From Chthonomonadales bacterium (GTDB lineage Bacteria; Armatimonadota; Chthonomonadetes; Chthonomonadales; CAJBBX01): a stretch of DNA of 47,310 nt. The notes under the pieces were generated by a model. The model saw only the letters and a program-made list of their open reading frames with translations, searched no databases and was not told where the DNA came from. This document shows positions 1-47,310 of the stretch, in pieces. The translations under genes and the position numbers were made by a program. The stretch covers positions 1-47,310 of the forward strand of contig JABWBA010000018.1 of NCBI GenBank assembly GCA_013360745.1. Direction: 5' to 3'. Positions within the stretch are counted from its first letter, which is position 1; every line of letters begins with the position of its first letter.

Positions 1-688
1 GTTCGACCGTACACCGGACCTCCAGTGGGTCGGCGCCTGCGCTCCCGCCGGTCGATGTCTCATCGGCCTCACCGTTACGGCTCTGGACCTCCCGATCCAT
101 CCGGACGACCACTCCCCGAATGCGCTCCTCTGCGAGGCTCTCGTTCTCCGCCCACGCCTCGATATGAGCCTCCATGGTTACATGGTCGGACCCTGCCAGG
201 ATCGTGACACCCCCAGCAGGGTTGCATACATAAAGGGCGGCAGCGCCAGGGTTCTCGACCGAGTCCGTCTGAATGCGACGACGCGTCGGCAGACCCTGCG
301 GATTGACCGGCGCCGTCTCGCCGGTCGTTTGCCATTCCCGAGTCCATTCCCGGAACCGTTCGCGCCAGCGTCTCCCTCCGACCTGGGCCTCGCGGATCAC
401 ACCCTGCGGATCGATCCGATGGAGCGCAGCGGATATATGACGCCCGAGGTCCGACAGATCGACCGGAAACTGCCGGCGCTGCCCCCATCGAAACTCCCAG
501 GTCTTCTCCGACGTGTCCTGTCGATCGGAAGGAGGCGGCGGAGCGCCTGCCGCAGTCTCGGCTGCGGGCGGATCCTTCTTTTCGTCCGCAGTCGATCGAA
601 TCGCCGCCAGCAGGGACTCTGCCTCCGAGGCCGATAGTTTGCCTTCGTCCAGCATCCTGAGAATACGGCTGACGTGGTCTTCGCTCAT
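1..688 (-). CDS. SHOCT-like / DUF4097 family protein, 3' end beyond the window
   Basis: The frame is open from an ATG at 688 down to base 1, so the C-terminus lies outside the window; 229 residues are visible. The first 30 residues (MSEDHVSRILRMLDEGKLSA, then SEAESLLAAI) match the short SHOCT-like helical domain found at the N-terminus of YvlB/LiaX-type proteins. After a Pro/Ala linker and a basic, Trp-rich stretch, residues from about 150 (NPGAAALYVCNPAGGVTIL) look like the start of a DUF4097 beta-helix (repeated strand-turn units). No signal peptide or membrane segment is visible, so a cytoplasmic or regulatory role is likely; related proteins take part in envelope-stress responses. An AGAAGGGA ribosome site precedes the ATG. 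It is divergent from gmk across a 240-base gap in which I see no convincing promoter. Family assignment is moderately sure; function is inferred. Confidence 0.72.
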   Translation of the reverse strand, partial: MSEDHVSRILRMLDEGKLSASEAESLLAAIRSTADEKKDPPAAETAAGAPPPPSDRQDTSEKTWEFRWGQRRQFPVDLSDLGRHISAALHRIDPQGVIREAQVGGRRWRERFREWTREWQTTGETAPVNPQGLPTRRRIQTDSVENPGAAALYVCNPAGGVTILAGSDHVTMEAHIEAWAENESLAEERIRGVVVRMDREVQSRNGEADETSTGGSAGADPLEVRCTVE

Positions 689-928
689 CGATTCGATCCC
701 TTCTGCGCTCGTTATTGCCCCGGTCGTCGCAATCCGTCCATCGCCCGGCCGACCGACGCAGGGTTGGCTCTCGTCTTCGTATCCGTAGGGACTACGGTGT
801 CTGTCGCACGATGGTTTCAGTCAGTAAGCGTTCGGATGATCCGATGCACGGCGGTGTATTTTCGATCGGCAGTCTTCCGACACACACCGACTGTCCCATC
901 TACGGGATCGGGTACTCTTTCATCGACT

Positions 929-1564
929 ATGAATGAGGACGGGCCACCGTATGGATTCGGCGTCCTGGAGCTTGTTCAGCCGCACGGCGGTGTGTTCGTC
1001 GTCTCCGGCCCGAGCGGTGTGGGCAAGGATGCGATACTGGATCGATTGCTCGGATCCGACCTCCGACCGCCGGATCTGCGGCGCGTTGTAACATGGACCA
1101 CGCGCGCGCCAAGAGCGGGTGAGACGGACGGGATCGATTACCGATTCGTGTCGCCCGAGGCATTCCAGCAGCTGGAGGACACGGACGGGTTCCTTGAATC
1201 GGTCACGTATAAGGGCCAGCGATACGGCACCCCGGCCCGGGCGGTTCTTGAGCGCGATAGAGGCGCCGATCTGATCCTCAAGATCGATGTCCGGGGCGGC
1301 ATGGCAGTTAAGAAGCTGATACCCGACGCGGTCCTGATCTTTGTGGCCCCTCCTTCGCCTGAGGAGCTTCGTCGACGCCTGACGGAACGGAATACGGAAG
1401 ATCGAGACGCACTCGAGGAGCGCCTCGCTATTGCGCAGACGGAGATACGAGGCGCATCGGGCTATGATTACCTTATCGTGAACGATGATCTGAACGGAGC
1501 GGTTGAGCTTCTCCGAGCCATCGTCCTGACATGCCGTGCCCGCATCCGAAAGGCTGGATCGTAA
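929..1564 (+). CDS. gmk: guanylate kinase
   Basis: Cytoplasmic enzyme that phosphorylates GMP to GDP with ATP in purine nucleotide synthesis. The 211-residue protein has the P-loop GPSGVGKD near residue 25 (most family members have GK followed by G, S or T rather than D), the GMP-binding TTRAPRAGETDGIDY segment, YGTP, LKIDVRGG, and the lid region RRLTERNTEDRDALEERL, ending in the typical YDYLIVNDDLNGAVE stretch. Length is normal for the family. The frame is open further upstream, but the first residue consistent with the family is the ATG at 929 (MNEDGPP); no good Shine-Dalgarno precedes it. A ricT-like gene starts one base after its stop, so the two are probably cotranscribed. Confidence 0.93.
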   Translation: MNEDGPPYGFGVLELVQPHGGVFVVSGPSGVGKDAILDRLLGSDLRPPDLRRVVTWTTRAPRAGETDGIDYRFVSPEAFQQLEDTDGFLESVTYKGQRYGTPARAVLERDRGADLILKIDVRGGMAVKKLIPDAVLIFVAPPSPEELRRRLTERNTEDRDALEERLAIAQTEIRGASGYDYLIVNDDLNGAVELLRAIVLTCRARIRKAGS

Positions 1565-1565
1565 G

Positions 1566-2519
1566 ATGCCACGCGTAGCAGGTGTCGTCGTCGGCAATAC
1601 AGGCCGACAACGCTGGTTCGATGTGGGTGACGCCGAGATCCATCCGGGTGACCTTGTCGTGGTGCAGACCGCACGAGGCCCGGCCCTCGGGACCGTCCGT
1701 TCCGTCCCTCGAGAGATCAACCAGGGGCCGCAGCCGTCCACATTCGAACTCCTGTTGCGCGCGGCATCAGCCGAAGACATCGATCAGGACGAGCGGAACA
1801 AGGAGCGGGCAACGAAGGCGCTGCGGATCGCTGCGGACTCGATCGGGAGGCTCAACCTGCCGATGAAGGTCCGTTCCGCAGAGTATTGCCTCGACGGCAG
1901 CCAGATTACGATCACGTTCAGCGCCGACCACCGAGTGGATTTTAGAGAGCTCGTACGGGATCTGTCGGGCCGCCTCCGAACACGCGTACTCCTCCATCAG
2001 ATCACACCGAGGGACCATACCCGTATGCTGGGCGGATGCGGTCCGTGCGGCCGCGAGTTATGCTGCGGGACCTTCCTGAGCGAGTCCGGTCCGGTATCGA
2101 TGCGCATGGCCAAAGACCAGAGTCTGATCCTGAACCCCGCGAAGTTCTCCGGAGCCTGCGGCAAGCTCATGTGCTGCCTCCGCTTCGAACACGAAACCTA
2201 TGCGGAGGCACAGCGGACGATGCCTTCGGTCGGCCAGTTCGTACGGACGCCTCGGGGCGACGGCCGAGTCGTGTCCCGATCCGCACTCAACAAGGAGCTA
2301 ACCATCGCGCTCAACGCTAGCGGCGCCGAGGTTGTTTTCGCGATGGATGATATCAAGGTTCCCACCTCCTTCGGCGGCTGCTGCCGGCAGGGCCACGGAT
2401 CCGATGACGATGACGCGGCGGATTCGAACGGCGGAATACCGACGATGGAACAAGCGCCCCACTGCCCGCGAGCGCGCCAGGGTGTGATGAACACTGGCGA
2501 CGCTGCGTACGATCACTAA
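1566..2519 (+). CDS. ricT: RicT/YaaT-type PSP1 domain protein
   Basis: Relative of Bacillus RicT (YaaT), part of the Y complex that carries iron-sulfur clusters and affects RNase Y-dependent mRNA processing, sporulation and competence. The 317-residue protein has the PSP1 core (VAGVVVGNTGRQRWFDVGDA at the start) and the two diagnostic cysteine clusters: GGCGPCGRELCCGTF and GACGKLMCCLRFE, which are the expected cluster ligands. The C-terminal 50 residues are an acidic, His/Cys-containing tail (GGCCRQGHGSDDDD) not usual for the family. The start ATG at 1566 lies one base after the gmk stop; ten further codons are open upstream within gmk but are not needed. No ricA or ricF is visible nearby. 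Confidence 0.9.
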   Translation: MPRVAGVVVGNTGRQRWFDVGDAEIHPGDLVVVQTARGPALGTVRSVPREINQGPQPSTFELLLRAASAEDIDQDERNKERATKALRIAADSIGRLNLPMKVRSAEYCLDGSQITITFSADHRVDFRELVRDLSGRLRTRVLLHQITPRDHTRMLGGCGPCGRELCCGTFLSESGPVSMRMAKDQSLILNPAKFSGACGKLMCCLRFEHETYAEAQRTMPSVGQFVRTPRGDGRVVSRSALNKELTIALNASGAEVVFAMDDIKVPTSFGGCCRQGHGSDDDDAADSNGGIPTMEQAPHCPRARQGVMNTGDAAYDH

Positions 2520-2591
2520 CCGCCACAGCGGGATCGCCCCTATCGTTCACGACCTCTCGGATCCGATCCGTCCCAAATGCCGCCGGTTCGC

Positions 2592-2621
2592 TTGACATTC
2601 CGCTGATCGAGCCGGCATAAT
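2592..2621 (+). promoter_or_regulatory. sigma-70 promoter of the B12 riboswitch transcript
   Basis: TTGACA at 2592-2597 and CATAAT at 2616-2621 with an 18-base spacer give a near-consensus housekeeping promoter. Transcription would begin near 2628, just before the cobalamin aptamer, with no other promoter or gene in between. Confidence 0.75.
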
Positions 2622-2629
2622 AGGGCCGC

Positions 2630-2765
2630 GTTCACGATGTGGATCAGGGGGAAGTCCGGTTTGAATCCGGCGCAGTCCCGCTGCGGTGTGTGTTCGAAAG
2701 ACACGAGCCCGAATGCCCTCCCGCATCGCGTCACGTAAGCCCTTCGCGAGAAAGGGTGTGATGCA
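2630..2765 (+). promoter_or_regulatory. cobalamin (B12) riboswitch
   Basis: The core at about 2645-2690 reads AGGGGGAAGTCCGG, a TTTGAA loop, ATCCGGC, then CAGTCCCGCTGCGGTGTG. This is the conserved cobalamin-aptamer order: GGGAA, a CCGG/CCGG stem, then CxGxCCCGCxxCxGT. A short stem follows (GTGT at 2687-2690 with ACAC at 2701-2704). Next comes the B12-box-like AGCCCGAATGCCCTCC at 2706-2721. CGATG near 2635-2639 can pair with CATCG near 2724-2728 to close the aptamer. After the box, GCATC can instead pair with GATGC at about 2760-2764 around a CCCTT/AAGGG hairpin, a possible alternative fold. The aptamer is compact, lacking the largest optional arms. Family knowledge: binding of adenosyl- or hydroxocobalamin usually lowers expression of B12 uptake or synthesis genes. 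Exact ends are approximate. Confidence 0.82.
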
Positions 2766-2846
2766 GCCTCCGGTACCAGCGGCGACGTACAGGCCCCGCC
2801 CTACAGGCCTCTACCGTACTTCTGGATGGTCGGATCGACCGCATTG

Positions 2847-2888
2847 GAGGCCACCCCTCGCGATGGCGCGCAACATATCAGGAGGGGT
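2847..2888 (+). promoter_or_regulatory. ribosome-site sequestering hairpin and competing stem (riboswitch output)
   Basis: The ribosome site GGAGGGGT (2881-2888) of the prepilin-like gene can pair over seven bases with ACCCCTC at 2853-2859, enclosing about 22 bases. The same CCTC (2856-2859) can alternatively pair with GAGG at 2847-2850, which would free the ribosome site. Two mutually exclusive stems over a Shine-Dalgarno sequence, downstream of a B12 aptamer, suggest control of translation initiation. The pairings are read directly from the sequence; that they are linked to ligand binding is inferred. Confidence 0.5.
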
Positions 2889-2897
2889 ACGCCCGAA

Positions 2898-3638
2898 ATG
2901 CGCACCATTCGCAACGCATTCACGCTGATTGAGTTGCTGGTCGTGATCGCCATCATCGCGATCCTCGCCGCCATTCTCTTCCCCGTCTTCGCCCAGGCTC
3001 GCGAGAAAGCCCGCCAGGCGTCGTGCACATCCAACGTCAAGCAGCTCGGTCTCGCTACGCTCATGTATCTGCAGGATTACGACGAGACCTTCCCTCTCTA
3101 TCAGTACAACGATTGCCAGGGCTTCACATGCTACCAGTACTGGTTCGGGCTCTTGACGAACTCGGGTTGGGATAAGACCCGGGGTCTTCTCTATCCCTAT
3201 ATGAAGAATCATCAGATCCAGAAGTGTCCGAGCTTCAGCGCAGCGCCCCGGCTCGGAGATGGCAACGGGTACGGCTACAACTGGGGCTATCTCGGTTCCG
3301 ACCTCTACATCAGCTACAGCTGGCCGCCGTTGAATCCCGCCTCGGCAGCCTCTCTATCCGCGCCAGCCGACAAGGCCATGTACGCCGACGCCGGCTTCGT
3401 CAATACACCATGGTACGGCGGTAACGGTGAGATGCTCGAGACGGCGGGCATCGATCCTCCGTCGGCATGGTACGGCAACCCTACGGTGGATTTCCGCCAT
3501 GTCGACAATCGTAAAGAGCTCAATGCTGCGGCGCAGACCGTGACTCACCGGGGACTCGCGTGCTTCGTCTTCGCGGACGGCCATGCTCGAGCCTTCGGCC
3601 AGACGGCCGTTACCGATGCGATGTTCACCCGCGACTAG
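2898..3638 (+). CDS. type IV prepilin-like, DUF1559-style surface protein
   Basis: A 246-residue protein that begins [16 protein letters not shown], the class III signal of type IV pilins and pseudopilins: a short basic leader, a prepilin peptidase site (here after Ala rather than the usual Gly), Phe as first mature residue, Glu at +5, then a hydrophobic helix. [24 protein letters not shown] and a LQDYDETFP motif follow, as in the large prepilin-like families of Armatimonadota and Planctomycetes. The C-terminus has the FADGHA segment that resembles their H-x9-DG motif. The start is set by AGGAGGGG ten bases upstream, although the frame is open further 5'. It is the first gene after the B12 riboswitch, and btuF begins one base after its stop. 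The role is unknown; a link to cobalamin uptake is suggested only by position. Confidence 0.88.
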
Positions 3639-3639
3639 G

Positions 3640-4536
3640 ATGCGTATCTCCTATGGATCGGCCCGACGCGTGATTGCGTCGGGCCTCCTCCTCGTCCTCT
3701 GGGCGATCTCGATGCCGCCATCGGAAGCGGTCGGCGCCCTCACGGCGGTGGATGACCGGGGCGTACGTCTCCGTCTCACAACTCCGCCCAGACGGATCGT
3801 ATCGCTCTCGCCATCCCTTACCGAGACGCTCTTCGCGATCGGCGCCGGCAGTCGTATCGTCGGTGTGACGACGTACTGCGATTATCCGCCGGCCGCCCGC
3901 AAGATCGCCAAGATCGGGGATTACAATACAAGCGTCGAGAAGGTCGTCGCGCTTCGGCCCGATCTCATCGTCGCCGGTGCGAAAGCCAACCGATTGGCCA
4001 TACAGGCGCTTGGCAGAGTCCACGATATCGACAAGGCATTGTTCGCCGTCGAACCGGAGAACCTGACCGAGCTGTACGATGCGATCCATCGGCTTGGCGC
4101 AATAACAGGGTGTGTGGAAGGCAGCCGCCGCACCGTGGCGCACATGAAGCGAGTGGTCCGATCCGCCGGCCGTCTTAGGAAGAGCAGCAGTCCACGCCCG
4201 CGGGTTGTATTCGTGCTTCAGCGGGACCCGATCTGGGTCGCAGGTTCGGGAACGTTTGTGGACGATATGATCCGCGCGGCAGGCGGCGTCAACCTCGGTC
4301 GCTCAGCCGGGAAAGGCTACGTGCCGTTGAGCCTGGAGCGCCTCATTGCGTTGAACCCTGAGGTGATCCTCAGCACCCATTCAACGACCAGGGATCTGAA
4401 ACGGCGCTCCGGTTGGTCCCGCCTCTCTGCGATTCGAAACGGCCGCGTCTACAAGCTCGGCTTCGAAGCGGTTCGACCGGCGCCTCGCCTCGCGGATGCG
4501 GTGGCGTCGATCGCGAAGCTGCTGCATACTCGGTAA
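3640..4536 (+). CDS. btuF: periplasmic cobalamin/iron-chelate binding protein of an ABC importer (BtuF-like)
   Basis: A 298-residue exported protein: hydrophobic N-terminal signal (IASGLLLVLWAISM), then a helical-backbone metal-receptor fold with PPRRIVSLSPSLTETLFAIGAG, a GVTTYCDYPPAA segment, a KIGDYNTSVEKVVALRPDLI stretch and a C-terminal half containing MIRAAGGVNL and LERLIALNPEVIL. These are typical of BtuF, FhuD and FepB-like proteins. The upstream B12 riboswitch makes vitamin B12 the likely ligand. The ATG follows the prepilin-gene stop by one base and has no separate promoter, so its translation is probably coupled. No permease or ATPase gene follows here; a BtuC-like permease sits 33 kb away at 37600. 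The substrate is inferred from the riboswitch; binding-protein identity is firm. Confidence 0.88.
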   Translation: MRISYGSARRVIASGLLLVLWAISMPPSEAVGALTAVDDRGVRLRLTTPPRRIVSLSPSLTETLFAIGAGSRIVGVTTYCDYPPAARKIAKIGDYNTSVEKVVALRPDLIVAGAKANRLAIQALGRVHDIDKALFAVEPENLTELYDAIHRLGAITGCVEGSRRTVAHMKRVVRSAGRLRKSSSPRPRVVFVLQRDPIWVAGSGTFVDDMIRAAGGVNLGRSAGKGYVPLSLERLIALNPEVILSTHSTTRDLKRRSGWSRLSAIRNGRVYKLGFEAVRPAPRLADAVASIAKLLHTR

Positions 4537-4589
4537 CGGTACGTCGGACATCGCGGTCCGGTCAAGGTTCCGGCCGCGTCAACCCTTCA

Positions 4590-4598
4590 TGCTACAAT
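4590..4598 (+). promoter_or_regulatory. extended -10 promoter of the sugar cassette
   Basis: TGCTACAAT (TG-n-TACAAT) lies about 30 bases before the aldolase ATG, with no good -35 box. It would give a leader of about 24 bases carrying the GAAGGGAT ribosome site. It is the only promoter-like element in the 92-base gap after btuF. Confidence 0.45.
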
Positions 4599-4628
4599 AA
4601 GTGGATCCACCGCTCGAAGGGATATCCG

Positions 4629-5414
4629 ATGCTGAACGATCCGACACGTATCCTCAACGACCTCGTCAGCCTTTCCCGATATCTCGGCGATCCCGCCAAC
4701 GATCTCGCGATTCTCGGCGAGGGCAATACATCCGCCTGGGTAGATCCCACATCGTTCTATGTCAAAGAGAGCGGGAAGGGTCTGGCGGAGGCTGAGTCTT
4801 CAAGCTTTGTTCTGGTGGAGTCGCTGCCGATTCTCGATGCGCTCAACGGTCCGGATCTCACCGACGACGAGATCCGCCGGGCGCTGCTGGATGCTCGCAT
4901 CGCTTGTTCCGGCGACCGGCCCCGCCCGTCGGTCGAGACGTTTCTCCACGCGTATCTCCTTAGTCTGCCTGGCATTCGGTACGCAGGCCATAGCCATCCG
5001 ACCGCCGTGAACGCGATTCTCTGTTCGGTGCGCGCGGCCGAAATGGTGGCTGGGCGGATCTTCCCGGACGAAATCGTCTGCTGCGGGCCGGCTGTATGCT
5101 ACATACCGTATACGGATCCCGGCCTGGTCCTGGCCCGACAGCTTCGATCGAGCGTCGAGCAGTTCATCGAGCAGCATAACATGGCGCCGAAGATCATCCT
5201 GATGCAGAACCACGGCATGATCGCGCTCGGAGCCACCGTCCAGGATGTCATCACGGCCACGTCGATGTACGTCAAGACCGCGCGGATACTCATCGGAGCT
5301 GCGGCGCTGGGCGGGCCCCGCTTTCTCACACCGGACAACGTTGCGCGCATCCACACGCGCCCGGATGAATCGTACCGCCAGCGCCTGATCGCAGAGCGGG
5401 GCGGATCGAACTAG
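4629..5414 (+). CDS. class II aldolase/adducin family protein
   Basis: A 261-residue class II (zinc-dependent) aldolase-type protein. The usual metal-site features are present: SVETFLHAYLL (catalytic-acid region), GHSHPTAVNA (the HxH pair) and the later QNHGMIALG histidine. The family includes fuculose- and rhamnulose-phosphate aldolases and ribulose-phosphate epimerases, which cleave or rearrange phosphorylated ketoses. Start is the ATG at 4629, nine bases after GAAGGGAT; a longer open frame upstream overlaps btuF and is rejected. A dehydrogenase gene starts nine bases after the stop and an SrlD-like dehydrogenase follows, so the three probably form a pathway for a polyol or rare sugar. The exact substrate cannot be read from the sequence. 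Confidence 0.85.
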   Translation: MLNDPTRILNDLVSLSRYLGDPANDLAILGEGNTSAWVDPTSFYVKESGKGLAEAESSSFVLVESLPILDALNGPDLTDDEIRRALLDARIACSGDRPRPSVETFLHAYLLSLPGIRYAGHSHPTAVNAILCSVRAAEMVAGRIFPDEIVCCGPAVCYIPYTDPGLVLARQLRSSVEQFIEQHNMAPKIILMQNHGMIALGATVQDVITATSMYVKTARILIGAAALGGPRFLTPDNVARIHTRPDESYRQRLIAERGGSN

Positions 5415-5423
5415 GAGTACGAC

Positions 5424-7133
5424 ATGGATGGTCTGGAACACTACCGCTCAGGCCGAGGCCGCATCCCGGACCGGATGCTGAAATGGTTCCTCTACGGCGA
5501 GGGCCTCGATAACCTCAAGATGGCCGAAGTGCCCGTGCCGGAGATCGGTCCCGACGATCTGCTGGTGCGGCAGGACGCCAACGGGCTCTGCTTCTCCGAC
5601 ACCAAGGTCCTTGCCCTGGGCAACAACCATCCCCGAATGCAGGGCCGGGATCTCGCCCACGACCCTGCGACACTCGGCCATGAGGTTGCGATTACCGTCG
5701 TGCAGGTCGGCGAAAACCGTACGAGCCGCTTCCAGATCGGCGATCGGTTCATCGTCCAGGCGGATGTGTTCTATCAGGGCGTTTCGATGGCGTACGGCTA
5801 TGCCATCTCCGGCGGCCTCGCGGAGTACAGCGTCATCCCTACCCCGATGATGGACGGCGATGAAGGCTGTTATCTGCTCCCCATCGCCCGGGACACAGGG
5901 TATGCGGCGGCAGCGCTTGTGGAACCATGGGCCTGCGTCGTCGGCGCCTACAATCAGGGCCATCGTGACGCCCCAAAGCCGGGCGGCTTCCTGTTGATTC
6001 TGGCCGGCGATGGCGCGGCCGCGCGGGATCTCTCCGGCATTCTGGACGCCGTTGGCCCATCGGCGCGCGTGATCATAGTCGGAGTGGAAGCGGACAGGAC
6101 AGCCGCCGGACGTGAAGCTGTTCGCATACGTTCGGTCGAGGACTGGGATCATCTGACGGCCGCCAACGGGGTGACCGGTTTCGACGACATCGTCGTGCTC
6201 GGCCATGTCGCCGCAGAGGAAGTGGAACGGGCATCCGCCAAACTCGCCAACCACGGCATCGTCAATCTGAGTGGCGCCGAGCCATTCCCGCGCAAGCTGA
6301 CGCTCGACATCGGACGGATCCACTACAACTGGCACCACTACATCGGATCGGCCTCGGGCCGGATCATGGACGCCTACAACGAGCCGCGTGGGGCCGATTT
6401 GAAGCCCGGAGGGCGGGCGTGGTTCATCGGCGCCGGCGGCCCCATGGGGCAGATGCATGTGCAGCGCGCCGTGATGCACCGCGAGGCGCCCGCTCTCGTC
6501 CTGTGTACGGATATCGACGGGGAGCGACTGGCGACCGTGGTGGACCGCTTTTCCGGCATCGCCGAGAAACGAGGGATCACACTGATCGCCCTCAACCCGA
6601 AGGAGTTCACGCCCGAGGCGTTCGACGAAAGGCTGCGGCAGATCGCCGAAGGCGGCTTCGATGATATCGTCTCCCTCGTGCCGGTGCCGGCGCTCATCGA
6701 GCACGCCACCCAGTTTCTTTCGGACGGAGCCTGGTGCAATATCTTCGCCGGAGTCGCCCGGGGCACCATGGCTCAGATCGACGCCAATGCCATCCGCGAT
6801 CAGGGCGTCCGGTACATCGGCAGCAGCGGCTCCTCGATCGCGGACATGAAGGAGACCCTCGACATGGTGGAACGGGGCGAACTCTCCACCAACGCGTCTC
6901 TGGCCGCGATCGGCGGTATGGAGGCGGCCCACGAGGGCCTCGCAGGGGTCAAAGCCGGCCGCTTCCCGGGCAAGACGCTCATCTTTCCGCTGATCAAGGG
7001 CATGCCGCTCGTCGCTCTCCATGATCTGGCCAATCTCTATCCTACGGTGCATGCGAAGCTCGAAGACGGCAAGTTCTGGACCAGGGAGGCCGAAGAGGAG
7101 TTGTTCCGCCTGACCATCGCGAGGGACGCGTGA
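5424..7133 (+). CDS. zinc-dependent MDR alcohol dehydrogenase with two Rossmann-like segments
   Basis: A 569-residue protein of the zinc alcohol dehydrogenase (MDR) superfamily, about 200 residues longer than usual. The GroES-like catalytic part has the expected zinc ligands GLCFSDT (Cys56), LGHE (His86, Glu87) and EPWA (Glu167). It is followed by two nucleotide-binding-like stretches: residues about 185-290 (PGGFLLILAGDGAAARD, degenerate glycine motif) and about 327-450 (PGGRAWFIGAGGPMGQM, a good GxGGxxG motif, then an acidic CTDID at the second strand, favouring NAD). The end (FPGKTLIFPLI) returns to the catalytic fold. It resembles SorE-type sorbose-phosphate reductases in context, lying between a class II aldolase and an SrlD-like enzyme with a four-base overlap to the latter. 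The reaction is probably oxidation or reduction of a sugar phosphate or polyol; substrate unknown. Confidence 0.82.
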   Translation: MDGLEHYRSGRGRIPDRMLKWFLYGEGLDNLKMAEVPVPEIGPDDLLVRQDANGLCFSDTKVLALGNNHPRMQGRDLAHDPATLGHEVAITVVQVGENRTSRFQIGDRFIVQADVFYQGVSMAYGYAISGGLAEYSVIPTPMMDGDEGCYLLPIARDTGYAAAALVEPWACVVGAYNQGHRDAPKPGGFLLILAGDGAAARDLSGILDAVGPSARVIIVGVEADRTAAGREAVRIRSVEDWDHLTAANGVTGFDDIVVLGHVAAEEVERASAKLANHGIVNLSGAEPFPRKLTLDIGRIHYNWHHYIGSASGRIMDAYNEPRGADLKPGGRAWFIGAGGPMGQMHVQRAVMHREAPALVLCTDIDGERLATVVDRFSGIAEKRGITLIALNPKEFTPEAFDERLRQIAEGGFDDIVSLVPVPALIEHATQFLSDGAWCNIFAGVARGTMAQIDANAIRDQGVRYIGSSGSSIADMKETLDMVERGELSTNASLAAIGGMEAAHEGLAGVKAGRFPGKTLIFPLIKGMPLVALHDLANLYPTVHAKLEDGKFWTREAEEELFRLTIARDA

Positions 7134-7924
7134 GCGGACGGCTAACCGGCAGAGCGGCCATCGTGACTGGCGGCGCCCAGGGACTGGGCGAGGCTCTGGC
7201 CCGGCGTCTGGCCATCGAAGGCTGCTCGGGGATCGTGGTTGCCGACCGCAACTATGAGCGTGCGCAGCAGACGGCCGCCGCCCTGAAAGCGGAGCACGGC
7301 TGCGAGGCGCTGGCAACGCATACGGACGTCACCGACGAAGCTCAGGTGGCTGCAATGGTCGGCGCCGCTCAGGGCGCATTCGGCTCCGTGGACATCCTGA
7401 TCGCCAACGCTGGGATCCTGATCGCCGGCGACGTCCTCGAAATCGATGCCGCAAAGTGGCGTACCGTCATCGACGTCAACCTGATCGGCTACTTCCTGTG
7501 CGCCCAGGCCGCAGCCCGGGTGATGGCGGAGCAAAAACGGGGCGTCATCGTGCAGATCAACTCGAAATCCGGCAAGAAGGGGAGCTTTCGCAACAGCGCC
7601 TACGCCTCGAGCAAGTTCGGTGGCATTGGCCTGACACAATCGCTCGCCCTCGATCTCGCCCCTCACGGCGTTCGGGTCCATGCGGTATGCCCGGGCAACC
7701 TCCTCGACGGCACCCTCTGGCAGGACAGCCTGTATGAGCAGTATGCGCGAACTCAGGGGCTTACCATCGAAGAGGTCCGGCGCAAATACGAGTCGCAGGT
7801 GCCGCTCGGGCGAGGCTGCACCTATGAGGATGTGGCGAACGCGGTCGTGTTCCTCTGTTCGGATGAGGCGTCCTACATGACCGGTCAGGCGATCAATGTA
7901 ACCGGCGGCCAGGAGATGCGCTAG
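7130..7924 (+). CDS. srlD: SrlD-like sorbitol-6-phosphate 2-dehydrogenase (short-chain dehydrogenase)
   Basis: A 264-residue SDR enzyme. It has the cofactor motif TGGAQGLG near residue 14, NAG, a catalytic Ser in NSKSGKKGS and the YASSK pair (Tyr and Lys). The substrate loop VCPGNLLDGTLWQDSLYEQYA, read in pieces, and the ending ASYMTGQAINVTGGQEM closely resemble enteric sorbitol-6-phosphate dehydrogenase SrlD (GutD), which interconverts glucitol-6-phosphate and fructose-6-phosphate with NAD. No PTS transporter is visible, so the substrate may be a different phosphorylated or free polyol. Start is GTG, overlapping the stop of the preceding dehydrogenase in GTGA, which implies translational coupling. 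Family identity is firm; exact substrate is inferred by similarity. Confidence 0.87.
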   Translation: MSGRLTGRAAIVTGGAQGLGEALARRLAIEGCSGIVVADRNYERAQQTAAALKAEHGCEALATHTDVTDEAQVAAMVGAAQGAFGSVDILIANAGILIAGDVLEIDAAKWRTVIDVNLIGYFLCAQAAARVMAEQKRGVIVQINSKSGKKGSFRNSAYASSKFGGIGLTQSLALDLAPHGVRVHAVCPGNLLDGTLWQDSLYEQYARTQGLTIEEVRRKYESQVPLGRGCTYEDVANAVVFLCSDEASYMTGQAINVTGGQEMR

Positions 7925-7933
7925 CCAGGGCCG

Positions 7934-9322
7934 ATGCCGAGGCGCGCCTCCCGTTACGTCTGCGCTGAATGCGGCCACGTTTCCGCACGGTGGCTGGGGC
8001 GTTGTCCTGAGTGCGGCGCATGGAATACGCTCGCGGAAGAGGCGGCCCCGCCGCCGGCCCGACGCTCGTCGCCGTCTCCGCCCGGACCAACGCCTCGACC
8101 CGAACCGATTACGGAGATCGGACGGGAGGCGATGACGCGTGTCCCGACCGGTCTGGCCGAAATGGATCGGGTTCTGGGGGGCGGCATCGTCCCGGGGTCG
8201 GTCGTCCTTATCGGCGGAGATCCCGGCATCGGCAAATCCACCCTTCTCACTCAGGTAGCCCATTGTGTCGCTTCAGGATCGGATCGAGGGATAGGATCGG
8301 TCCTATACATCGGCGGCGAAGAGAGCCCGAGCCAGATCCGGATGCGGTGCGAGCGGATCGGGGCGCTGACGGACCGCCTGCTGGTCGTCGGCGAGACGAA
8401 CCTCGAGGCCGTCCTCCATTACATCCGGGAACTGTCGCCCTTCCTCGTCGTGCTCGATTCCGTTCAGACGGCGTATGATCCGGAACTGGAGTCGGCGCCG
8501 GGAACAGTCAGTCAGGTTCGGAGCGTCGGCGCCGCTATGGCGTCGGCAGCCCGAACGCAGGGCGCCTGCGTGTTTCTCATCGGCCACGTGACCAAGGAAG
8601 GCGTTCTGGCCGGCCCGCGCGTCCTGGAGCATATGGTCGACACGGTCCTGCATATCGAGGGCGACCGGCATCAGATGTATCGGATTCTGCGAGCTGTGAA
8701 GAACCGGTTCGGCCCGACCGATGAACTAGGCCTCTTCGAGATGCATGAATCCGGCCTGCGCGAAGTCGCGAATCCGTCCGCCGCCTTTCTCGCAGAACGG
8801 AGCTCCGCAGCCTCAGGCTCGGCGGTCGCGGCGACGGTGGAAGGGACTCGCCCGCTCCTTGTCGAAGTGCAGGCTCTCGTCACACGGTCCTATCTCGCGA
8901 GCCCGCGCCGGGTGATCAATGGGCTCGATTTCAACCGCGCCAATATGATCATGGCGGTACTGGAGAAGCGGCTGGGACTTCGTCTGGGCGAACACGACGT
9001 CTTCCTGAATGTGGCTGGCGGGGTACGACTGATCGAACCCGCAGCGGACCTTGCCGTCGGCCTTGCCATCGTCTCGAGCCACGACGACGTTCCCGTTCAT
9101 CCGCAGGCCGTCGCGGTCGGCGAGATCGGCCTCGGAGGGGAGATTCGCCGAGTCAATCTGATGGATCGAAGGCTACGTGAAGCTTCGCGCATGGGCTTTG
9201 ACGTCGCGTTCACCCCACGCGACGCCAACAAAACCTCCGACGGTTCCATGACGGTAATCCCATCTAGAACGGTTCGGGACGCTGTTGATGCAGCCATGAA
9301 ACCCGCCCAACGAAAGGCATAA
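7934..9322 (+). CDS. radA: DNA repair protein RadA/Sms
   Basis: A 462-residue RecA-family branch-migration helicase used in recombinational repair. In order: N-terminal C4 zinc finger (Cys10, Cys13, Cys24, Cys27: YVCAECG and GRCPECG), a Pro-rich linker, RecA-like ATPase with Walker A GGDPGIGKST near residue 97 and the hydrophobic Walker B FLVVLDS, the RadA-specific KNRFG motif followed by LGLFEM, and a C-terminal Lon-protease-like domain lacking proteolytic function. Length is normal. The ATG lies nine bases after the SDR stop. nadC follows within four bases, so radA, nadC and birA probably form one transcript. Confidence 0.96.
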   Translation: MPRRASRYVCAECGHVSARWLGRCPECGAWNTLAEEAAPPPARRSSPSPPGPTPRPEPITEIGREAMTRVPTGLAEMDRVLGGGIVPGSVVLIGGDPGIGKSTLLTQVAHCVASGSDRGIGSVLYIGGEESPSQIRMRCERIGALTDRLLVVGETNLEAVLHYIRELSPFLVVLDSVQTAYDPELESAPGTVSQVRSVGAAMASAARTQGACVFLIGHVTKEGVLAGPRVLEHMVDTVLHIEGDRHQMYRILRAVKNRFGPTDELGLFEMHESGLREVANPSAAFLAERSSAASGSAVAATVEGTRPLLVEVQALVTRSYLASPRRVINGLDFNRANMIMAVLEKRLGLRLGEHDVFLNVAGGVRLIEPAADLAVGLAIVSSHDDVPVHPQAVAVGEIGLGGEIRRVNLMDRRLREASRMGFDVAFTPRDANKTSDGSMTVIPSRTVRDAVDAAMKPAQRKA

Positions 9323-9325
9323 AGC

Positions 9326-10183
9326 ATGCACAGTGCACCTGAGCTCCACCGGCTGGACCTGCAGCCGATCGTCGAGACGGCGCTGCGAGAGGACATCGGC
9401 TTCGGCGATATCACTACCGTCGCGACGGTCCTGAAGGATACTCGGGCTATCGGGATCATCGAAGCGAACGGGGACGGAATCGTCGCTGGCCTCCCTGTCG
9501 TGGTGGAGGTGTTTCGGCAGCTCGACCCGACGATCATCGTGGAAGCGCTCCGCACCGATGGCCAGGTCGTAGCCCCGGGCGACACCATCGCCCGGCTCGT
9601 CGGTTCCGCACGCCACCTTCTGACCGGGGAGCGCGTCGCGCTGAACTTCCTGCAGCGCCTGTCGGGGATCGCCACCCTCACGAACCGGTACGTCCGCGAG
9701 GTATCGGGGACGCGCGCACGGATCACGGACACCCGCAAGACCACGCCGGGCCTTCGCGTGCTCGAGAAATACGCGGTACGGGTCGGCGGCGGCCACAACC
9801 ATCGCATGGACCTGAATCACGCGGTGATGATCAAGGACAACCACATTGTCGCGGCCGGTTCGATATCCGAGGCCGTCGGGCGCGTCATCGGCTCAATCGG
9901 CCACACCATGACCATCGTGGTGGAATGCGAGACGATCGAGCATGTCTACGAAGCGCTGGACTCCGGCGCCGATATCCTTCTGCTCGACAATATGCCGCTC
10001 GACCTGCTCGCACTGTCGGTTCGATCCATCGCCGGGAGGGCCATCACGGAGGCCTCCGGATCGATTACGCTCGGAAACGTCTCGGAGGTCGCAGCCACAG
10101 GCGTGGAATACATCTCGATCGGCGCACTCACGCACTCGGCGCCCTCCATGGATATTCGGCTCAACATCGAGCTTTCGGAGTAA
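9326..10183 (+). CDS. nadC: nicotinate-nucleotide pyrophosphorylase (carboxylating), quinolinate phosphoribosyltransferase
   Basis: Converts quinolinate and PRPP to nicotinate mononucleotide, CO2 and pyrophosphate in de novo NAD synthesis. The 285-residue protein has the family start REDIGFGDITT, the quinolinate/PRPP-site stretch TRKTTPGLRVLEKYAV followed by GGGHNHRMDLNHAVMIKDNH (read in two parts), a VECET strand, DILLLDNM, EASGSITLGN and the final ISIGALTHS. All expected basic and acidic residues are present. No nadA or nadB is visible in the window. birA starts eight bases after the stop. Confidence 0.96.
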   Translation: MHSAPELHRLDLQPIVETALREDIGFGDITTVATVLKDTRAIGIIEANGDGIVAGLPVVVEVFRQLDPTIIVEALRTDGQVVAPGDTIARLVGSARHLLTGERVALNFLQRLSGIATLTNRYVREVSGTRARITDTRKTTPGLRVLEKYAVRVGGGHNHRMDLNHAVMIKDNHIVAAGSISEAVGRVIGSIGHTMTIVVECETIEHVYEALDSGADILLLDNMPLDLLALSVRSIAGRAITEASGSITLGNVSEVAATGVEYISIGALTHSAPSMDIRLNIELSE

Positions 10184-10191
10184 GCGCGCTG

Positions 10192-10968
10192 ATGCGCTCC
10201 GAGCCGCGACGACGGTTGGATGCGAACGGCGCCTACATGCTCGACTTCACCGAGGTCGACTCAACGCAGGACGAAGCGCGGACTCGACGGATGTCCGGCG
10301 AAGTGCGCCTCCTCGGAGTCCGAGCCGATTACCAGACTAGGGGGCGGGGTCAGCGGGGTGCGACATGGTACGCGCCTCGCGGCGAGGCGCTTCTGGTCAC
10401 GTACCTAGTTCCGGCCGAGACCGATCGCCCTGACAGCTCCGCCATGCTCAGCCTGGTCGCCGGTCTGGCCATCGCCCGAGCCATCGAGCGGATCACCGAC
10501 CTGCAGCCAGCTCTGCGCTGGCCCAATGACGTACTCATTGAAGGGCGAAAAGCCGCAGGCGTTCTCATCGAGCGGTTCATCGCCCGGGACGAAGGCGCGG
10601 AGCCGATGGACATCGCCGCCGTCGGCATCGGCCTCAATGTCAACACCACCGAGTGGCCCGACGAGCTGGCCCAAACGGCGACGTCCATCCGAAGCGGGAC
10701 GGGCCGCATCTGGTCGGTGATGGAGGTGGAGGCGGCGGTCCGAGCCGCCCTTATGGAAACCCTGCGATTCCTCCGAGAGGCATCGCCCGCGCAGTTCACG
10801 GAGCGATGGCGACGCTACGATCAAACGATCGGCACACGGTACATAACATCGGTCGAGAATCAGCCGGTGATCGGGATCGCTACTGGCGTAGCCGACTCGG
10901 GATCGCTCATGCTCCGATTGGAGAACGGCGACGACGTCGAGGCAACCTCGGCCCGCCATCTGAGCTAG
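10192..10968 (+). CDS. birA: biotin-[acetyl-CoA-carboxylase] ligase
   Basis: Activates biotin as biotinyl-AMP and attaches it to carrier protein lysines such as that of acetyl-CoA carboxylase. The 258-residue protein has DSTQDEA, the ATP/biotin loop GRGQRGATWYAP, RWPNDVLIEGRKAAGVLIE with the catalytic lysine region, and GIGLNVN, then a small C-terminal SH3-like domain (ATGVADSGSLMLRLENG). It lacks the N-terminal DNA-binding domain of E. coli BirA, so it is a ligase only. Start at 10192, eight bases after nadC. Its TAG stop shares the palindrome CTAG with the stop of rdgB on the other strand, so the two genes meet with a four-base overlap and no terminator is visible. Confidence 0.94.
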   Translation: MRSEPRRRLDANGAYMLDFTEVDSTQDEARTRRMSGEVRLLGVRADYQTRGRGQRGATWYAPRGEALLVTYLVPAETDRPDSSAMLSLVAGLAIARAIERITDLQPALRWPNDVLIEGRKAAGVLIERFIARDEGAEPMDIAAVGIGLNVNTTEWPDELAQTATSIRSGTGRIWSVMEVEAAVRAALMETLRFLREASPAQFTERWRRYDQTIGTRYITSVENQPVIGIATGVADSGSLMLRLENGDDVEATSARHLS

Positions 10969-11597
10969 AGGGCGATCGATTCGAGAACCGCTCTGGCACA
11001 GGCCAGAGCCTGGCCCCGGTGGCTGATCCGGTCCTTCTCGGCGGCGCTCAGCTCGGCCATATGTCGCCCCAGGGCCGGAAGCGCGAAGATCGGATCATAG
11101 CCGAAACCGCCCGCTCCGCGCTGTTCCCTGCCGATCATCCCTTCGCAGACGCCTGTGCAAATATGCTCGGTTCCGTCAGGCGCGCAGATCGCGACCGCGG
11201 CGCGGAAACGGCACCCGCGCCCCTCATCCGGAACGCCGTCCAGCAGCCTCAGGATGCGCGTCATCTTATCGGGGAACGGAGTGTCGGCGCCGAGAAATCG
11301 GTGCGAATGCACTCCGGGCTGGCCGTCGAGAGCGTCGATCTCGAGGCCGGCATCGTCGGCGATCGCGATCAGTCCGCTGGCCTGCATTGCGGCCCGCGCC
11401 TTGAGCAGGGCGTTGTCGCTGTAGGTGCGGCCGGTCTCCTCCACCTCCGGACCGGGCTCGGCAAGGTCATCCAGCGTCAGCAAGATCCAGCGACGATCCG
11501 CGAGGATGCGGGCCATCTCGCGCGCCTTAGCCCGATTGCGCGTGGCAATGACGATACGGGGAGGCGCCGAGAGCCCGCGAACGGACGACGTCCTCAC
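10965..11597 (-). CDS. rdgB: XTP/dITP pyrophosphatase (RdgB/HAM1 family)
   Basis: House-cleaning enzyme that hydrolyses ITP, dITP and XTP to monophosphates, keeping deaminated purines out of nucleic acids. The 210-residue protein has the diagnostic motifs IATRNRAKAREM, TYSDNALLKARAA, IADDAGLEIDALDGQPGVHS, GGFGYDPIF and the final SHRGQAL. Start is GTG, overlapping the TGA of the upstream DUF1844 gene (GTGA), so the two are cotranscribed. The longer N-terminal tail before IATRN is slightly extended compared with bacterial homologues. Confidence 0.95.
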   Translation of the reverse strand: MRTSSVRGLSAPPRIVIATRNRAKAREMARILADRRWILLTLDDLAEPGPEVEETGRTYSDNALLKARAAMQASGLIAIADDAGLEIDALDGQPGVHSHRFLGADTPFPDKMTRILRLLDGVPDEGRGCRFRAAVAICAPDGTEHICTGVCEGMIGREQRGAGGFGYDPIFALPALGRHMAELSAAEKDRISHRGQALACARAVLESIAL

Positions 11598-12004
11598 CGA
11601 GTCTGGTTGACGTAGTTCATTCGGAGGGTGGAGACGAGGTTACGGAGCTCCTGCATCGCTTTCCCATCCACCAGCGGTTCCGCAGCTTCAACGATCGCGG
11701 CCGTTGCGTCGATCAGCGCCCGCGCCTCGGGCAGGTTCGCCTCAACCTTGTTGGTCACGGGATCCTGCACCAGCCCAAGGGCGATCCATGCTCCCTGATG
11801 GAGGATATCCAGGCACATCAGCAACCGATCGGCCGCCGCAAGGCGGGGATGGCCTCCCTCGGGCGAAGGTTCGTCCTCCAGGTTCGTCCCGCGCTCATCC
11901 GGTGACCCCGCAGCGTCCTCAGCCGAGGCCGATGCGTCGGTCGGCGCTGAAGCCGCTGAATGCCGTCGATCTACAAACTCGAACGTTTCGCTATCTTCGG
12001 ACAT
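11594..12004 (-). CDS. DUF1844 domain protein
   Basis: A 136-residue protein of unknown function. Residues 1-55 are an acidic, Ala/Ser/Pro/Glu-rich tail likely to be disordered. Residues 58-136 form the DUF1844 helical domain: LLMCLDILHQGAWIALGL, the conserved DPVTNKVEANLPEARALIDA segment, and an ending ELRNLVSTLRMNYVNQ. DUF1844 genes are often found near translation or core-metabolism genes, but no activity is known. The first gene of a two-gene minus-strand unit with rdgB, divergent from the Nif3-like gene across 89 bases. Confidence 0.85.
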   Translation of the reverse strand: MSEDSETFEFVDRRHSAASAPTDASASAEDAAGSPDERGTNLEDEPSPEGGHPRLAAADRLLMCLDILHQGAWIALGLVQDPVTNKVEANLPEARALIDATAAIVEAAEPLVDGKAMQELRNLVSTLRMNYVNQTR

Positions 12005-12093
12005 TGCATCCCTCCATGTGCCCGCGCAGGTTAGGTCATACTCTGGATAGAGGATACCCGCAGCGATGCGACCGCAATACGGAGGAGCCTACG

Positions 12094-12846
12094 ATGGACC
12101 TGCACGAACTTACCAGGTATCTCGACGAGTATCTGCGCGTTGATGTCACCCCCGATTATCCGCCGGCGTTCAACGGGCTACAGATCGAAGCGGAGGGTCC
12201 GGTTCGACGCGCTGCCTTCGCTGTAGACGCCTGTCGATTCACGATCGAAGCCGCGATCGAGCTCAACGCCGACCTCCTTGTGGTGCATCACGGCCTGTTC
12301 TGGTCCGGCGCTGCTCCGGTAACCGGCCCCCTGTACCGCCGGCTCGCCGGTTTGATCAAGAACAACATTGCCCTGTATTCGGCCCATTTGCCCCTGGATG
12401 TCCACGAAGAGGTCGGCAACAATCGCGTCCTCTGTCGGCTCCTGGGCCTGAAGGTCGTCGGCTCCTGGGCGCCCTACCAGGGCATCGACATCGGCTTGAT
12501 CGCAGAGGGGGAGGGGAGTCCTACGGGGCTCAAGGCGTCACTGGACGCCGCTCTGGATACCTCCACGCGCATCATCGCCGGCGGAGGCGATATTGCCCGT
12601 CGGATAGCCGTGCTCACCGGCTCCGGCGCGGCGGAGGCGGGTCTGGCAGCCTCGCTCGGCTGCGATACTCTCATCACCGGTGAGGGTCCGCACCACAGCT
12701 ACTTCCTTGCGGAAGAGTCGAACCTGAACGTCCTGCTGGCGGGGCACTACGCCACGGAGACGCTGGGCGTTCGCGCTCTTGCCGATCACCTTGAAGCCCG
12801 GCTTGGCCTGGAGACGGTGTTCATCGACCACCCGACCGGCCTGTAG
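12094..12846 (+). CDS. Nif3-like dinuclear metal centre protein (DUF34/YbgI/YqfO family)
   Basis: A 250-residue protein of the widespread NIF3/DUF34 family, which forms a toroidal hexamer with two metal ions per subunit. Metal-binding motifs are all visible: LVVHHGLFW (His pair), SAHLPLDVHEEVGNN (His and Asp), and the C-terminal GEGPHHSYFLAEE and LLAGHYATETLG (His and Glu). Some members have been tied to GTP cyclohydrolase-like or metal-insertion roles, but the general function is unsettled. The ATG at 12094 follows GGAGGAG closely; the longer open frame upstream is not coding. Length matches the short family form without the PII-like insert. Confidence 0.93.
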   Translation: MDLHELTRYLDEYLRVDVTPDYPPAFNGLQIEAEGPVRRAAFAVDACRFTIEAAIELNADLLVVHHGLFWSGAAPVTGPLYRRLAGLIKNNIALYSAHLPLDVHEEVGNNRVLCRLLGLKVVGSWAPYQGIDIGLIAEGEGSPTGLKASLDAALDTSTRIIAGGGDIARRIAVLTGSGAAEAGLAASLGCDTLITGEGPHHSYFLAEESNLNVLLAGHYATETLGVRALADHLEARLGLETVFIDHPTGL

Positions 12847-12880
12847 TCGATCGGGCCATCCGTCTCCAGGGCCATAAGCG

Positions 12881-14200
12881 TCAGAGCGTATAGTCGCTCT
12901 TTGGGATGACGATTCGCGCCTTCTTCGTCATAGCTTCGTTGGCGCGCACCGCTGACACACACGCCCGGAGGCCATCGCGCCAATCGCAGGAAACCGGAGC
13001 GCCGGTGCGAATACTGGCGAAGAAATCCTCCATCTCGAGCAGATAGTCGTCCTTGCCCTCTACCGAGCCCCGTATCTCCTTCTCACCGACTTTCGTGCCC
13101 GTGCCGCCGAGCTTCTTCGTCGCTTCCGGGTCCAGCTGGAGGCCCGTCTGGCCCCGCTGGCCCGTCTGTTTGTGGGCAGGGTCCTTCATCCACTCCTCAG
13201 CCTCGGCTGTCGGCTCTCGATAGTACTGTCCGCCCGACTCCTGAGAGACGATCAGGGTGCCATCCTTGCCCATGAACTGCTCGTAGAAACCGTCGTACTG
13301 GTTCGTCGTGAGCGAGGTGTAGTTCAGCTTAACGCCGCTGGGATACTCGAAGACGACCTCGACATTATCGAAGACGGTCCGCCCGTCCTTCCAGTAGTCG
13401 ATGCCTCCGATGCCGACGACGGCGGAAGGCGCCTCGCCGAGGTACCAGTTCGCGACATGGATCTGATGGGTACCCAGCTCGGCCATCAATCCCTGCGAAA
13501 GATCCCGATACAGCCTCCAGTTCCAATGTCGATCGGTCGTGTCCTTCGGCACGGTCCGGCGCCATGAGCCGTTCCGGTTCCACTGAGCCCGGATGTGCGT
13601 CACCTTGCCGCAGACCCGGGCTTTGTTGATGAGCTCCCACCCGTGGTTGTAGATAATGTTGGAGCGGCGCTGGTGGCCGATCTGCAGGATACGTTTACGG
13701 GCGATGGCCATCCGTGCCATCCGCTTGGCGTCCTCGATGCTGTAGGCCATCATCTTCTCGCAGAAGACATGCTTGCCGGCGTCCAGAGCGGCTACGGCGA
13801 CCGGTGCATGTACGGAGAGGGGAGTCGCGATCAGAATCGCCTCGAGATCGGGACGATCCACGAGCGCGCGATAATCCGTATATCCCTTCGCATTCGGCAC
13901 TAGACCGAGCGCTCGCTTCAGATTGGGCTCGTAGATATCGCAGACACCCAGGATCTGCACCCCGGGGACGCTCAGCGCCCGTTTGAGGTCATGGGTTCCC
14001 TGAGAGCCCACGCCGACGAAGCCGCACTTGACCGGCCGCGCGTCCCGGGCAGCGCTCTCGCGCCGTTCCTGCGCCAGCACGGCGTTCTCCAGAGTCAAAC
14101 CGAACGCCGCGGCCAGCGCTGCACTTCCAACCAGCACCTCGCGTCTGGTCGACCCGCCGCTGTCGTATCGCAGCGCGGGCTCATCTCGTAGCTCGTTCAT
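12881..14200 (-). CDS. Gfo/Idh/MocA family oxidoreductase with Tat signal
   Basis: A 439-residue NAD(P)-dependent oxidoreductase family protein. The N-terminus carries a twin-arginine signal (STRREVLVGSAALAAAFGL), implying export in folded form with bound cofactor. The Rossmann motif is CGFVGVGSQG near residue 60; the usual EKP motif is replaced by CEKMMAYS; the alpha/beta C-terminal domain follows (HYNWHW-like NWRLYRD, GTHQIHVANWYLG, with the active-site His). Such secreted family members, including GH109-type enzymes, are numerous in soil and aquatic oligotrophs and probably act on sugars or glycosides; the substrate here is unknown. GAGGAGG precedes the ATG. Monocistronic on the minus strand, convergent with the Nif3 gene. 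Confidence 0.9.
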   Translation of the reverse strand: MNELRDEPALRYDSGGSTRREVLVGSAALAAAFGLTLENAVLAQERRESAARDARPVKCGFVGVGSQGTHDLKRALSVPGVQILGVCDIYEPNLKRALGLVPNAKGYTDYRALVDRPDLEAILIATPLSVHAPVAVAALDAGKHVFCEKMMAYSIEDAKRMARMAIARKRILQIGHQRRSNIIYNHGWELINKARVCGKVTHIRAQWNRNGSWRRTVPKDTTDRHWNWRLYRDLSQGLMAELGTHQIHVANWYLGEAPSAVVGIGGIDYWKDGRTVFDNVEVVFEYPSGVKLNYTSLTTNQYDGFYEQFMGKDGTLIVSQESGGQYYREPTAEAEEWMKDPAHKQTGQRGQTGLQLDPEATKKLGGTGTKVGEKEIRGSVEGKDDYLLEMEDFFASIRTGAPVSCDWRDGLRACVSAVRANEAMTKKARIVIPKSDYTL

Positions 14201-14365
14201 CTTCCCTCCTCTTGCATGCGGCGAACGTCGTCGAACCCGCCAGGGCTATGGTACCGTACCCGACAGACGCTCTGGACATGACCAGGTACGCGCCTTGCCG
14301 CCGGAACTCCTCGCGCCTGCATGCGTAGAATACCGAAGCGTTGATCATCCAGGGAGAATCTGCAT

Positions 14366-14998
14366 ATGACGCGGATCTACATCGTATTCTATAGCATGTA
14401 CGGTCATGTCTATCGCATGGCCGAAGCCGTTGCTAGCGGCGCATCGGAAGTTCCCGACACCCAGGTTCACGTCTTTCGTGTTCCCGAACTCGTACCGGCC
14501 GAGGCGCTCGCCGCCAGCGGCGCAGCCAAGGCGCAGGAAGCGTTCAGCCATGTGCCTGTCATAAAGCCGTCGCAGCTGGCCGAACCGGACGCCATCATCT
14601 TCGGCACGCCGACCCGCTTCGGCAACATGGCCGCCCAGATGCGCAACCTTCTGGACCAGACGGGCAAGCTATGGCTCGAAGGGGCGCTTGCCGGGAAAGT
14701 CGGGAGCGTCTTCGTCAGCACCGCGACGCAGCACGGTGGCCAGGAGACGACGATCACGAGCTTTCATTCGACCCTGCTGCACCACGGCATGATCGTCGTC
14801 GGCGTACCCTACACCGAGCAACGACTGCTTGAAATGGGTGAGATCACCGGCGGCTCGCCCTATGGGGCCGGCACTCTTGCGGGCGCGGACGGTTCCCGTA
14901 CGCCCTCCGAGAACGAGCTCGCCATCGCCCGATACCAGGGCCGCCACGTCGCTTCCATCACCGCACGGCTCGTCAAAGGGGCCCAAACCGAGGGCTAA
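14366..14998 (+). CDS. wrbA: NAD(P)H:quinone oxidoreductase WrbA (flavodoxin family)
   Basis: A 210-residue FMN flavodoxin-like enzyme that reduces quinones by two electrons, protecting against redox cycling. FMN-site segments are [14 protein letters not shown] near residue 9, [14 protein letters not shown] and [12 protein letters not shown]; the WrbA-specific [12 protein letters not shown] loop is also present. Length is typical. AGGGAG lies a few bases upstream of the ATG. It is divergent from the Tat oxidoreductase across 165 bases, where a TAGAAT at 14326-14331 is a weak -10 candidate without a clear -35. Confidence 0.95.
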
Positions 14999-15372
14999 CA
15001 CCTCACGCGAACACCAGCGAGCCCGGTGACTACGGTATGTTCTGGCAACGCTAACGCACCGGACATACAATCTCCATGGCAGAGCCGTAAAGTATCATCG
15101 GGCTCGTCCTCACTCCGTCGTTCGATGCTGAATCCGCACGGATCACCTCTCATCACCGAATATTCCTCGCTCATAGGGTACGCTTCGAAATCCGGGCCTA
15201 TCCGACGGTTGGCATAGCCGCTGCACCAACCGGACCGTTTCCGGGTGTTGCCGAGATCGCATCCAGGCGTCTATACAAGCAGATGATGAACACCACGTGT
15301 CTACGGCCCGGAAACCTGGTAACCGCACTCCGTAAATCACGACCGTCGGAGGCCAGTGATAACCCGGTGATT
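14999..15372. other. intergenic region between wrbA and the ECF sigma gene
   Basis: This 374-base stretch holds no convincing gene: the short open frames on both strands have no family-like features and no ribosome sites. A TACAAT at 15066-15071 could be a -10 box with a poor -35 (TTCTGG, 18 bases earlier). The candidate ECF-type promoter at 15310-15334 is annotated separately. No tRNA, terminator hairpin with a T-tract, or repeat was found. If the sigma gene began at the alternative ATG at 15283, the gap would shrink to 284 bases. Confidence 0.55.
15310..15334 (+). promoter_or_regulatory. candidate ECF sigma-dependent promoter (possible autoregulation)
   Basis: GGAAAC at 15310-15315 and CGTA at 15331-15334 are 15 bases apart, close to the SigW-type pattern (TGAAAC, about 16 bases, CGTA). 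Transcription would start about 30 bases before the ATG at 15373. ECF operons often drive themselves from such a site. The match is short and could be chance. Confidence 0.4.
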
Positions 15373-16002
15373 ATGCATACTTCCGGTGGATCTCAGAGTT
15401 CCGACGCCTCGTATACGGATAAGTCAGCGGAGCGAACGGATGAGGACCTGCTCCGTCAATGCGCGGCAGAAGATCGGCGTGGTTTGGAGGAGTTGACCCG
15501 GCGGTACCAATCCGCGGTATTCGGTTTTCTGTACCGCCTGACGGGTTCCTACGAAGACGCCGAAGACGCCACGCTGGATGTGTTTCTACGAGCGTGGCGC
15601 AACGCAGGTCGGTTCCAATATCGAGCCAAGGTGTCGACCTGGCTGTATCGGATCGCCCTGAATATGGCTCGGGACATGCACAGCCGCAAACGGGCGCGTC
15701 CGCAGGAGCCATGGCCCGAGGACGAGGAGGTCGTTGCGTCTCTGGCCGTTGGCAGCGCCGAGCAAGACGCGCTCGAATCGCTGGAGCGTGATGAGCATGG
15801 TCGGGAGCTTCGAGGGGCTATCGATCGCCTTAGCGCCTCGGATAAGGAACTAATCGTTTTATATTATCTTCAGGACTATGACTATGATGAGATCCAGGCG
15901 ATCACCGGTATGTCCTATACGGTCTTGAAGACACGACTGGCGCGAGCGCGTCAGAGGCTGCGCCGCCACCTGGAGAAGGCGCGATTGGACGGGAACCAAT
16001 GA
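15373..16002 (+). CDS. RNA polymerase sigma factor, ECF subfamily
   Basis: A 209-residue ECF sigma factor. Region 2 runs from EDLLRQCAAEDRRGLEEL through YQSAVFGFLYRLTGSYEDAEDATLDVFLRAW to VSTWLYRIALNMARD, including the -10 recognition helix. After an acidic linker, region 4 (RLSASDKELIVLYYLQDYDYDEI, then MSYTVLKTRLARARQRLRRHLE) recognises the -35 element. The start is uncertain: ATG 15373 is preferred, GTG 15367 and ATG 15283 are possible; none has a well-spaced ribosome site. Its stop overlaps the anti-sigma start by four bases (ATGA). The gene order sigma / zinc anti-sigma / CpxP-like protein suggests an envelope- or metal-stress response. Confidence 0.93.
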   Translation: MHTSGGSQSSDASYTDKSAERTDEDLLRQCAAEDRRGLEELTRRYQSAVFGFLYRLTGSYEDAEDATLDVFLRAWRNAGRFQYRAKVSTWLYRIALNMARDMHSRKRARPQEPWPEDEEVVASLAVGSAEQDALESLERDEHGRELRGAIDRLSASDKELIVLYYLQDYDYDEIQAITGMSYTVLKTRLARARQRLRRHLEKARLDGNQ

Positions 16003-16484
16003 AATGTCGGGATTTCGAGATCGAAGTTGCCGAGTGGGTCCGCGAGCGTACGTCGCCTGCCCTCTCCGTGGCCATGGCCATGCACGAAAGCGGTTGCGCG
16101 AAATGCCGCGAGCTCGCTAGAACGGAACGCCAGATCCGCATCGATCTCGCGGCAGTGCCTTCGGTTGATCTGGCACGGGACCTGTGGCCTTCGGTGTTGG
16201 ACCGTCTGTACCAGCCGAAGCCTGTCCGTCATGGGTGGTTGGCGCTGACCAAGTGGGCCATGGCAGGAGTGGCCGCAGCGATCCTCGGCGTTGCGGTGTT
16301 CAAGGCGATCCAACCGCCTGCCCAGATCGCGATGGCGAAGCCGGAGGACGAAGCTCGGATCGTACGGATGATGGCGGATGCGCAGATGATTCAATATATC
16401 GAGAAGGACCTGGATACGTTCGGTATCTATAGAGGGCACGAGGCTCAACGCGCACTTCTCGTGGGGGATGTCGATCGAAAATGA
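15999..16484 (+). CDS. membrane anti-sigma factor with zinc-finger (ZAS-like) domain
   Basis: A 161-residue single-pass membrane protein. The N-terminal cytoplasmic domain has Cys3 and the HESGCAKC motif (His29, Cys33, Cys36), the H-x3-C-x2-C signature of zinc anti-sigma factors that clamp ECF sigma factors. One membrane helix follows at about 80-104 (WLALTKWAMAGVAAAILGVAV), then a short extracytoplasmic domain rich in Asp/Glu/Met. Overlaps the sigma gene by four bases and the next gene by four bases (both ATGA), so the three are translationally linked. Likely partner: the sigma factor just upstream, released when the sensor domain receives a signal. Confidence 0.83.
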   Translation: MKCRDFEIEVAEWVRERTSPALSVAMAMHESGCAKCRELARTERQIRIDLAAVPSVDLARDLWPSVLDRLYQPKPVRHGWLALTKWAMAGVAAAILGVAVFKAIQPPAQIAMAKPEDEARIVRMMADAQMIQYIEKDLDTFGIYRGHEAQRALLVGDVDRK

Positions 16485-17005
16485 AGCTCCCGTGGGCGAT
16501 CACCGTTGTCGCCGTGTCGACTGCTCTCCTTGTCCAACCCTATGGGCAGGCGCTGGGCCAGGACGATACTGGCCGACGCCCGTCTGGCCGGAGCCAGATC
16601 CGTCCAGGGCCGCCCGGTTTCTCCGAAGCCGAAAAGGAAAAGGCGCGTATTCGCGTCGGGATGTCCAAAGAGCAGCAACAGCAACTCGAATCGCTCTTCG
16701 TCGAGACCAGCAAGAAATCGCAGGATCTTTATGAGCAGATCATGGCGAAACACATGGAGCTGAATCGGGTGTACGACGAGTACGATTTCGACCGTAAGCG
16801 TGAGAGCGCGCTGATCCGGGAGATCTCCCGGCTGCGGGAGCGCTTGCTCCGGGTACACGCCGACTCCGAGGTGCGGGTCCGCCGCATCCTAACGCGTGAG
16901 CAGCATGAACGGCTTCGGGCGATGATGAAGGAGTTCATGGGGTTCACCAGAAAGGGCAGGCGCGAGTACGGATCTCCCCCCGGGTCGTCCTCCAGGAACC
17001 CCTGA
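16481..17005 (+). CDS. CpxP/Spy-like periplasmic sensor or chaperone
   Basis: A 174-residue exported protein: signal peptide of about 27 residues (AITVVAVSTALLVQPYGQALG) and an all-helical, highly charged mature region. GMSKEQQQQLESLF and ILTREQHERLRAMM resemble the paired LTxxQ motifs of the CpxP/Spy/CnrX superfamily, in which dimeric helical hairpins bind misfolded proteins or metals. The third gene of the sigma/anti-sigma operon, so it is likely the extracytoplasmic signal sensor for that pair, comparable to CnrX with CnrY/CnrH. Metal ligands like those of CnrX are not obvious. The function is inferred from fold-type and context. Confidence 0.75.
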   Translation: MKLPWAITVVAVSTALLVQPYGQALGQDDTGRRPSGRSQIRPGPPGFSEAEKEKARIRVGMSKEQQQQLESLFVETSKKSQDLYEQIMAKHMELNRVYDEYDFDRKRESALIREISRLRERLLRVHADSEVRVRRILTREQHERLRAMMKEFMGFTRKGRREYGSPPGSSSRNP

Positions 17006-17032
17006 GCGCATCAACATAAGCGGGTCCGCTGT

Positions 17033-17275
17033 TCAGTGCGGTTGGCCGACCTCCCAGATAATCTCCCGTATGCCGGGCTTCTGGCGGAGGATCTTTCGGA
17101 TAATGTCCGCTTCTCGTTCGAGGTCGACTTCAGGATGGGTTCGGAGATGTTTCAGGAGCCCGCGGACGTATACGATTCCATGCATCACTCGGACATCGAC
17201 CATCGTGGTGTCGATATACCGTCGAGCCAACTCGCGCTGGACCATCCGGGTCTGAGCGGAATCACCACTTGCCAT
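17033..17275 (-). CDS. small BON-like domain protein
   Basis: An 80-residue soluble protein. The order RMVQRELARRYIDTTMVDVR, HGIVYVRGLL, then an insert (RTHPEVDLEREADI), and IRKILRQKPGIREIIWEV follows the alpha-beta-beta-alpha-beta plan of BON domains, which usually bind membranes or mediate association. Unlike most BON proteins it has no signal peptide. The ATG at 17275 is fixed by AAGGAGG seven bases upstream; nine more codons are open 5' but unnecessary. It is convergent with the sigma operon, with only 27 bases between stops. The function is unknown. Confidence 0.7.
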   Translation of the reverse strand: MASGDSAQTRMVQRELARRYIDTTMVDVRVMHGIVYVRGLLKHLRTHPEVDLEREADIIRKILRQKPGIREIIWEVGQPH

Positions 17276-17523
17276 GCCCTTGCCTCCTTCGGCAAGACGC
17301 ATCGCCAGGGCCTCGTGTGCGATGAAAGACCGGGCTCTGGCCGCACACCTGCGTCCTTGCCAATAACCTGGTCGCGCCTGGCGTAACCCCGCCTCTCGCC
17401 AATACGCTATCGATATAGACGAACATTCCGAGGACAGGTTTCACAGGGCGTGAGTCCGATGCCGCGATGCTCGGCCGGTTGTTCCTAAGGTACATTGACG
17501 GATCAATGATAAGGCGGCCAACG

Positions 17524-18585
17524 ATGGTGCGACCATTTCGATTACTCCCCGTGCTTGTATGGCTGATCGCAGAAAGCGCTTCTGCGACCGCACAGCCAGA
17601 GGACCTGCAGAAGCTCTTCAAAACCGAGCTCGGACTGGCGGCGACGAAGCTAAAGCTCAAGCCCGACAGCCTCGATGACGATGTAGGGCTGGCGGTCGTC
17701 TGCTCCGGCGTCTCATGGCGCCCTTCAGCAGGCGGGTTCGAGCTCTTTACGGGCGCTGGTTCGAGACTCGCCTATACCGGCTGGCAGGGTCGGTATCAAG
17801 GCTGGCAGGCCGCGAGATCGAGCCGCGATGAGCTGGCTCGCTTTGCCTTCGCGTTCTCGCTAGTCGTATCGCCGGGCGGCGCCAGAGAGGAAGTCCGGCA
17901 AGAGGCATACGCGGATGTCGACCGATATGGCGACGGTTGGACGCGCGTTCTCGTTGGCGTGATGGGGGCCGATGACCGCATACCCTTCCTGCACACCCTT
18001 GCCTATAGCGCCGCGGACCTCCTTGTGCTGCGCGCTGATCCCCGCGACTTCCCACTGTTCGTCTCCATGGCCGGCTCAGCCGACAAATATCTGAAGAGCA
18101 GGGGTATTACCGCGCTGGGGGTTCTGTGCTGGACCGAACGACCGACATGGAAATCGTCCATCGTCGGATTCCGATTCGAACCCGGGGACGTCGCGATCAG
18201 CGCACGCCTGCGGAGTATGTGCCACGAACTGATCGTCGATGCAGCCGACGATCGCTCCTACCGTGTTCGGGCTGCCGCAGCCCTGGCGATGGGGATGGCC
18301 GGCTTCGATGACGCGCCGGAGAGGCTCCAGCGGTTGTTGCGCGACAAGGCGTATCTGAGCTACGCCGGCAGCGAAAAAGGGATCCGTCAGATCGTCTTCC
18401 CGGTTCGGGCTACGGCCGCGGCCGCTCTTCAGCGCTTTGGCTATCCGGCGACAGCAGGCGGCGGCGTCTTGCGAGACAAGGAGCTCAAAGCCGCGACTAG
18501 AGGCGGCAAGGATGTGACCCACGACACGAAGGGGCTGAAACGGGGTATGTCCAGCGATATCCGGTTCCATAACTGGGAATGGTAA
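17524..18585 (+). CDS. secreted protein of unknown function with HEAT-like helical C-terminal part
   Basis: A 353-residue protein that I do not recognise. Residues 1-22 form a signal peptide (FRLLPVLVWLIAESASA). The rest has no transmembrane segment. Residues about 150-310 contain paired helices with ALGV, RVRAAAALAMGMAGFDDAPERL and RATAAAALQRFG stretches, reminiscent of HEAT or PBS-lyase repeats, which serve protein-protein contacts. The last 40 residues are basic and probably disordered. Start 17524 is chosen because AAGGCGG lies just upstream; ATGs at 17467 and 17506 are in frame. Flanked by the BON-like gene (divergent) and a URO-D-like gene 48 bases downstream on the same strand; no functional link is obvious. 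Confidence 0.65.
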   Translation: MVRPFRLLPVLVWLIAESASATAQPEDLQKLFKTELGLAATKLKLKPDSLDDDVGLAVVCSGVSWRPSAGGFELFTGAGSRLAYTGWQGRYQGWQAARSSRDELARFAFAFSLVVSPGGAREEVRQEAYADVDRYGDGWTRVLVGVMGADDRIPFLHTLAYSAADLLVLRADPRDFPLFVSMAGSADKYLKSRGITALGVLCWTERPTWKSSIVGFRFEPGDVAISARLRSMCHELIVDAADDRSYRVRAAAALAMGMAGFDDAPERLQRLLRDKAYLSYAGSEKGIRQIVFPVRATAAAALQRFGYPATAGGGVLRDKELKAATRGGKDVTHDTKGLKRGMSSDIRFHNWEW

Positions 18586-18633
18586 GCGTACGATAACGGT
18601 CACGGATCACGCCTGACGCCGGAGGATCAGACC

Positions 18634-19674
18634 ATGAGCTACGAGATCGGGATGGCCGCCATGCGTCTGGAGATGGCGGAACGAATCGGCCATACGGAAT
18701 ACCACTCCAACTACGCCTTGATCAGGGCCGTAACCGGGAAGGAGCCGACCACCGACCCCGACGCGTGGCGCGCCTTCAACGACGCCTGGGAAATCGATCT
18801 GATCTGGTCTACCAACGACGGCCCGACGGACTGGGCGCTCCGTGGACGGGTTACCGATATGGGGCACGCCGAGTTCCTGGAGCACGGCGCCGATTGGCGG
18901 GACACGGTGACGTGTCCGTTTGCGACGGTCGATGAGGTGCTCGCGTTCGACGCGGTCTCGGAATACGGGCTGCCCGACTTCGAGGAGCTGGTTCGGTTCT
19001 ACGAGCAGGCGCATCGATCAGCGCAGACGGCCAATCCAAACCAGATTCATACGGCGGGATACTACAAGACGATTATCTCCGGAGCCATTCAGGCGTTTGG
19101 ATGGGATATGCTGCTGGCGGCCGCGGCGGACCGCGCGGGCTTCGCACGGGTGCTGGACAGCTTTTTCGAACTTGCCGCGCACCATTTCCGCGCGTGGGCC
19201 CGAACATCGGCGCCGGTCTTTATCGATCATGACGACTTCGTCTGGTCGGCAGGAGCGTTCATGAGTCCGGCCTTCTACCGCGCCGAGATCATCCCGCGCT
19301 ACCGTCGTCTCTGGCAGATCCTGCATGAAGCGGGCAAGACGGTTCTCTTCTGCTCCGACGGCGATTGGTCCATCTTTATCGACGACATCGCCGAGGCCGG
19401 CGCTGATGGGTTCATTTTCGAGCCGACCACGGATCTGGAGCACATCGTCCGCCGGTACGGGCAAACGCACGTCATCGTCGGCTCAAAGGTCGACTGCCGC
19501 ACCCTGACCTTCGGCGACAAAGAAGAGATCGCTGCTGAGGTGCGCGCCACCCTGGGGCTGGCGCAAGCCTGCCCCGGCTTTATGGTCGCTGTCGGCAACC
19601 ATATCCCCAGCAATGTCCCGGTCGACAACGCCCTCTGGTACTTCGACTGTCTCCGATCCGGATGGCGCCGATAG
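18634..19674 (+). CDS. uroporphyrinogen decarboxylase (URO-D) superfamily protein, MtaA-like
   Basis: A 346-residue TIM-barrel protein of the URO-D superfamily, which includes HemE and the corrinoid methyltransferases MtaA/MtbA. It shows ISGAIQAFGWDML, HDDFVWSAGAFMSPAFYRAEI, CSDGDWSIFIDDIAEAGADG and an ending like the family (GLAQACPGFMVAVGNHIPSN). It lacks the N-terminal RxPVWxMRQAGR signature of true HemE, so heme synthesis is unlikely. Such proteins in catabolic contexts are thought to be demethylases or methyltransferases. GGAGGATC precedes the ATG. No corrinoid protein gene is visible. Substrate unknown. Confidence 0.83.
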   Translation: MSYEIGMAAMRLEMAERIGHTEYHSNYALIRAVTGKEPTTDPDAWRAFNDAWEIDLIWSTNDGPTDWALRGRVTDMGHAEFLEHGADWRDTVTCPFATVDEVLAFDAVSEYGLPDFEELVRFYEQAHRSAQTANPNQIHTAGYYKTIISGAIQAFGWDMLLAAAADRAGFARVLDSFFELAAHHFRAWARTSAPVFIDHDDFVWSAGAFMSPAFYRAEIIPRYRRLWQILHEAGKTVLFCSDGDWSIFIDDIAEAGADGFIFEPTTDLEHIVRRYGQTHVIVGSKVDCRTLTFGDKEEIAAEVRATLGLAQACPGFMVAVGNHIPSNVPVDNALWYFDCLRSGWRR

Positions 19675-19748
19675 GGGCGCTTGCGGATCGGTCGGTCAGG
19701 TATAACGATACCGAGATAACGTTAGCTGACTGTAAAGGAGACGCCGCG

Positions 19749-19943
19749 ATGCCCATGTACGAATACCGCTGTGATGCGTGCGGCGAGCGCTTTTCCCTTC
19801 TTCAGCCGATGAGCGCGCCGCGCGACGGCAACCCCTGCCCCGTGTGCGGTGACACCCGCACCCGACGGGTGATGTCCAGCTTCGCCACATCGGCTGCCGA
19901 CGGCGGCGGCGGATGCGGCCCCGGCAGCGGTGCCTTCCGCTGA
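19749..19943 (+). CDS. FmdB family zinc-ribbon protein
   Basis: A 64-residue protein with the FmdB (CxxC_CxxC_SSSS) pattern: MYEYRCDACGERFSLLQPM, then CPVCGDTRTRRVMSSF, giving two CxxC knuckles that hold one zinc, and a Gly-rich C-terminal tail (GGGGCGPGSG). FmdB proteins are putative regulators found in many bacteria; the function is not established. AAAGGAG lies nine bases before the ATG; a longer open frame overlapping the URO-D-like gene is rejected. Confidence 0.9.
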   Translation: MPMYEYRCDACGERFSLLQPMSAPRDGNPCPVCGDTRTRRVMSSFATSAADGGGGCGPGSGAFR

Positions 19944-19955
19944 GCGAACTAGATA

Positions 19956-19976
19956 GGTCCGGCCGGGCGCCGGACC
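19956..19976 (+). other. perfect 8-bp hairpin upstream of nuoB
   Basis: GGTCCGGC (19956-19963) and GCCGGACC (19969-19976) form a GC-rich stem with a five-base loop between fmdB and nuoB. There is no T-tract, so it is not a standard terminator; it may stabilise or attenuate the nuoB transcript. Function unproven. Confidence 0.4.
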
Positions 19977-20010
19977 ACCCAACAGAATAACATCCAAAAT
20001 GGAGCGCTAG

Positions 20011-20562
20011 ATGGCTCGATCCATCGTTGAGATAGCCGTTCACGACTCTACCGCCGCCTCGCCGATTGCCGGGCACGGCGGGGCGCCGTTCGTCTTCGCC
20101 AGGCTCGAAGAGCTGGTGAACTGGGGCCGACGCAACAGCCTCTGGCCTCTGGGATTCGGCCTCGCCTGCTGCGCCATCGAGATGATGGCCACCGTGGCCT
20201 CCCGCTTCGACATCGCGCGGTTCGGCTCCGAGGTTTTCCGATCCTCACCTCGCCAGGCCGATGTGATGATCGTCGCTGGACGGGTCTCGACCAAGATGGG
20301 CCCTGTGCTGCGACAGCTGTACGATCAGATGGCGAACCCGAAATGGGTGATCTCGATGGGAGCGTGCGCTTCGTCGGGCGGGTTCTACAACAACTACGCA
20401 ATCATCCAGGGCGTGGATCAGATCGTTCCGGTCGATGTCTACGTGCCCGGTTGCCCGCCCAGCCCCGATGCTCTACTCTACGGGGTGATGAAGCTGCAGG
20501 AGAAGATCAAGGCCGAAGGCTCAGGGAAGGTGCTGGAGTTCCCGGGCAGGGTGAGCGTCTGA
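20011..20562 (+). CDS. nuoB: NADH-quinone oxidoreductase subunit B
   Basis: The 183-residue peripheral-arm subunit of respiratory Complex I that holds cluster N2, next to the quinone site. All four cluster cysteines are visible: the adjacent pair in [19 protein letters not shown] and [11 protein letters not shown]. The surrounding [21 protein letters not shown] segment is typical. GGAG precedes the ATG by eight bases. nuoI follows four bases after the stop, and no other nuo genes are in the window. Confidence 0.95.
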
Positions 20563-20566
20563 GCCG

Positions 20567-21106
20567 ATGATGAACCCGATACGCCTCACCAGAGACGTCC
20601 TGACGCCGATCGGCAAGGGCCTCGGCGTTACGATCAGCCATCTGGGCAAGATGCTCGGCACGAGAGGCCGTGCGAAGTTCACCGTAGAGTATCCGGAGGA
20701 GCGGCGGGAGCAGTTCCCGCGAACGCGATGGCGACATTACCTGACCCGCTACGAGAACGGCCTGGAGAAGTGCATTGGATGCAGCCTCTGCGCCGGCGCC
20801 TGCCCCGCCCGATGCATCTACGTCGAGGCCGCTGATAATACCGATCATGCCCGCTTCTCGCCTGGCGAACGCTACGCGGCGCGATACGAGATCAACATGC
20901 TTCGCTGCGTCTTCTGCGGCTATTGTCAGGAAGCGTGCCCGACGGGCGCCATCGTACTGCGCAAAGAGTTCGAGCTTGCCGATTACGATCGGAAGGACTT
21001 CCTGTACACCAAGCAGATGCTGCTGGAGCCCATACCCATCCGCCCTCGGCAAGTTCGCGCCAGTGACGAGGCGCCTAAGGCCGCTCCTCGTTCCGAAGCT
21101 GCCTGA
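20567..21106 (+). CDS. nuoI: NADH-quinone oxidoreductase subunit I
   Basis: The 179-residue ferredoxin-like Complex I subunit that carries clusters N6a and N6b. Two CxxCxxCxxxCP motifs are present: [12 protein letters not shown] and [12 protein letters not shown], with the conserved YEINMLRC link. The basic N-terminus and the [12 protein letters not shown] segment match the family. It forms a pair with nuoB. Its last 32 bases overlap the 3' end of acnA on the opposite strand; the C-terminal tail ([16 protein letters not shown]) is low complexity and probably dispensable. Confidence 0.95.
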
Positions 21107-23744
21107 GGACGTACTGCAGGATGCCTCCGTGTCGGTAGTAGTCGGCTTCACGCGGCGTATCGATGCGGAGGCGCGCCTGAAACACGCATTCGCGGCCGTC
21201 GGCTGAGACCGCACGGACCCTCACTCTCGGCTTCGAGGACCCGACCGAACCGAGCGCCTCCTCCAGTCCGGTAATATCGAACGTTTCCTCGCCCGTCAGG
21301 CCCAGCCTCGCCGCCGTGTCCTCGCCTTCATATTCGAGAGGGGCGATTCCCATCCCTACGAGATTGGAGCGATGGATCCGCTCGTACGTCTCTGCCAGCG
21401 CCGCGCGCACCCCTAGCAGATAGGGGCCTTTCGCCGCCCAGTCGCGACTGGAGCCCGATCCGTATTCCTTCCCTGCAAGAACAATGAGCGGGGTTCCGGA
21501 CGCCGCGTATCGTTCCGCCGCTTCGTACACCGATAGTACGTCGCCGGTGGGCAGGTGGGTCGTCACGCCTCCTTCGGCGCCGAGCGCAAGCCGATTGCGG
21601 ATGCGCACGTTGGCGAAGGTGCCCCGCACCATAACGGCATCGTGCCCTCGTCGCGAACCGTAGGAGTTGAACTCGCTCGGCGCGATGCCATGATCCGTCA
21701 GCCAGGCGCCGGCCGGGGAGTCCCGCCGAATGCTGCCCGCAGGTGAGATGTGATCGGTGGTGATGCTGTCGCCAAGAACCAGGAGAGCACGGGCGCCGAC
21801 CAGATCGTTCACCCGTGCGTCGGGCTCTGCGGTGAGCCCGTCGAAATACGGAGGCTTTTTGACATAGGTTGACGAGGGGTTCCAGGCGTACCGGGCCGAC
21901 GCCGTCTCGGGTACCGCGCGCCATTCTTCGCCCCCCTCATACACCTCAGCGTACTGGCTCCGGTAGAGGCCGTCCGTGACCTGCTGCGCTACCACCTGCG
22001 CCACTTCCTCCTCCGAAGGCCAGATATCCCGCAGGAAGATCGGCGTGCCGTCGGCTCCCTGGCAGAGCGGTTCGGTCAGCAGATTGACGGTAACGGAGCC
22101 GGCCAGAGCGTAGGCGACGACAAGAGGGGGCGACATGAGATAGTTGGCCCGGACATCCTGCTGCACCCGCCCCTCGAAGTTGCGATTGCCGGACAGCACG
22201 CTGGCGACCACCAGCGAATCCTGGTCGATCGCGGCGGCCACCTCCTCCGGCAGGGGACCGGAGTTGCCGATGCATGTCGTACACCCGTAGCCGACCACGT
22301 AGAATCCGACCTCGGCCAGCGGCTCCAGCAGTCCCGCTCCCTGCAGGTACTCGGTCACAACCCGACTGCCTGGGGCAAGGCTTGCCTTGACCCACGGTCT
22401 GGGCTTCAATCCCCGGCTTGCGGCGTTTCTGGCGAGAAGCCCTGCGGCAACCATCACCGACGGGTTTGAGGTGTTCGTACAGCTCGTGATCGCGGCGATG
22501 GCGATGTCCCCGTCGTCCAGACCGATCGGGTTCTGATGCGGAACCGCATCCGCCCCTCCCTTCCGGAGGCCCGGCAGCGCCGTCGCAAAGGACGAGGCTA
22601 CTTGATCGAGCGGCACCCGATCCTGCGGGCGTCGAGGCCCGGCCACAGACGGTACGATCGTCGAGAGATCGAGGCGCAGCACCGCGGAGTACTCCGGCTC
22701 GGGTGCGTCCTCGGTCCAGAACAGCCCCTGCGCCCTTAGATAGGCCTCGACAATCGCAATGTGGGCCTCGTCCCTTCCCGTATTCCGTAGATACCGCAGC
22801 GTCTCACTGTCGACCGGGAAGAAGCCGCATGTTGCGCCGTACTCCGGCGCCATGTTGGCGATGGTGGCGCGATCCGCCAGCGAGAGTGACGCGGCTCCGG
22901 GGCCGATGTACTCGACGAACTGACCGACGACGCCATGGGCGCGGAGCATCTGGGTAATGGTGAGAACCAGATCCGTGGCGGTGGACCCCGCGGGCAGCGC
23001 CCCCTCCATCCGGACGGCCACCACCCGGGGCACGAGCATCGAAATGGGCTGCCCGAGCATCGCGGCCTCAGCCTCGATCCCCCCAACCCCCCAGCCGAGC
23101 ACGCCCAGACCGTTGACCATGGTCGTATGCGAGTCGGTGCCGACGACGGTATCGGGATACAGCGTTCCGTCCGAGGTATCGAACACCACCCGGGCCAGGT
23201 GCTCGATATTGACCTGATGGACGATCCCCGTGCTCGGGGGGACCACCTTCATGTTGCGGAACGCCCGCTGGCCCCATTTTAGAAACGCATACCGTTCTCC
23301 GTTCCGTTCGTATTCCCGCTCGACGTTCTGGCGAAGCGATTCCGGCGTTCCGTATCGGTCGACCTGAACCGAATGGTCGATGACGAGCTCAACCGGCACG
23401 AGGGGGTTGATCCGCTCGGGATCGCCGCCAAGGTCGGCCATCGCATCCCGCATCGCCGCGAGATCCACGACACAGGGAACGCCGGTAAAATCCTGCAGGA
23501 TCACCCTCGCGGGACGGAACGCCACCTCGTCGGCGGGCTCGGCGGCCGGATCCCAACCGAGGATGGCAGAGGCCTCGCGATCGTCCGGGGTCTCCGCCCC
23601 CCGAACGACGTTCTCCAGCAGGATGCGAAGGGAATAGGGCAAGCGGCTCATCTCGGCCGGGCTCGCCAGCTTATGCAGCGCGACATAGCGCCTCGGCTTG
23701 CCCGCGCAATCCAGCGCCTCGTATCGATCATCCCGTTTTGTCAT
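21075..23744 (-). CDS. acnA: aconitate hydratase (AcnA type)
   Basis: An 889-residue TCA-cycle enzyme that isomerises citrate and isocitrate through cis-aconitate. Iron-sulfur ligands are in [11 protein letters not shown] and [10 protein letters not shown]. Active-site stretches include [54 protein letters not shown] and [16 protein letters not shown]. Length and domain order match AcnA/IRP1-type aconitases, not AcnB. The start ATG overlaps the stop of the DedA gene (ATGA), so it ends a tightly packed operon. The 3' end overlaps nuoI by 32 bases on the opposite strand. Confidence 0.97.
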
Positions 23745-24406
23745 ACTCTATCTCCTTCTACGATCTCGTGGGTCGGCTGGCTGCGACGATGCTTCACGAA
23801 CTCCACGATCGCAGGCAGCACCGAGATAACGATGATCATCAGCACGGCGAGACTGAAGTTCTCCCGCACTACCTTGAGGCTGCCGAAGTAGTAGCCGCCC
23901 ACTGCGCAAACGAAAAGCCACAGGCTCGTGGCCGCAAGACTGTAGCTGAGAAAGCGTGGATAGGTCATTGCGCCGATGCCCGCCACGAACGGCGTGAACG
24001 TGCGGACGATCGGCACGAATCGGGCCATGATGATCGTCTTTCCCCCGTACCGCTCGAAGAACGCATGGGTTCGATCGAGATGCTGACGGTTCAACCAGCG
24101 CGACTTCTCCGAACGGAGCAGCTTCGGCCCCAGCAGCCGGCCGAACCAGTAGTTGCAGTTATCGCCCGCGAACGCCGCCCCCCCGAGGGTCAGGAGCACC
24201 CACTGCAGTTCCAGCGAGCCTCGACCGGCGAGCGCACCCGCTGCAAACAGAAGGGAATCGCCCGGCAGGAACGGCGTCACGACGAGACCGGTCTCGCAAA
24301 AGACGATAACGAACAGGATCGCGTAGGTCCAGCTCCCATAATCGCGGAAGACACCGTCCAGATGCCGGTCGAGGTGCAGAATGAGGTCGATGAAATCCCC
24401 GATCAT
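23741..24406 (-). CDS. DedA family membrane protein
   Basis: A 221-residue integral membrane protein of the DedA/VTT family, which affects proton motive force, drug resistance and undecaprenyl or phospholipid recycling. Visible motifs are FCETGLVVTPFLPGDSLLFAAGALA (read in parts), GDNCNYWFGRLLG, and the re-entrant-loop sequence ARFVPIVRTFTPFVAGIGAM, in which Arg residues are conserved. Four to six membrane segments are predicted by eye. The true start is ATG 24406, overlapping the glycosyltransferase stop (ATGA); a longer frame upstream is inside that gene. It is followed by acnA with a second ATGA overlap. Confidence 0.92.
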   Translation of the reverse strand: MIGDFIDLILHLDRHLDGVFRDYGSWTYAILFVIVFCETGLVVTPFLPGDSLLFAAGALAGRGSLELQWVLLTLGGAAFAGDNCNYWFGRLLGPKLLRSEKSRWLNRQHLDRTHAFFERYGGKTIIMARFVPIVRTFTPFVAGIGAMTYPRFLSYSLAATSLWLFVCAVGGYYFGSLKVVRENFSLAVLMIIVISVLPAIVEFVKHRRSQPTHEIVEGDRV

Positions 24407-25632
24407 GCCGCCGACGCGACCCGATCCTGCATATTCCCAACGTCCAGGGCGGCCCGATATACGTCCAGTATCTTGGTCACCATCGCCTCCGGTGTATAGT
24501 GGTGCGCATTGCGCAGGCATGCGGCGCGCATCTCTCCGAGACGGCGTCGGTCGTCCAGAAGGGCGTCCATAGCCGCCGCCATCGCTTCCGCTGTTGGCTC
24601 GATCAGGATACCGTCCTCCCCATCGGTCACCGTCTCGCCGGCCCCACCGCCCCGTGCCACGATGCTGGGCGTCCCCGCCGCACGGGCCTCTGCCATCACC
24701 AACCCCTGGGTTTCGGTGGTGGATCCGAAGACGAAGATATCAGCGGCCGCGTAGACCGGGTTGAGTTCGGAGCGGGCCATGGGTCCGGCGAATATGATCC
24801 GGGAGGAAACGGACAGCTGCTCACCGTGTTGATGGATCGCTTCGCAATGCGGCCCGCCTCCCACCACGAGGAGACGGGCGTCCGGATGGCGGACACCGGC
24901 CACCGCAAAGGCGTCCAGGATCATCTCAATGTTTTTCTCCTGCGCAATGCGCCCAACATACAGGAGCAACGGCACGTCCGCGGGGATCTCCCATTGGGCA
25001 CGGGCCGCGATCCTCGCTTCTTGATTGATCTCCGTCGGATCGGGCAACGGTACGGCAGTCGGGATGATCGTAATCGGCGACTGGACGCCGTACTCGAGCA
25101 GCGAGATCCTGGCCACCTCCGAGGGAACGATGACCTGAGCGCAACGGTTATAGTAATCCGGTATCCACCATTTCAGCAAACCCTGGATCGCCGCCGGCGG
25201 CAGGAAAAAGACGTAATGCCCGTAGTGGTTGTACAGGGTGTGGTAGGTAGAGACGAGCGGCACATCGTTCATATGCGCCAGACGCGCGGCCAGCAATCCG
25301 ACAAAGAACGGGTTGTGGGAGTGGACGATGTCCGGCTGCAGCTGGCCGAACTCACGCCGAAGCCGCGGGAAGAACGGGTAGGAGATCGGATAGTCCTTGT
25401 TCAACCACGTTTGGATCGACGGAACGCGAAGGATGAACGGGGACTGGTCGCGGTGCGATTCGTAGTGCGGTGCGACCAGGATGACGCGATGCCCGAGGCT
25501 TCGGAGTTGATCGACGAGGGTATGGACTGAGGTGGTCACCCCGTTGCGCACCGGTTCATAGCATTCGGAGAACATCCCGACGCGCATGGCGCCGAGCTGC
25601 GCGCCGCCCTCCTTCATCCTCGGTCCGTCCAT
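24403..25632 (-). CDS. GT4 family glycosyltransferase (diacylglycerol-glucosyltransferase-like)
   Basis: A 409-residue GT-B glycosyltransferase. The N-terminal acceptor domain starts MRVGMFSECYEPVRNGVTTS, with HSHNPFFVGLLAA and STYHTLYNHYGHYV; the C-terminal donor domain has LLLYVGRIAQEKNIEMIL and the nucleotide-sugar motif STTETQGLVMAEARAAGTP with the E-x7-E pattern. This arrangement resembles enzymes that glucosylate diacylglycerol or phosphatidyl-inositol. With a DedA protein next to it, a role in membrane lipid or envelope glycan synthesis is likely. The start could be ATG 25632, 25617 or 25587 (MRVG); ribosome sites do not decide. Confidence 0.88.
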   Translation of the reverse strand: MDGPRMKEGGAQLGAMRVGMFSECYEPVRNGVTTSVHTLVDQLRSLGHRVILVAPHYESHRDQSPFILRVPSIQTWLNKDYPISYPFFPRLRREFGQLQPDIVHSHNPFFVGLLAARLAHMNDVPLVSTYHTLYNHYGHYVFFLPPAAIQGLLKWWIPDYYNRCAQVIVPSEVARISLLEYGVQSPITIIPTAVPLPDPTEINQEARIAARAQWEIPADVPLLLYVGRIAQEKNIEMILDAFAVAGVRHPDARLLVVGGGPHCEAIHQHGEQLSVSSRIIFAGPMARSELNPVYAAADIFVFGSTTETQGLVMAEARAAGTPSIVARGGGAGETVTDGEDGILIEPTAEAMAAAMDALLDDRRRLGEMRAACLRNAHHYTPEAMVTKILDVYRAALDVGNMQDRVASAA

Positions 25633-25653
25633 TGCCGCGTGCGATGGGCGAGC

Positions 25654-26655
25654 CTAACCACCGTCGCCCATCTCGTCTTCAGCCGGATACTGCGCCTCCA
25701 TGAAGGCGAGAACGTCCGATAGTTTGAAGCGCCGTTGGGAACCGGCGGTCCGCTGATGGCGGAGCTGGCCCCGGTTCGTATAGCGCCGTACCGTGGTCGG
25801 ACAGACATCGAGCAGCCTTGCCGTCTCCTCCAGGGAGAGTGTCGGGTCGAGGAGACGCTCGATCAACGCCAATCGACTCTCCTTGAACTGTCGCCTGTAG
25901 GAGCGCTGGACCTCATCGCCCGTTCCCATCGCGAGAAGGGTTCGGATATGGCGGGGCGCAAGCTGCCAGAACTCATCACCGGTCATCGGGGGGGCGAGTT
26001 CAGCGGGGGCGCCGGGCCGCGCCGATCGACCTCGACGCTTCCGGGTCATAGACGTGGTCGGCGCGACAGGGAGGGCTGCTCTGGCTGGCGTAGGCTCGGG
26101 GTCAGCTCCGATCGTTGGGGCCGTCCGATCCTCAGATGGGGCCGCCATCCCCAACACCGCTGGGGCCTCGTCCTCATCCTGCGCTGTCGCGTGAACTGCC
26201 GCGTTGGATGCGGCATCGCCTTCCCCGGACGACGGCGGAGCGGCCGAAGCCTCGGGCGGACGACTCATGGTCGAATGCGGCTCATCGGATCGAGCTGTTG
26301 TGACGGGCGCTGTCGGTGTCGTCGGCGCGGTCTGTGCAGAAGGATCGCTCCGCTCGGCCCGCAGGAACGGCAGGTAGTTTTCGAGCTGCGGCAGGTCCTC
26401 GCCCTCCGTACTCACATGGCGGGGGCGTTCGCGGATCGGATCAACGTTGGTGCGTTCGATCGTGATCGGTGGTGTATAGGGAGACGGACGAGCGGCCTCG
26501 TCGCCGACAACCGCAGACGGGAGTTCCGCGGCAGGCTCCGATTCCCTGCTCGATGCAGCCTCGACCTCATCCGCCTCCGCTTCTACCGGCTCGAGCGGAT
26601 TGGTGTCCAGGAACTGCTCTTCAAGCCACTTCCGCCAGTTCTCGATCGGCACCAC
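25654..26655 (-). CDS. MerR/excisionase-type helix-turn-helix protein with long disordered region
   Basis: A 333-residue protein. The C-terminal 60 residues form a winged-helix of the MerR/excisionase (HTH_17) type: SLEETARLLDVCPTTVRRYT, NRGQLRHQ, and QRRFKLSDVLAFMEAQYP. Before it lies a short helical segment (DEVQRSYRRQFKESRLALIERLL). The N-terminal 210 residues are acidic, Pro/Ala/Thr-rich and almost certainly disordered apart from the start (IENWRKWLEEQFLD). It probably binds DNA, but the target is unknown. Start is GTG at 26655. It is followed by the glycosyltransferase after 21 bases and preceded by queA by 53 bases, so all may be in one transcript. Confidence 0.75.
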   Translation of the reverse strand: MVPIENWRKWLEEQFLDTNPLEPVEAEADEVEAASSRESEPAAELPSAVVGDEAARPSPYTPPITIERTNVDPIRERPRHVSTEGEDLPQLENYLPFLRAERSDPSAQTAPTTPTAPVTTARSDEPHSTMSRPPEASAAPPSSGEGDAASNAAVHATAQDEDEAPAVLGMAAPSEDRTAPTIGADPEPTPARAALPVAPTTSMTRKRRGRSARPGAPAELAPPMTGDEFWQLAPRHIRTLLAMGTGDEVQRSYRRQFKESRLALIERLLDPTLSLEETARLLDVCPTTVRRYTNRGQLRHQRTAGSQRRFKLSDVLAFMEAQYPAEDEMGDGG

Positions 26656-26708
26656 TCGTCTCCTTCGTACCAGCGCCCGGCGGACAACGCCGCAGGCCGT
26701 ACCCCTCT

Positions 26709-27743
26709 CTAGAGGATCAACATTGCGTCACCGAAACTATAGAACCTCAGCCGCTCCGATACCGCCGCTGCGTACGCCTCCATGACTGGCTCCCGCCCTG
26801 CAAAGGCGCAGATCATCATCAGCAGGGTGGACCGGGGCAGATGGAAGTTCGTCAATATGGCATCGACAACGCGAAACCGATAGCCGGGCCGGATATACAG
26901 ATGCGTCCTGCCCGCCGCGGCGACAATGCGCCCACTCTCATCCGCGGCGCTTTCCAGAGCCCGGACCGCGGTCGTTCCCACTGCGATCACCCTGCCGCTT
27001 CGACGCTGAATCGCATCGGCAGCGACCGCATCTACACTGTACCACTCTCCATGCATCGGATGTTCGCCCGGATCCTCTGTTCGGACCGGACGAAATGTAT
27101 CGACCCCGACATGCAGCGTAATCGGAGCCACGGTACAGCCGAGATTCCGCGCACGCTCCAGCATTTCCTCTGTGAAGTGGAGGCCCGCGGTCGGAGCGGC
27201 AGCGGATCCGCCCGGCATCGCCGGATCGGAGCGATGATAAACCGTCTGGTACCGATCCTCATCCTCGAGTCGTTCATGGATATATGGCGGCAGCGGCGCC
27301 GCTCCGCCGAACGCCAACCGGTCTCTCTCGTCTGTCGTCTCAAACTCCAGCACGCGGCCGCCATCCGGTGTCACAGCCGCGACTCGGGCGCTGGCATTCG
27401 CCTCCCCTGTGCCTTCGAGATGAATGGTCCCGCCGGGAGGGAATCTCCGCCCGGGATACACCAGCGCGGTCCAGCACCGGTCGTCGAGCGGCTGGAGCAG
27501 CAGGGCTTCACCCTTGCGCCCTGCGGCGTCCGAGCTCCGATATCGCCTCGCCGTCACGCGCGTATCGTTGACAACGAGGACATCACCCGGTCGCAGGTGA
27601 TCCAACAGCTCCGAAAACGGGCCGATTTGCATCCTCCCGTCGCTCCGGTTCAGGGTTAGCAGTCGTGATTCCCCTCGCGCGAGAGGCGTCTGGGCGATGA
27701 GATCCTCGGGGAGATAGTAATCGTAGTCCGATGTGCGATCCAC
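26709..27743 (-). CDS. queA: S-adenosylmethionine:tRNA ribosyltransferase-isomerase
   Basis: Transfers and rearranges the ribosyl part of S-adenosylmethionine onto 7-aminomethyl-7-deazaguanine in tRNA, forming epoxyqueuosine. The 344-residue protein starts in the family style (YDYYLPEDLIAQTPLARGESRLL) and has VVNDTRVTARR, YPGRRFPPGG-like, PPYIHE, YQTVYHR, GGSAAAPTAGLHFTEE, HVGVDTFRPV, GTTAVRALE and FHLPRSTLLMMICAFAG. Start is GTG. No tgt gene is visible nearby. It is divergent from nnr across a 140-base gap. Confidence 0.96.
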   Translation of the reverse strand: MDRTSDYDYYLPEDLIAQTPLARGESRLLTLNRSDGRMQIGPFSELLDHLRPGDVLVVNDTRVTARRYRSSDAAGRKGEALLLQPLDDRCWTALVYPGRRFPPGGTIHLEGTGEANASARVAAVTPDGGRVLEFETTDERDRLAFGGAAPLPPYIHERLEDEDRYQTVYHRSDPAMPGGSAAAPTAGLHFTEEMLERARNLGCTVAPITLHVGVDTFRPVRTEDPGEHPMHGEWYSVDAVAADAIQRRSGRVIAVGTTAVRALESAADESGRIVAAAGRTHLYIRPGYRFRVVDAILTNFHLPRSTLLMMICAFAGREPVMEAYAAAVSERLRFYSFGDAMLIL

Positions 27744-27847
27744 GGTCTATTGTGACGTTTGGCCCGGCGGTCGGTCAATCGACGGAGCTTCGGACGGAAA
27801 CCAGATCGGTACGCTCGGGGTTAGTAGGAGCGTGACGTTCAGGGACG

Positions 27848-27875
27848 TTCACACGCTCGATATCCGTAGCATAAT
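27848..27875 (+). promoter_or_regulatory. sigma-70 promoter of nnr, giving a probable leaderless mRNA
   Basis: TTCACA (27848-27853) and CATAAT (27870-27875) are 16 bases apart. The nnr ATG is at 27884, so transcription would start at or within a few bases of the ATG. No Shine-Dalgarno is present between the -10 box and the ATG, which fits a leaderless transcript. This promoter may serve the whole plus-strand block to 38646. Confidence 0.6.
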
Positions 27876-27883
27876 ACGACACG

Positions 27884-29404
27884 ATGGAACTGGTAACCTC
27901 GGAGGAAATGCGCGACCTCGACCGTCGCGCGAACGATGAACTGGGCATGCCCGGCCTGCTCCTGATGGAGAACGCCGGGTCTGCGGTGGCGCGTGTCGGT
28001 ATCCGCCTCGCCACACAGATGGGACGGAACCGACTGCATGCAGTCTGCGGCGCCGGCAACAACGGCGGCGACGGCATGGCTGCCGTGCGCCACCTCCTTG
28101 CCGCCGGGTTCACAGTCACCTATGAACTGTGCGGCGATCCGTCCCGGGTGCGGGGCGACGCCGCCGTTCAGCTGCGCCTCCTGCAGGCCCTCGGAGTCAC
28201 GCCGACCGCGGAGATGCCGCGCGGCGACGCCGTCCTCATCGATGCGATTCTCGGTACCGGCGCTGCCGGACCGATCCGCCCGAACGTCGGTCGAACCATA
28301 GACGCGATCAACGACTCCCGCTGCCCCGTGGTCTCTGTGGACCTGCCGTCCGGGGTGGACGCGAACACCGGCGCCACAGCAGGCCCGGCCGTGCGAGCCG
28401 ACGAGACGGTTACGCTGGGCCTCGCCAAACCGGGCCTGTTCCTCCATCCTGGGGCGGCGCTCGTCGGACGGCTGATCGTCGACCCGATCGGTCTGGACTG
28501 GAGCGCGCTTTCCCGGTCCGATACCCTCCGTTGTTACACGACGGAGCACGCACAAACACACCTGACGCCTCGACGCTCCAACGCCCATAAGGGCGACTTC
28601 GGCCACGTTCTTGTCCTTGGAGGCTCGGCGGGGATGTCCGGCGCAGCGGCGTTGACGGGGCGGGCGGCGATAGGCTCAGGCGCCGGACTGGTCACGGTCG
28701 GCGTGCCGCTCGGGGTCCAGTCGGTCGTGGCGGGCCATGATCCCGATTACATGACCGTCGGCCTGCCGGAGATGGACGGCTGTCTTTCCGAGGCCGCAGC
28801 GGAAGCGATACGCCCATGGCTCGAACGCGCTACGGTGGTGTGCCTCGGCCCGGGCCTCGGTTCTGGCGGAAGCGCACACGCCTTCGTCCGGCGGTTCGTC
28901 GCCGAATGCCCGCTCCCGATCGTCCTCGACGCCGACGGACTGAACGCCATCGCCGGCAGACCGTCGCTCACCCGGGGGCGCGACGCCGCGACGGTCTTCA
29001 CCCCCCATCCGGGCGAGTGCGGCCGCATGCTCGGCGTCGACACAGCCCTCATCCAGGCCGATCGGATCGGCGCCGCCCGTCGTCTTGCCTCCGAGTACGG
29101 CGGCGTGGGTCTCCTCAAAGGCGCCGGGACCGTGGTGGCCAACGGACTTGTCGAGCCGGAGCATGCGACGATCATCACGACCGGAAACCCGGGCATGGCC
29201 ACGGGCGGGAGCGGCGATGTCTTGACGGGCGTGGTGGGCAGTTTGATGGCGCAGGGTCTTGCCCCCTATGACGCGGCCTGTCTCGGGGCCCATATTCATG
29301 GGCGCGCCGGTGATCTCGCTCGCGAAGCGCTCGGCTGCCACGGCGTGTCCGCCTCCGCGATCTGCGACCGGCTGCCCGGAGCGATGAAGGAGCTATCGCG
29401 ATGA
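27884..29404 (+). CDS. nnr: bifunctional NAD(P)H-hydrate epimerase / ADP-dependent hydrate dehydratase
   Basis: A 506-residue repair enzyme that converts damaged NADHX/NADPHX back to active cofactor. The N-terminal YjeF-N epimerase (about 1-210) has PGLLLMENAGSAVA, GAGNNGGDGMAAVRHL and VDLPSGVDANTG. The C-terminal ribokinase-like dehydratase (about 220-500) has HKGDFGHVLVLGGSAGMSGA, VVCLGPGLG, VLDADGLNAI, TPHPGECGRML, LLKGAGTVVA and the catalytic GGSGDVLTG (Asp). Both halves look complete. Start ATG 27884 is supported by the -10 box just upstream. Its stop overlaps the start of an FHA gene (ATGA), an unexpected pairing. Confidence 0.96.
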   Translation: MELVTSEEMRDLDRRANDELGMPGLLLMENAGSAVARVGIRLATQMGRNRLHAVCGAGNNGGDGMAAVRHLLAAGFTVTYELCGDPSRVRGDAAVQLRLLQALGVTPTAEMPRGDAVLIDAILGTGAAGPIRPNVGRTIDAINDSRCPVVSVDLPSGVDANTGATAGPAVRADETVTLGLAKPGLFLHPGAALVGRLIVDPIGLDWSALSRSDTLRCYTTEHAQTHLTPRRSNAHKGDFGHVLVLGGSAGMSGAAALTGRAAIGSGAGLVTVGVPLGVQSVVAGHDPDYMTVGLPEMDGCLSEAAAEAIRPWLERATVVCLGPGLGSGGSAHAFVRRFVAECPLPIVLDADGLNAIAGRPSLTRGRDAATVFTPHPGECGRMLGVDTALIQADRIGAARRLASEYGGVGLLKGAGTVVANGLVEPEHATIITTGNPGMATGGSGDVLTGVVGSLMAQGLAPYDAACLGAHIHGRAGDLAREALGCHGVSASAICDRLPGAMKELSR

Positions 29405-30768
29405 TTGGATCCTATGGCCGTCGCATTCGAAGCGGGGCACGGTTCCCCGCAGCGCTCGGCGGTCTGTCGGCGTTGGCCTGCGCCATTCTTGCGGTGCAAT
29501 CCCCTGCGCAGACCGGCTCCGCCCATACCTCCAGACTGACCGTCTCTGTCCCCCGACAGGGAGAGTACATGGTCCGGCTGCTGCCCGGTAAAGGCGCCAA
29601 GGACCCGCACCAGCTGCCGAGCGAGTTCCGGGAAGCTGTGACCCAGGTCGACTACGAGCTAGATCAGCTGGGTGAGGGGCCCCGAATCGCCATCGATAAC
29701 ATGAGCACCGGTGAGACCGCCATCCGGCCGCTCACCGGCGAGCGTGCCCCGAAGAAAGGCGTTCTCGATCTCAAGGAGATCGATTTCGACCATCTGCGCG
29801 AGCTTCAAGTGCGTGTCACCTATAAGGACAAGCCGGTTACCGTGGCCCGAGTGGAGCTGCGGCCCCGGGATGCCGCGCCCCGCGTCGGCGTCCTTGACCC
29901 GACGATGAAGGGAATCCTGTCCTTCAGCGATGTTCCGTTGGGCCGCTTGCGGCTGTCCGTCATCTACGGCAACAAATACACGCAGACCCAGGATGTCGAG
30001 CTAGCCAGCGCTCGGAAGCCGGGGCCGGTCGTTCTCGACGTTGCGGTCGCAAATAGGACCTCAACGGTGGATCAGGTATCGCCGTCGCCCGAACAAACGC
30101 CCGCGAAGCCCGAGCCGGCTGCGGCGGCGCCGGCAACTCCGGGCGCACCGGCACCCAGAGCGGGTTCCGGAGGGCTAACCGGCCTCCTCGGCACGGTACT
30201 GGGCCTCATCCTCGGCGCGGGCGCCATCTGGCTGCTCTATCGATGGTCGACCTCCGGTGGCATGGCGGCGACCCTGCAGAAGGCGGGCATCGAGGTGAGC
30301 GGCCCTCCGGCGGAAACGCCTGCGCCAACGCCGTGGACGCCCAACGCCCCGCCGCCGCCCGTGGTAGCGGATACCAGCCGGTGCCAGTTCTGCGGTGAAC
30401 CAAGGAACGCTGCCGGCGAGTGCGCCTGCTCGACCACGGCCTCGACAACCGCAGGCGCCGCGGCCGGAGCAGCCGGAGCGTCACCACGGCTCATCGGCAA
30501 TGGCGGGGTCTATTCGGGCTCGATCTTTGCTGTCGGCGGCGCCGTTACGATCGGCAGGGACGCTTCTTGCGGGATCGCCCTGCCACAGGATAACTCGATC
30601 AGCAGAACGCACGCGGCGCTGAGGCAAGACGCGAACGGCTTTGTGATCGAGGATCGGGGCTCGTCCAACGGGGTATTCGTCAACGGCGTCCGGATCACCG
30701 CAGAGCGCCCGCTCCGCTCCGGCGACGAGATCCAGATCGGCAACTCCCGCTTTCGGTTCGAGGCCTAG
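29401..30768 (+). CDS. membrane-anchored FHA domain protein with zinc-binding knuckle
   Basis: A 455-residue protein. Residues 1-37 are a signal peptide or anchor; about 45-215 form an extracytoplasmic domain of beta-rich, carboxypeptidase-regulatory-like strands; a Pro/Ala linker leads to one transmembrane helix (about 259-280, GLLGTVLGLILGAGAIWLLY). The cytoplasmic part has a four-Cys knuckle (Cys328, Cys331, Cys341, Cys343; CQFCGEP and GECAC) and a C-terminal FHA domain (375-455) with canonical IGRD, SRTHA and SSNGVFVNG, so phosphothreonine binding is expected. Overlaps nnr by four bases and is followed by a related FHA gene after six bases. It could carry a signal across the membrane; the ligand is unknown. 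Confidence 0.83.
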   Translation: MIGSYGRRIRSGARFPAALGGLSALACAILAVQSPAQTGSAHTSRLTVSVPRQGEYMVRLLPGKGAKDPHQLPSEFREAVTQVDYELDQLGEGPRIAIDNMSTGETAIRPLTGERAPKKGVLDLKEIDFDHLRELQVRVTYKDKPVTVARVELRPRDAAPRVGVLDPTMKGILSFSDVPLGRLRLSVIYGNKYTQTQDVELASARKPGPVVLDVAVANRTSTVDQVSPSPEQTPAKPEPAAAAPATPGAPAPRAGSGGLTGLLGTVLGLILGAGAIWLLYRWSTSGGMAATLQKAGIEVSGPPAETPAPTPWTPNAPPPPVVADTSRCQFCGEPRNAAGECACSTTASTTAGAAAGAAGASPRLIGNGGVYSGSIFAVGGAVTIGRDASCGIALPQDNSISRTHAALRQDANGFVIEDRGSSNGVFVNGVRITAERPLRSGDEIQIGNSRFRFEA

Positions 30769-30774
30769 ATTCCC

Positions 30775-32316
30775 ATGCGCTCGCGCATCGTGGTCGGCAC
30801 GCTATTCGGCGCAGCGGCGGGCTTTATCGGCTTTCTGCTGCAGGAGGCGCTGGTCCCCCACGACGCGGTTCTCTCTCCGCCCATCGGCGAAATGCTGAAG
30901 CTGGGTCTGCTGGTCGGGTTGATGCTGGGAGTCGGGATCGGCGCCATCGAGGGCGCCGTCCTCGGGAGCGCCCCGGTCCTCCTGCGGGGCTGTCTCACCG
31001 GCGCAGCGATCGGAGCCGTTGGCGGGGTCATGGGGATCTATCTCGGCGGCGCCGTCTACTCCGCTGCGTTGTTCGGTAAGGATCCCTACAACCTGGCTCA
31101 AAGCGGTCAGCTTCTCGATTTCGCGCATTCGGTACTCGCCAGGGCTCTGGGATGGACGTTACTGGGCGCTCTGCCCGGCCTCGCTGTGGGCGCGGGCACG
31201 CTCTCCCAACGTCGTGCGCTGCACGGCCTCATCGGAGGGATGCTGGGCGGCTTCATCGGCGGCTTTTCCTTCGACCTCGTCGCCACACTGTTCGCCAGCC
31301 CGCTCCAGGGCGCGATGTCTGCGGCCTCGGGCGGCCCCCAGATCATCGAGATCGGAGGGCCGAGCAGGGCGGTGGGATTCACCGCCATCGGAGCGCTCAC
31401 CGGTTTCTTCATCGGGCTCGTCGAGGAACTGCTCAAGCAGGCGTGGGTTCGCGTGCTGGTAGGCCGCAACGAGGGCAAGGACTACATCATCTCCAAACCG
31501 ATGACGATTCTGGGGCGTGATGAACGGGCCGACGTGCCCATCTTCACCGATCCCGCGCTGGCGCCGCAGCATGCCGCGATCCGACGGGACGGCAATCGAC
31601 ACACCCTGCTGGACGGCGGGTCGCCCATCGGCGTCGTTCTCAACGGACAGAGGATCTCCGAGGCGCAGTTGAAGGATGGCGACCTCATACAGCTGGGTCA
31701 GGTGAGCATCCTGTTTCGCGAGAAAGCGACGGCGGCACGGGTCGCCCCTCCCAACCGAGATCGGGCCCGCAGCCGCCCGGTCGGAGCGGGTATCCCGACT
31801 AGCGGACGGATCTGCGAGTTCTGCGGAACGCCGAAGGACGCTTCGGGCCATTGCAGCTGCACCATCCCGCCGGCCGGGCCTATCGAAGCCGGCGGGCATG
31901 CCGAAGCGGAGTCTGCTGGAAGCGGTTGGCGCCCTGCAGCCGCCCATCATCCGCTGTCCCATGGGCTTCGACAGACTCAGCCGCCAGGACAGACCAGCGG
32001 ACGCATGGATACGGTCGTCAGCATCGGCGCCCAGCGCCGCCTGTCGGCCATCGACGGCCCCTGCGCAGGTCAGACTTTCGGGCTCATTGAGCCGATCGTC
32101 AGCATCGGTCGCGAATCGGGTCGCCAGATTCGGCTTGAGGGCGATTCCGGAGTGTCGCGTCGACACGCCCGGGTCGAGCTCCGCGGGGCCACGCACGTGA
32201 TCGTCGATGAGGGGTCGGCCAACGGCACCTATGTGAACGGTGTACGGATCACAGAACAGACACTCGAACAGGGTGATATCATACAAATCGGCTCTGGTTC
32301 ATACCGATACGAGTAG
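30775..32316 (+). CDS. multipass membrane protein with two FHA domains and zinc-binding knuckle
   Basis: A 513-residue protein. Residues 1-222 are hydrophobic and glycine-rich, with about six membrane segments having GxxxG spacing (GLLVGLMLGVGIGAIEGAVLG, GLIGGMLGGFIGGF). The first FHA domain (about 240-315) has ILGRDE but APQHA where SRxHA is expected, so it has probably lost phosphothreonine binding. Next come a four-Cys knuckle (Cys347, Cys350, Cys360, Cys362; CEFCGTP and GHCSC), the same as in the preceding protein, a variable linker (363-415), and a second, canonical FHA domain (435-513: SIGRES, SRRHA, SANGTYVNG). The linker is partly encoded by an inverted pair of short DNA repeats. Second gene of the FHA/VWA/PP2C set. 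Confidence 0.83.
   Translation: MRSRIVVGTLFGAAAGFIGFLLQEALVPHDAVLSPPIGEMLKLGLLVGLMLGVGIGAIEGAVLGSAPVLLRGCLTGAAIGAVGGVMGIYLGGAVYSAALFGKDPYNLAQSGQLLDFAHSVLARALGWTLLGALPGLAVGAGTLSQRRALHGLIGGMLGGFIGGFSFDLVATLFASPLQGAMSAASGGPQIIEIGGPSRAVGFTAIGALTGFFIGLVEELLKQAWVRVLVGRNEGKDYIISKPMTILGRDERADVPIFTDPALAPQHAAIRRDGNRHTLLDGGSPIGVVLNGQRISEAQLKDGDLIQLGQVSILFREKATAARVAPPNRDRARSRPVGAGIPTSGRICEFCGTPKDASGHCSCTIPPAGPIEAGGHAEAESAGSGWRPAAAHHPLSHGLRQTQPPGQTSGRMDTVVSIGAQRRLSAIDGPCAGQTFGLIEPIVSIGRESGRQIRLEGDSGVSRRHARVELRGATHVIVDEGSANGTYVNGVRITEQTLEQGDIIQIGSGSYRYE
31876..31981. repeat. short repeat GCTTCGACAGACTCAGC with an inverted half-copy, inside an FHA gene
   Basis: GCTTCGACAGACTCAGC at 31965-31981 matches the copies at 34658 and 35760. 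An inverted partner, GGGCCTATCGAAGCC at 31876-31890, lies about 75 bases upstream; its reverse complement GGCTTCGATAGGCCC resembles the direct copy. The pair bounds the non-conserved linker of the FHA protein, which suggests that the stretch was inserted. Confidence 0.55.
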
Positions 32317-32334
32317 ACAGCGAGGTAGCACACC

Positions 32335-33681
32335 ATGGAAGACCGAACACAGCAACTGAGCGGACCGGGCGCCGGAGCGGATCCGAACCGCACGGTCATC
32401 GCGGGCGGCGCAGGCGTCGATCCCAACCGGACCGCCATGACCGGATCCGGTTCCGCGCTCGAGGCGCTGATCGCGCCGGGCAACCGCTACGCCCTGGCGT
32501 CAGGCGCCTCCAGAGAACACCTGCTGTTGATGCTCCGCGCATCGGGGAACACCCTCGGACGGCGGATGCCGTTGAACCTCTCGCTGGTCATCGACCGCTC
32601 CGGTTCGATGGAGGGCGAGCCGCTGGACTACCTGAAACGGGCCTGCGGATACGTGGTGGATCTCCTGGAGCCGTCCGACATCCTCTCGATCGTCACGTTC
32701 GAGGAGCAGGTCGAGGTTGTCATGCCAGCCCGCCGCGTCGTCAATAAGGCGCTGATCAAGGAGCACATCGCCCGCATCAAGTCCGGCAATACGACCAACC
32801 TGTACGACGGCCTGATCACCGGCTGCATGCAGGTCGCGGGTGTTGCCGCGGCCGGCTATCTCAATCGGGTTCTCCTCCTCACCGACGGCGAGCCGACGGC
32901 GGGCATCAAGGACTTCTCGACGATCGTACAACAGGTCGCGCAGCAACGTCAGGCGGGCATCTCCGTGACGGCTCTCGGCTTCGGCAGCGACTACAACGAG
33001 GAGCTGATGGCGGGCATCGCGCGGCGAAGCGGCGGCAACTACTACTACATCACCCAGCCGAGTCTCATCCCGGAGGTGTTTCGGCAGGAGCTGGAATCGT
33101 TGATGACCATCACCGCCCGGAACGTGCGCGTTCGGATGACGTTCCCTCGCGGTGTTCGATGCCGGTATATCTACGGAACCGCGTCGCCGGCGTTCGGCGC
33201 CCGATCCGTCGAGTACGCGCTAGCCGATATCGAGCGAGGGAACGCCGTGGCATCGCTCTCCGAATGGGAGTTCGACTCGCATATCCCGGGCGTCTATCGG
33301 TTCGCGAAAGTCGAGGTCTCCTATGACGACGTCGTGACAGGACGCTCTGAGGCGCTGCCGGCGGATGCCGTCATCGAGTTCACTGCGGACCGCAGACTGA
33401 TCGACACGCACCGGGATCCCGTCGTCCAGCGAGAGCTAGAGGTCCATCTTGCCTCACGGAACCTGGAGAAGACGATGATGGGTATGCGGACTCAGCAGCT
33501 CACCGCCGTCGGAGCGATTCAGGAGCTGGAACGAACTCGAGCGATCCTGGCGAGCGCCGGCCGATCGGATCAAGCGCAGGAAGTCACGCAGGCGATGGAC
33601 GCGCTCAGGCACGGCGGCGAGGCCGACAAGACGCTGATCGGGACGATCTACGGACTCGATCAGGGTAAACGAAAGGAGTAG
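32335..33681 (+). CDS. VWA domain protein with N-terminal DPNRT motifs
   Basis: A 448-residue cytoplasmic protein without a signal peptide. Residues 1-40 hold three Thr motifs: EDRTQQL (Thr5), ADPNRTVI (Thr20) and VDPNRTAM (Thr33). The VWA domain (about 78-260) has a complete MIDAS metal site: VIDRSGSM near residue 85, the later TTNLYDGL threonine and LLLTDGEPT. The C-terminal 190 residues form the beta-rich and helical extension seen in MoxR-linked and TerY-like VWA proteins. It sits between FHA genes and before a PP2C gene. A scaffold role in phosphorylation signalling is inferred; the N-terminal Thr motifs may be phosphorylated and read by the neighbouring FHA domains. Confidence 0.87.
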   Translation: MEDRTQQLSGPGAGADPNRTVIAGGAGVDPNRTAMTGSGSALEALIAPGNRYALASGASREHLLLMLRASGNTLGRRMPLNLSLVIDRSGSMEGEPLDYLKRACGYVVDLLEPSDILSIVTFEEQVEVVMPARRVVNKALIKEHIARIKSGNTTNLYDGLITGCMQVAGVAAAGYLNRVLLLTDGEPTAGIKDFSTIVQQVAQQRQAGISVTALGFGSDYNEELMAGIARRSGGNYYYITQPSLIPEVFRQELESLMTITARNVRVRMTFPRGVRCRYIYGTASPAFGARSVEYALADIERGNAVASLSEWEFDSHIPGVYRFAKVEVSYDDVVTGRSEALPADAVIEFTADRRLIDTHRDPVVQRELEVHLASRNLEKTMMGMRTQQLTAVGAIQELERTRAILASAGRSDQAQEVTQAMDALRHGGEADKTLIGTIYGLDQGKRKE

Positions 33682-33691
33682 GTCCCCGGCG

Positions 33692-34717
33692 ATGGAGCTA
33701 TCTGATACCACACAGGCGCTGAACGATCGTATCACCGTCGGGGTCCCCGCGACCGATCCCGACCGTACTCAGATGAGCAGCGTGATCGAATGTCCCGTGT
33801 GCCGCACGCAAAATGGGGGCTGTGAGATCTACTGCTCCGAGTGCGGCTTCCTGCTTGCGTCGACACCGGGCGCCCCGACCGAAGAGCAGGCCGCAGAGAG
33901 CGGATACGGACTGATCGAGGATCGAACGGGCCGGCGGTTCCCTCTCGTCGTCGGCGAGAACCTCGTTGGGCGGGAGAACGCCGAGATCCTGCTGATGGAT
34001 GGGACTGTTTCCCGCCGACATGCACTACTCACGCTCGGCGACACGGGGCTCACGGTAACTGACCTTGCCAGCACGAACGGCACACAGATCGACGGCGTCC
34101 CCGTCTCGCCCCAGACGCCGGTGGCCGTCGCAGGCGGCAGCGTTCTTCGCTTTGGTCAGGTTACGCTGCGCCTCGAAGCGCTCGGTGGGGCGCTCCCATC
34201 CGAACCGACCATGGCCATAACGATCGAGCAGCGCGTCGCCGCAGCGGCGGAATCGGCCGCTGCTCCGATCGCGATACTCCGCTCGAACGGCGCCCAGTCC
34301 GAGGACATCGCGGTGCGCCGTACGGCGACCTCAATCGGACGGAGACCCCAGAACGACCATGTGATCGCGGGTGATCCCTTCGTGTCGGGCGCCCATGCTC
34401 GAGTCGAAGTCGTCGACGGAACCATCACGCTTACCGACGTCGGCAGCACCAACGGCACGTTCGTCAACGGCGCCCGTCTTCAGGCCCATCAACCGTGCAC
34501 TCTGGCGGACGGCGACGAAATCCAGATAGGGAAGGGCCTCTATACCCTTGAGCGGAACGTCGTTTCCGAGCCAACCGACGACGCGCAGAAGCTCGAATGG
34601 GACGAAGCCGCGGCAGAGCGCCAACCGCCTCCAGCGGACTCCGCGTCGTCTGGCTCAGCTTCGACAAGCTCAGCTGACGGGGTTGATGATGGACGAACGG
34701 AGGCGAGCCCTCTGTGA
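33692..34717 (+). CDS. zinc-ribbon protein with two FHA domains
   Basis: A 341-residue soluble protein. The N-terminus has SDTTQAL and TDPDRTQM (Thr26), like the Thr motifs of the VWA protein. A zinc-ribbon-like cysteine cluster follows (CPVCR, then CEIYCSECG: Cys34, Cys37, Cys44, Cys48, Cys51). The first FHA domain (about 80-165) has LVGRE, SRRHA and STNGTQIDG. The second (about 205-285) has SIGRRP, SGAHA and STNGTFVNG. The last 50 residues are acidic, Ser/Pro-rich and disordered, partly encoded by a short DNA repeat. AAAGGAG for this gene overlaps the VWA stop. Its stop overlaps the PP2C start (GTGA). Likely an adaptor for the phosphatase and an unseen kinase. Confidence 0.85.
   Translation: MELSDTTQALNDRITVGVPATDPDRTQMSSVIECPVCRTQNGGCEIYCSECGFLLASTPGAPTEEQAAESGYGLIEDRTGRRFPLVVGENLVGRENAEILLMDGTVSRRHALLTLGDTGLTVTDLASTNGTQIDGVPVSPQTPVAVAGGSVLRFGQVTLRLEALGGALPSEPTMAITIEQRVAAAAESAAAPIAILRSNGAQSEDIAVRRTATSIGRRPQNDHVIAGDPFVSGAHARVEVVDGTITLTDVGSTNGTFVNGARLQAHQPCTLADGDEIQIGKGLYTLERNVVSEPTDDAQKLEWDEAAAERQPPPADSASSGSASTSSADGVDDGRTEASPL
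34658..34674. repeat. short repeat GCTTCGACAAGCTCAGC, copy in FHA gene
   Basis: This copy contains the palindrome AGCTT-CGAC-AAGCT and can form a small hairpin. It encodes Ala-Ser-Thr-Ser-Ser-Ala in the disordered tail of the double-FHA protein. It is the same DNA word as at 31965 and 35760 but read in a different frame, so the conservation is at DNA level. Confidence 0.6.
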
Positions 34718-35577
34718 TCGAGGAACTCGACGAGACAACAGCGCGCTTCGACATCCAGGAGCTCGTTCTCGGCTGGCGTCGTCTCAACGGCGAACCGCCC
34801 CGGCTGAGGTTGACGACCCGTGTCGGGTTGAAGTCCGATCTGGGATGCGTACGGGATAACAACGAGGATAAGGCGGAGTTCTACGAACCGATCGACCCGC
34901 CGACCCTCGCGGCGCGTGGCTCGGTCTATTGCGTCGCAGACGGTATGGGAGGCCATGCCGCAGGTCAGATCGCGTCCGAACTCGCGGTGAAGAGCGCGAT
35001 CGCGGCCTATTATTCGGACATGGACAATACGCCGGACGTGGCGATGGTCCAGGCCGTGCGGCAGGCGAACGATACCGTTCGTGAGGCCGCGATTGAAGCT
35101 CCGGAGCGTGCCGGCATGGGCACCACCTTCACCGCGCTCTCGCTGGTGCAGGGTCACGCCTTGGTCACGCATCTGGGCGATTCCCGCGCGTATCTCCTGC
35201 GCGACGGCGAGCTGCGGCAAATCACCACGGACCACACCTGGGTTGAAGAGCAGGTTCAGAACGGCGTGATGACCCGGGCACAGGCAGAGTCCTCTCCCTA
35301 TCGCAACATCATCACCCGCTGCATCGGGACGGAGCCGACCATCGATGTGGATTCCTTCGCCGTCGACACCCGAACGGGCGATATCTGGCTGCTGTGCAGC
35401 GACGGTCTGACGGGCCACGTCGAGGACGACGAGATCCAGAGCATCGTCGACGGGGCAGGCCCTTCTGAGGCCTGTCGCCAGCTCATCACCCTTGCCTGCG
35501 CTCGCGGCGGCTCCGACAACGTGACGGCGCTGATCGTGAAGATCGAGGATATGGAGACGGTCGAGGTTGCCGCCTGA
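34714..35577 (+). CDS. PP2C-family serine/threonine phosphatase (Stp/PrpC-like)
   Basis: A 287-residue metal-dependent phosphatase that removes phosphate from Ser and Thr. The motifs follow in order: DLGCVRDNNEDKAEF, YCVADGMGGHAAGQIAS (the metal-binding DGMGG), GTTFTALSL, HLGDSRAYLLRDGELRQIT, DHTWVEEQV, LLCSDGLTGHVEDDE and GGSDNVTALIV. An N-terminal extension of 38 residues precedes the domain. Start is GTG, overlapping the upstream FHA gene stop. No kinase gene is in the window; such phosphatases usually pair with a Hanks-type kinase. With the FHA and VWA proteins it forms a phospho-signalling set. Confidence 0.93.
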   Translation: MIEELDETTARFDIQELVLGWRRLNGEPPRLRLTTRVGLKSDLGCVRDNNEDKAEFYEPIDPPTLAARGSVYCVADGMGGHAAGQIASELAVKSAIAAYYSDMDNTPDVAMVQAVRQANDTVREAAIEAPERAGMGTTFTALSLVQGHALVTHLGDSRAYLLRDGELRQITTDHTWVEEQVQNGVMTRAQAESSPYRNIITRCIGTEPTIDVDSFAVDTRTGDIWLLCSDGLTGHVEDDEIQSIVDGAGPSEACRQLITLACARGGSDNVTALIVKIEDMETVEVAA

Positions 35578-35662
35578 ACAGCGGGCCTGCAGTTCGGGAG
35601 CCAATCGGCAAGAGGTAGAATAGCGCGAGCTACGAACCGCAACCATCGAAGCGCCTATCCGG

Positions 35663-36952
35663 ATGCGATCTCCCTCCCACCGATACGTCCTGTCCATCGT
35701 CGTCGTACTCCTCACCTTCGGCAGCGCCAGCCTCGGCAGGCCCCGCTCCGATAGGCTCCGCTTCGACAGGCTCAGCGGTCGGGCTCCGCTGCCGGATCCT
35801 AAGGCATCGGCATGCATCCTTGTGGACGGAGAAACCGGCCAGGTTCTTTTTGAGAAGAACGCCGATGTCAAGCGACCGCAAGCCAGCACGACCAAGATCA
35901 TGACCGCCATCCTCTTGATCGAGAACGTGCCCATGGACGACATGATCGAAGCCGATAAGGACGCGGCCGACACCGAGGGCAGTTCGCTCTATATGCGCCC
36001 GGGCGAGCGGGTCCGGGCCGACGACATCCTTTACGCGCTCATGCTCCGATCTGCTAACGACGCGTGTGTCGCCGTCGCCAAGCACATCGCGGGATCGATC
36101 TCCGCCTTCGCGGAGATGATGAACCGCAAGGCGGCCGAAATCGGGGCGTCCAATACGCACTTCGTAACGCCGCATGGCCTCCACGTCAAGGAGCATTACA
36201 CGACGGCACGCGATCTCGCGCTGATCGCCCGCTACGCCATGACCCTGCCGGAGTTCGCTGAGGCGGTCGGCACCGGCAGCCGGACCATCAAGCGCGATCC
36301 CGCAAACAAGGACACCTATCTGCGCAACCACTCCAAGTTCCTCGGGCGGTATCGCGGGGCCGATGGCATCAAGACCGGTTACACCGCGGCGGCCGGCCGC
36401 TGCTTCGTCGGATCGGCAACCCGCGACGGTTGGCGGCTCATCAGCGTCGTGCTTAACAGTCCGGATATGTACGCCGAGACGGCCGCCCTGATGGATTACG
36501 GGTTTACCAACTTCCGACCGCTGGAAGCGCTCTCCTCCGGCATCGGCATAGGACGCGTACGGGTGATCGACGGCGTCGAGCGCTTTGTGACCGCCCGGCC
36601 GCTGCACCGCGTACGATACATCGCTCCGATCGGAACAACGCCGCGCTTCAAGACCCGGATGGCGGTGCACACTCTTCGGGCGCCGATTACCCGCGGCATT
36701 CGGATCGGCGAAGTATCCGTCATGAATGACGGTACACTGATTGGCGCAGCGCCGCTCGTGGCAGGTGAATCGGTGCGGGAGCTGCCTGCCCGTACAGTCC
36801 AGCGTACCGCATGGTTCCGCGCGGCGCTGACCCTGGCGGCGATGGGGGTGTTCTTATATGGATCAGCGCGTTCACAAGATACTCGCAGACGCCGGCATCG
36901 CATCACGGCGGGCTTGCGAGAGCTTGATACGCGCGGGCAGGGTAACGGTTAA
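35663..36952 (+). CDS. D-alanyl-D-alanine carboxypeptidase (PBP5/DacA family)
   Basis: A 429-residue exported penicillin-binding protein that trims the terminal D-Ala of peptidoglycan peptides. After the signal peptide (1-25) come the SxxK site Ser75-Thr-Thr-Lys78, Ser130-Ala-Asn132, and Lys237-Thr-Gly239. The PBP5 C-terminal beta domain (about 285-370) follows, then one membrane helix (RAALTLAAMGVFLYG) and a basic tail. Between the signal and the catalytic domain, residues 29-40 (SDRLRFDRLSGR) are encoded by a tandem DNA repeat. The last 31 codons overlap the next gene in another frame. A TAGAAT at 35616-35621 is a weak promoter candidate in the 85-base gap after the phosphatase gene. Confidence 0.92.
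   Translation: MRSPSHRYVLSIVVVLLTFGSASLGRPRSDRLRFDRLSGRAPLPDPKASACILVDGETGQVLFEKNADVKRPQASTTKIMTAILLIENVPMDDMIEADKDAADTEGSSLYMRPGERVRADDILYALMLRSANDACVAVAKHIAGSISAFAEMMNRKAAEIGASNTHFVTPHGLHVKEHYTTARDLALIARYAMTLPEFAEAVGTGSRTIKRDPANKDTYLRNHSKFLGRYRGADGIKTGYTAAAGRCFVGSATRDGWRLISVVLNSPDMYAETAALMDYGFTNFRPLEALSSGIGIGRVRVIDGVERFVTARPLHRVRYIAPIGTTPRFKTRMAVHTLRAPITRGIRIGEVSVMNDGTLIGAAPLVAGESVRELPARTVQRTAWFRAALTLAAMGVFLYGSARSQDTRRRRHRITAGLRELDTRGQGNG
35745..35776. repeat. short tandem repeat GCTCCGATAGGCTCC / GCTTCGACAGGCTCAGC in the carboxypeptidase gene
   Basis: Two 15-base units (35745-35759 and 35760-35774) agree at 12 of 15 positions. The second unit, extended to 35776, is the same word as the repeats at 31965 and 34658. 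It encodes SDRLRFDRLS just after the signal peptide, in the third possible reading frame for this word. Confidence 0.6.
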
Positions 36953-37607
36953 CGGCGAAGTCGTTGCACAGCTCGGTGCGAGAGCGGATGACGAAACCGA
37001 CGACATTCGGGTCGACGGCAAGCCGATTCCGAAAGACGTGGAACGACAGTACCTTGTGGTGAATAAGCCGATCGGCTATGTTGCTACAGTGAGAGACCGC
37101 CACGCAGCGCACACCGTCATGGAGCTGATATCGGGCGTTCGTGGAAGGCTCTACCCCGTCGGTCGGCTGGATGCCGATAGCGCCGGTCTCCTCCTTATGA
37201 CCAACGATGGCGCGTTTGCACAGGCCATGCTCCACCCTTCTCACGGCATCGAACGATCGTATCGGGCTGTCGTACGGGGAGCGCTGGATGATTTCGCGTT
37301 GACAGACCTCCGAGCCGGCGTAGCCCTGGAGGATGGCATCACCGCGCCGGCGGACGTCACACTGATTGAGCGTGATCCGGAGCGGAATATCAGCGTCGTG
37401 GACATCGTGCTGCGGGAGGGCCGCAATCGACAGGTCCGCCGTATGATGGAGGCCGTAGGATCACGCGTGCTGGCGTTGACCAGGACCCGTTTTGGTCCGA
37501 TCGTCCTCGCGGGCCTCGCACCGGGAACATGGAGGAAGCTCCGAAGCGCGGAGATTGAGGAACTGCTGACGGCATCCCGTTCGGTCACGAACCCGGGTGA
37601 TGGTTAG
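36858..37607 (+). CDS. 16S/23S rRNA pseudouridine synthase, RsuA/RluB family
   Basis: A 249-residue enzyme that converts uridine to pseudouridine in rRNA. The N-terminal S4 RNA-binding domain (MDQRVHKILADAGIASRR, RVTVNGEVV) is followed by the catalytic domain with YLVVNKPIGYV, GRLDADSAGLLLMTNDG (catalytic Asp), and VLREGRNRQVRRMMEAVG. Whether the target is 16S (RsuA) or 23S (RluB) cannot be told. The start ATG at 36858 is the family start, yet lies 95 bases inside the carboxypeptidase gene in another frame. The stop overlaps the next gene's start by a few bases. Confidence 0.94.
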   Translation: MDQRVHKILADAGIASRRACESLIRAGRVTVNGEVVAQLGARADDETDDIRVDGKPIPKDVERQYLVVNKPIGYVATVRDRHAAHTVMELISGVRGRLYPVGRLDADSAGLLLMTNDGAFAQAMLHPSHGIERSYRAVVRGALDDFALTDLRAGVALEDGITAPADVTLIERDPERNISVVDIVLREGRNRQVRRMMEAVGSRVLALTRTRFGPIVLAGLAPGTWRKLRSAEIEELLTASRSVTNPGDG

Positions 37608-38646
37608 CGCCCCGTCGTCTGGTCGGCGCCGCGCACTCCGAGCCTATGCGACGCTGGCTCTCATCCTCACCGGGATGATGATCCTAGGGGTTGTCACCGG
37701 TCCTTCGGGGACCGGAGTGACGCCGTCCGGAGCTCTGCGGGCGTTGCTCCATCCAGAACCAGCCAGGTCCCGGGCCATCTGGGATGTCTCGCAGACGATC
37801 GTCTGGGAAATCCGTCTGCCCAGGGTCGTAGTCGCGGCGCTCATCGGAGCCCTACTGGCCCTTGCAGGCGTGGCGCTCCAGGGATTGCTCATGAATCCCC
37901 TCGCCGACCCCTACACCGTCGGGGCCAGCGCCGGGGCGGCAGTCGGAGCCGCAGTCGCTGAAGTCGCCGGTATCGCCGCGTTATTGGGTGGCTTGATCGG
38001 CATCCTCAGTGCGTTCACTGCGGCCATCGCTGCATCCGCACTGGTCTACGCGCTGGCTCGCGTCAACGGCCGTGTCTCCGTACAGACGTTTCTCCTTGCA
38101 GGCGTCGTCGTCGGAACTCTCCTGTGGTCACTGATACCGCTCTTGATGACCATAGCCGGTCGCGGCGACGACCTACAACGGATCTACTTCTATCTGATCG
38201 GCAGCCTTCAGGCGGCAGACTGGTCGAGGGCGATGTTGCTCGCGCCGTTCGCGATGGCAGCCGGGGCGCTCCTCTGGTCGTTATCGCGAGAACTGAACCT
38301 GATGACCCTGGGTGAAGAGAGCGCCCATCACCTCGGCGTGGCGGTCGAACCGTTGAAGCGGACCATACTGGCCTGCGGAGCTCTGGCAACGGCTGCCGCT
38401 GTATCGATCGGCGGCATCATCGGCTTCGTCGGCCTTGTCGTGCCCCATATGGCGCGTTATCTGGTCGGACCAGATCATCGCAGCCTCGTGCCGGCCGCCG
38501 CGCTCGGCGGTGCGATTCTCCTCGTCGCTTCAGACACCGTGGTGCGGGTATGGTTCAACGATATGCCCGTTGGCGTCATCACCGCCATCGTCGGAGCCCC
38601 GGTCTTCTGTATGCTGATTCGACGTCGTCGTGCGGTTGCGTGGTAA
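37600..38646 (+). CDS. btuC: FecCD/BtuC family ABC transporter permease
   Basis: A 348-residue integral membrane protein with about ten helices, the permease type that imports cobalamin, heme or siderophores. Diagnostic stretches are WEIRLPRVVVAALIGALLALAGVALQG, read in two parts, LMNPLADPYTVGASAGAA, and the coupling-region GGIIGFVGLVVPHMAR. ATG 37600 is preferred over the adjacent GTG 37597; both overlap the pseudouridine synthase gene. No ATPase gene follows (comF converges). It may be the partner of the BtuF-like protein at 3640, but distance and the absence of a riboswitch here leave the substrate open. Confidence 0.88.
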   Translation: MVSAPSSGRRRALRAYATLALILTGMMILGVVTGPSGTGVTPSGALRALLHPEPARSRAIWDVSQTIVWEIRLPRVVVAALIGALLALAGVALQGLLMNPLADPYTVGASAGAAVGAAVAEVAGIAALLGGLIGILSAFTAAIAASALVYALARVNGRVSVQTFLLAGVVVGTLLWSLIPLLMTIAGRGDDLQRIYFYLIGSLQAADWSRAMLLAPFAMAAGALLWSLSRELNLMTLGEESAHHLGVAVEPLKRTILACGALATAAAVSIGGIIGFVGLVVPHMARYLVGPDHRSLVPAAALGGAILLVASDTVVRVWFNDMPVGVITAIVGAPVFCMLIRRRRAVAW

Positions 38647-38655
38647 AGCGCACAT

Positions 38656-39402
38656 CTAACGGGCAACGGCCAGCACATAGACCTCCGCGGCTCCCGCTTC
38701 CTTCAACACTCTCGCGCATTCGTCCACGGTATGCATCGTGGTGACCACATCGTCGATGAGAAGCAGTCGCTTGCCGGCGATTGCCTCCGGTTGGCGCACG
38801 GCAAACGCGCCGCGAACGTTGACCGCACGCTGTTCGGCGGTAAGGAGCGCCTGAGGGCGCGTACATCGCTTCCTGCGGAGGATATCCGTACGCAGAGGCC
38901 ATTCGGTCTCTCCGACATAGGCTCGCGCCAGAAGGAGCGATTGGTTGAATCCCCGTTCCAGAAGACGCCGCGGATGGAGCGGCACGGGAAGCACGATGTC
39001 CGGCTGCCTCGGCGGGTCGATGGTCGCTCCAGGGCCGTGACGAAGCCAGCGCCCCAGAACGGCGCCCATCGGGCGACAATGATCGTATTTCAAGCTGTGG
39101 ATCGCCTCGCGGAGAACGCCTTCATAGCTTCCGCGGGCTCGGGCCCACGAGAAGTGGTAGGGCGTTTGGAGGATGCAACGGGCGCAGGCCCGTTCTCGCT
39201 GCATCAGTTCCGGCGCTCCGTCGATGGAAACGCCGCACGCCCTGCACACCCTGGCAGGCATCAGACTGAAAAGGGATTCGCAGGCGGGGCACGCGACGGG
39301 CATGCCCAGCGTTCCGCACAGGACACAACGAACCGGATAGACAAAGTCCATGGCGCCCCGGACCATAAGGGCCGCGATACGACGCGGCAACGATAAGATC
39401 AT
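38656..39402 (-). CDS. comF: ComF family phosphoribosyltransferase-like protein
   Basis: A 248-residue protein related to ComF/GntX. The N-terminal zinc-binding region has CVLCG, ACPAC, CRACG and ACARC pairs; the C-terminal type I phosphoribosyltransferase domain has DIVLPVPLHPRRLLERGFNQSLLLA, read in two parts, and the PRPP loop RLLLIDDVVTTMHT. In naturally competent bacteria ComF is needed for DNA uptake at the cytoplasmic side. The start is probably ATG 39402 (MILSLPRR); 79 upstream codons are open but unlike the family. It converges with the permease gene. Confidence 0.9.
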   Translation of the reverse strand: MILSLPRRIAALMVRGAMDFVYPVRCVLCGTLGMPVACPACESLFSLMPARVCRACGVSIDGAPELMQRERACARCILQTPYHFSWARARGSYEGVLREAIHSLKYDHCRPMGAVLGRWLRHGPGATIDPPRQPDIVLPVPLHPRRLLERGFNQSLLLARAYVGETEWPLRTDILRRKRCTRPQALLTAEQRAVNVRGAFAVRQPEAIAGKRLLLIDDVVTTMHTVDECARVLKEAGAAEVYVLAVAR

Positions 39403-39499
39403 CGGTCCACTTAACGCTGATCCCACTCGTAGTAACGCCAACCTTGTAGGACATTCACCGATATTGCACCCATAATAGCCGAATATCAGCGGGGAGCGC

Positions 39500-39528
39500 T
39501 TGACGCGGCTCCCTCGACGTGTTACACT
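39500..39528 (+). promoter_or_regulatory. sigma-70 promoter of the PEP-CTERM gene
   Basis: TTGACG (39500-39505) and TACACT (39523-39528) are 17 bases apart, an excellent spacing. The transcript would begin near 39535 and carry a leader of about 90 bases before the ATG. Confidence 0.7.
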
Positions 39529-39624
39529 TATCACTGATGCGATCGTACGGGTCATCGATTGTCTTCGGATGATCGCTGGCTCTGTTGTATCGGCAGCCGC
39601 ACGGAAAGGAGACGTACGCACTTG

Positions 39625-40296
39625 ATGACCCGGACTCATGGACCGCGCAGGATGATGGTTCGCTTCGGTCTCGCCGCGCTTGCGGTTGGCTTCACCGCGC
39701 TTCTTCCGAAGACCGCAGCGTCCATTGGACCCGCACTCGATTTTACGACTATCGGGACCGTAGGCAATAACTGGAGCCCGACGTTGAATGGTTTCAGCAT
39801 GGGCTGGGAGTTCAATGTTCTGAATCCGATCGAGATCGCGCGGCTCGGCTACTTCAACTACGGCCCTTCAGGCAGCGGCATAACGCAGGCGCACCAGGTC
39901 GGTATTTTCAACTCCTCGGGTACGCTCCTTGTTAGCACCACCGTGAACCCCGGCGATCCGGTACAGGGCAACTGGGCATGGAAGTCGCTCGTCACACCCT
40001 ATCACCTTTCGGCCGGTACGGGTTATGTCATCGCAGCGTTGACCGGCAAGGACGATCTCTATACGTGGTCCGTGCCGAGTATCGTACAGGACCCGAGCAT
40101 CTCCTATGTACGGAATCGATACCAGCGGACCCCGACGGGAACCCTGATCAACCCAACCTTTACGACATCGTTCTATCCCGGCTATCACTTCTTTGGGCCG
40201 AATATGGACATCGTACCGGAGCCTGCGTTCCTGCAGCTACCGATGCTGATGGGTCTGGGCGGTCTCGCTTATTGGAGACGGCGCAAACAGGCGTAA
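39625..40296 (+). CDS. PEP-CTERM sorting domain protein
   Basis: A 223-residue exported protein. It starts with a signal peptide (FGLAALAVGFTALLPKTAAS), then a beta-rich, aromatic-rich domain (about 35-190) with GWEFNVLNPIEIARLGYF and AGTGYVIAALTG stretches like DUF4082-type carbohydrate-binding or jelly-roll domains. The C-terminus is a textbook PEP-CTERM signal: VPEP, a hydrophobic helix (LMGLGGLAYW), and basic RRRKQA, which is cut by exosortase for surface or exopolysaccharide delivery. GGAAAGGAG lies 13 bases before the ATG; TTG 39622 is an alternative start. It has its own promoter and terminator. No exosortase gene is in the window. Confidence 0.9.
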   Translation: MTRTHGPRRMMVRFGLAALAVGFTALLPKTAASIGPALDFTTIGTVGNNWSPTLNGFSMGWEFNVLNPIEIARLGYFNYGPSGSGITQAHQVGIFNSSGTLLVSTTVNPGDPVQGNWAWKSLVTPYHLSAGTGYVIAALTGKDDLYTWSVPSIVQDPSISYVRNRYQRTPTGTLINPTFTTSFYPGYHFFGPNMDIVPEPAFLQLPMLMGLGGLAYWRRRKQA

Positions 40297-40325
40297 GCCA
40301 GCGCTGCCGATCCTTCCGAATTACG

Positions 40326-40364
40326 AACGGGCAAAGCCGATGCGCTTTGCCCGTTTCTGTTTCG
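40326..40364 (+). terminator. rho-independent terminator after the PEP-CTERM gene
   Basis: AACGGGCAAAGC (40326-40337) and GCTTTGCCCGTT (40344-40355) form a perfect 12-bp stem with a six-base loop, followed by the T-rich TCTGTTTCG. On the other strand no T-tract follows, so it acts in the plus direction only. Confidence 0.88.
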
Positions 40365-40463
40365 TGCGGGGTGTCATTATCGGTCGCCGATGCCAACCCG
40401 CCCCTATGCAGCCGCAGGACGGCGCAGGAGCCGAGAGCCGACCGTCCCGAACGGGCCGGGACG

Positions 40464-41333
40464 TCAGGATTTGAGCGCTTCGGCCCCGCTGACGATCTCC
40501 GATATCTCCTTGGTGATCGCCGCCTGGCGCGCCCGGTTCAACTCCAGCGTCAACGTGGAGATCATCTTCGAAGCGTTGTCCGTGGCCGAACTCATGGAGG
40601 TCATTCGTGCTCCATGCTCGCTGGCCGCCGATTCCAGCATCGCCTGATACACGCGCGTGGTGAGGTATCGAGGGATCAGTCGGGAGGCAAGGACCGCGAG
40701 CGGCGGCTCGGCGATGATCTTCTGCTCGTTGCCGGCAGCGCCATCGGCCTCGGCTCCGGGCGCCATCGGCAGAAACGGCTCTACCGTAGGCTCCTGAGCG
40801 ATCGGACTGATAAACCGCGTGTATACGATCAGGATCCGCTGGAACCGACGCTGCAAAAACTCGTCGATAAGGTAGTTCGCCGTTGCTTGCGCTTCCGCAA
40901 AACCGAGCCGCCCGGCGTCTTCGATCGGGGCGTTGAGCACGTCGAAGCCCCTTCGTCCGAAGAACGCAGCGCCTTTGCGTCCGATGACAACGAGTCTGGC
41001 ATGCTCGGCGCCTACCTCTCGGACCAGATCCATCGTCCTGCGGATGACTCCGGAGTTATAGGAGCCGCAGAGCCCACGATCGCCGGTGATCGCGAGAATA
41101 CCCACGGAACCGTTCGAAGGCGGCTCCATTAGCGGATTCGCCGGCAGGTCCCTGCTCCGCCTGACGATCTGTGCGACGATCTCGCCCATGCTGGAGACAT
41201 ACGGCCGAGCCGCCGTCACCCGATCCTGGGCTCGCTTGAGCCTTGCGGCCGCGACCATCTCCATGGCCCCTGTGATCTGCGCGATATTCCCCGCCACCCG
41301 GATACGCGTCCGGATCTGGCGCATCGTTGCCAT
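40464..41333 (-). CDS. atpG: ATP synthase gamma subunit
   Basis: A 289-residue central-stalk subunit of F1Fo ATP synthase that rotates inside the alpha/beta ring. Both ends of the coiled coil are typical: MRQIRTRIRVAGNIAQITGAMEMVAAARLKRAQ (read in parts) at the N-terminus and MSSATDNASKMISTLTLELNRARQAAITKEISEIV (read in parts) at the C-terminus. The middle GDRGLCGSYNSGVIR segment is also conserved. The gene stands alone: no atpA, atpD or atpC lies on either side. An insert of about 20 residues (APGAEADGAAGNEQKI) lies in the globular domain. Confidence 0.95.
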   Translation of the reverse strand: MATMRQIRTRIRVAGNIAQITGAMEMVAAARLKRAQDRVTAARPYVSSMGEIVAQIVRRSRDLPANPLMEPPSNGSVGILAITGDRGLCGSYNSGVIRRTMDLVREVGAEHARLVVIGRKGAAFFGRRGFDVLNAPIEDAGRLGFAEAQATANYLIDEFLQRRFQRILIVYTRFISPIAQEPTVEPFLPMAPGAEADGAAGNEQKIIAEPPLAVLASRLIPRYLTTRVYQAMLESAASEHGARMTSMSSATDNASKMISTLTLELNRARQAAITKEISEIVSGAEALKS

Positions 41334-41416
41334 AACGCCTGTCTGCTCCGCTTATGAAGGTTGGCCTAGAGGCCCCGAACAGTATACCGTCCCGGCGGCC
41401 ACCATCGATCGTACCG

Positions 41417-41446
41417 TTGACATAGATACCCATCCGGCAGTACGAT
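41417..41446 (+). promoter_or_regulatory. sigma-70 promoter of the UDP-sugar dehydrogenase gene
   Basis: TTGACA (41417-41422) and TACGAT (41441-41446) are 18 bases apart. Transcription would start near 41453, giving a leader of about 33 bases with the AAAGGAG ribosome site at 41474-41480. Confidence 0.6.
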
Positions 41447-41485
41447 TCCCGTTCAACGATACGAGTGAATACCAAAGGAGCTAGA

Positions 41486-43126
41486 ATGAGCCAAATTTCT
41501 GTAAGCCCTGCGGGCGAGGTCTTTGCGCTACCGGAACAGGCCGATTACGCTGCGGAGTTCGCGCGCCTTGAGACGCTGGCCAGGGAAGCCCGTGACCGGG
41601 GACAGGAAGTTGTCGTCGTAATGGGTGTCGGTTTCGTAGGAGCGGTGATGGCGGCCATCGTCGCCGACACCGTCGATCCCGCGACGGGCAAGCCCTCCAA
41701 GTTCGTCATCGGCTGCCAGCGTCCCAGCACCCGCAGCTACTGGAAGATCCCTCTCCTGAATCGAGGCGAGGCGCCGGTTACAGCCGAGGATCCTGAAGTC
41801 GCGCCGATGATCTCACGGTGTGTTCTCGACAAGAAAACGCTGATCGCCACGTACAACAGCGATTGCCTGAAGCTCGCGGACTGCGTGGTCGTCGATGTCC
41901 AGTGCGATTACACCAAGAACGCGCTCGGCAATCTGGAGGATGGCGAAGTCGAAATGGCGGCGCTGGAAGCCACCATGAGGACGATCGGCGACACCATCCC
42001 GCCCCAGTGCCTTGTTCTCATTGAAACGACCGTCGCTCCCGGGACCACCGAATACGTGGCATTCCCCATCCTCAAGCGGGCCTTTGAGAAACGGGGCATG
42101 GCCGATGTACCGCTCCTGGCGCACAGTTTCGAGAGGGTCATGCCAGGCCGTGAGTACGTGGCTTCGATTCGCGATTTCTGGCGAGTGTGTTCGGGATGTA
42201 CCGATGAGGCCCGAGACCGGGTGGTCCAGTTCCTGAGCGAAGTCCTCAACGTCCGGGACTACCCGTTGACCGTGATGGACCGCCCCATGGAATCGGAGAC
42301 GACCAAGATCATCGAGAACTCCTACCGAGCGACGATCCTGGCCTTCCTCAACGAATGGAGTCTCTTCTCTGAGCGAAACGGCGTCGACTTGATCAAGGTC
42401 ATCCAGGCGATCAAGATGCGCCCGACGCATAGCAATATCATCTTCCCCGGACCGGGGATCGGCGGCTATTGCCTGCCAAAGGACGGAGGGCTCGGACGCT
42501 GGTCCTATCGCCATATCCTCGGCTTCGAGGACGATATCTTCAAGATCACAACCGCCGCGATCAACATCAACGATACCCGTGGGCTCCATGTGGCTGGGCT
42601 GACCAGAGACGCCTTGCGGAACATGGGCAAGGCGGTGACGGCCGCGCCCATCCTCCTGTGTGGAGCCAGCTATCGCGAGGATGTCGGAGACACGCGCTAC
42701 AGCGGGTCCGAGCTCGTCGTGCGCAAACTTACCGAGATGGGCGCAGATATGCGCGTCCACGATCCCTATGTGGAGCACTGGTACGAGCTGGAGAGTCAGG
42801 AAACGTATCCTGCGCCGGGCCATTCGTTGAAGCGCTTCTTCCGTAATCAGGATGTCCTGGCCGACCTGCGCGTCACTTCGGACCTGAAATCGGCGCTCCG
42901 GGGGATCACCGCCCTGATCCTCGCGGTGCGCCATGCACCGTACCTGGCGCTCGACCCTGATCAAGTAGTGGCCGATGCGGGCGGCCCGATCGCGGTCATC
43001 GACTGCTTTGGCATCCTGACCGACGATGCGATCCGCCGGTATTTCGAGCTCGGTTGCGAGGTCAAGGCGCTCGGTCGGGGCCATATCCAGCGTATCAAAG
43101 AGTCCGTTCGGTCTTCGCGACGGTGA
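41486..43126 (+). CDS. UDP-glucose/GDP-mannose dehydrogenase family protein
   Basis: A 546-residue NAD-dependent nucleotide-sugar dehydrogenase, which oxidises a UDP- or GDP-sugar at C6 for capsule or glycan synthesis. The Rossmann motif is VVMGVGFVGAVMAA, read near residue 46; the middle has IETTVAPGTTEYVAFP, ERVMPGREY and ENSYRATILAFLNEW; the catalytic cysteine is in GIGGYCLPKDGG. The C-terminal UDP-binding domain has LCGASYREDVGDTRYSGSELVV and HDPYVEHWYE. It is about 100 residues longer than typical UGDH, with an N-terminal extension and extra segments. The substrate is uncertain (UDP-N-acetyl-sugar is possible). AAAGGAG sets the start. Confidence 0.9.
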   Translation: MSQISVSPAGEVFALPEQADYAAEFARLETLAREARDRGQEVVVVMGVGFVGAVMAAIVADTVDPATGKPSKFVIGCQRPSTRSYWKIPLLNRGEAPVTAEDPEVAPMISRCVLDKKTLIATYNSDCLKLADCVVVDVQCDYTKNALGNLEDGEVEMAALEATMRTIGDTIPPQCLVLIETTVAPGTTEYVAFPILKRAFEKRGMADVPLLAHSFERVMPGREYVASIRDFWRVCSGCTDEARDRVVQFLSEVLNVRDYPLTVMDRPMESETTKIIENSYRATILAFLNEWSLFSERNGVDLIKVIQAIKMRPTHSNIIFPGPGIGGYCLPKDGGLGRWSYRHILGFEDDIFKITTAAININDTRGLHVAGLTRDALRNMGKAVTAAPILLCGASYREDVGDTRYSGSELVVRKLTEMGADMRVHDPYVEHWYELESQETYPAPGHSLKRFFRNQDVLADLRVTSDLKSALRGITALILAVRHAPYLALDPDQVVADAGGPIAVIDCFGILTDDAIRRYFELGCEVKALGRGHIQRIKESVRSSRR

Positions 43127-43132
43127 TCGACC

Positions 43133-43942
43133 TTGCATAAGCACCGCAGGGCGGCGAGAGAACTGGCGCTTCGCATCCTGTATCAGGTCGACGTCGGCCG
43201 CCGACCCGTACGGGAAGCGCTGTATGGTGCGCTGGATCAGCTCGGAACCGGCGTCCGATCCGGACTGACCATGGCGCTCCGGCAAGTCGAGCGACAGACC
43301 GCGCCTCTCCCGCCCACGATGGAGCGCTTTCCATCGCAGACGCGCCGCCGCGAGGATGCGCGGGTTCGCCGCCACGTTATCCGCGCTGTCACGGAGTGTG
43401 TCGATAGCGTGGGAAAGCTTGTGGACGACGTGATCAGCCATCCTCAACGGCTATCCGTCGGTGACGCTCTACTGAGGACCCGTTTTGCGGTACGCGCGCC
43501 CGTGCGCCGTCTGCGCCAGACGCTCCGCCTGAGCGCTCTACCCCGTGAGGACGCCGCTGCGATCAGCGCGCTCGTCGATGGCGCAGCAGAGCATATCGGG
43601 AACGTGATGCATAAGCGACTGCAGCCAGCACGAGATACCGCAGACGTGTTGATCCCCATGGTGGTCGGAACGGTCCAGAACCGCGAGCTGATCGATGAAC
43701 GAATCGCTGCGCTATCAGAGGACTGGCCACTGGATCGCCAACCCGCTCCCGATCGGAACGTCCTCCGGCTGGCTGCCTACGAACTGCTGTTCAGTCCCGA
43801 GGTGCCCACCGGTGTGATCATCAACGAGGCCGTTATCATCGCCAAACGGTACGGAACGGAAGAGAGCGGCCGGTTCGTCAACGGCGTACTGGCCGCGCTC
43901 GCCGCCACCGCGAGGGAGTCGCCGATCGAGGCGACTTCATGA
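43133..43942 (+). CDS. nusB: NusB-like antitermination factor with a large internal insertion
   Basis: A 269-residue protein, nearly twice the usual NusB length. Residues 1-37 (RRAARELALRILYQVDVGRRPVREAL) match the first NusB helices. Residues about 171-269 match the rest: DVLIPMVVGTVQNRELIDERI, DRNVLRLAAYELLFSPEVPTGVIINEAVIIAKRYG (read in parts), GRFVNGVLAAL. Between them lie about 130 residues, some 100 more than expected, rich in Arg, Leu and Val and probably helical. NusB with NusE (S10) binds boxA RNA for rRNA antitermination. Start is TTG at 43133; a GTG just upstream runs into a stop. It lies seven bases after the dehydrogenase gene and overlaps folD by four bases (ATGA). Confidence 0.85.
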   Translation: MHKHRRAARELALRILYQVDVGRRPVREALYGALDQLGTGVRSGLTMALRQVERQTAPLPPTMERFPSQTRRREDARVRRHVIRAVTECVDSVGKLVDDVISHPQRLSVGDALLRTRFAVRAPVRRLRQTLRLSALPREDAAAISALVDGAAEHIGNVMHKRLQPARDTADVLIPMVVGTVQNRELIDERIAALSEDWPLDRQPAPDRNVLRLAAYELLFSPEVPTGVIINEAVIIAKRYGTEESGRFVNGVLAALAATARESPIEATS

Positions 43943-44814
43943 GCGTACTTCTCGATGGCAAGGCGGTTGCCAGAGCGCTGCGAAACCAGACCAAGGACCG
44001 CGTGAGCGAGGTATGCGCGGCGGGAGGCCTCCGACCGCACCTTGCGGCGGTCCTGATCGGCGACAATCCGGCCTCCGAGACCTATGTATCGATGAAACGG
44101 AAGGCCTGCGGCTGGGTCGGCATCGACTCCTCCGTTCATCGACTCGCACCCGATACCAGCCAGTCTGAGGCGGAGGACCTGATCGATGCGCTCAGCTCCG
44201 ACCCGACAGTCACCGGAGTGCTGATCCAGCATCCCGTCCCTCGGCATCTCGACGAACAGGCCGTCCTCGATCGTCTCGTCCCCCAGAAGGATGTGGACGG
44301 TCTGAGCACGTCGAACCTCGGCGCGCTCCTGACCGGCCGACGTGGCTTCGCCCCCTGCACACCGGCGGGTATCATCGCCCTGCTGGACCACTACCAGATC
44401 CCCCTGGAAGGGCGTCGTGTCGTCGTCATCGGGCGGAGCATTATCCTCGGCAAGCCGATGGCGCTCCTGATGCTGAACCGCCATGCGACGGTTACGATCT
44501 GCCATACGCGAACCCGCGACCTCGCGGATTGGACCCGGAGCGCGGAGATCCTCGTCGCGGCAGCCGGACAACCGGAGATGATCCGGGCAGACATGGTGGA
44601 GCCCGGCGCGGTCGTCGTGGACGCAGGCTATAGTCGAATCACCGGTCGCGATGGCGATGTCGGCGATGTCGAATACGCCGGTGTCTCGACGGTCGCCTCC
44701 TACATCACCCCGGTGCCCGGCGGCGTTGGCCCGATGACGATCGCCATGCTGCTGAGCAATACAACTCTCGCGGCCGAGCTGGCCCTCGGACTGCAAACGA
44801 CATGGGCCACCTGA
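43939..44814 (+). CDS. folD: bifunctional methylenetetrahydrofolate dehydrogenase / methenyl-THF cyclohydrolase
   Basis: Interconverts 5,10-methylene-, methenyl- and 10-formyl-tetrahydrofolate in one-carbon metabolism, using NADP. The 291-residue protein has ETYVSMKRKAC (Tyr and catalytic Lys), GVLIQHPVPRH (Gln), QKDVDGL (Asp), PCTPAGI, the cofactor motif VVIGRSIILGKPMALLM and the ending TPVPGGVGPMTIAML. All catalytic residues are present and length is normal. It overlaps nusB by four bases and the MscS gene by 13 bases. Confidence 0.96.
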   Translation: MSVLLDGKAVARALRNQTKDRVSEVCAAGGLRPHLAAVLIGDNPASETYVSMKRKACGWVGIDSSVHRLAPDTSQSEAEDLIDALSSDPTVTGVLIQHPVPRHLDEQAVLDRLVPQKDVDGLSTSNLGALLTGRRGFAPCTPAGIIALLDHYQIPLEGRRVVVIGRSIILGKPMALLMLNRHATVTICHTRTRDLADWTRSAEILVAAAGQPEMIRADMVEPGAVVVDAGYSRITGRDGDVGDVEYAGVSTVASYITPVPGGVGPMTIAMLLSNTTLAAELALGLQTTWAT

Positions 44815-45644
44815 GAACAGAGGATATCGAGCGGTTGTGGGCCACGGCGACGGAGGCTGTGGCCACGACGGGCCTGAAGCTCCTCCTCATCGTTGCCATC
44901 TACTGGGCCGCACGACAGACGCTCTTTCGACTGATCGATGCAACGCTCGCACGGCTTCATTCCAGCGCTCGATCGATCACTGCGGGCGAGGAACGCGCCA
45001 AACGGCTTCGCACGCTGCAGACCCTCGCCCGAAGCTTCGTTGGTTATGTGCTCTTTTTCGTGCTAACTCTCACCGTTCTCCGAGCCCTGGGTGTCGACAT
45101 CACCGGCATCATTACGACTGCGGGCGTCGCGGGTGTCGCCGTTGGATTCGGCTCACAGAAGCTTGTGCGGGATATCATCACGGGCGTCTTTATCGTCACC
45201 GAGGACCAGTTCGCCGTTGGCGATTACGTGACCGTTGGCCAGGCGTCGGGCATTGTCGAGGAGATGGCGCTCCGCACTACGCGCATTCGCGATGATTCGG
45301 GCCGGCTCTGGGCGATCTCCAACGGCGATATATCCGTAGTAGTGAACCATTCCCGAGGGGCGGTCTCTGCTATGCTTGATCTCACAATACCGTCCTCGGC
45401 AGATCCCGATGCAGTCACCAAACTCATCGCCGATGCGGGACCGGAGATCCTCAAGGACCTGTCGGGCATCCTTGTTGGGCCACCCGTTACCGAGGGCGTA
45501 GTCGCTTTCGACGCCGCGTCCTTTACCCTTCGCCTTCGTTATCAGGCGAACCCTGCCGTCATGCATGAGGCCGAGATCGCCCTTCGAACCCGACTTCGCT
45601 CCTATCTGATCGAACGGGAAATCCTTCCCAAACCCGGGGCATGA
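44802..45644 (+). CDS. MscS family mechanosensitive ion channel
   Basis: A 280-residue membrane channel that opens under membrane tension to release solutes during osmotic downshock. There are three membrane segments: TTGLKLLLIVAIYWAA, SFVGYVLFFVLTLTVLRALG, and the pore-lining TM3 GIITTAGVAGVAVGFGSQKLVRD with the small-residue packing pattern. The beta domain follows (FIVTEDQFAVGDYVTVGQASGIVEEMALRTTRIRD, read in parts), then an alpha/beta C-terminal domain. It begins 13 bases inside folD. Small MscS type with no extra domains. Confidence 0.94.
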   Translation: MGHLRTEDIERLWATATEAVATTGLKLLLIVAIYWAARQTLFRLIDATLARLHSSARSITAGEERAKRLRTLQTLARSFVGYVLFFVLTLTVLRALGVDITGIITTAGVAGVAVGFGSQKLVRDIITGVFIVTEDQFAVGDYVTVGQASGIVEEMALRTTRIRDDSGRLWAISNGDISVVVNHSRGAVSAMLDLTIPSSADPDAVTKLIADAGPEILKDLSGILVGPPVTEGVVAFDAASFTLRLRYQANPAVMHEAEIALRTRLRSYLIEREILPKPGA

Positions 45645-45699
45645 GCGGCTCGGAGCTCGCCGGAGGTTGGACGATACGGACCTCGCCTTCCAGAACGCC

Positions 45700-45729
45700 T
45701 TGACAGCGATTGCAGGGCGTTGATATACT
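45700..45729 (+). promoter_or_regulatory. strong sigma-70 promoter of the zinc-ribbon/L12-like gene
   Basis: TTGACA (45700-45705) and TATACT (45724-45729) are 18 bases apart, with an extra TG (45721-45722) that makes an extended -10 element. This is among the best promoters in the window. The leader is about 55 bases. Confidence 0.75.
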
Positions 45730-45791
45730 GACGTACGGTGCGGCGGTGGGCGCCCGATCAGGGGCTCAACCAACCCGCAGCGGAGGCGACC

Positions 45792-46541
45792 ATGGCGAAC
45801 AGCCCCATATCCCGTTCCGACGTCCTCGAGAAGGAGTATGACGCCGCAACGACGACCATGATTCGTGGCCTCGTCATCCTCCTCGCTTCCCTGATCCTCT
45901 TCTGGCTCCTGCGGGTCTTCAATCTCATTCCGCTCTCCAATCTCTTCCTGCTGACCAGCATTGCGGGCGCCGTCGTCATGATCGTCGCCGGACGGCGCAT
46001 GTACGTGGCCAGATCGACGACCGCGATTCCGGTCGAGTGTCCGTATTGCGGCGGGGCCACGGAGTTCGTAGCCGCGCCAAGCGTCGATTGGACCTGCGAA
46101 CATTGCTCCCGACGCGTCTACTACGAGAACGGCAAGATCGCACCCGTCCGCACGGTAACGTGTCCTAGCTGCGGCGCCGAGCATAAGGTGTCCGTGAAGG
46201 CGCCGACCTATACATGCGATCGCTGCAACCGCACACTGCGCCTGTCTGATGGTGATCAATCCGTCAAGATCGCCTCGGAACCGAGCGATCTCCTCAGGAA
46301 CTATGATGTGATCTTGACGCAGGCCGGACGGACACCCGACGAAGTCGCCATGGCGTTACAGGACATCCTGGTCTGCAATCTGCGCGATGCTCGCGCCCGG
46401 ATGGAGGATGTGCCGCTCACCGTCGTCCGGAACGTTCCGGAGATCAAAGCGAACTCCATCCGGATGAAGCTTCGAGAGCTAGGCGCTACCGCGGTAATCC
46501 GACCCACTGCTGACGAGACCGAATCACCTCGCGCCATCTGA
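45792..46541 (+). CDS. membrane-anchored zinc-ribbon protein with L7/L12-like C-terminal domain
   Basis: A 249-residue protein. Two membrane helices (about 25-42 and 50-67) are followed by cytoplasmic CxxC pairs: Cys83/Cys86, Cys102/Cys105, Cys124/Cys127, Cys142/Cys145, giving two zinc ribbons. The C-terminus, residues 171-237 (YDVILTQAGRTPDEVAMALQ, then NLRDARARMEDVPLTVV, then IRMKLRELGATAVIR), follows the alpha-beta pattern of the ribosomal protein L7/L12 C-terminal domain, including the VxLTxAG start and the final LxxxGAxxxx strand. The last 12 residues are a tail. GGAGG sets the ATG at 45792. In ribosomes this domain recruits translation GTPases; here the partner is unknown. Confidence 0.8.
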   Translation: MANSPISRSDVLEKEYDAATTTMIRGLVILLASLILFWLLRVFNLIPLSNLFLLTSIAGAVVMIVAGRRMYVARSTTAIPVECPYCGGATEFVAAPSVDWTCEHCSRRVYYENGKIAPVRTVTCPSCGAEHKVSVKAPTYTCDRCNRTLRLSDGDQSVKIASEPSDLLRNYDVILTQAGRTPDEVAMALQDILVCNLRDARARMEDVPLTVVRNVPEIKANSIRMKLRELGATAVIRPTADETESPRAI

Positions 46542-46578
46542 TTCGGGCGACAACGCCAGTCCTGTATGGTCGCGCAGT

Positions 46579-47310
46579 TCACTCATCGGCGCGGTGCATA
46601 AACGACGCCATATACCAGCCTGCCATCCCTGCAAACGGCAGCCATTGTAACGCCAGATGGTCCGCCCATCGCCCGCCGGCCGGCGGAGCGAACGGGACCA
46701 GTGATTGCAGGGACTCCCCTACTCCGGCGCCAGCGGCGAGCTGGATCGGGAATCGGATCAGCAGATACGTGATGAAGATCCCGACTACAGCGGGATTCGC
46801 ATCCTGTCGCATGATCGCGATGACGCCGTAGGCCATACCGCCGACAATCGGCCCGAGCACGAGGATCAGCGGTATCGCCCAGGCGACATCGCTGGAATCG
46901 TCCTCGCCGAAGGGTACGACTCGCAGGGGCGGCATGGCCATGCCTCCAGCGATGTTCAGGGCCGCAATCACCGCCAGATACCATTGCGGGATCACTCGAA
47001 CCGCCAGAGCTCCGATGCCGATGACAAACGCCAGACCGGCCAGATATATCCCTGTCTGCCTCAGCAGATCGGTTCGTTCGTCGGCAGCGGGATCCTCCCG
47101 CATCTCCACGGGTTTGTCCGTGGTCTCGCCCGAATCAGCGTCATAATGCCGACCGGATACCGGATCCAGCACCTGGTCCGCATAGTACTTCGATTTTTGC
47201 GCACGGAACGTGCCGAATCGCGGCACGCCCTGCCGCAGGGCCGGAGCCGCGGCAGCAGCCGCGCCGTCCCCGGCCACACTGGCAACCGGCGCTGGCGTCG
47301 ACGCGGCTTT
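46579..47310 (-). CDS. polytopic membrane protein of unknown function, 5' end beyond the window
   Basis: The frame stays open to the right edge without a clear start; a GTG at 47275-47277 is the only internal candidate. The visible 243 residues start with an Ala/Pro-rich, then charged cytoplasmic part (SKYYADQVLDPVSGRHYD, a short repeat-like GxHYD phrase) and continue with about five membrane helices (for example GIYLAGLAFVIGIGALAV, IPLILVLGPIVGGMAYGVIAI, VVGIFITYLLIRFPIQLAAG). The helical Gly/Pro pattern resembles YIP1/DUF-type membrane proteins, but I do not recognise the family. It converges with the L12-like gene, with 37 bases between stops. Confidence 0.62.
   Translation of the reverse strand, partial: KAASTPAPVASVAGDGAAAAAAPALRQGVPRFGTFRAQKSKYYADQVLDPVSGRHYDADSGETTDKPVEMREDPAADERTDLLRQTGIYLAGLAFVIGIGALAVRVIPQWYLAVIAALNIAGGMAMPPLRVVPFGEDDSSDVAWAIPLILVLGPIVGGMAYGVIAIMRQDANPAVVGIFITYLLIRFPIQLAAGAGVGESLQSLVPFAPPAGGRWADHLALQWLPFAGMAGWYMASFMHRADE

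Follow-up and report, generated by a model that had tools for sequence, protein, structure and literature searches.

The Arn module of Sulfolobus, known from archaellum regulation, comprises ArnA (a zinc finger-FHA protein), ArnB (a VWA protein), the kinases ArnC and ArnD and the phosphatase PP2A (PMC6509490, PMC12852372). According to the 2026 structure paper on ArnAB, ArnB-like architecture is widespread and mostly not tied to multi-site phosphorylation (PMC12852372). Because the three-domain build of ArnB is also present in YfbK and 4fx5, VWA proteins without a known FHA partner role (PMC12852372), an ArnB fold alone is no proof of mechanism. A second described system, the TerY-P triad, is defined by VWA, PP2C and kinase without FHA proteins, by a C-terminal zinc ribbon/OB-fold on the kinase, and by a defence and tellurite context (PMC11090510).

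We analyzed a 47,310-nucleotide stretch of DNA from a Chthonomonadales bacterium (hereafter, the window) and found five consecutive open reading frames on the + strand at 29401-35577, encoding FHA1, FHA2m, VWA, FHA3z and PP2C. The Pfam domains (FHA, two FHA, VWA, two FHA and PP2C, respectively) scored far above the cut-offs, and together with the ORF positions they verified the five genes, coordinates and domain content of the original prediction. Intergenic distances were operon-like, at -4, 6, 18, 10 and -4 bases; the first value is the overlap of nnrD with FHA1. The features of the cassette were as follows.

29401..30768, + strand: FHA1, with a signal peptide, extracytoplasmic beta domain, one transmembrane (TM) segment, Cys4 motif and FHA domain
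29530..30045, + strand: predicted beta-rich extracytoplasmic domain of FHA1 (residues 44-215; AlphaFold2, mostly pLDDT >90)
30544..30741, + strand: FHA domain of FHA1, pThr-pocket residues intact (GR, SRxH, SSNG)
30775..32316, + strand: FHA2m, with a multipass membrane domain, degenerate FHA, Cys4 motif and intact FHA
31507..31698, + strand: first FHA of FHA2m, pThr-pocket Ser and Asn missing (sequence ALAPQHA / GGSPIGV)
32098..32292, + strand: second FHA of FHA2m, pocket intact
32335..33681, + strand: VWA protein, with a disordered Thr tail, VWA domain (MIDAS DxSxS), beta sandwich and C-terminal helix bundle
32335..32448, + strand: disordered N-terminal tail of VWA (residues 1-38, pLDDT <50)
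33418..33663, + strand: C-terminal helix bundle of VWA (residues 362-443; from the model and conserved Thr)
33692..34717, + strand: FHA3z, with a Thr tail, zinc ribbon (C34, C37, C48 and C51 invariant) and two FHA domains
33962..34156, + strand: first FHA of FHA3z
34328..34531, + strand: second FHA of FHA3z
34714..35577, + strand: PP2C phosphatase of the Stp1/IreP family (NF033484, 242 bits against a cut-off of 230)

The AlphaFold2 model of VWA (pLDDT 84) had the three-domain build of Sulfolobus ArnB. The top PDB matches in Foldseek were ArnB (8s05_A), Catenulispora 4fx5 and the ArnB paralog 5a8j, and the profile match to ArnB spanned residues 86-430 (E 3e-15), so that model, Foldseek and profile all identified an ArnB architecture. 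In the helix bundle, which corresponds to the region targeted by the kinase in ArnB (PMC12852372), T380, T386, T401 and T433 were conserved in 14/14 sequences and T437 in 13/14. Conserved Thr residues in the C-terminal bundle are thus common to the Arn module and the cassette. The N-terminal tail, which the original prediction had singled out, also carried conserved Thr residues (T5 in 12/14 and T33 in 13/14), and the motif T-x-[MILVF]-[GAS] was enriched across 39 VWA tails, with 29 occurrences against 7.1 in shuffles.

Like ArnA beside ArnB, a zinc-ribbon FHA partner, FHA3z, was encoded next to VWA. Armatimonadota FHA3z matched ArnA at 1.6e-16, a value that many other FHA proteins equalled approximately or exceeded. 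The PP2C tail carried a conserved E-x-T-A-[KR]-[FL] motif, ETTARF in the source genome, which is similar to the ETT motif of GarA. FHA1 does have the one TM segment implied by its description as single-pass, and to this must be added the signal peptide, the predicted extracytoplasmic domain and the Cys4 motif. The nearest PDB folds to its FHA domain were GarA, OdhI and FhaA. No evident fold match to residues 44-215 was found among the top 50 PDB matches, and since these fell on the FHA domain, they are uninformative about the ectodomain fold. FHA2m is multipass with two FHA domains as predicted, except that the first has lost the pocket Ser and Asn, a loss common to most relatives in which this domain could be extracted; for this reason, it probably does not bind pThr.

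The order FHA1-FHA2m-VWA-FHA3z-PP2C was kept throughout Chthonomonadales and the core VWA-FHA3z-PP2C in other Armatimonadota, as a search of other genomes confirmed; because the same order recurs in dozens of genomes, it is not due to chance. Family f14, a large one within Armatimonadota, is an exception that speaks against the switch proposed below: its kinase was not adjacent, and at the two loci read VWA was not followed by FHA3z and PP2C. The conserved order, together with the Thr motifs of the VWA tail, supports a Ser/Thr-phospho-signalling gene set that has been retained in evolution, with VWA probably serving as scaffold and the FHA proteins as readers. The set accounts for all five FHA domains of the genome and for one of its two kinases. 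Since every FHA domain found in the genome lies within it, a cell in which three of its genes were deleted would have no FHA readers left.

The cassette had been described as lacking a kinase, and this did not stand. In most relatives with readable contigs, a Hanks kinase (kinase domain, TM and TPR) directly followed PP2C, and its ortholog in the source genome was located on another contig, at C98:3339-5195, the synteny break falling exactly between PP2C and the kinase. In the kinase tree, relocated copies were interspersed with PP2C-adjacent ones. In 36/36 distinct ortholog sequences, RSNDIVYEA replaced the glycine-rich loop; because all three loop glycines are lost, activity of this kinase type is not assured. 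The proposed search for a co-occurring kinase yielded the TPR Hanks kinase: among 201 genomes, which are not independent of one another, 116 had both VWA and the kinase, 3 had VWA only, 13 the kinase only and 69 neither. A view limited to a single contig can make a complete system appear kinase-less.

We consider it reasonably likely that the cassette supplies most of a Thr-phosphorylation switch of the ArnA/ArnB kind, one made of six proteins and enlarged by two membrane FHA proteins. Both systems combine a protein of VWA, beta sandwich and helix bundle with a zinc-ribbon and FHA partner, a Hanks kinase and a Ser/Thr phosphatase, the last two identified here at the gene level. The cassette differs from the Arn module in being bacterial, in using PP2C instead of PP2A, in having the phosphatase (and, in relatives, the kinase) within the same gene run, in the two FHA domains of its soluble partner FHA3z, and in adding two membrane FHA proteins and the N-terminal Thr tail of VWA. 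Its kinase carries TM and TPR, whereas the Arn kinase carries OB and TPR. The cassette had been called undescribed; its core has a Sulfolobus counterpart, while neither the complete bacterial VWA/FHA/PP2C/kinase set nor the form with membrane FHA proteins was found described in the open-access text searched.

For such a switch, we infer the following sequence of events. The membrane-anchored kinase, with its TPR part extracytoplasmic, would phosphorylate VWA on Thr residues of both its N-terminal tail and its C-terminal helix bundle, and probably the tails of FHA3z and of PP2C as well. Soluble FHA3z would bind phosphorylated VWA as ArnA binds phospho-ArnB, and the intact FHA domains of FHA1 and FHA2m may dock onto those phospho-Thr motifs as well, recruiting the complex to the membrane; there the outer domain of FHA1 could supply a second input. 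PP2C would strip the phosphates and reset the switch. By analogy with ArnAB, our best guess is that the switch controls gene expression or surface functions.

Among other explanations, a cell-wall or division regulator of the mycobacterial kind, in which PP2C mainly serves the PASTA kinase of the genome and the FHA proteins read its targets, is unlikely, and fares best of the alternatives. The mycobacterial FhaA/FhaB-PstP-PknA/PknB operon contains a PASTA kinase and RodA/PBP genes; to our knowledge, such clusters do not include a VWA protein. The operon and GarA/OdhI share with the cassette FHA proteins, an Stp1/PstP-type PP2C and a Hanks kinase. The family of the PP2C, whose usual partner is a PASTA kinase, the nearest folds of the FHA domains and the presence of DacA after PP2C all suit this explanation. 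However, it is the TPR kinase that is linked to the cassette, and it has no PASTA domain; the PASTA kinase is encoded away from the cluster, on contig C31, and does not carry the RSNDIVYEA signature. Among the loci read, DacA followed PP2C only in the source genome and its two nearest relatives (G000, G007 and G010), and we therefore rejected the envelope link that had been drawn from this carboxypeptidase.

A TerY-P type triad acting in metal stress or phage defence is quite improbable. VWA, PP2C and kinase are common to both (PMC11090510) and are encoded together in relatives of the source genome; in the cassette, however, FHA proteins are central, the kinase has TM and TPR without a C-terminal zinc ribbon/OB-fold, VWA has the ArnB-like beta sandwich and helix bundle, and the set is conserved across genera of the phylum. 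PADLOC gave no match for VWA or the FHA proteins, on which ground we rejected a defence triad, and its kinase matches were to broad kinase models. Very improbable is the original reading of a kinase-free FHA/VWA/PP2C complex that uses any cellular kinase or other signals: DacA, not a kinase, follows PP2C in the window, but the PP2C-adjacent kinase of relatives, the retained ortholog at the synteny break and the phylum-wide co-occurrence contradict it. The Thr-phosphorylation circuit of the type VI secretion system (PpkA/PppA/Fha) shares kinase, PP2C, FHA reader and their logic (PMC3953482) and has a VWA domain inside PpkA (PMC1262709), but is hardly credible here, as the cassette VWA is a separate protein and no TssC/VipB sheath protein was found in the genome assembly (3% missing).

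The neighbourhood search covered Armatimonadota and plasmids. Homologous VWA/zinc ribbon-FHA/PP2C/kinase clusters were found on cyanobacterial (Gloeothece, Nostoc) and Deinococcus plasmids (L120-L124); in the Trichormus plasmid stretch, a kinase was not seen. Several plasmid VWA proteins close by identity (Picosynechococcus, D. ficus, Meiothermus, KNUC1210 and D. deserti) had no FHA, PP2C or kinase neighbours, which shows that VWA identity by itself gives no guidance. The cassette and the plasmid clusters are bacterial ArnB-like cases with reader, kinase and phosphatase encoded alongside. It is an evenly balanced proposition that ArnA/ArnB-type FHA-VWA switches are widespread in bacteria, each encoded as one gene set that includes a kinase and a phosphatase of its own (Armatimonadota, Cyanobacteriota and Deinococcota), the Armatimonadota version being wired outward through a sensor-FHA protein, a multipass FHA protein and an extracytoplasmic-TPR kinase with the RSNDIVYEA loop. 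The plasmids of Cyanobacteria and Deinococcus are places where the mechanism could be tested. Like the cassette, their clusters have the four same kinds of protein in adjacent genes and tails with Thr motifs, and their VWA is homologous to the cassette VWA over 374 columns (99.4%). Unlike the cassette, they have a single FHA adaptor with no membrane FHA1 or FHA2m seen, and a PP2C whose N-terminal part is long; their kinases carry a zinc ribbon or FHA together with a normal glycine-rich loop, and the Thr tail of their VWA is C-terminal instead of N-terminal. These VWA tails bear KTVKMG/KTLKIG repeats, and the best match of the FHA protein was ArnA, across both zinc finger and FHA.

The five consecutive open reading frames of the original prediction were borne out at 29401-35577 on the + strand of contig C99, which is the window, in a genome of 3.32 Mb (97% complete). 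The near relatives of this genome that carry names are Chthonomonadales MAGs of the Armatimonadota. The genes are spaced as in an operon in the order FHA1, FHA2m, VWA, FHA3z and PP2C. FHA1 has one FHA domain, while FHA2m and FHA3z have two each, and the VWA and PP2C domains lie in the remaining two proteins. Five FHA domains were found in the window genome, and all of them (5/5) lie inside the cassette. A conserved neighbour precedes it:

Window 27884-29404: nnrD-like gene (YjeF_N + Carb_kinase), overlapping FHA1 by 4 bases here

The same order was sought in other genomes, and nnrD-FHA1-FHA2m-VWA-FHA3z-PP2C was found to recur throughout Chthonomonadales in the loci of relatives. Outside this order, other families retain the core VWA-FHA3z-PP2C. 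In some Armatimonadota families (loci L036, L040, and L070), a DnaJ domain is fused at the N terminus of FHA3z orthologs.

The cassette had been described as lacking a kinase, and this did not hold: relatives carry a Hanks kinase of approximately 600 residues right after PP2C, and the ortholog of the window genome is located on another contig, C98. TPRs were detected in several of the relatives' kinases downstream of PP2C, and a single TM was predicted for the copy on C98. In relatives, a KptA-type gene sometimes separates PP2C and the kinase, as in two loci:

L055:12917-13630: KptA/Tpt1 RNA 2'-phosphotransferase gene between PP2C and kinase
L058:12570-13295: KptA/Tpt1 RNA 2'-phosphotransferase gene between PP2C and kinase

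The position of the kinase relative to VWA was classified by hand in 61 genomes, 48 of which have a VWA ortholog. The kinase was present on the same contig within ~5 kb in 28 of these 48 genomes and elsewhere in 13, and its position was not callable in the other 7 owing to contig ends or short contigs. We also examined the co-occurrence of the kinase with VWA in a phylum sample of 201 genomes. Both genes were found in 116 genomes, VWA only in 3, the kinase only in 13, and neither in 69 (Fisher p 2e-36, a value that overstates independence because the sampled genomes are related).

The kinase ortholog of the window genome, C98:3339-5195, is one of just two PF00069 kinases in that genome. Its orthology is supported by best match, tree, loop signature, and synteny. 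The best matches were to the three nearest relatives (54-56%), and in the kinase tree, relocated kinases nest among PP2C-adjacent ones. The glycine-rich loop is replaced by [AG]RSND[IV]V[YWF]E[AG] in 36/36 distinct kinases. Gene order in two relatives (G004 and G009) was PP2C-kinase-(X)-membrane protein(-)-response regulator-GAF kinase, with no X gene detected in G009, whereas in the window genome and its two nearest relatives (G000, G007, and G010) it was AcrB-kinase-X-membrane protein(-)-response regulator-GAF kinase. The synteny break falls exactly between PP2C and the kinase. Chthonomonas calidirosea has been noted for dispersed operons (PMC4959169).

In the C98 kinase and its orthologs, the GxGxxG loop has become a near-invariant ARSNDIVYEA, and VAIK, HRD, and DFG are retained. 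Judged by their sequences, these proteins are an unusual kinase subfamily. In several genomes, the kinase is followed by a fast-evolving gene without a Pfam match (L050:5189-6265, in C98 coordinates; L055:15448-16515), which is possibly a further component.

The VWA protein was modelled with AlphaFold2 on an alignment of 14 sequences, and the model comprised a disordered tail (residues 1-38), the VWA domain, a beta sandwich, and a helix bundle. Foldseek returned ArnB in the ArnAB complex as the top PDB match (8s05, TM 0.79 on target), followed by a Catenulispora VWA and then the ArnB paralog 5a8j. ArnB was likewise a match for the VWA sequence profile (E 3e-15), the aligned part covering profile positions 86-430. 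According to published accounts of Sulfolobus, Thr residues in the ArnB helix bundle are phosphorylated by the kinase ArnC and bound by the FHA domain of ArnA, and PP2A counteracts this (PMC6509490, PMC12852372, PMC7472852).

Among the 14 bacterial VWA sequences, T380, T386, T401, and T433 are conserved in all and T437 in 13; in the tail, T5 is present in 12 and T33 in 13. T-x-[MILVF]-[GAS] was enriched relative to shuffles in the tails of VWA (29 seen, 7.1 expected) and FHA3z (41 seen, 9.8 expected), although the motif was picked after inspecting the tails. The motif conserved in PP2C is another one, E-x-T-A-[KR]-[FL]. In the window sequence, the pocket Arg, Ser, and Asn are kept in 4 of the 5 cassette FHA domains. 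The exception, on direct reading, is the first FHA of FHA2m, which is missing pThr-pocket residues, as it is in most relatives for which this domain could be read. The N-terminal part of FHA2m is multipass, and FHA1 consists of a signal peptide, a beta-rich outer domain (confident in the model), one TM, a Cys4 motif, and the FHA domain.

Beyond Armatimonadota, a tblastn search of plasmids revealed VWA-kinase-ZnR/FHA-PP2C in Deinococcus (L120 and L123) and VWA-FHA-PP2C in cyanobacteria (L121, L122, and L124), followed by kinases in L122 and L124. The VWA proteins of these clusters align with the window VWA across 374 columns and have Thr repeats at the end. The best PDB match of their FHA protein was ArnA, spanning the zinc finger and FHA. 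Unlike the C98 kinase, the plasmid-cluster kinases retain a normal glycine loop. The cyanobacterial clusters L121 and L122 adjoin ARC6/PARC6-family and serine-hydrolase genes.
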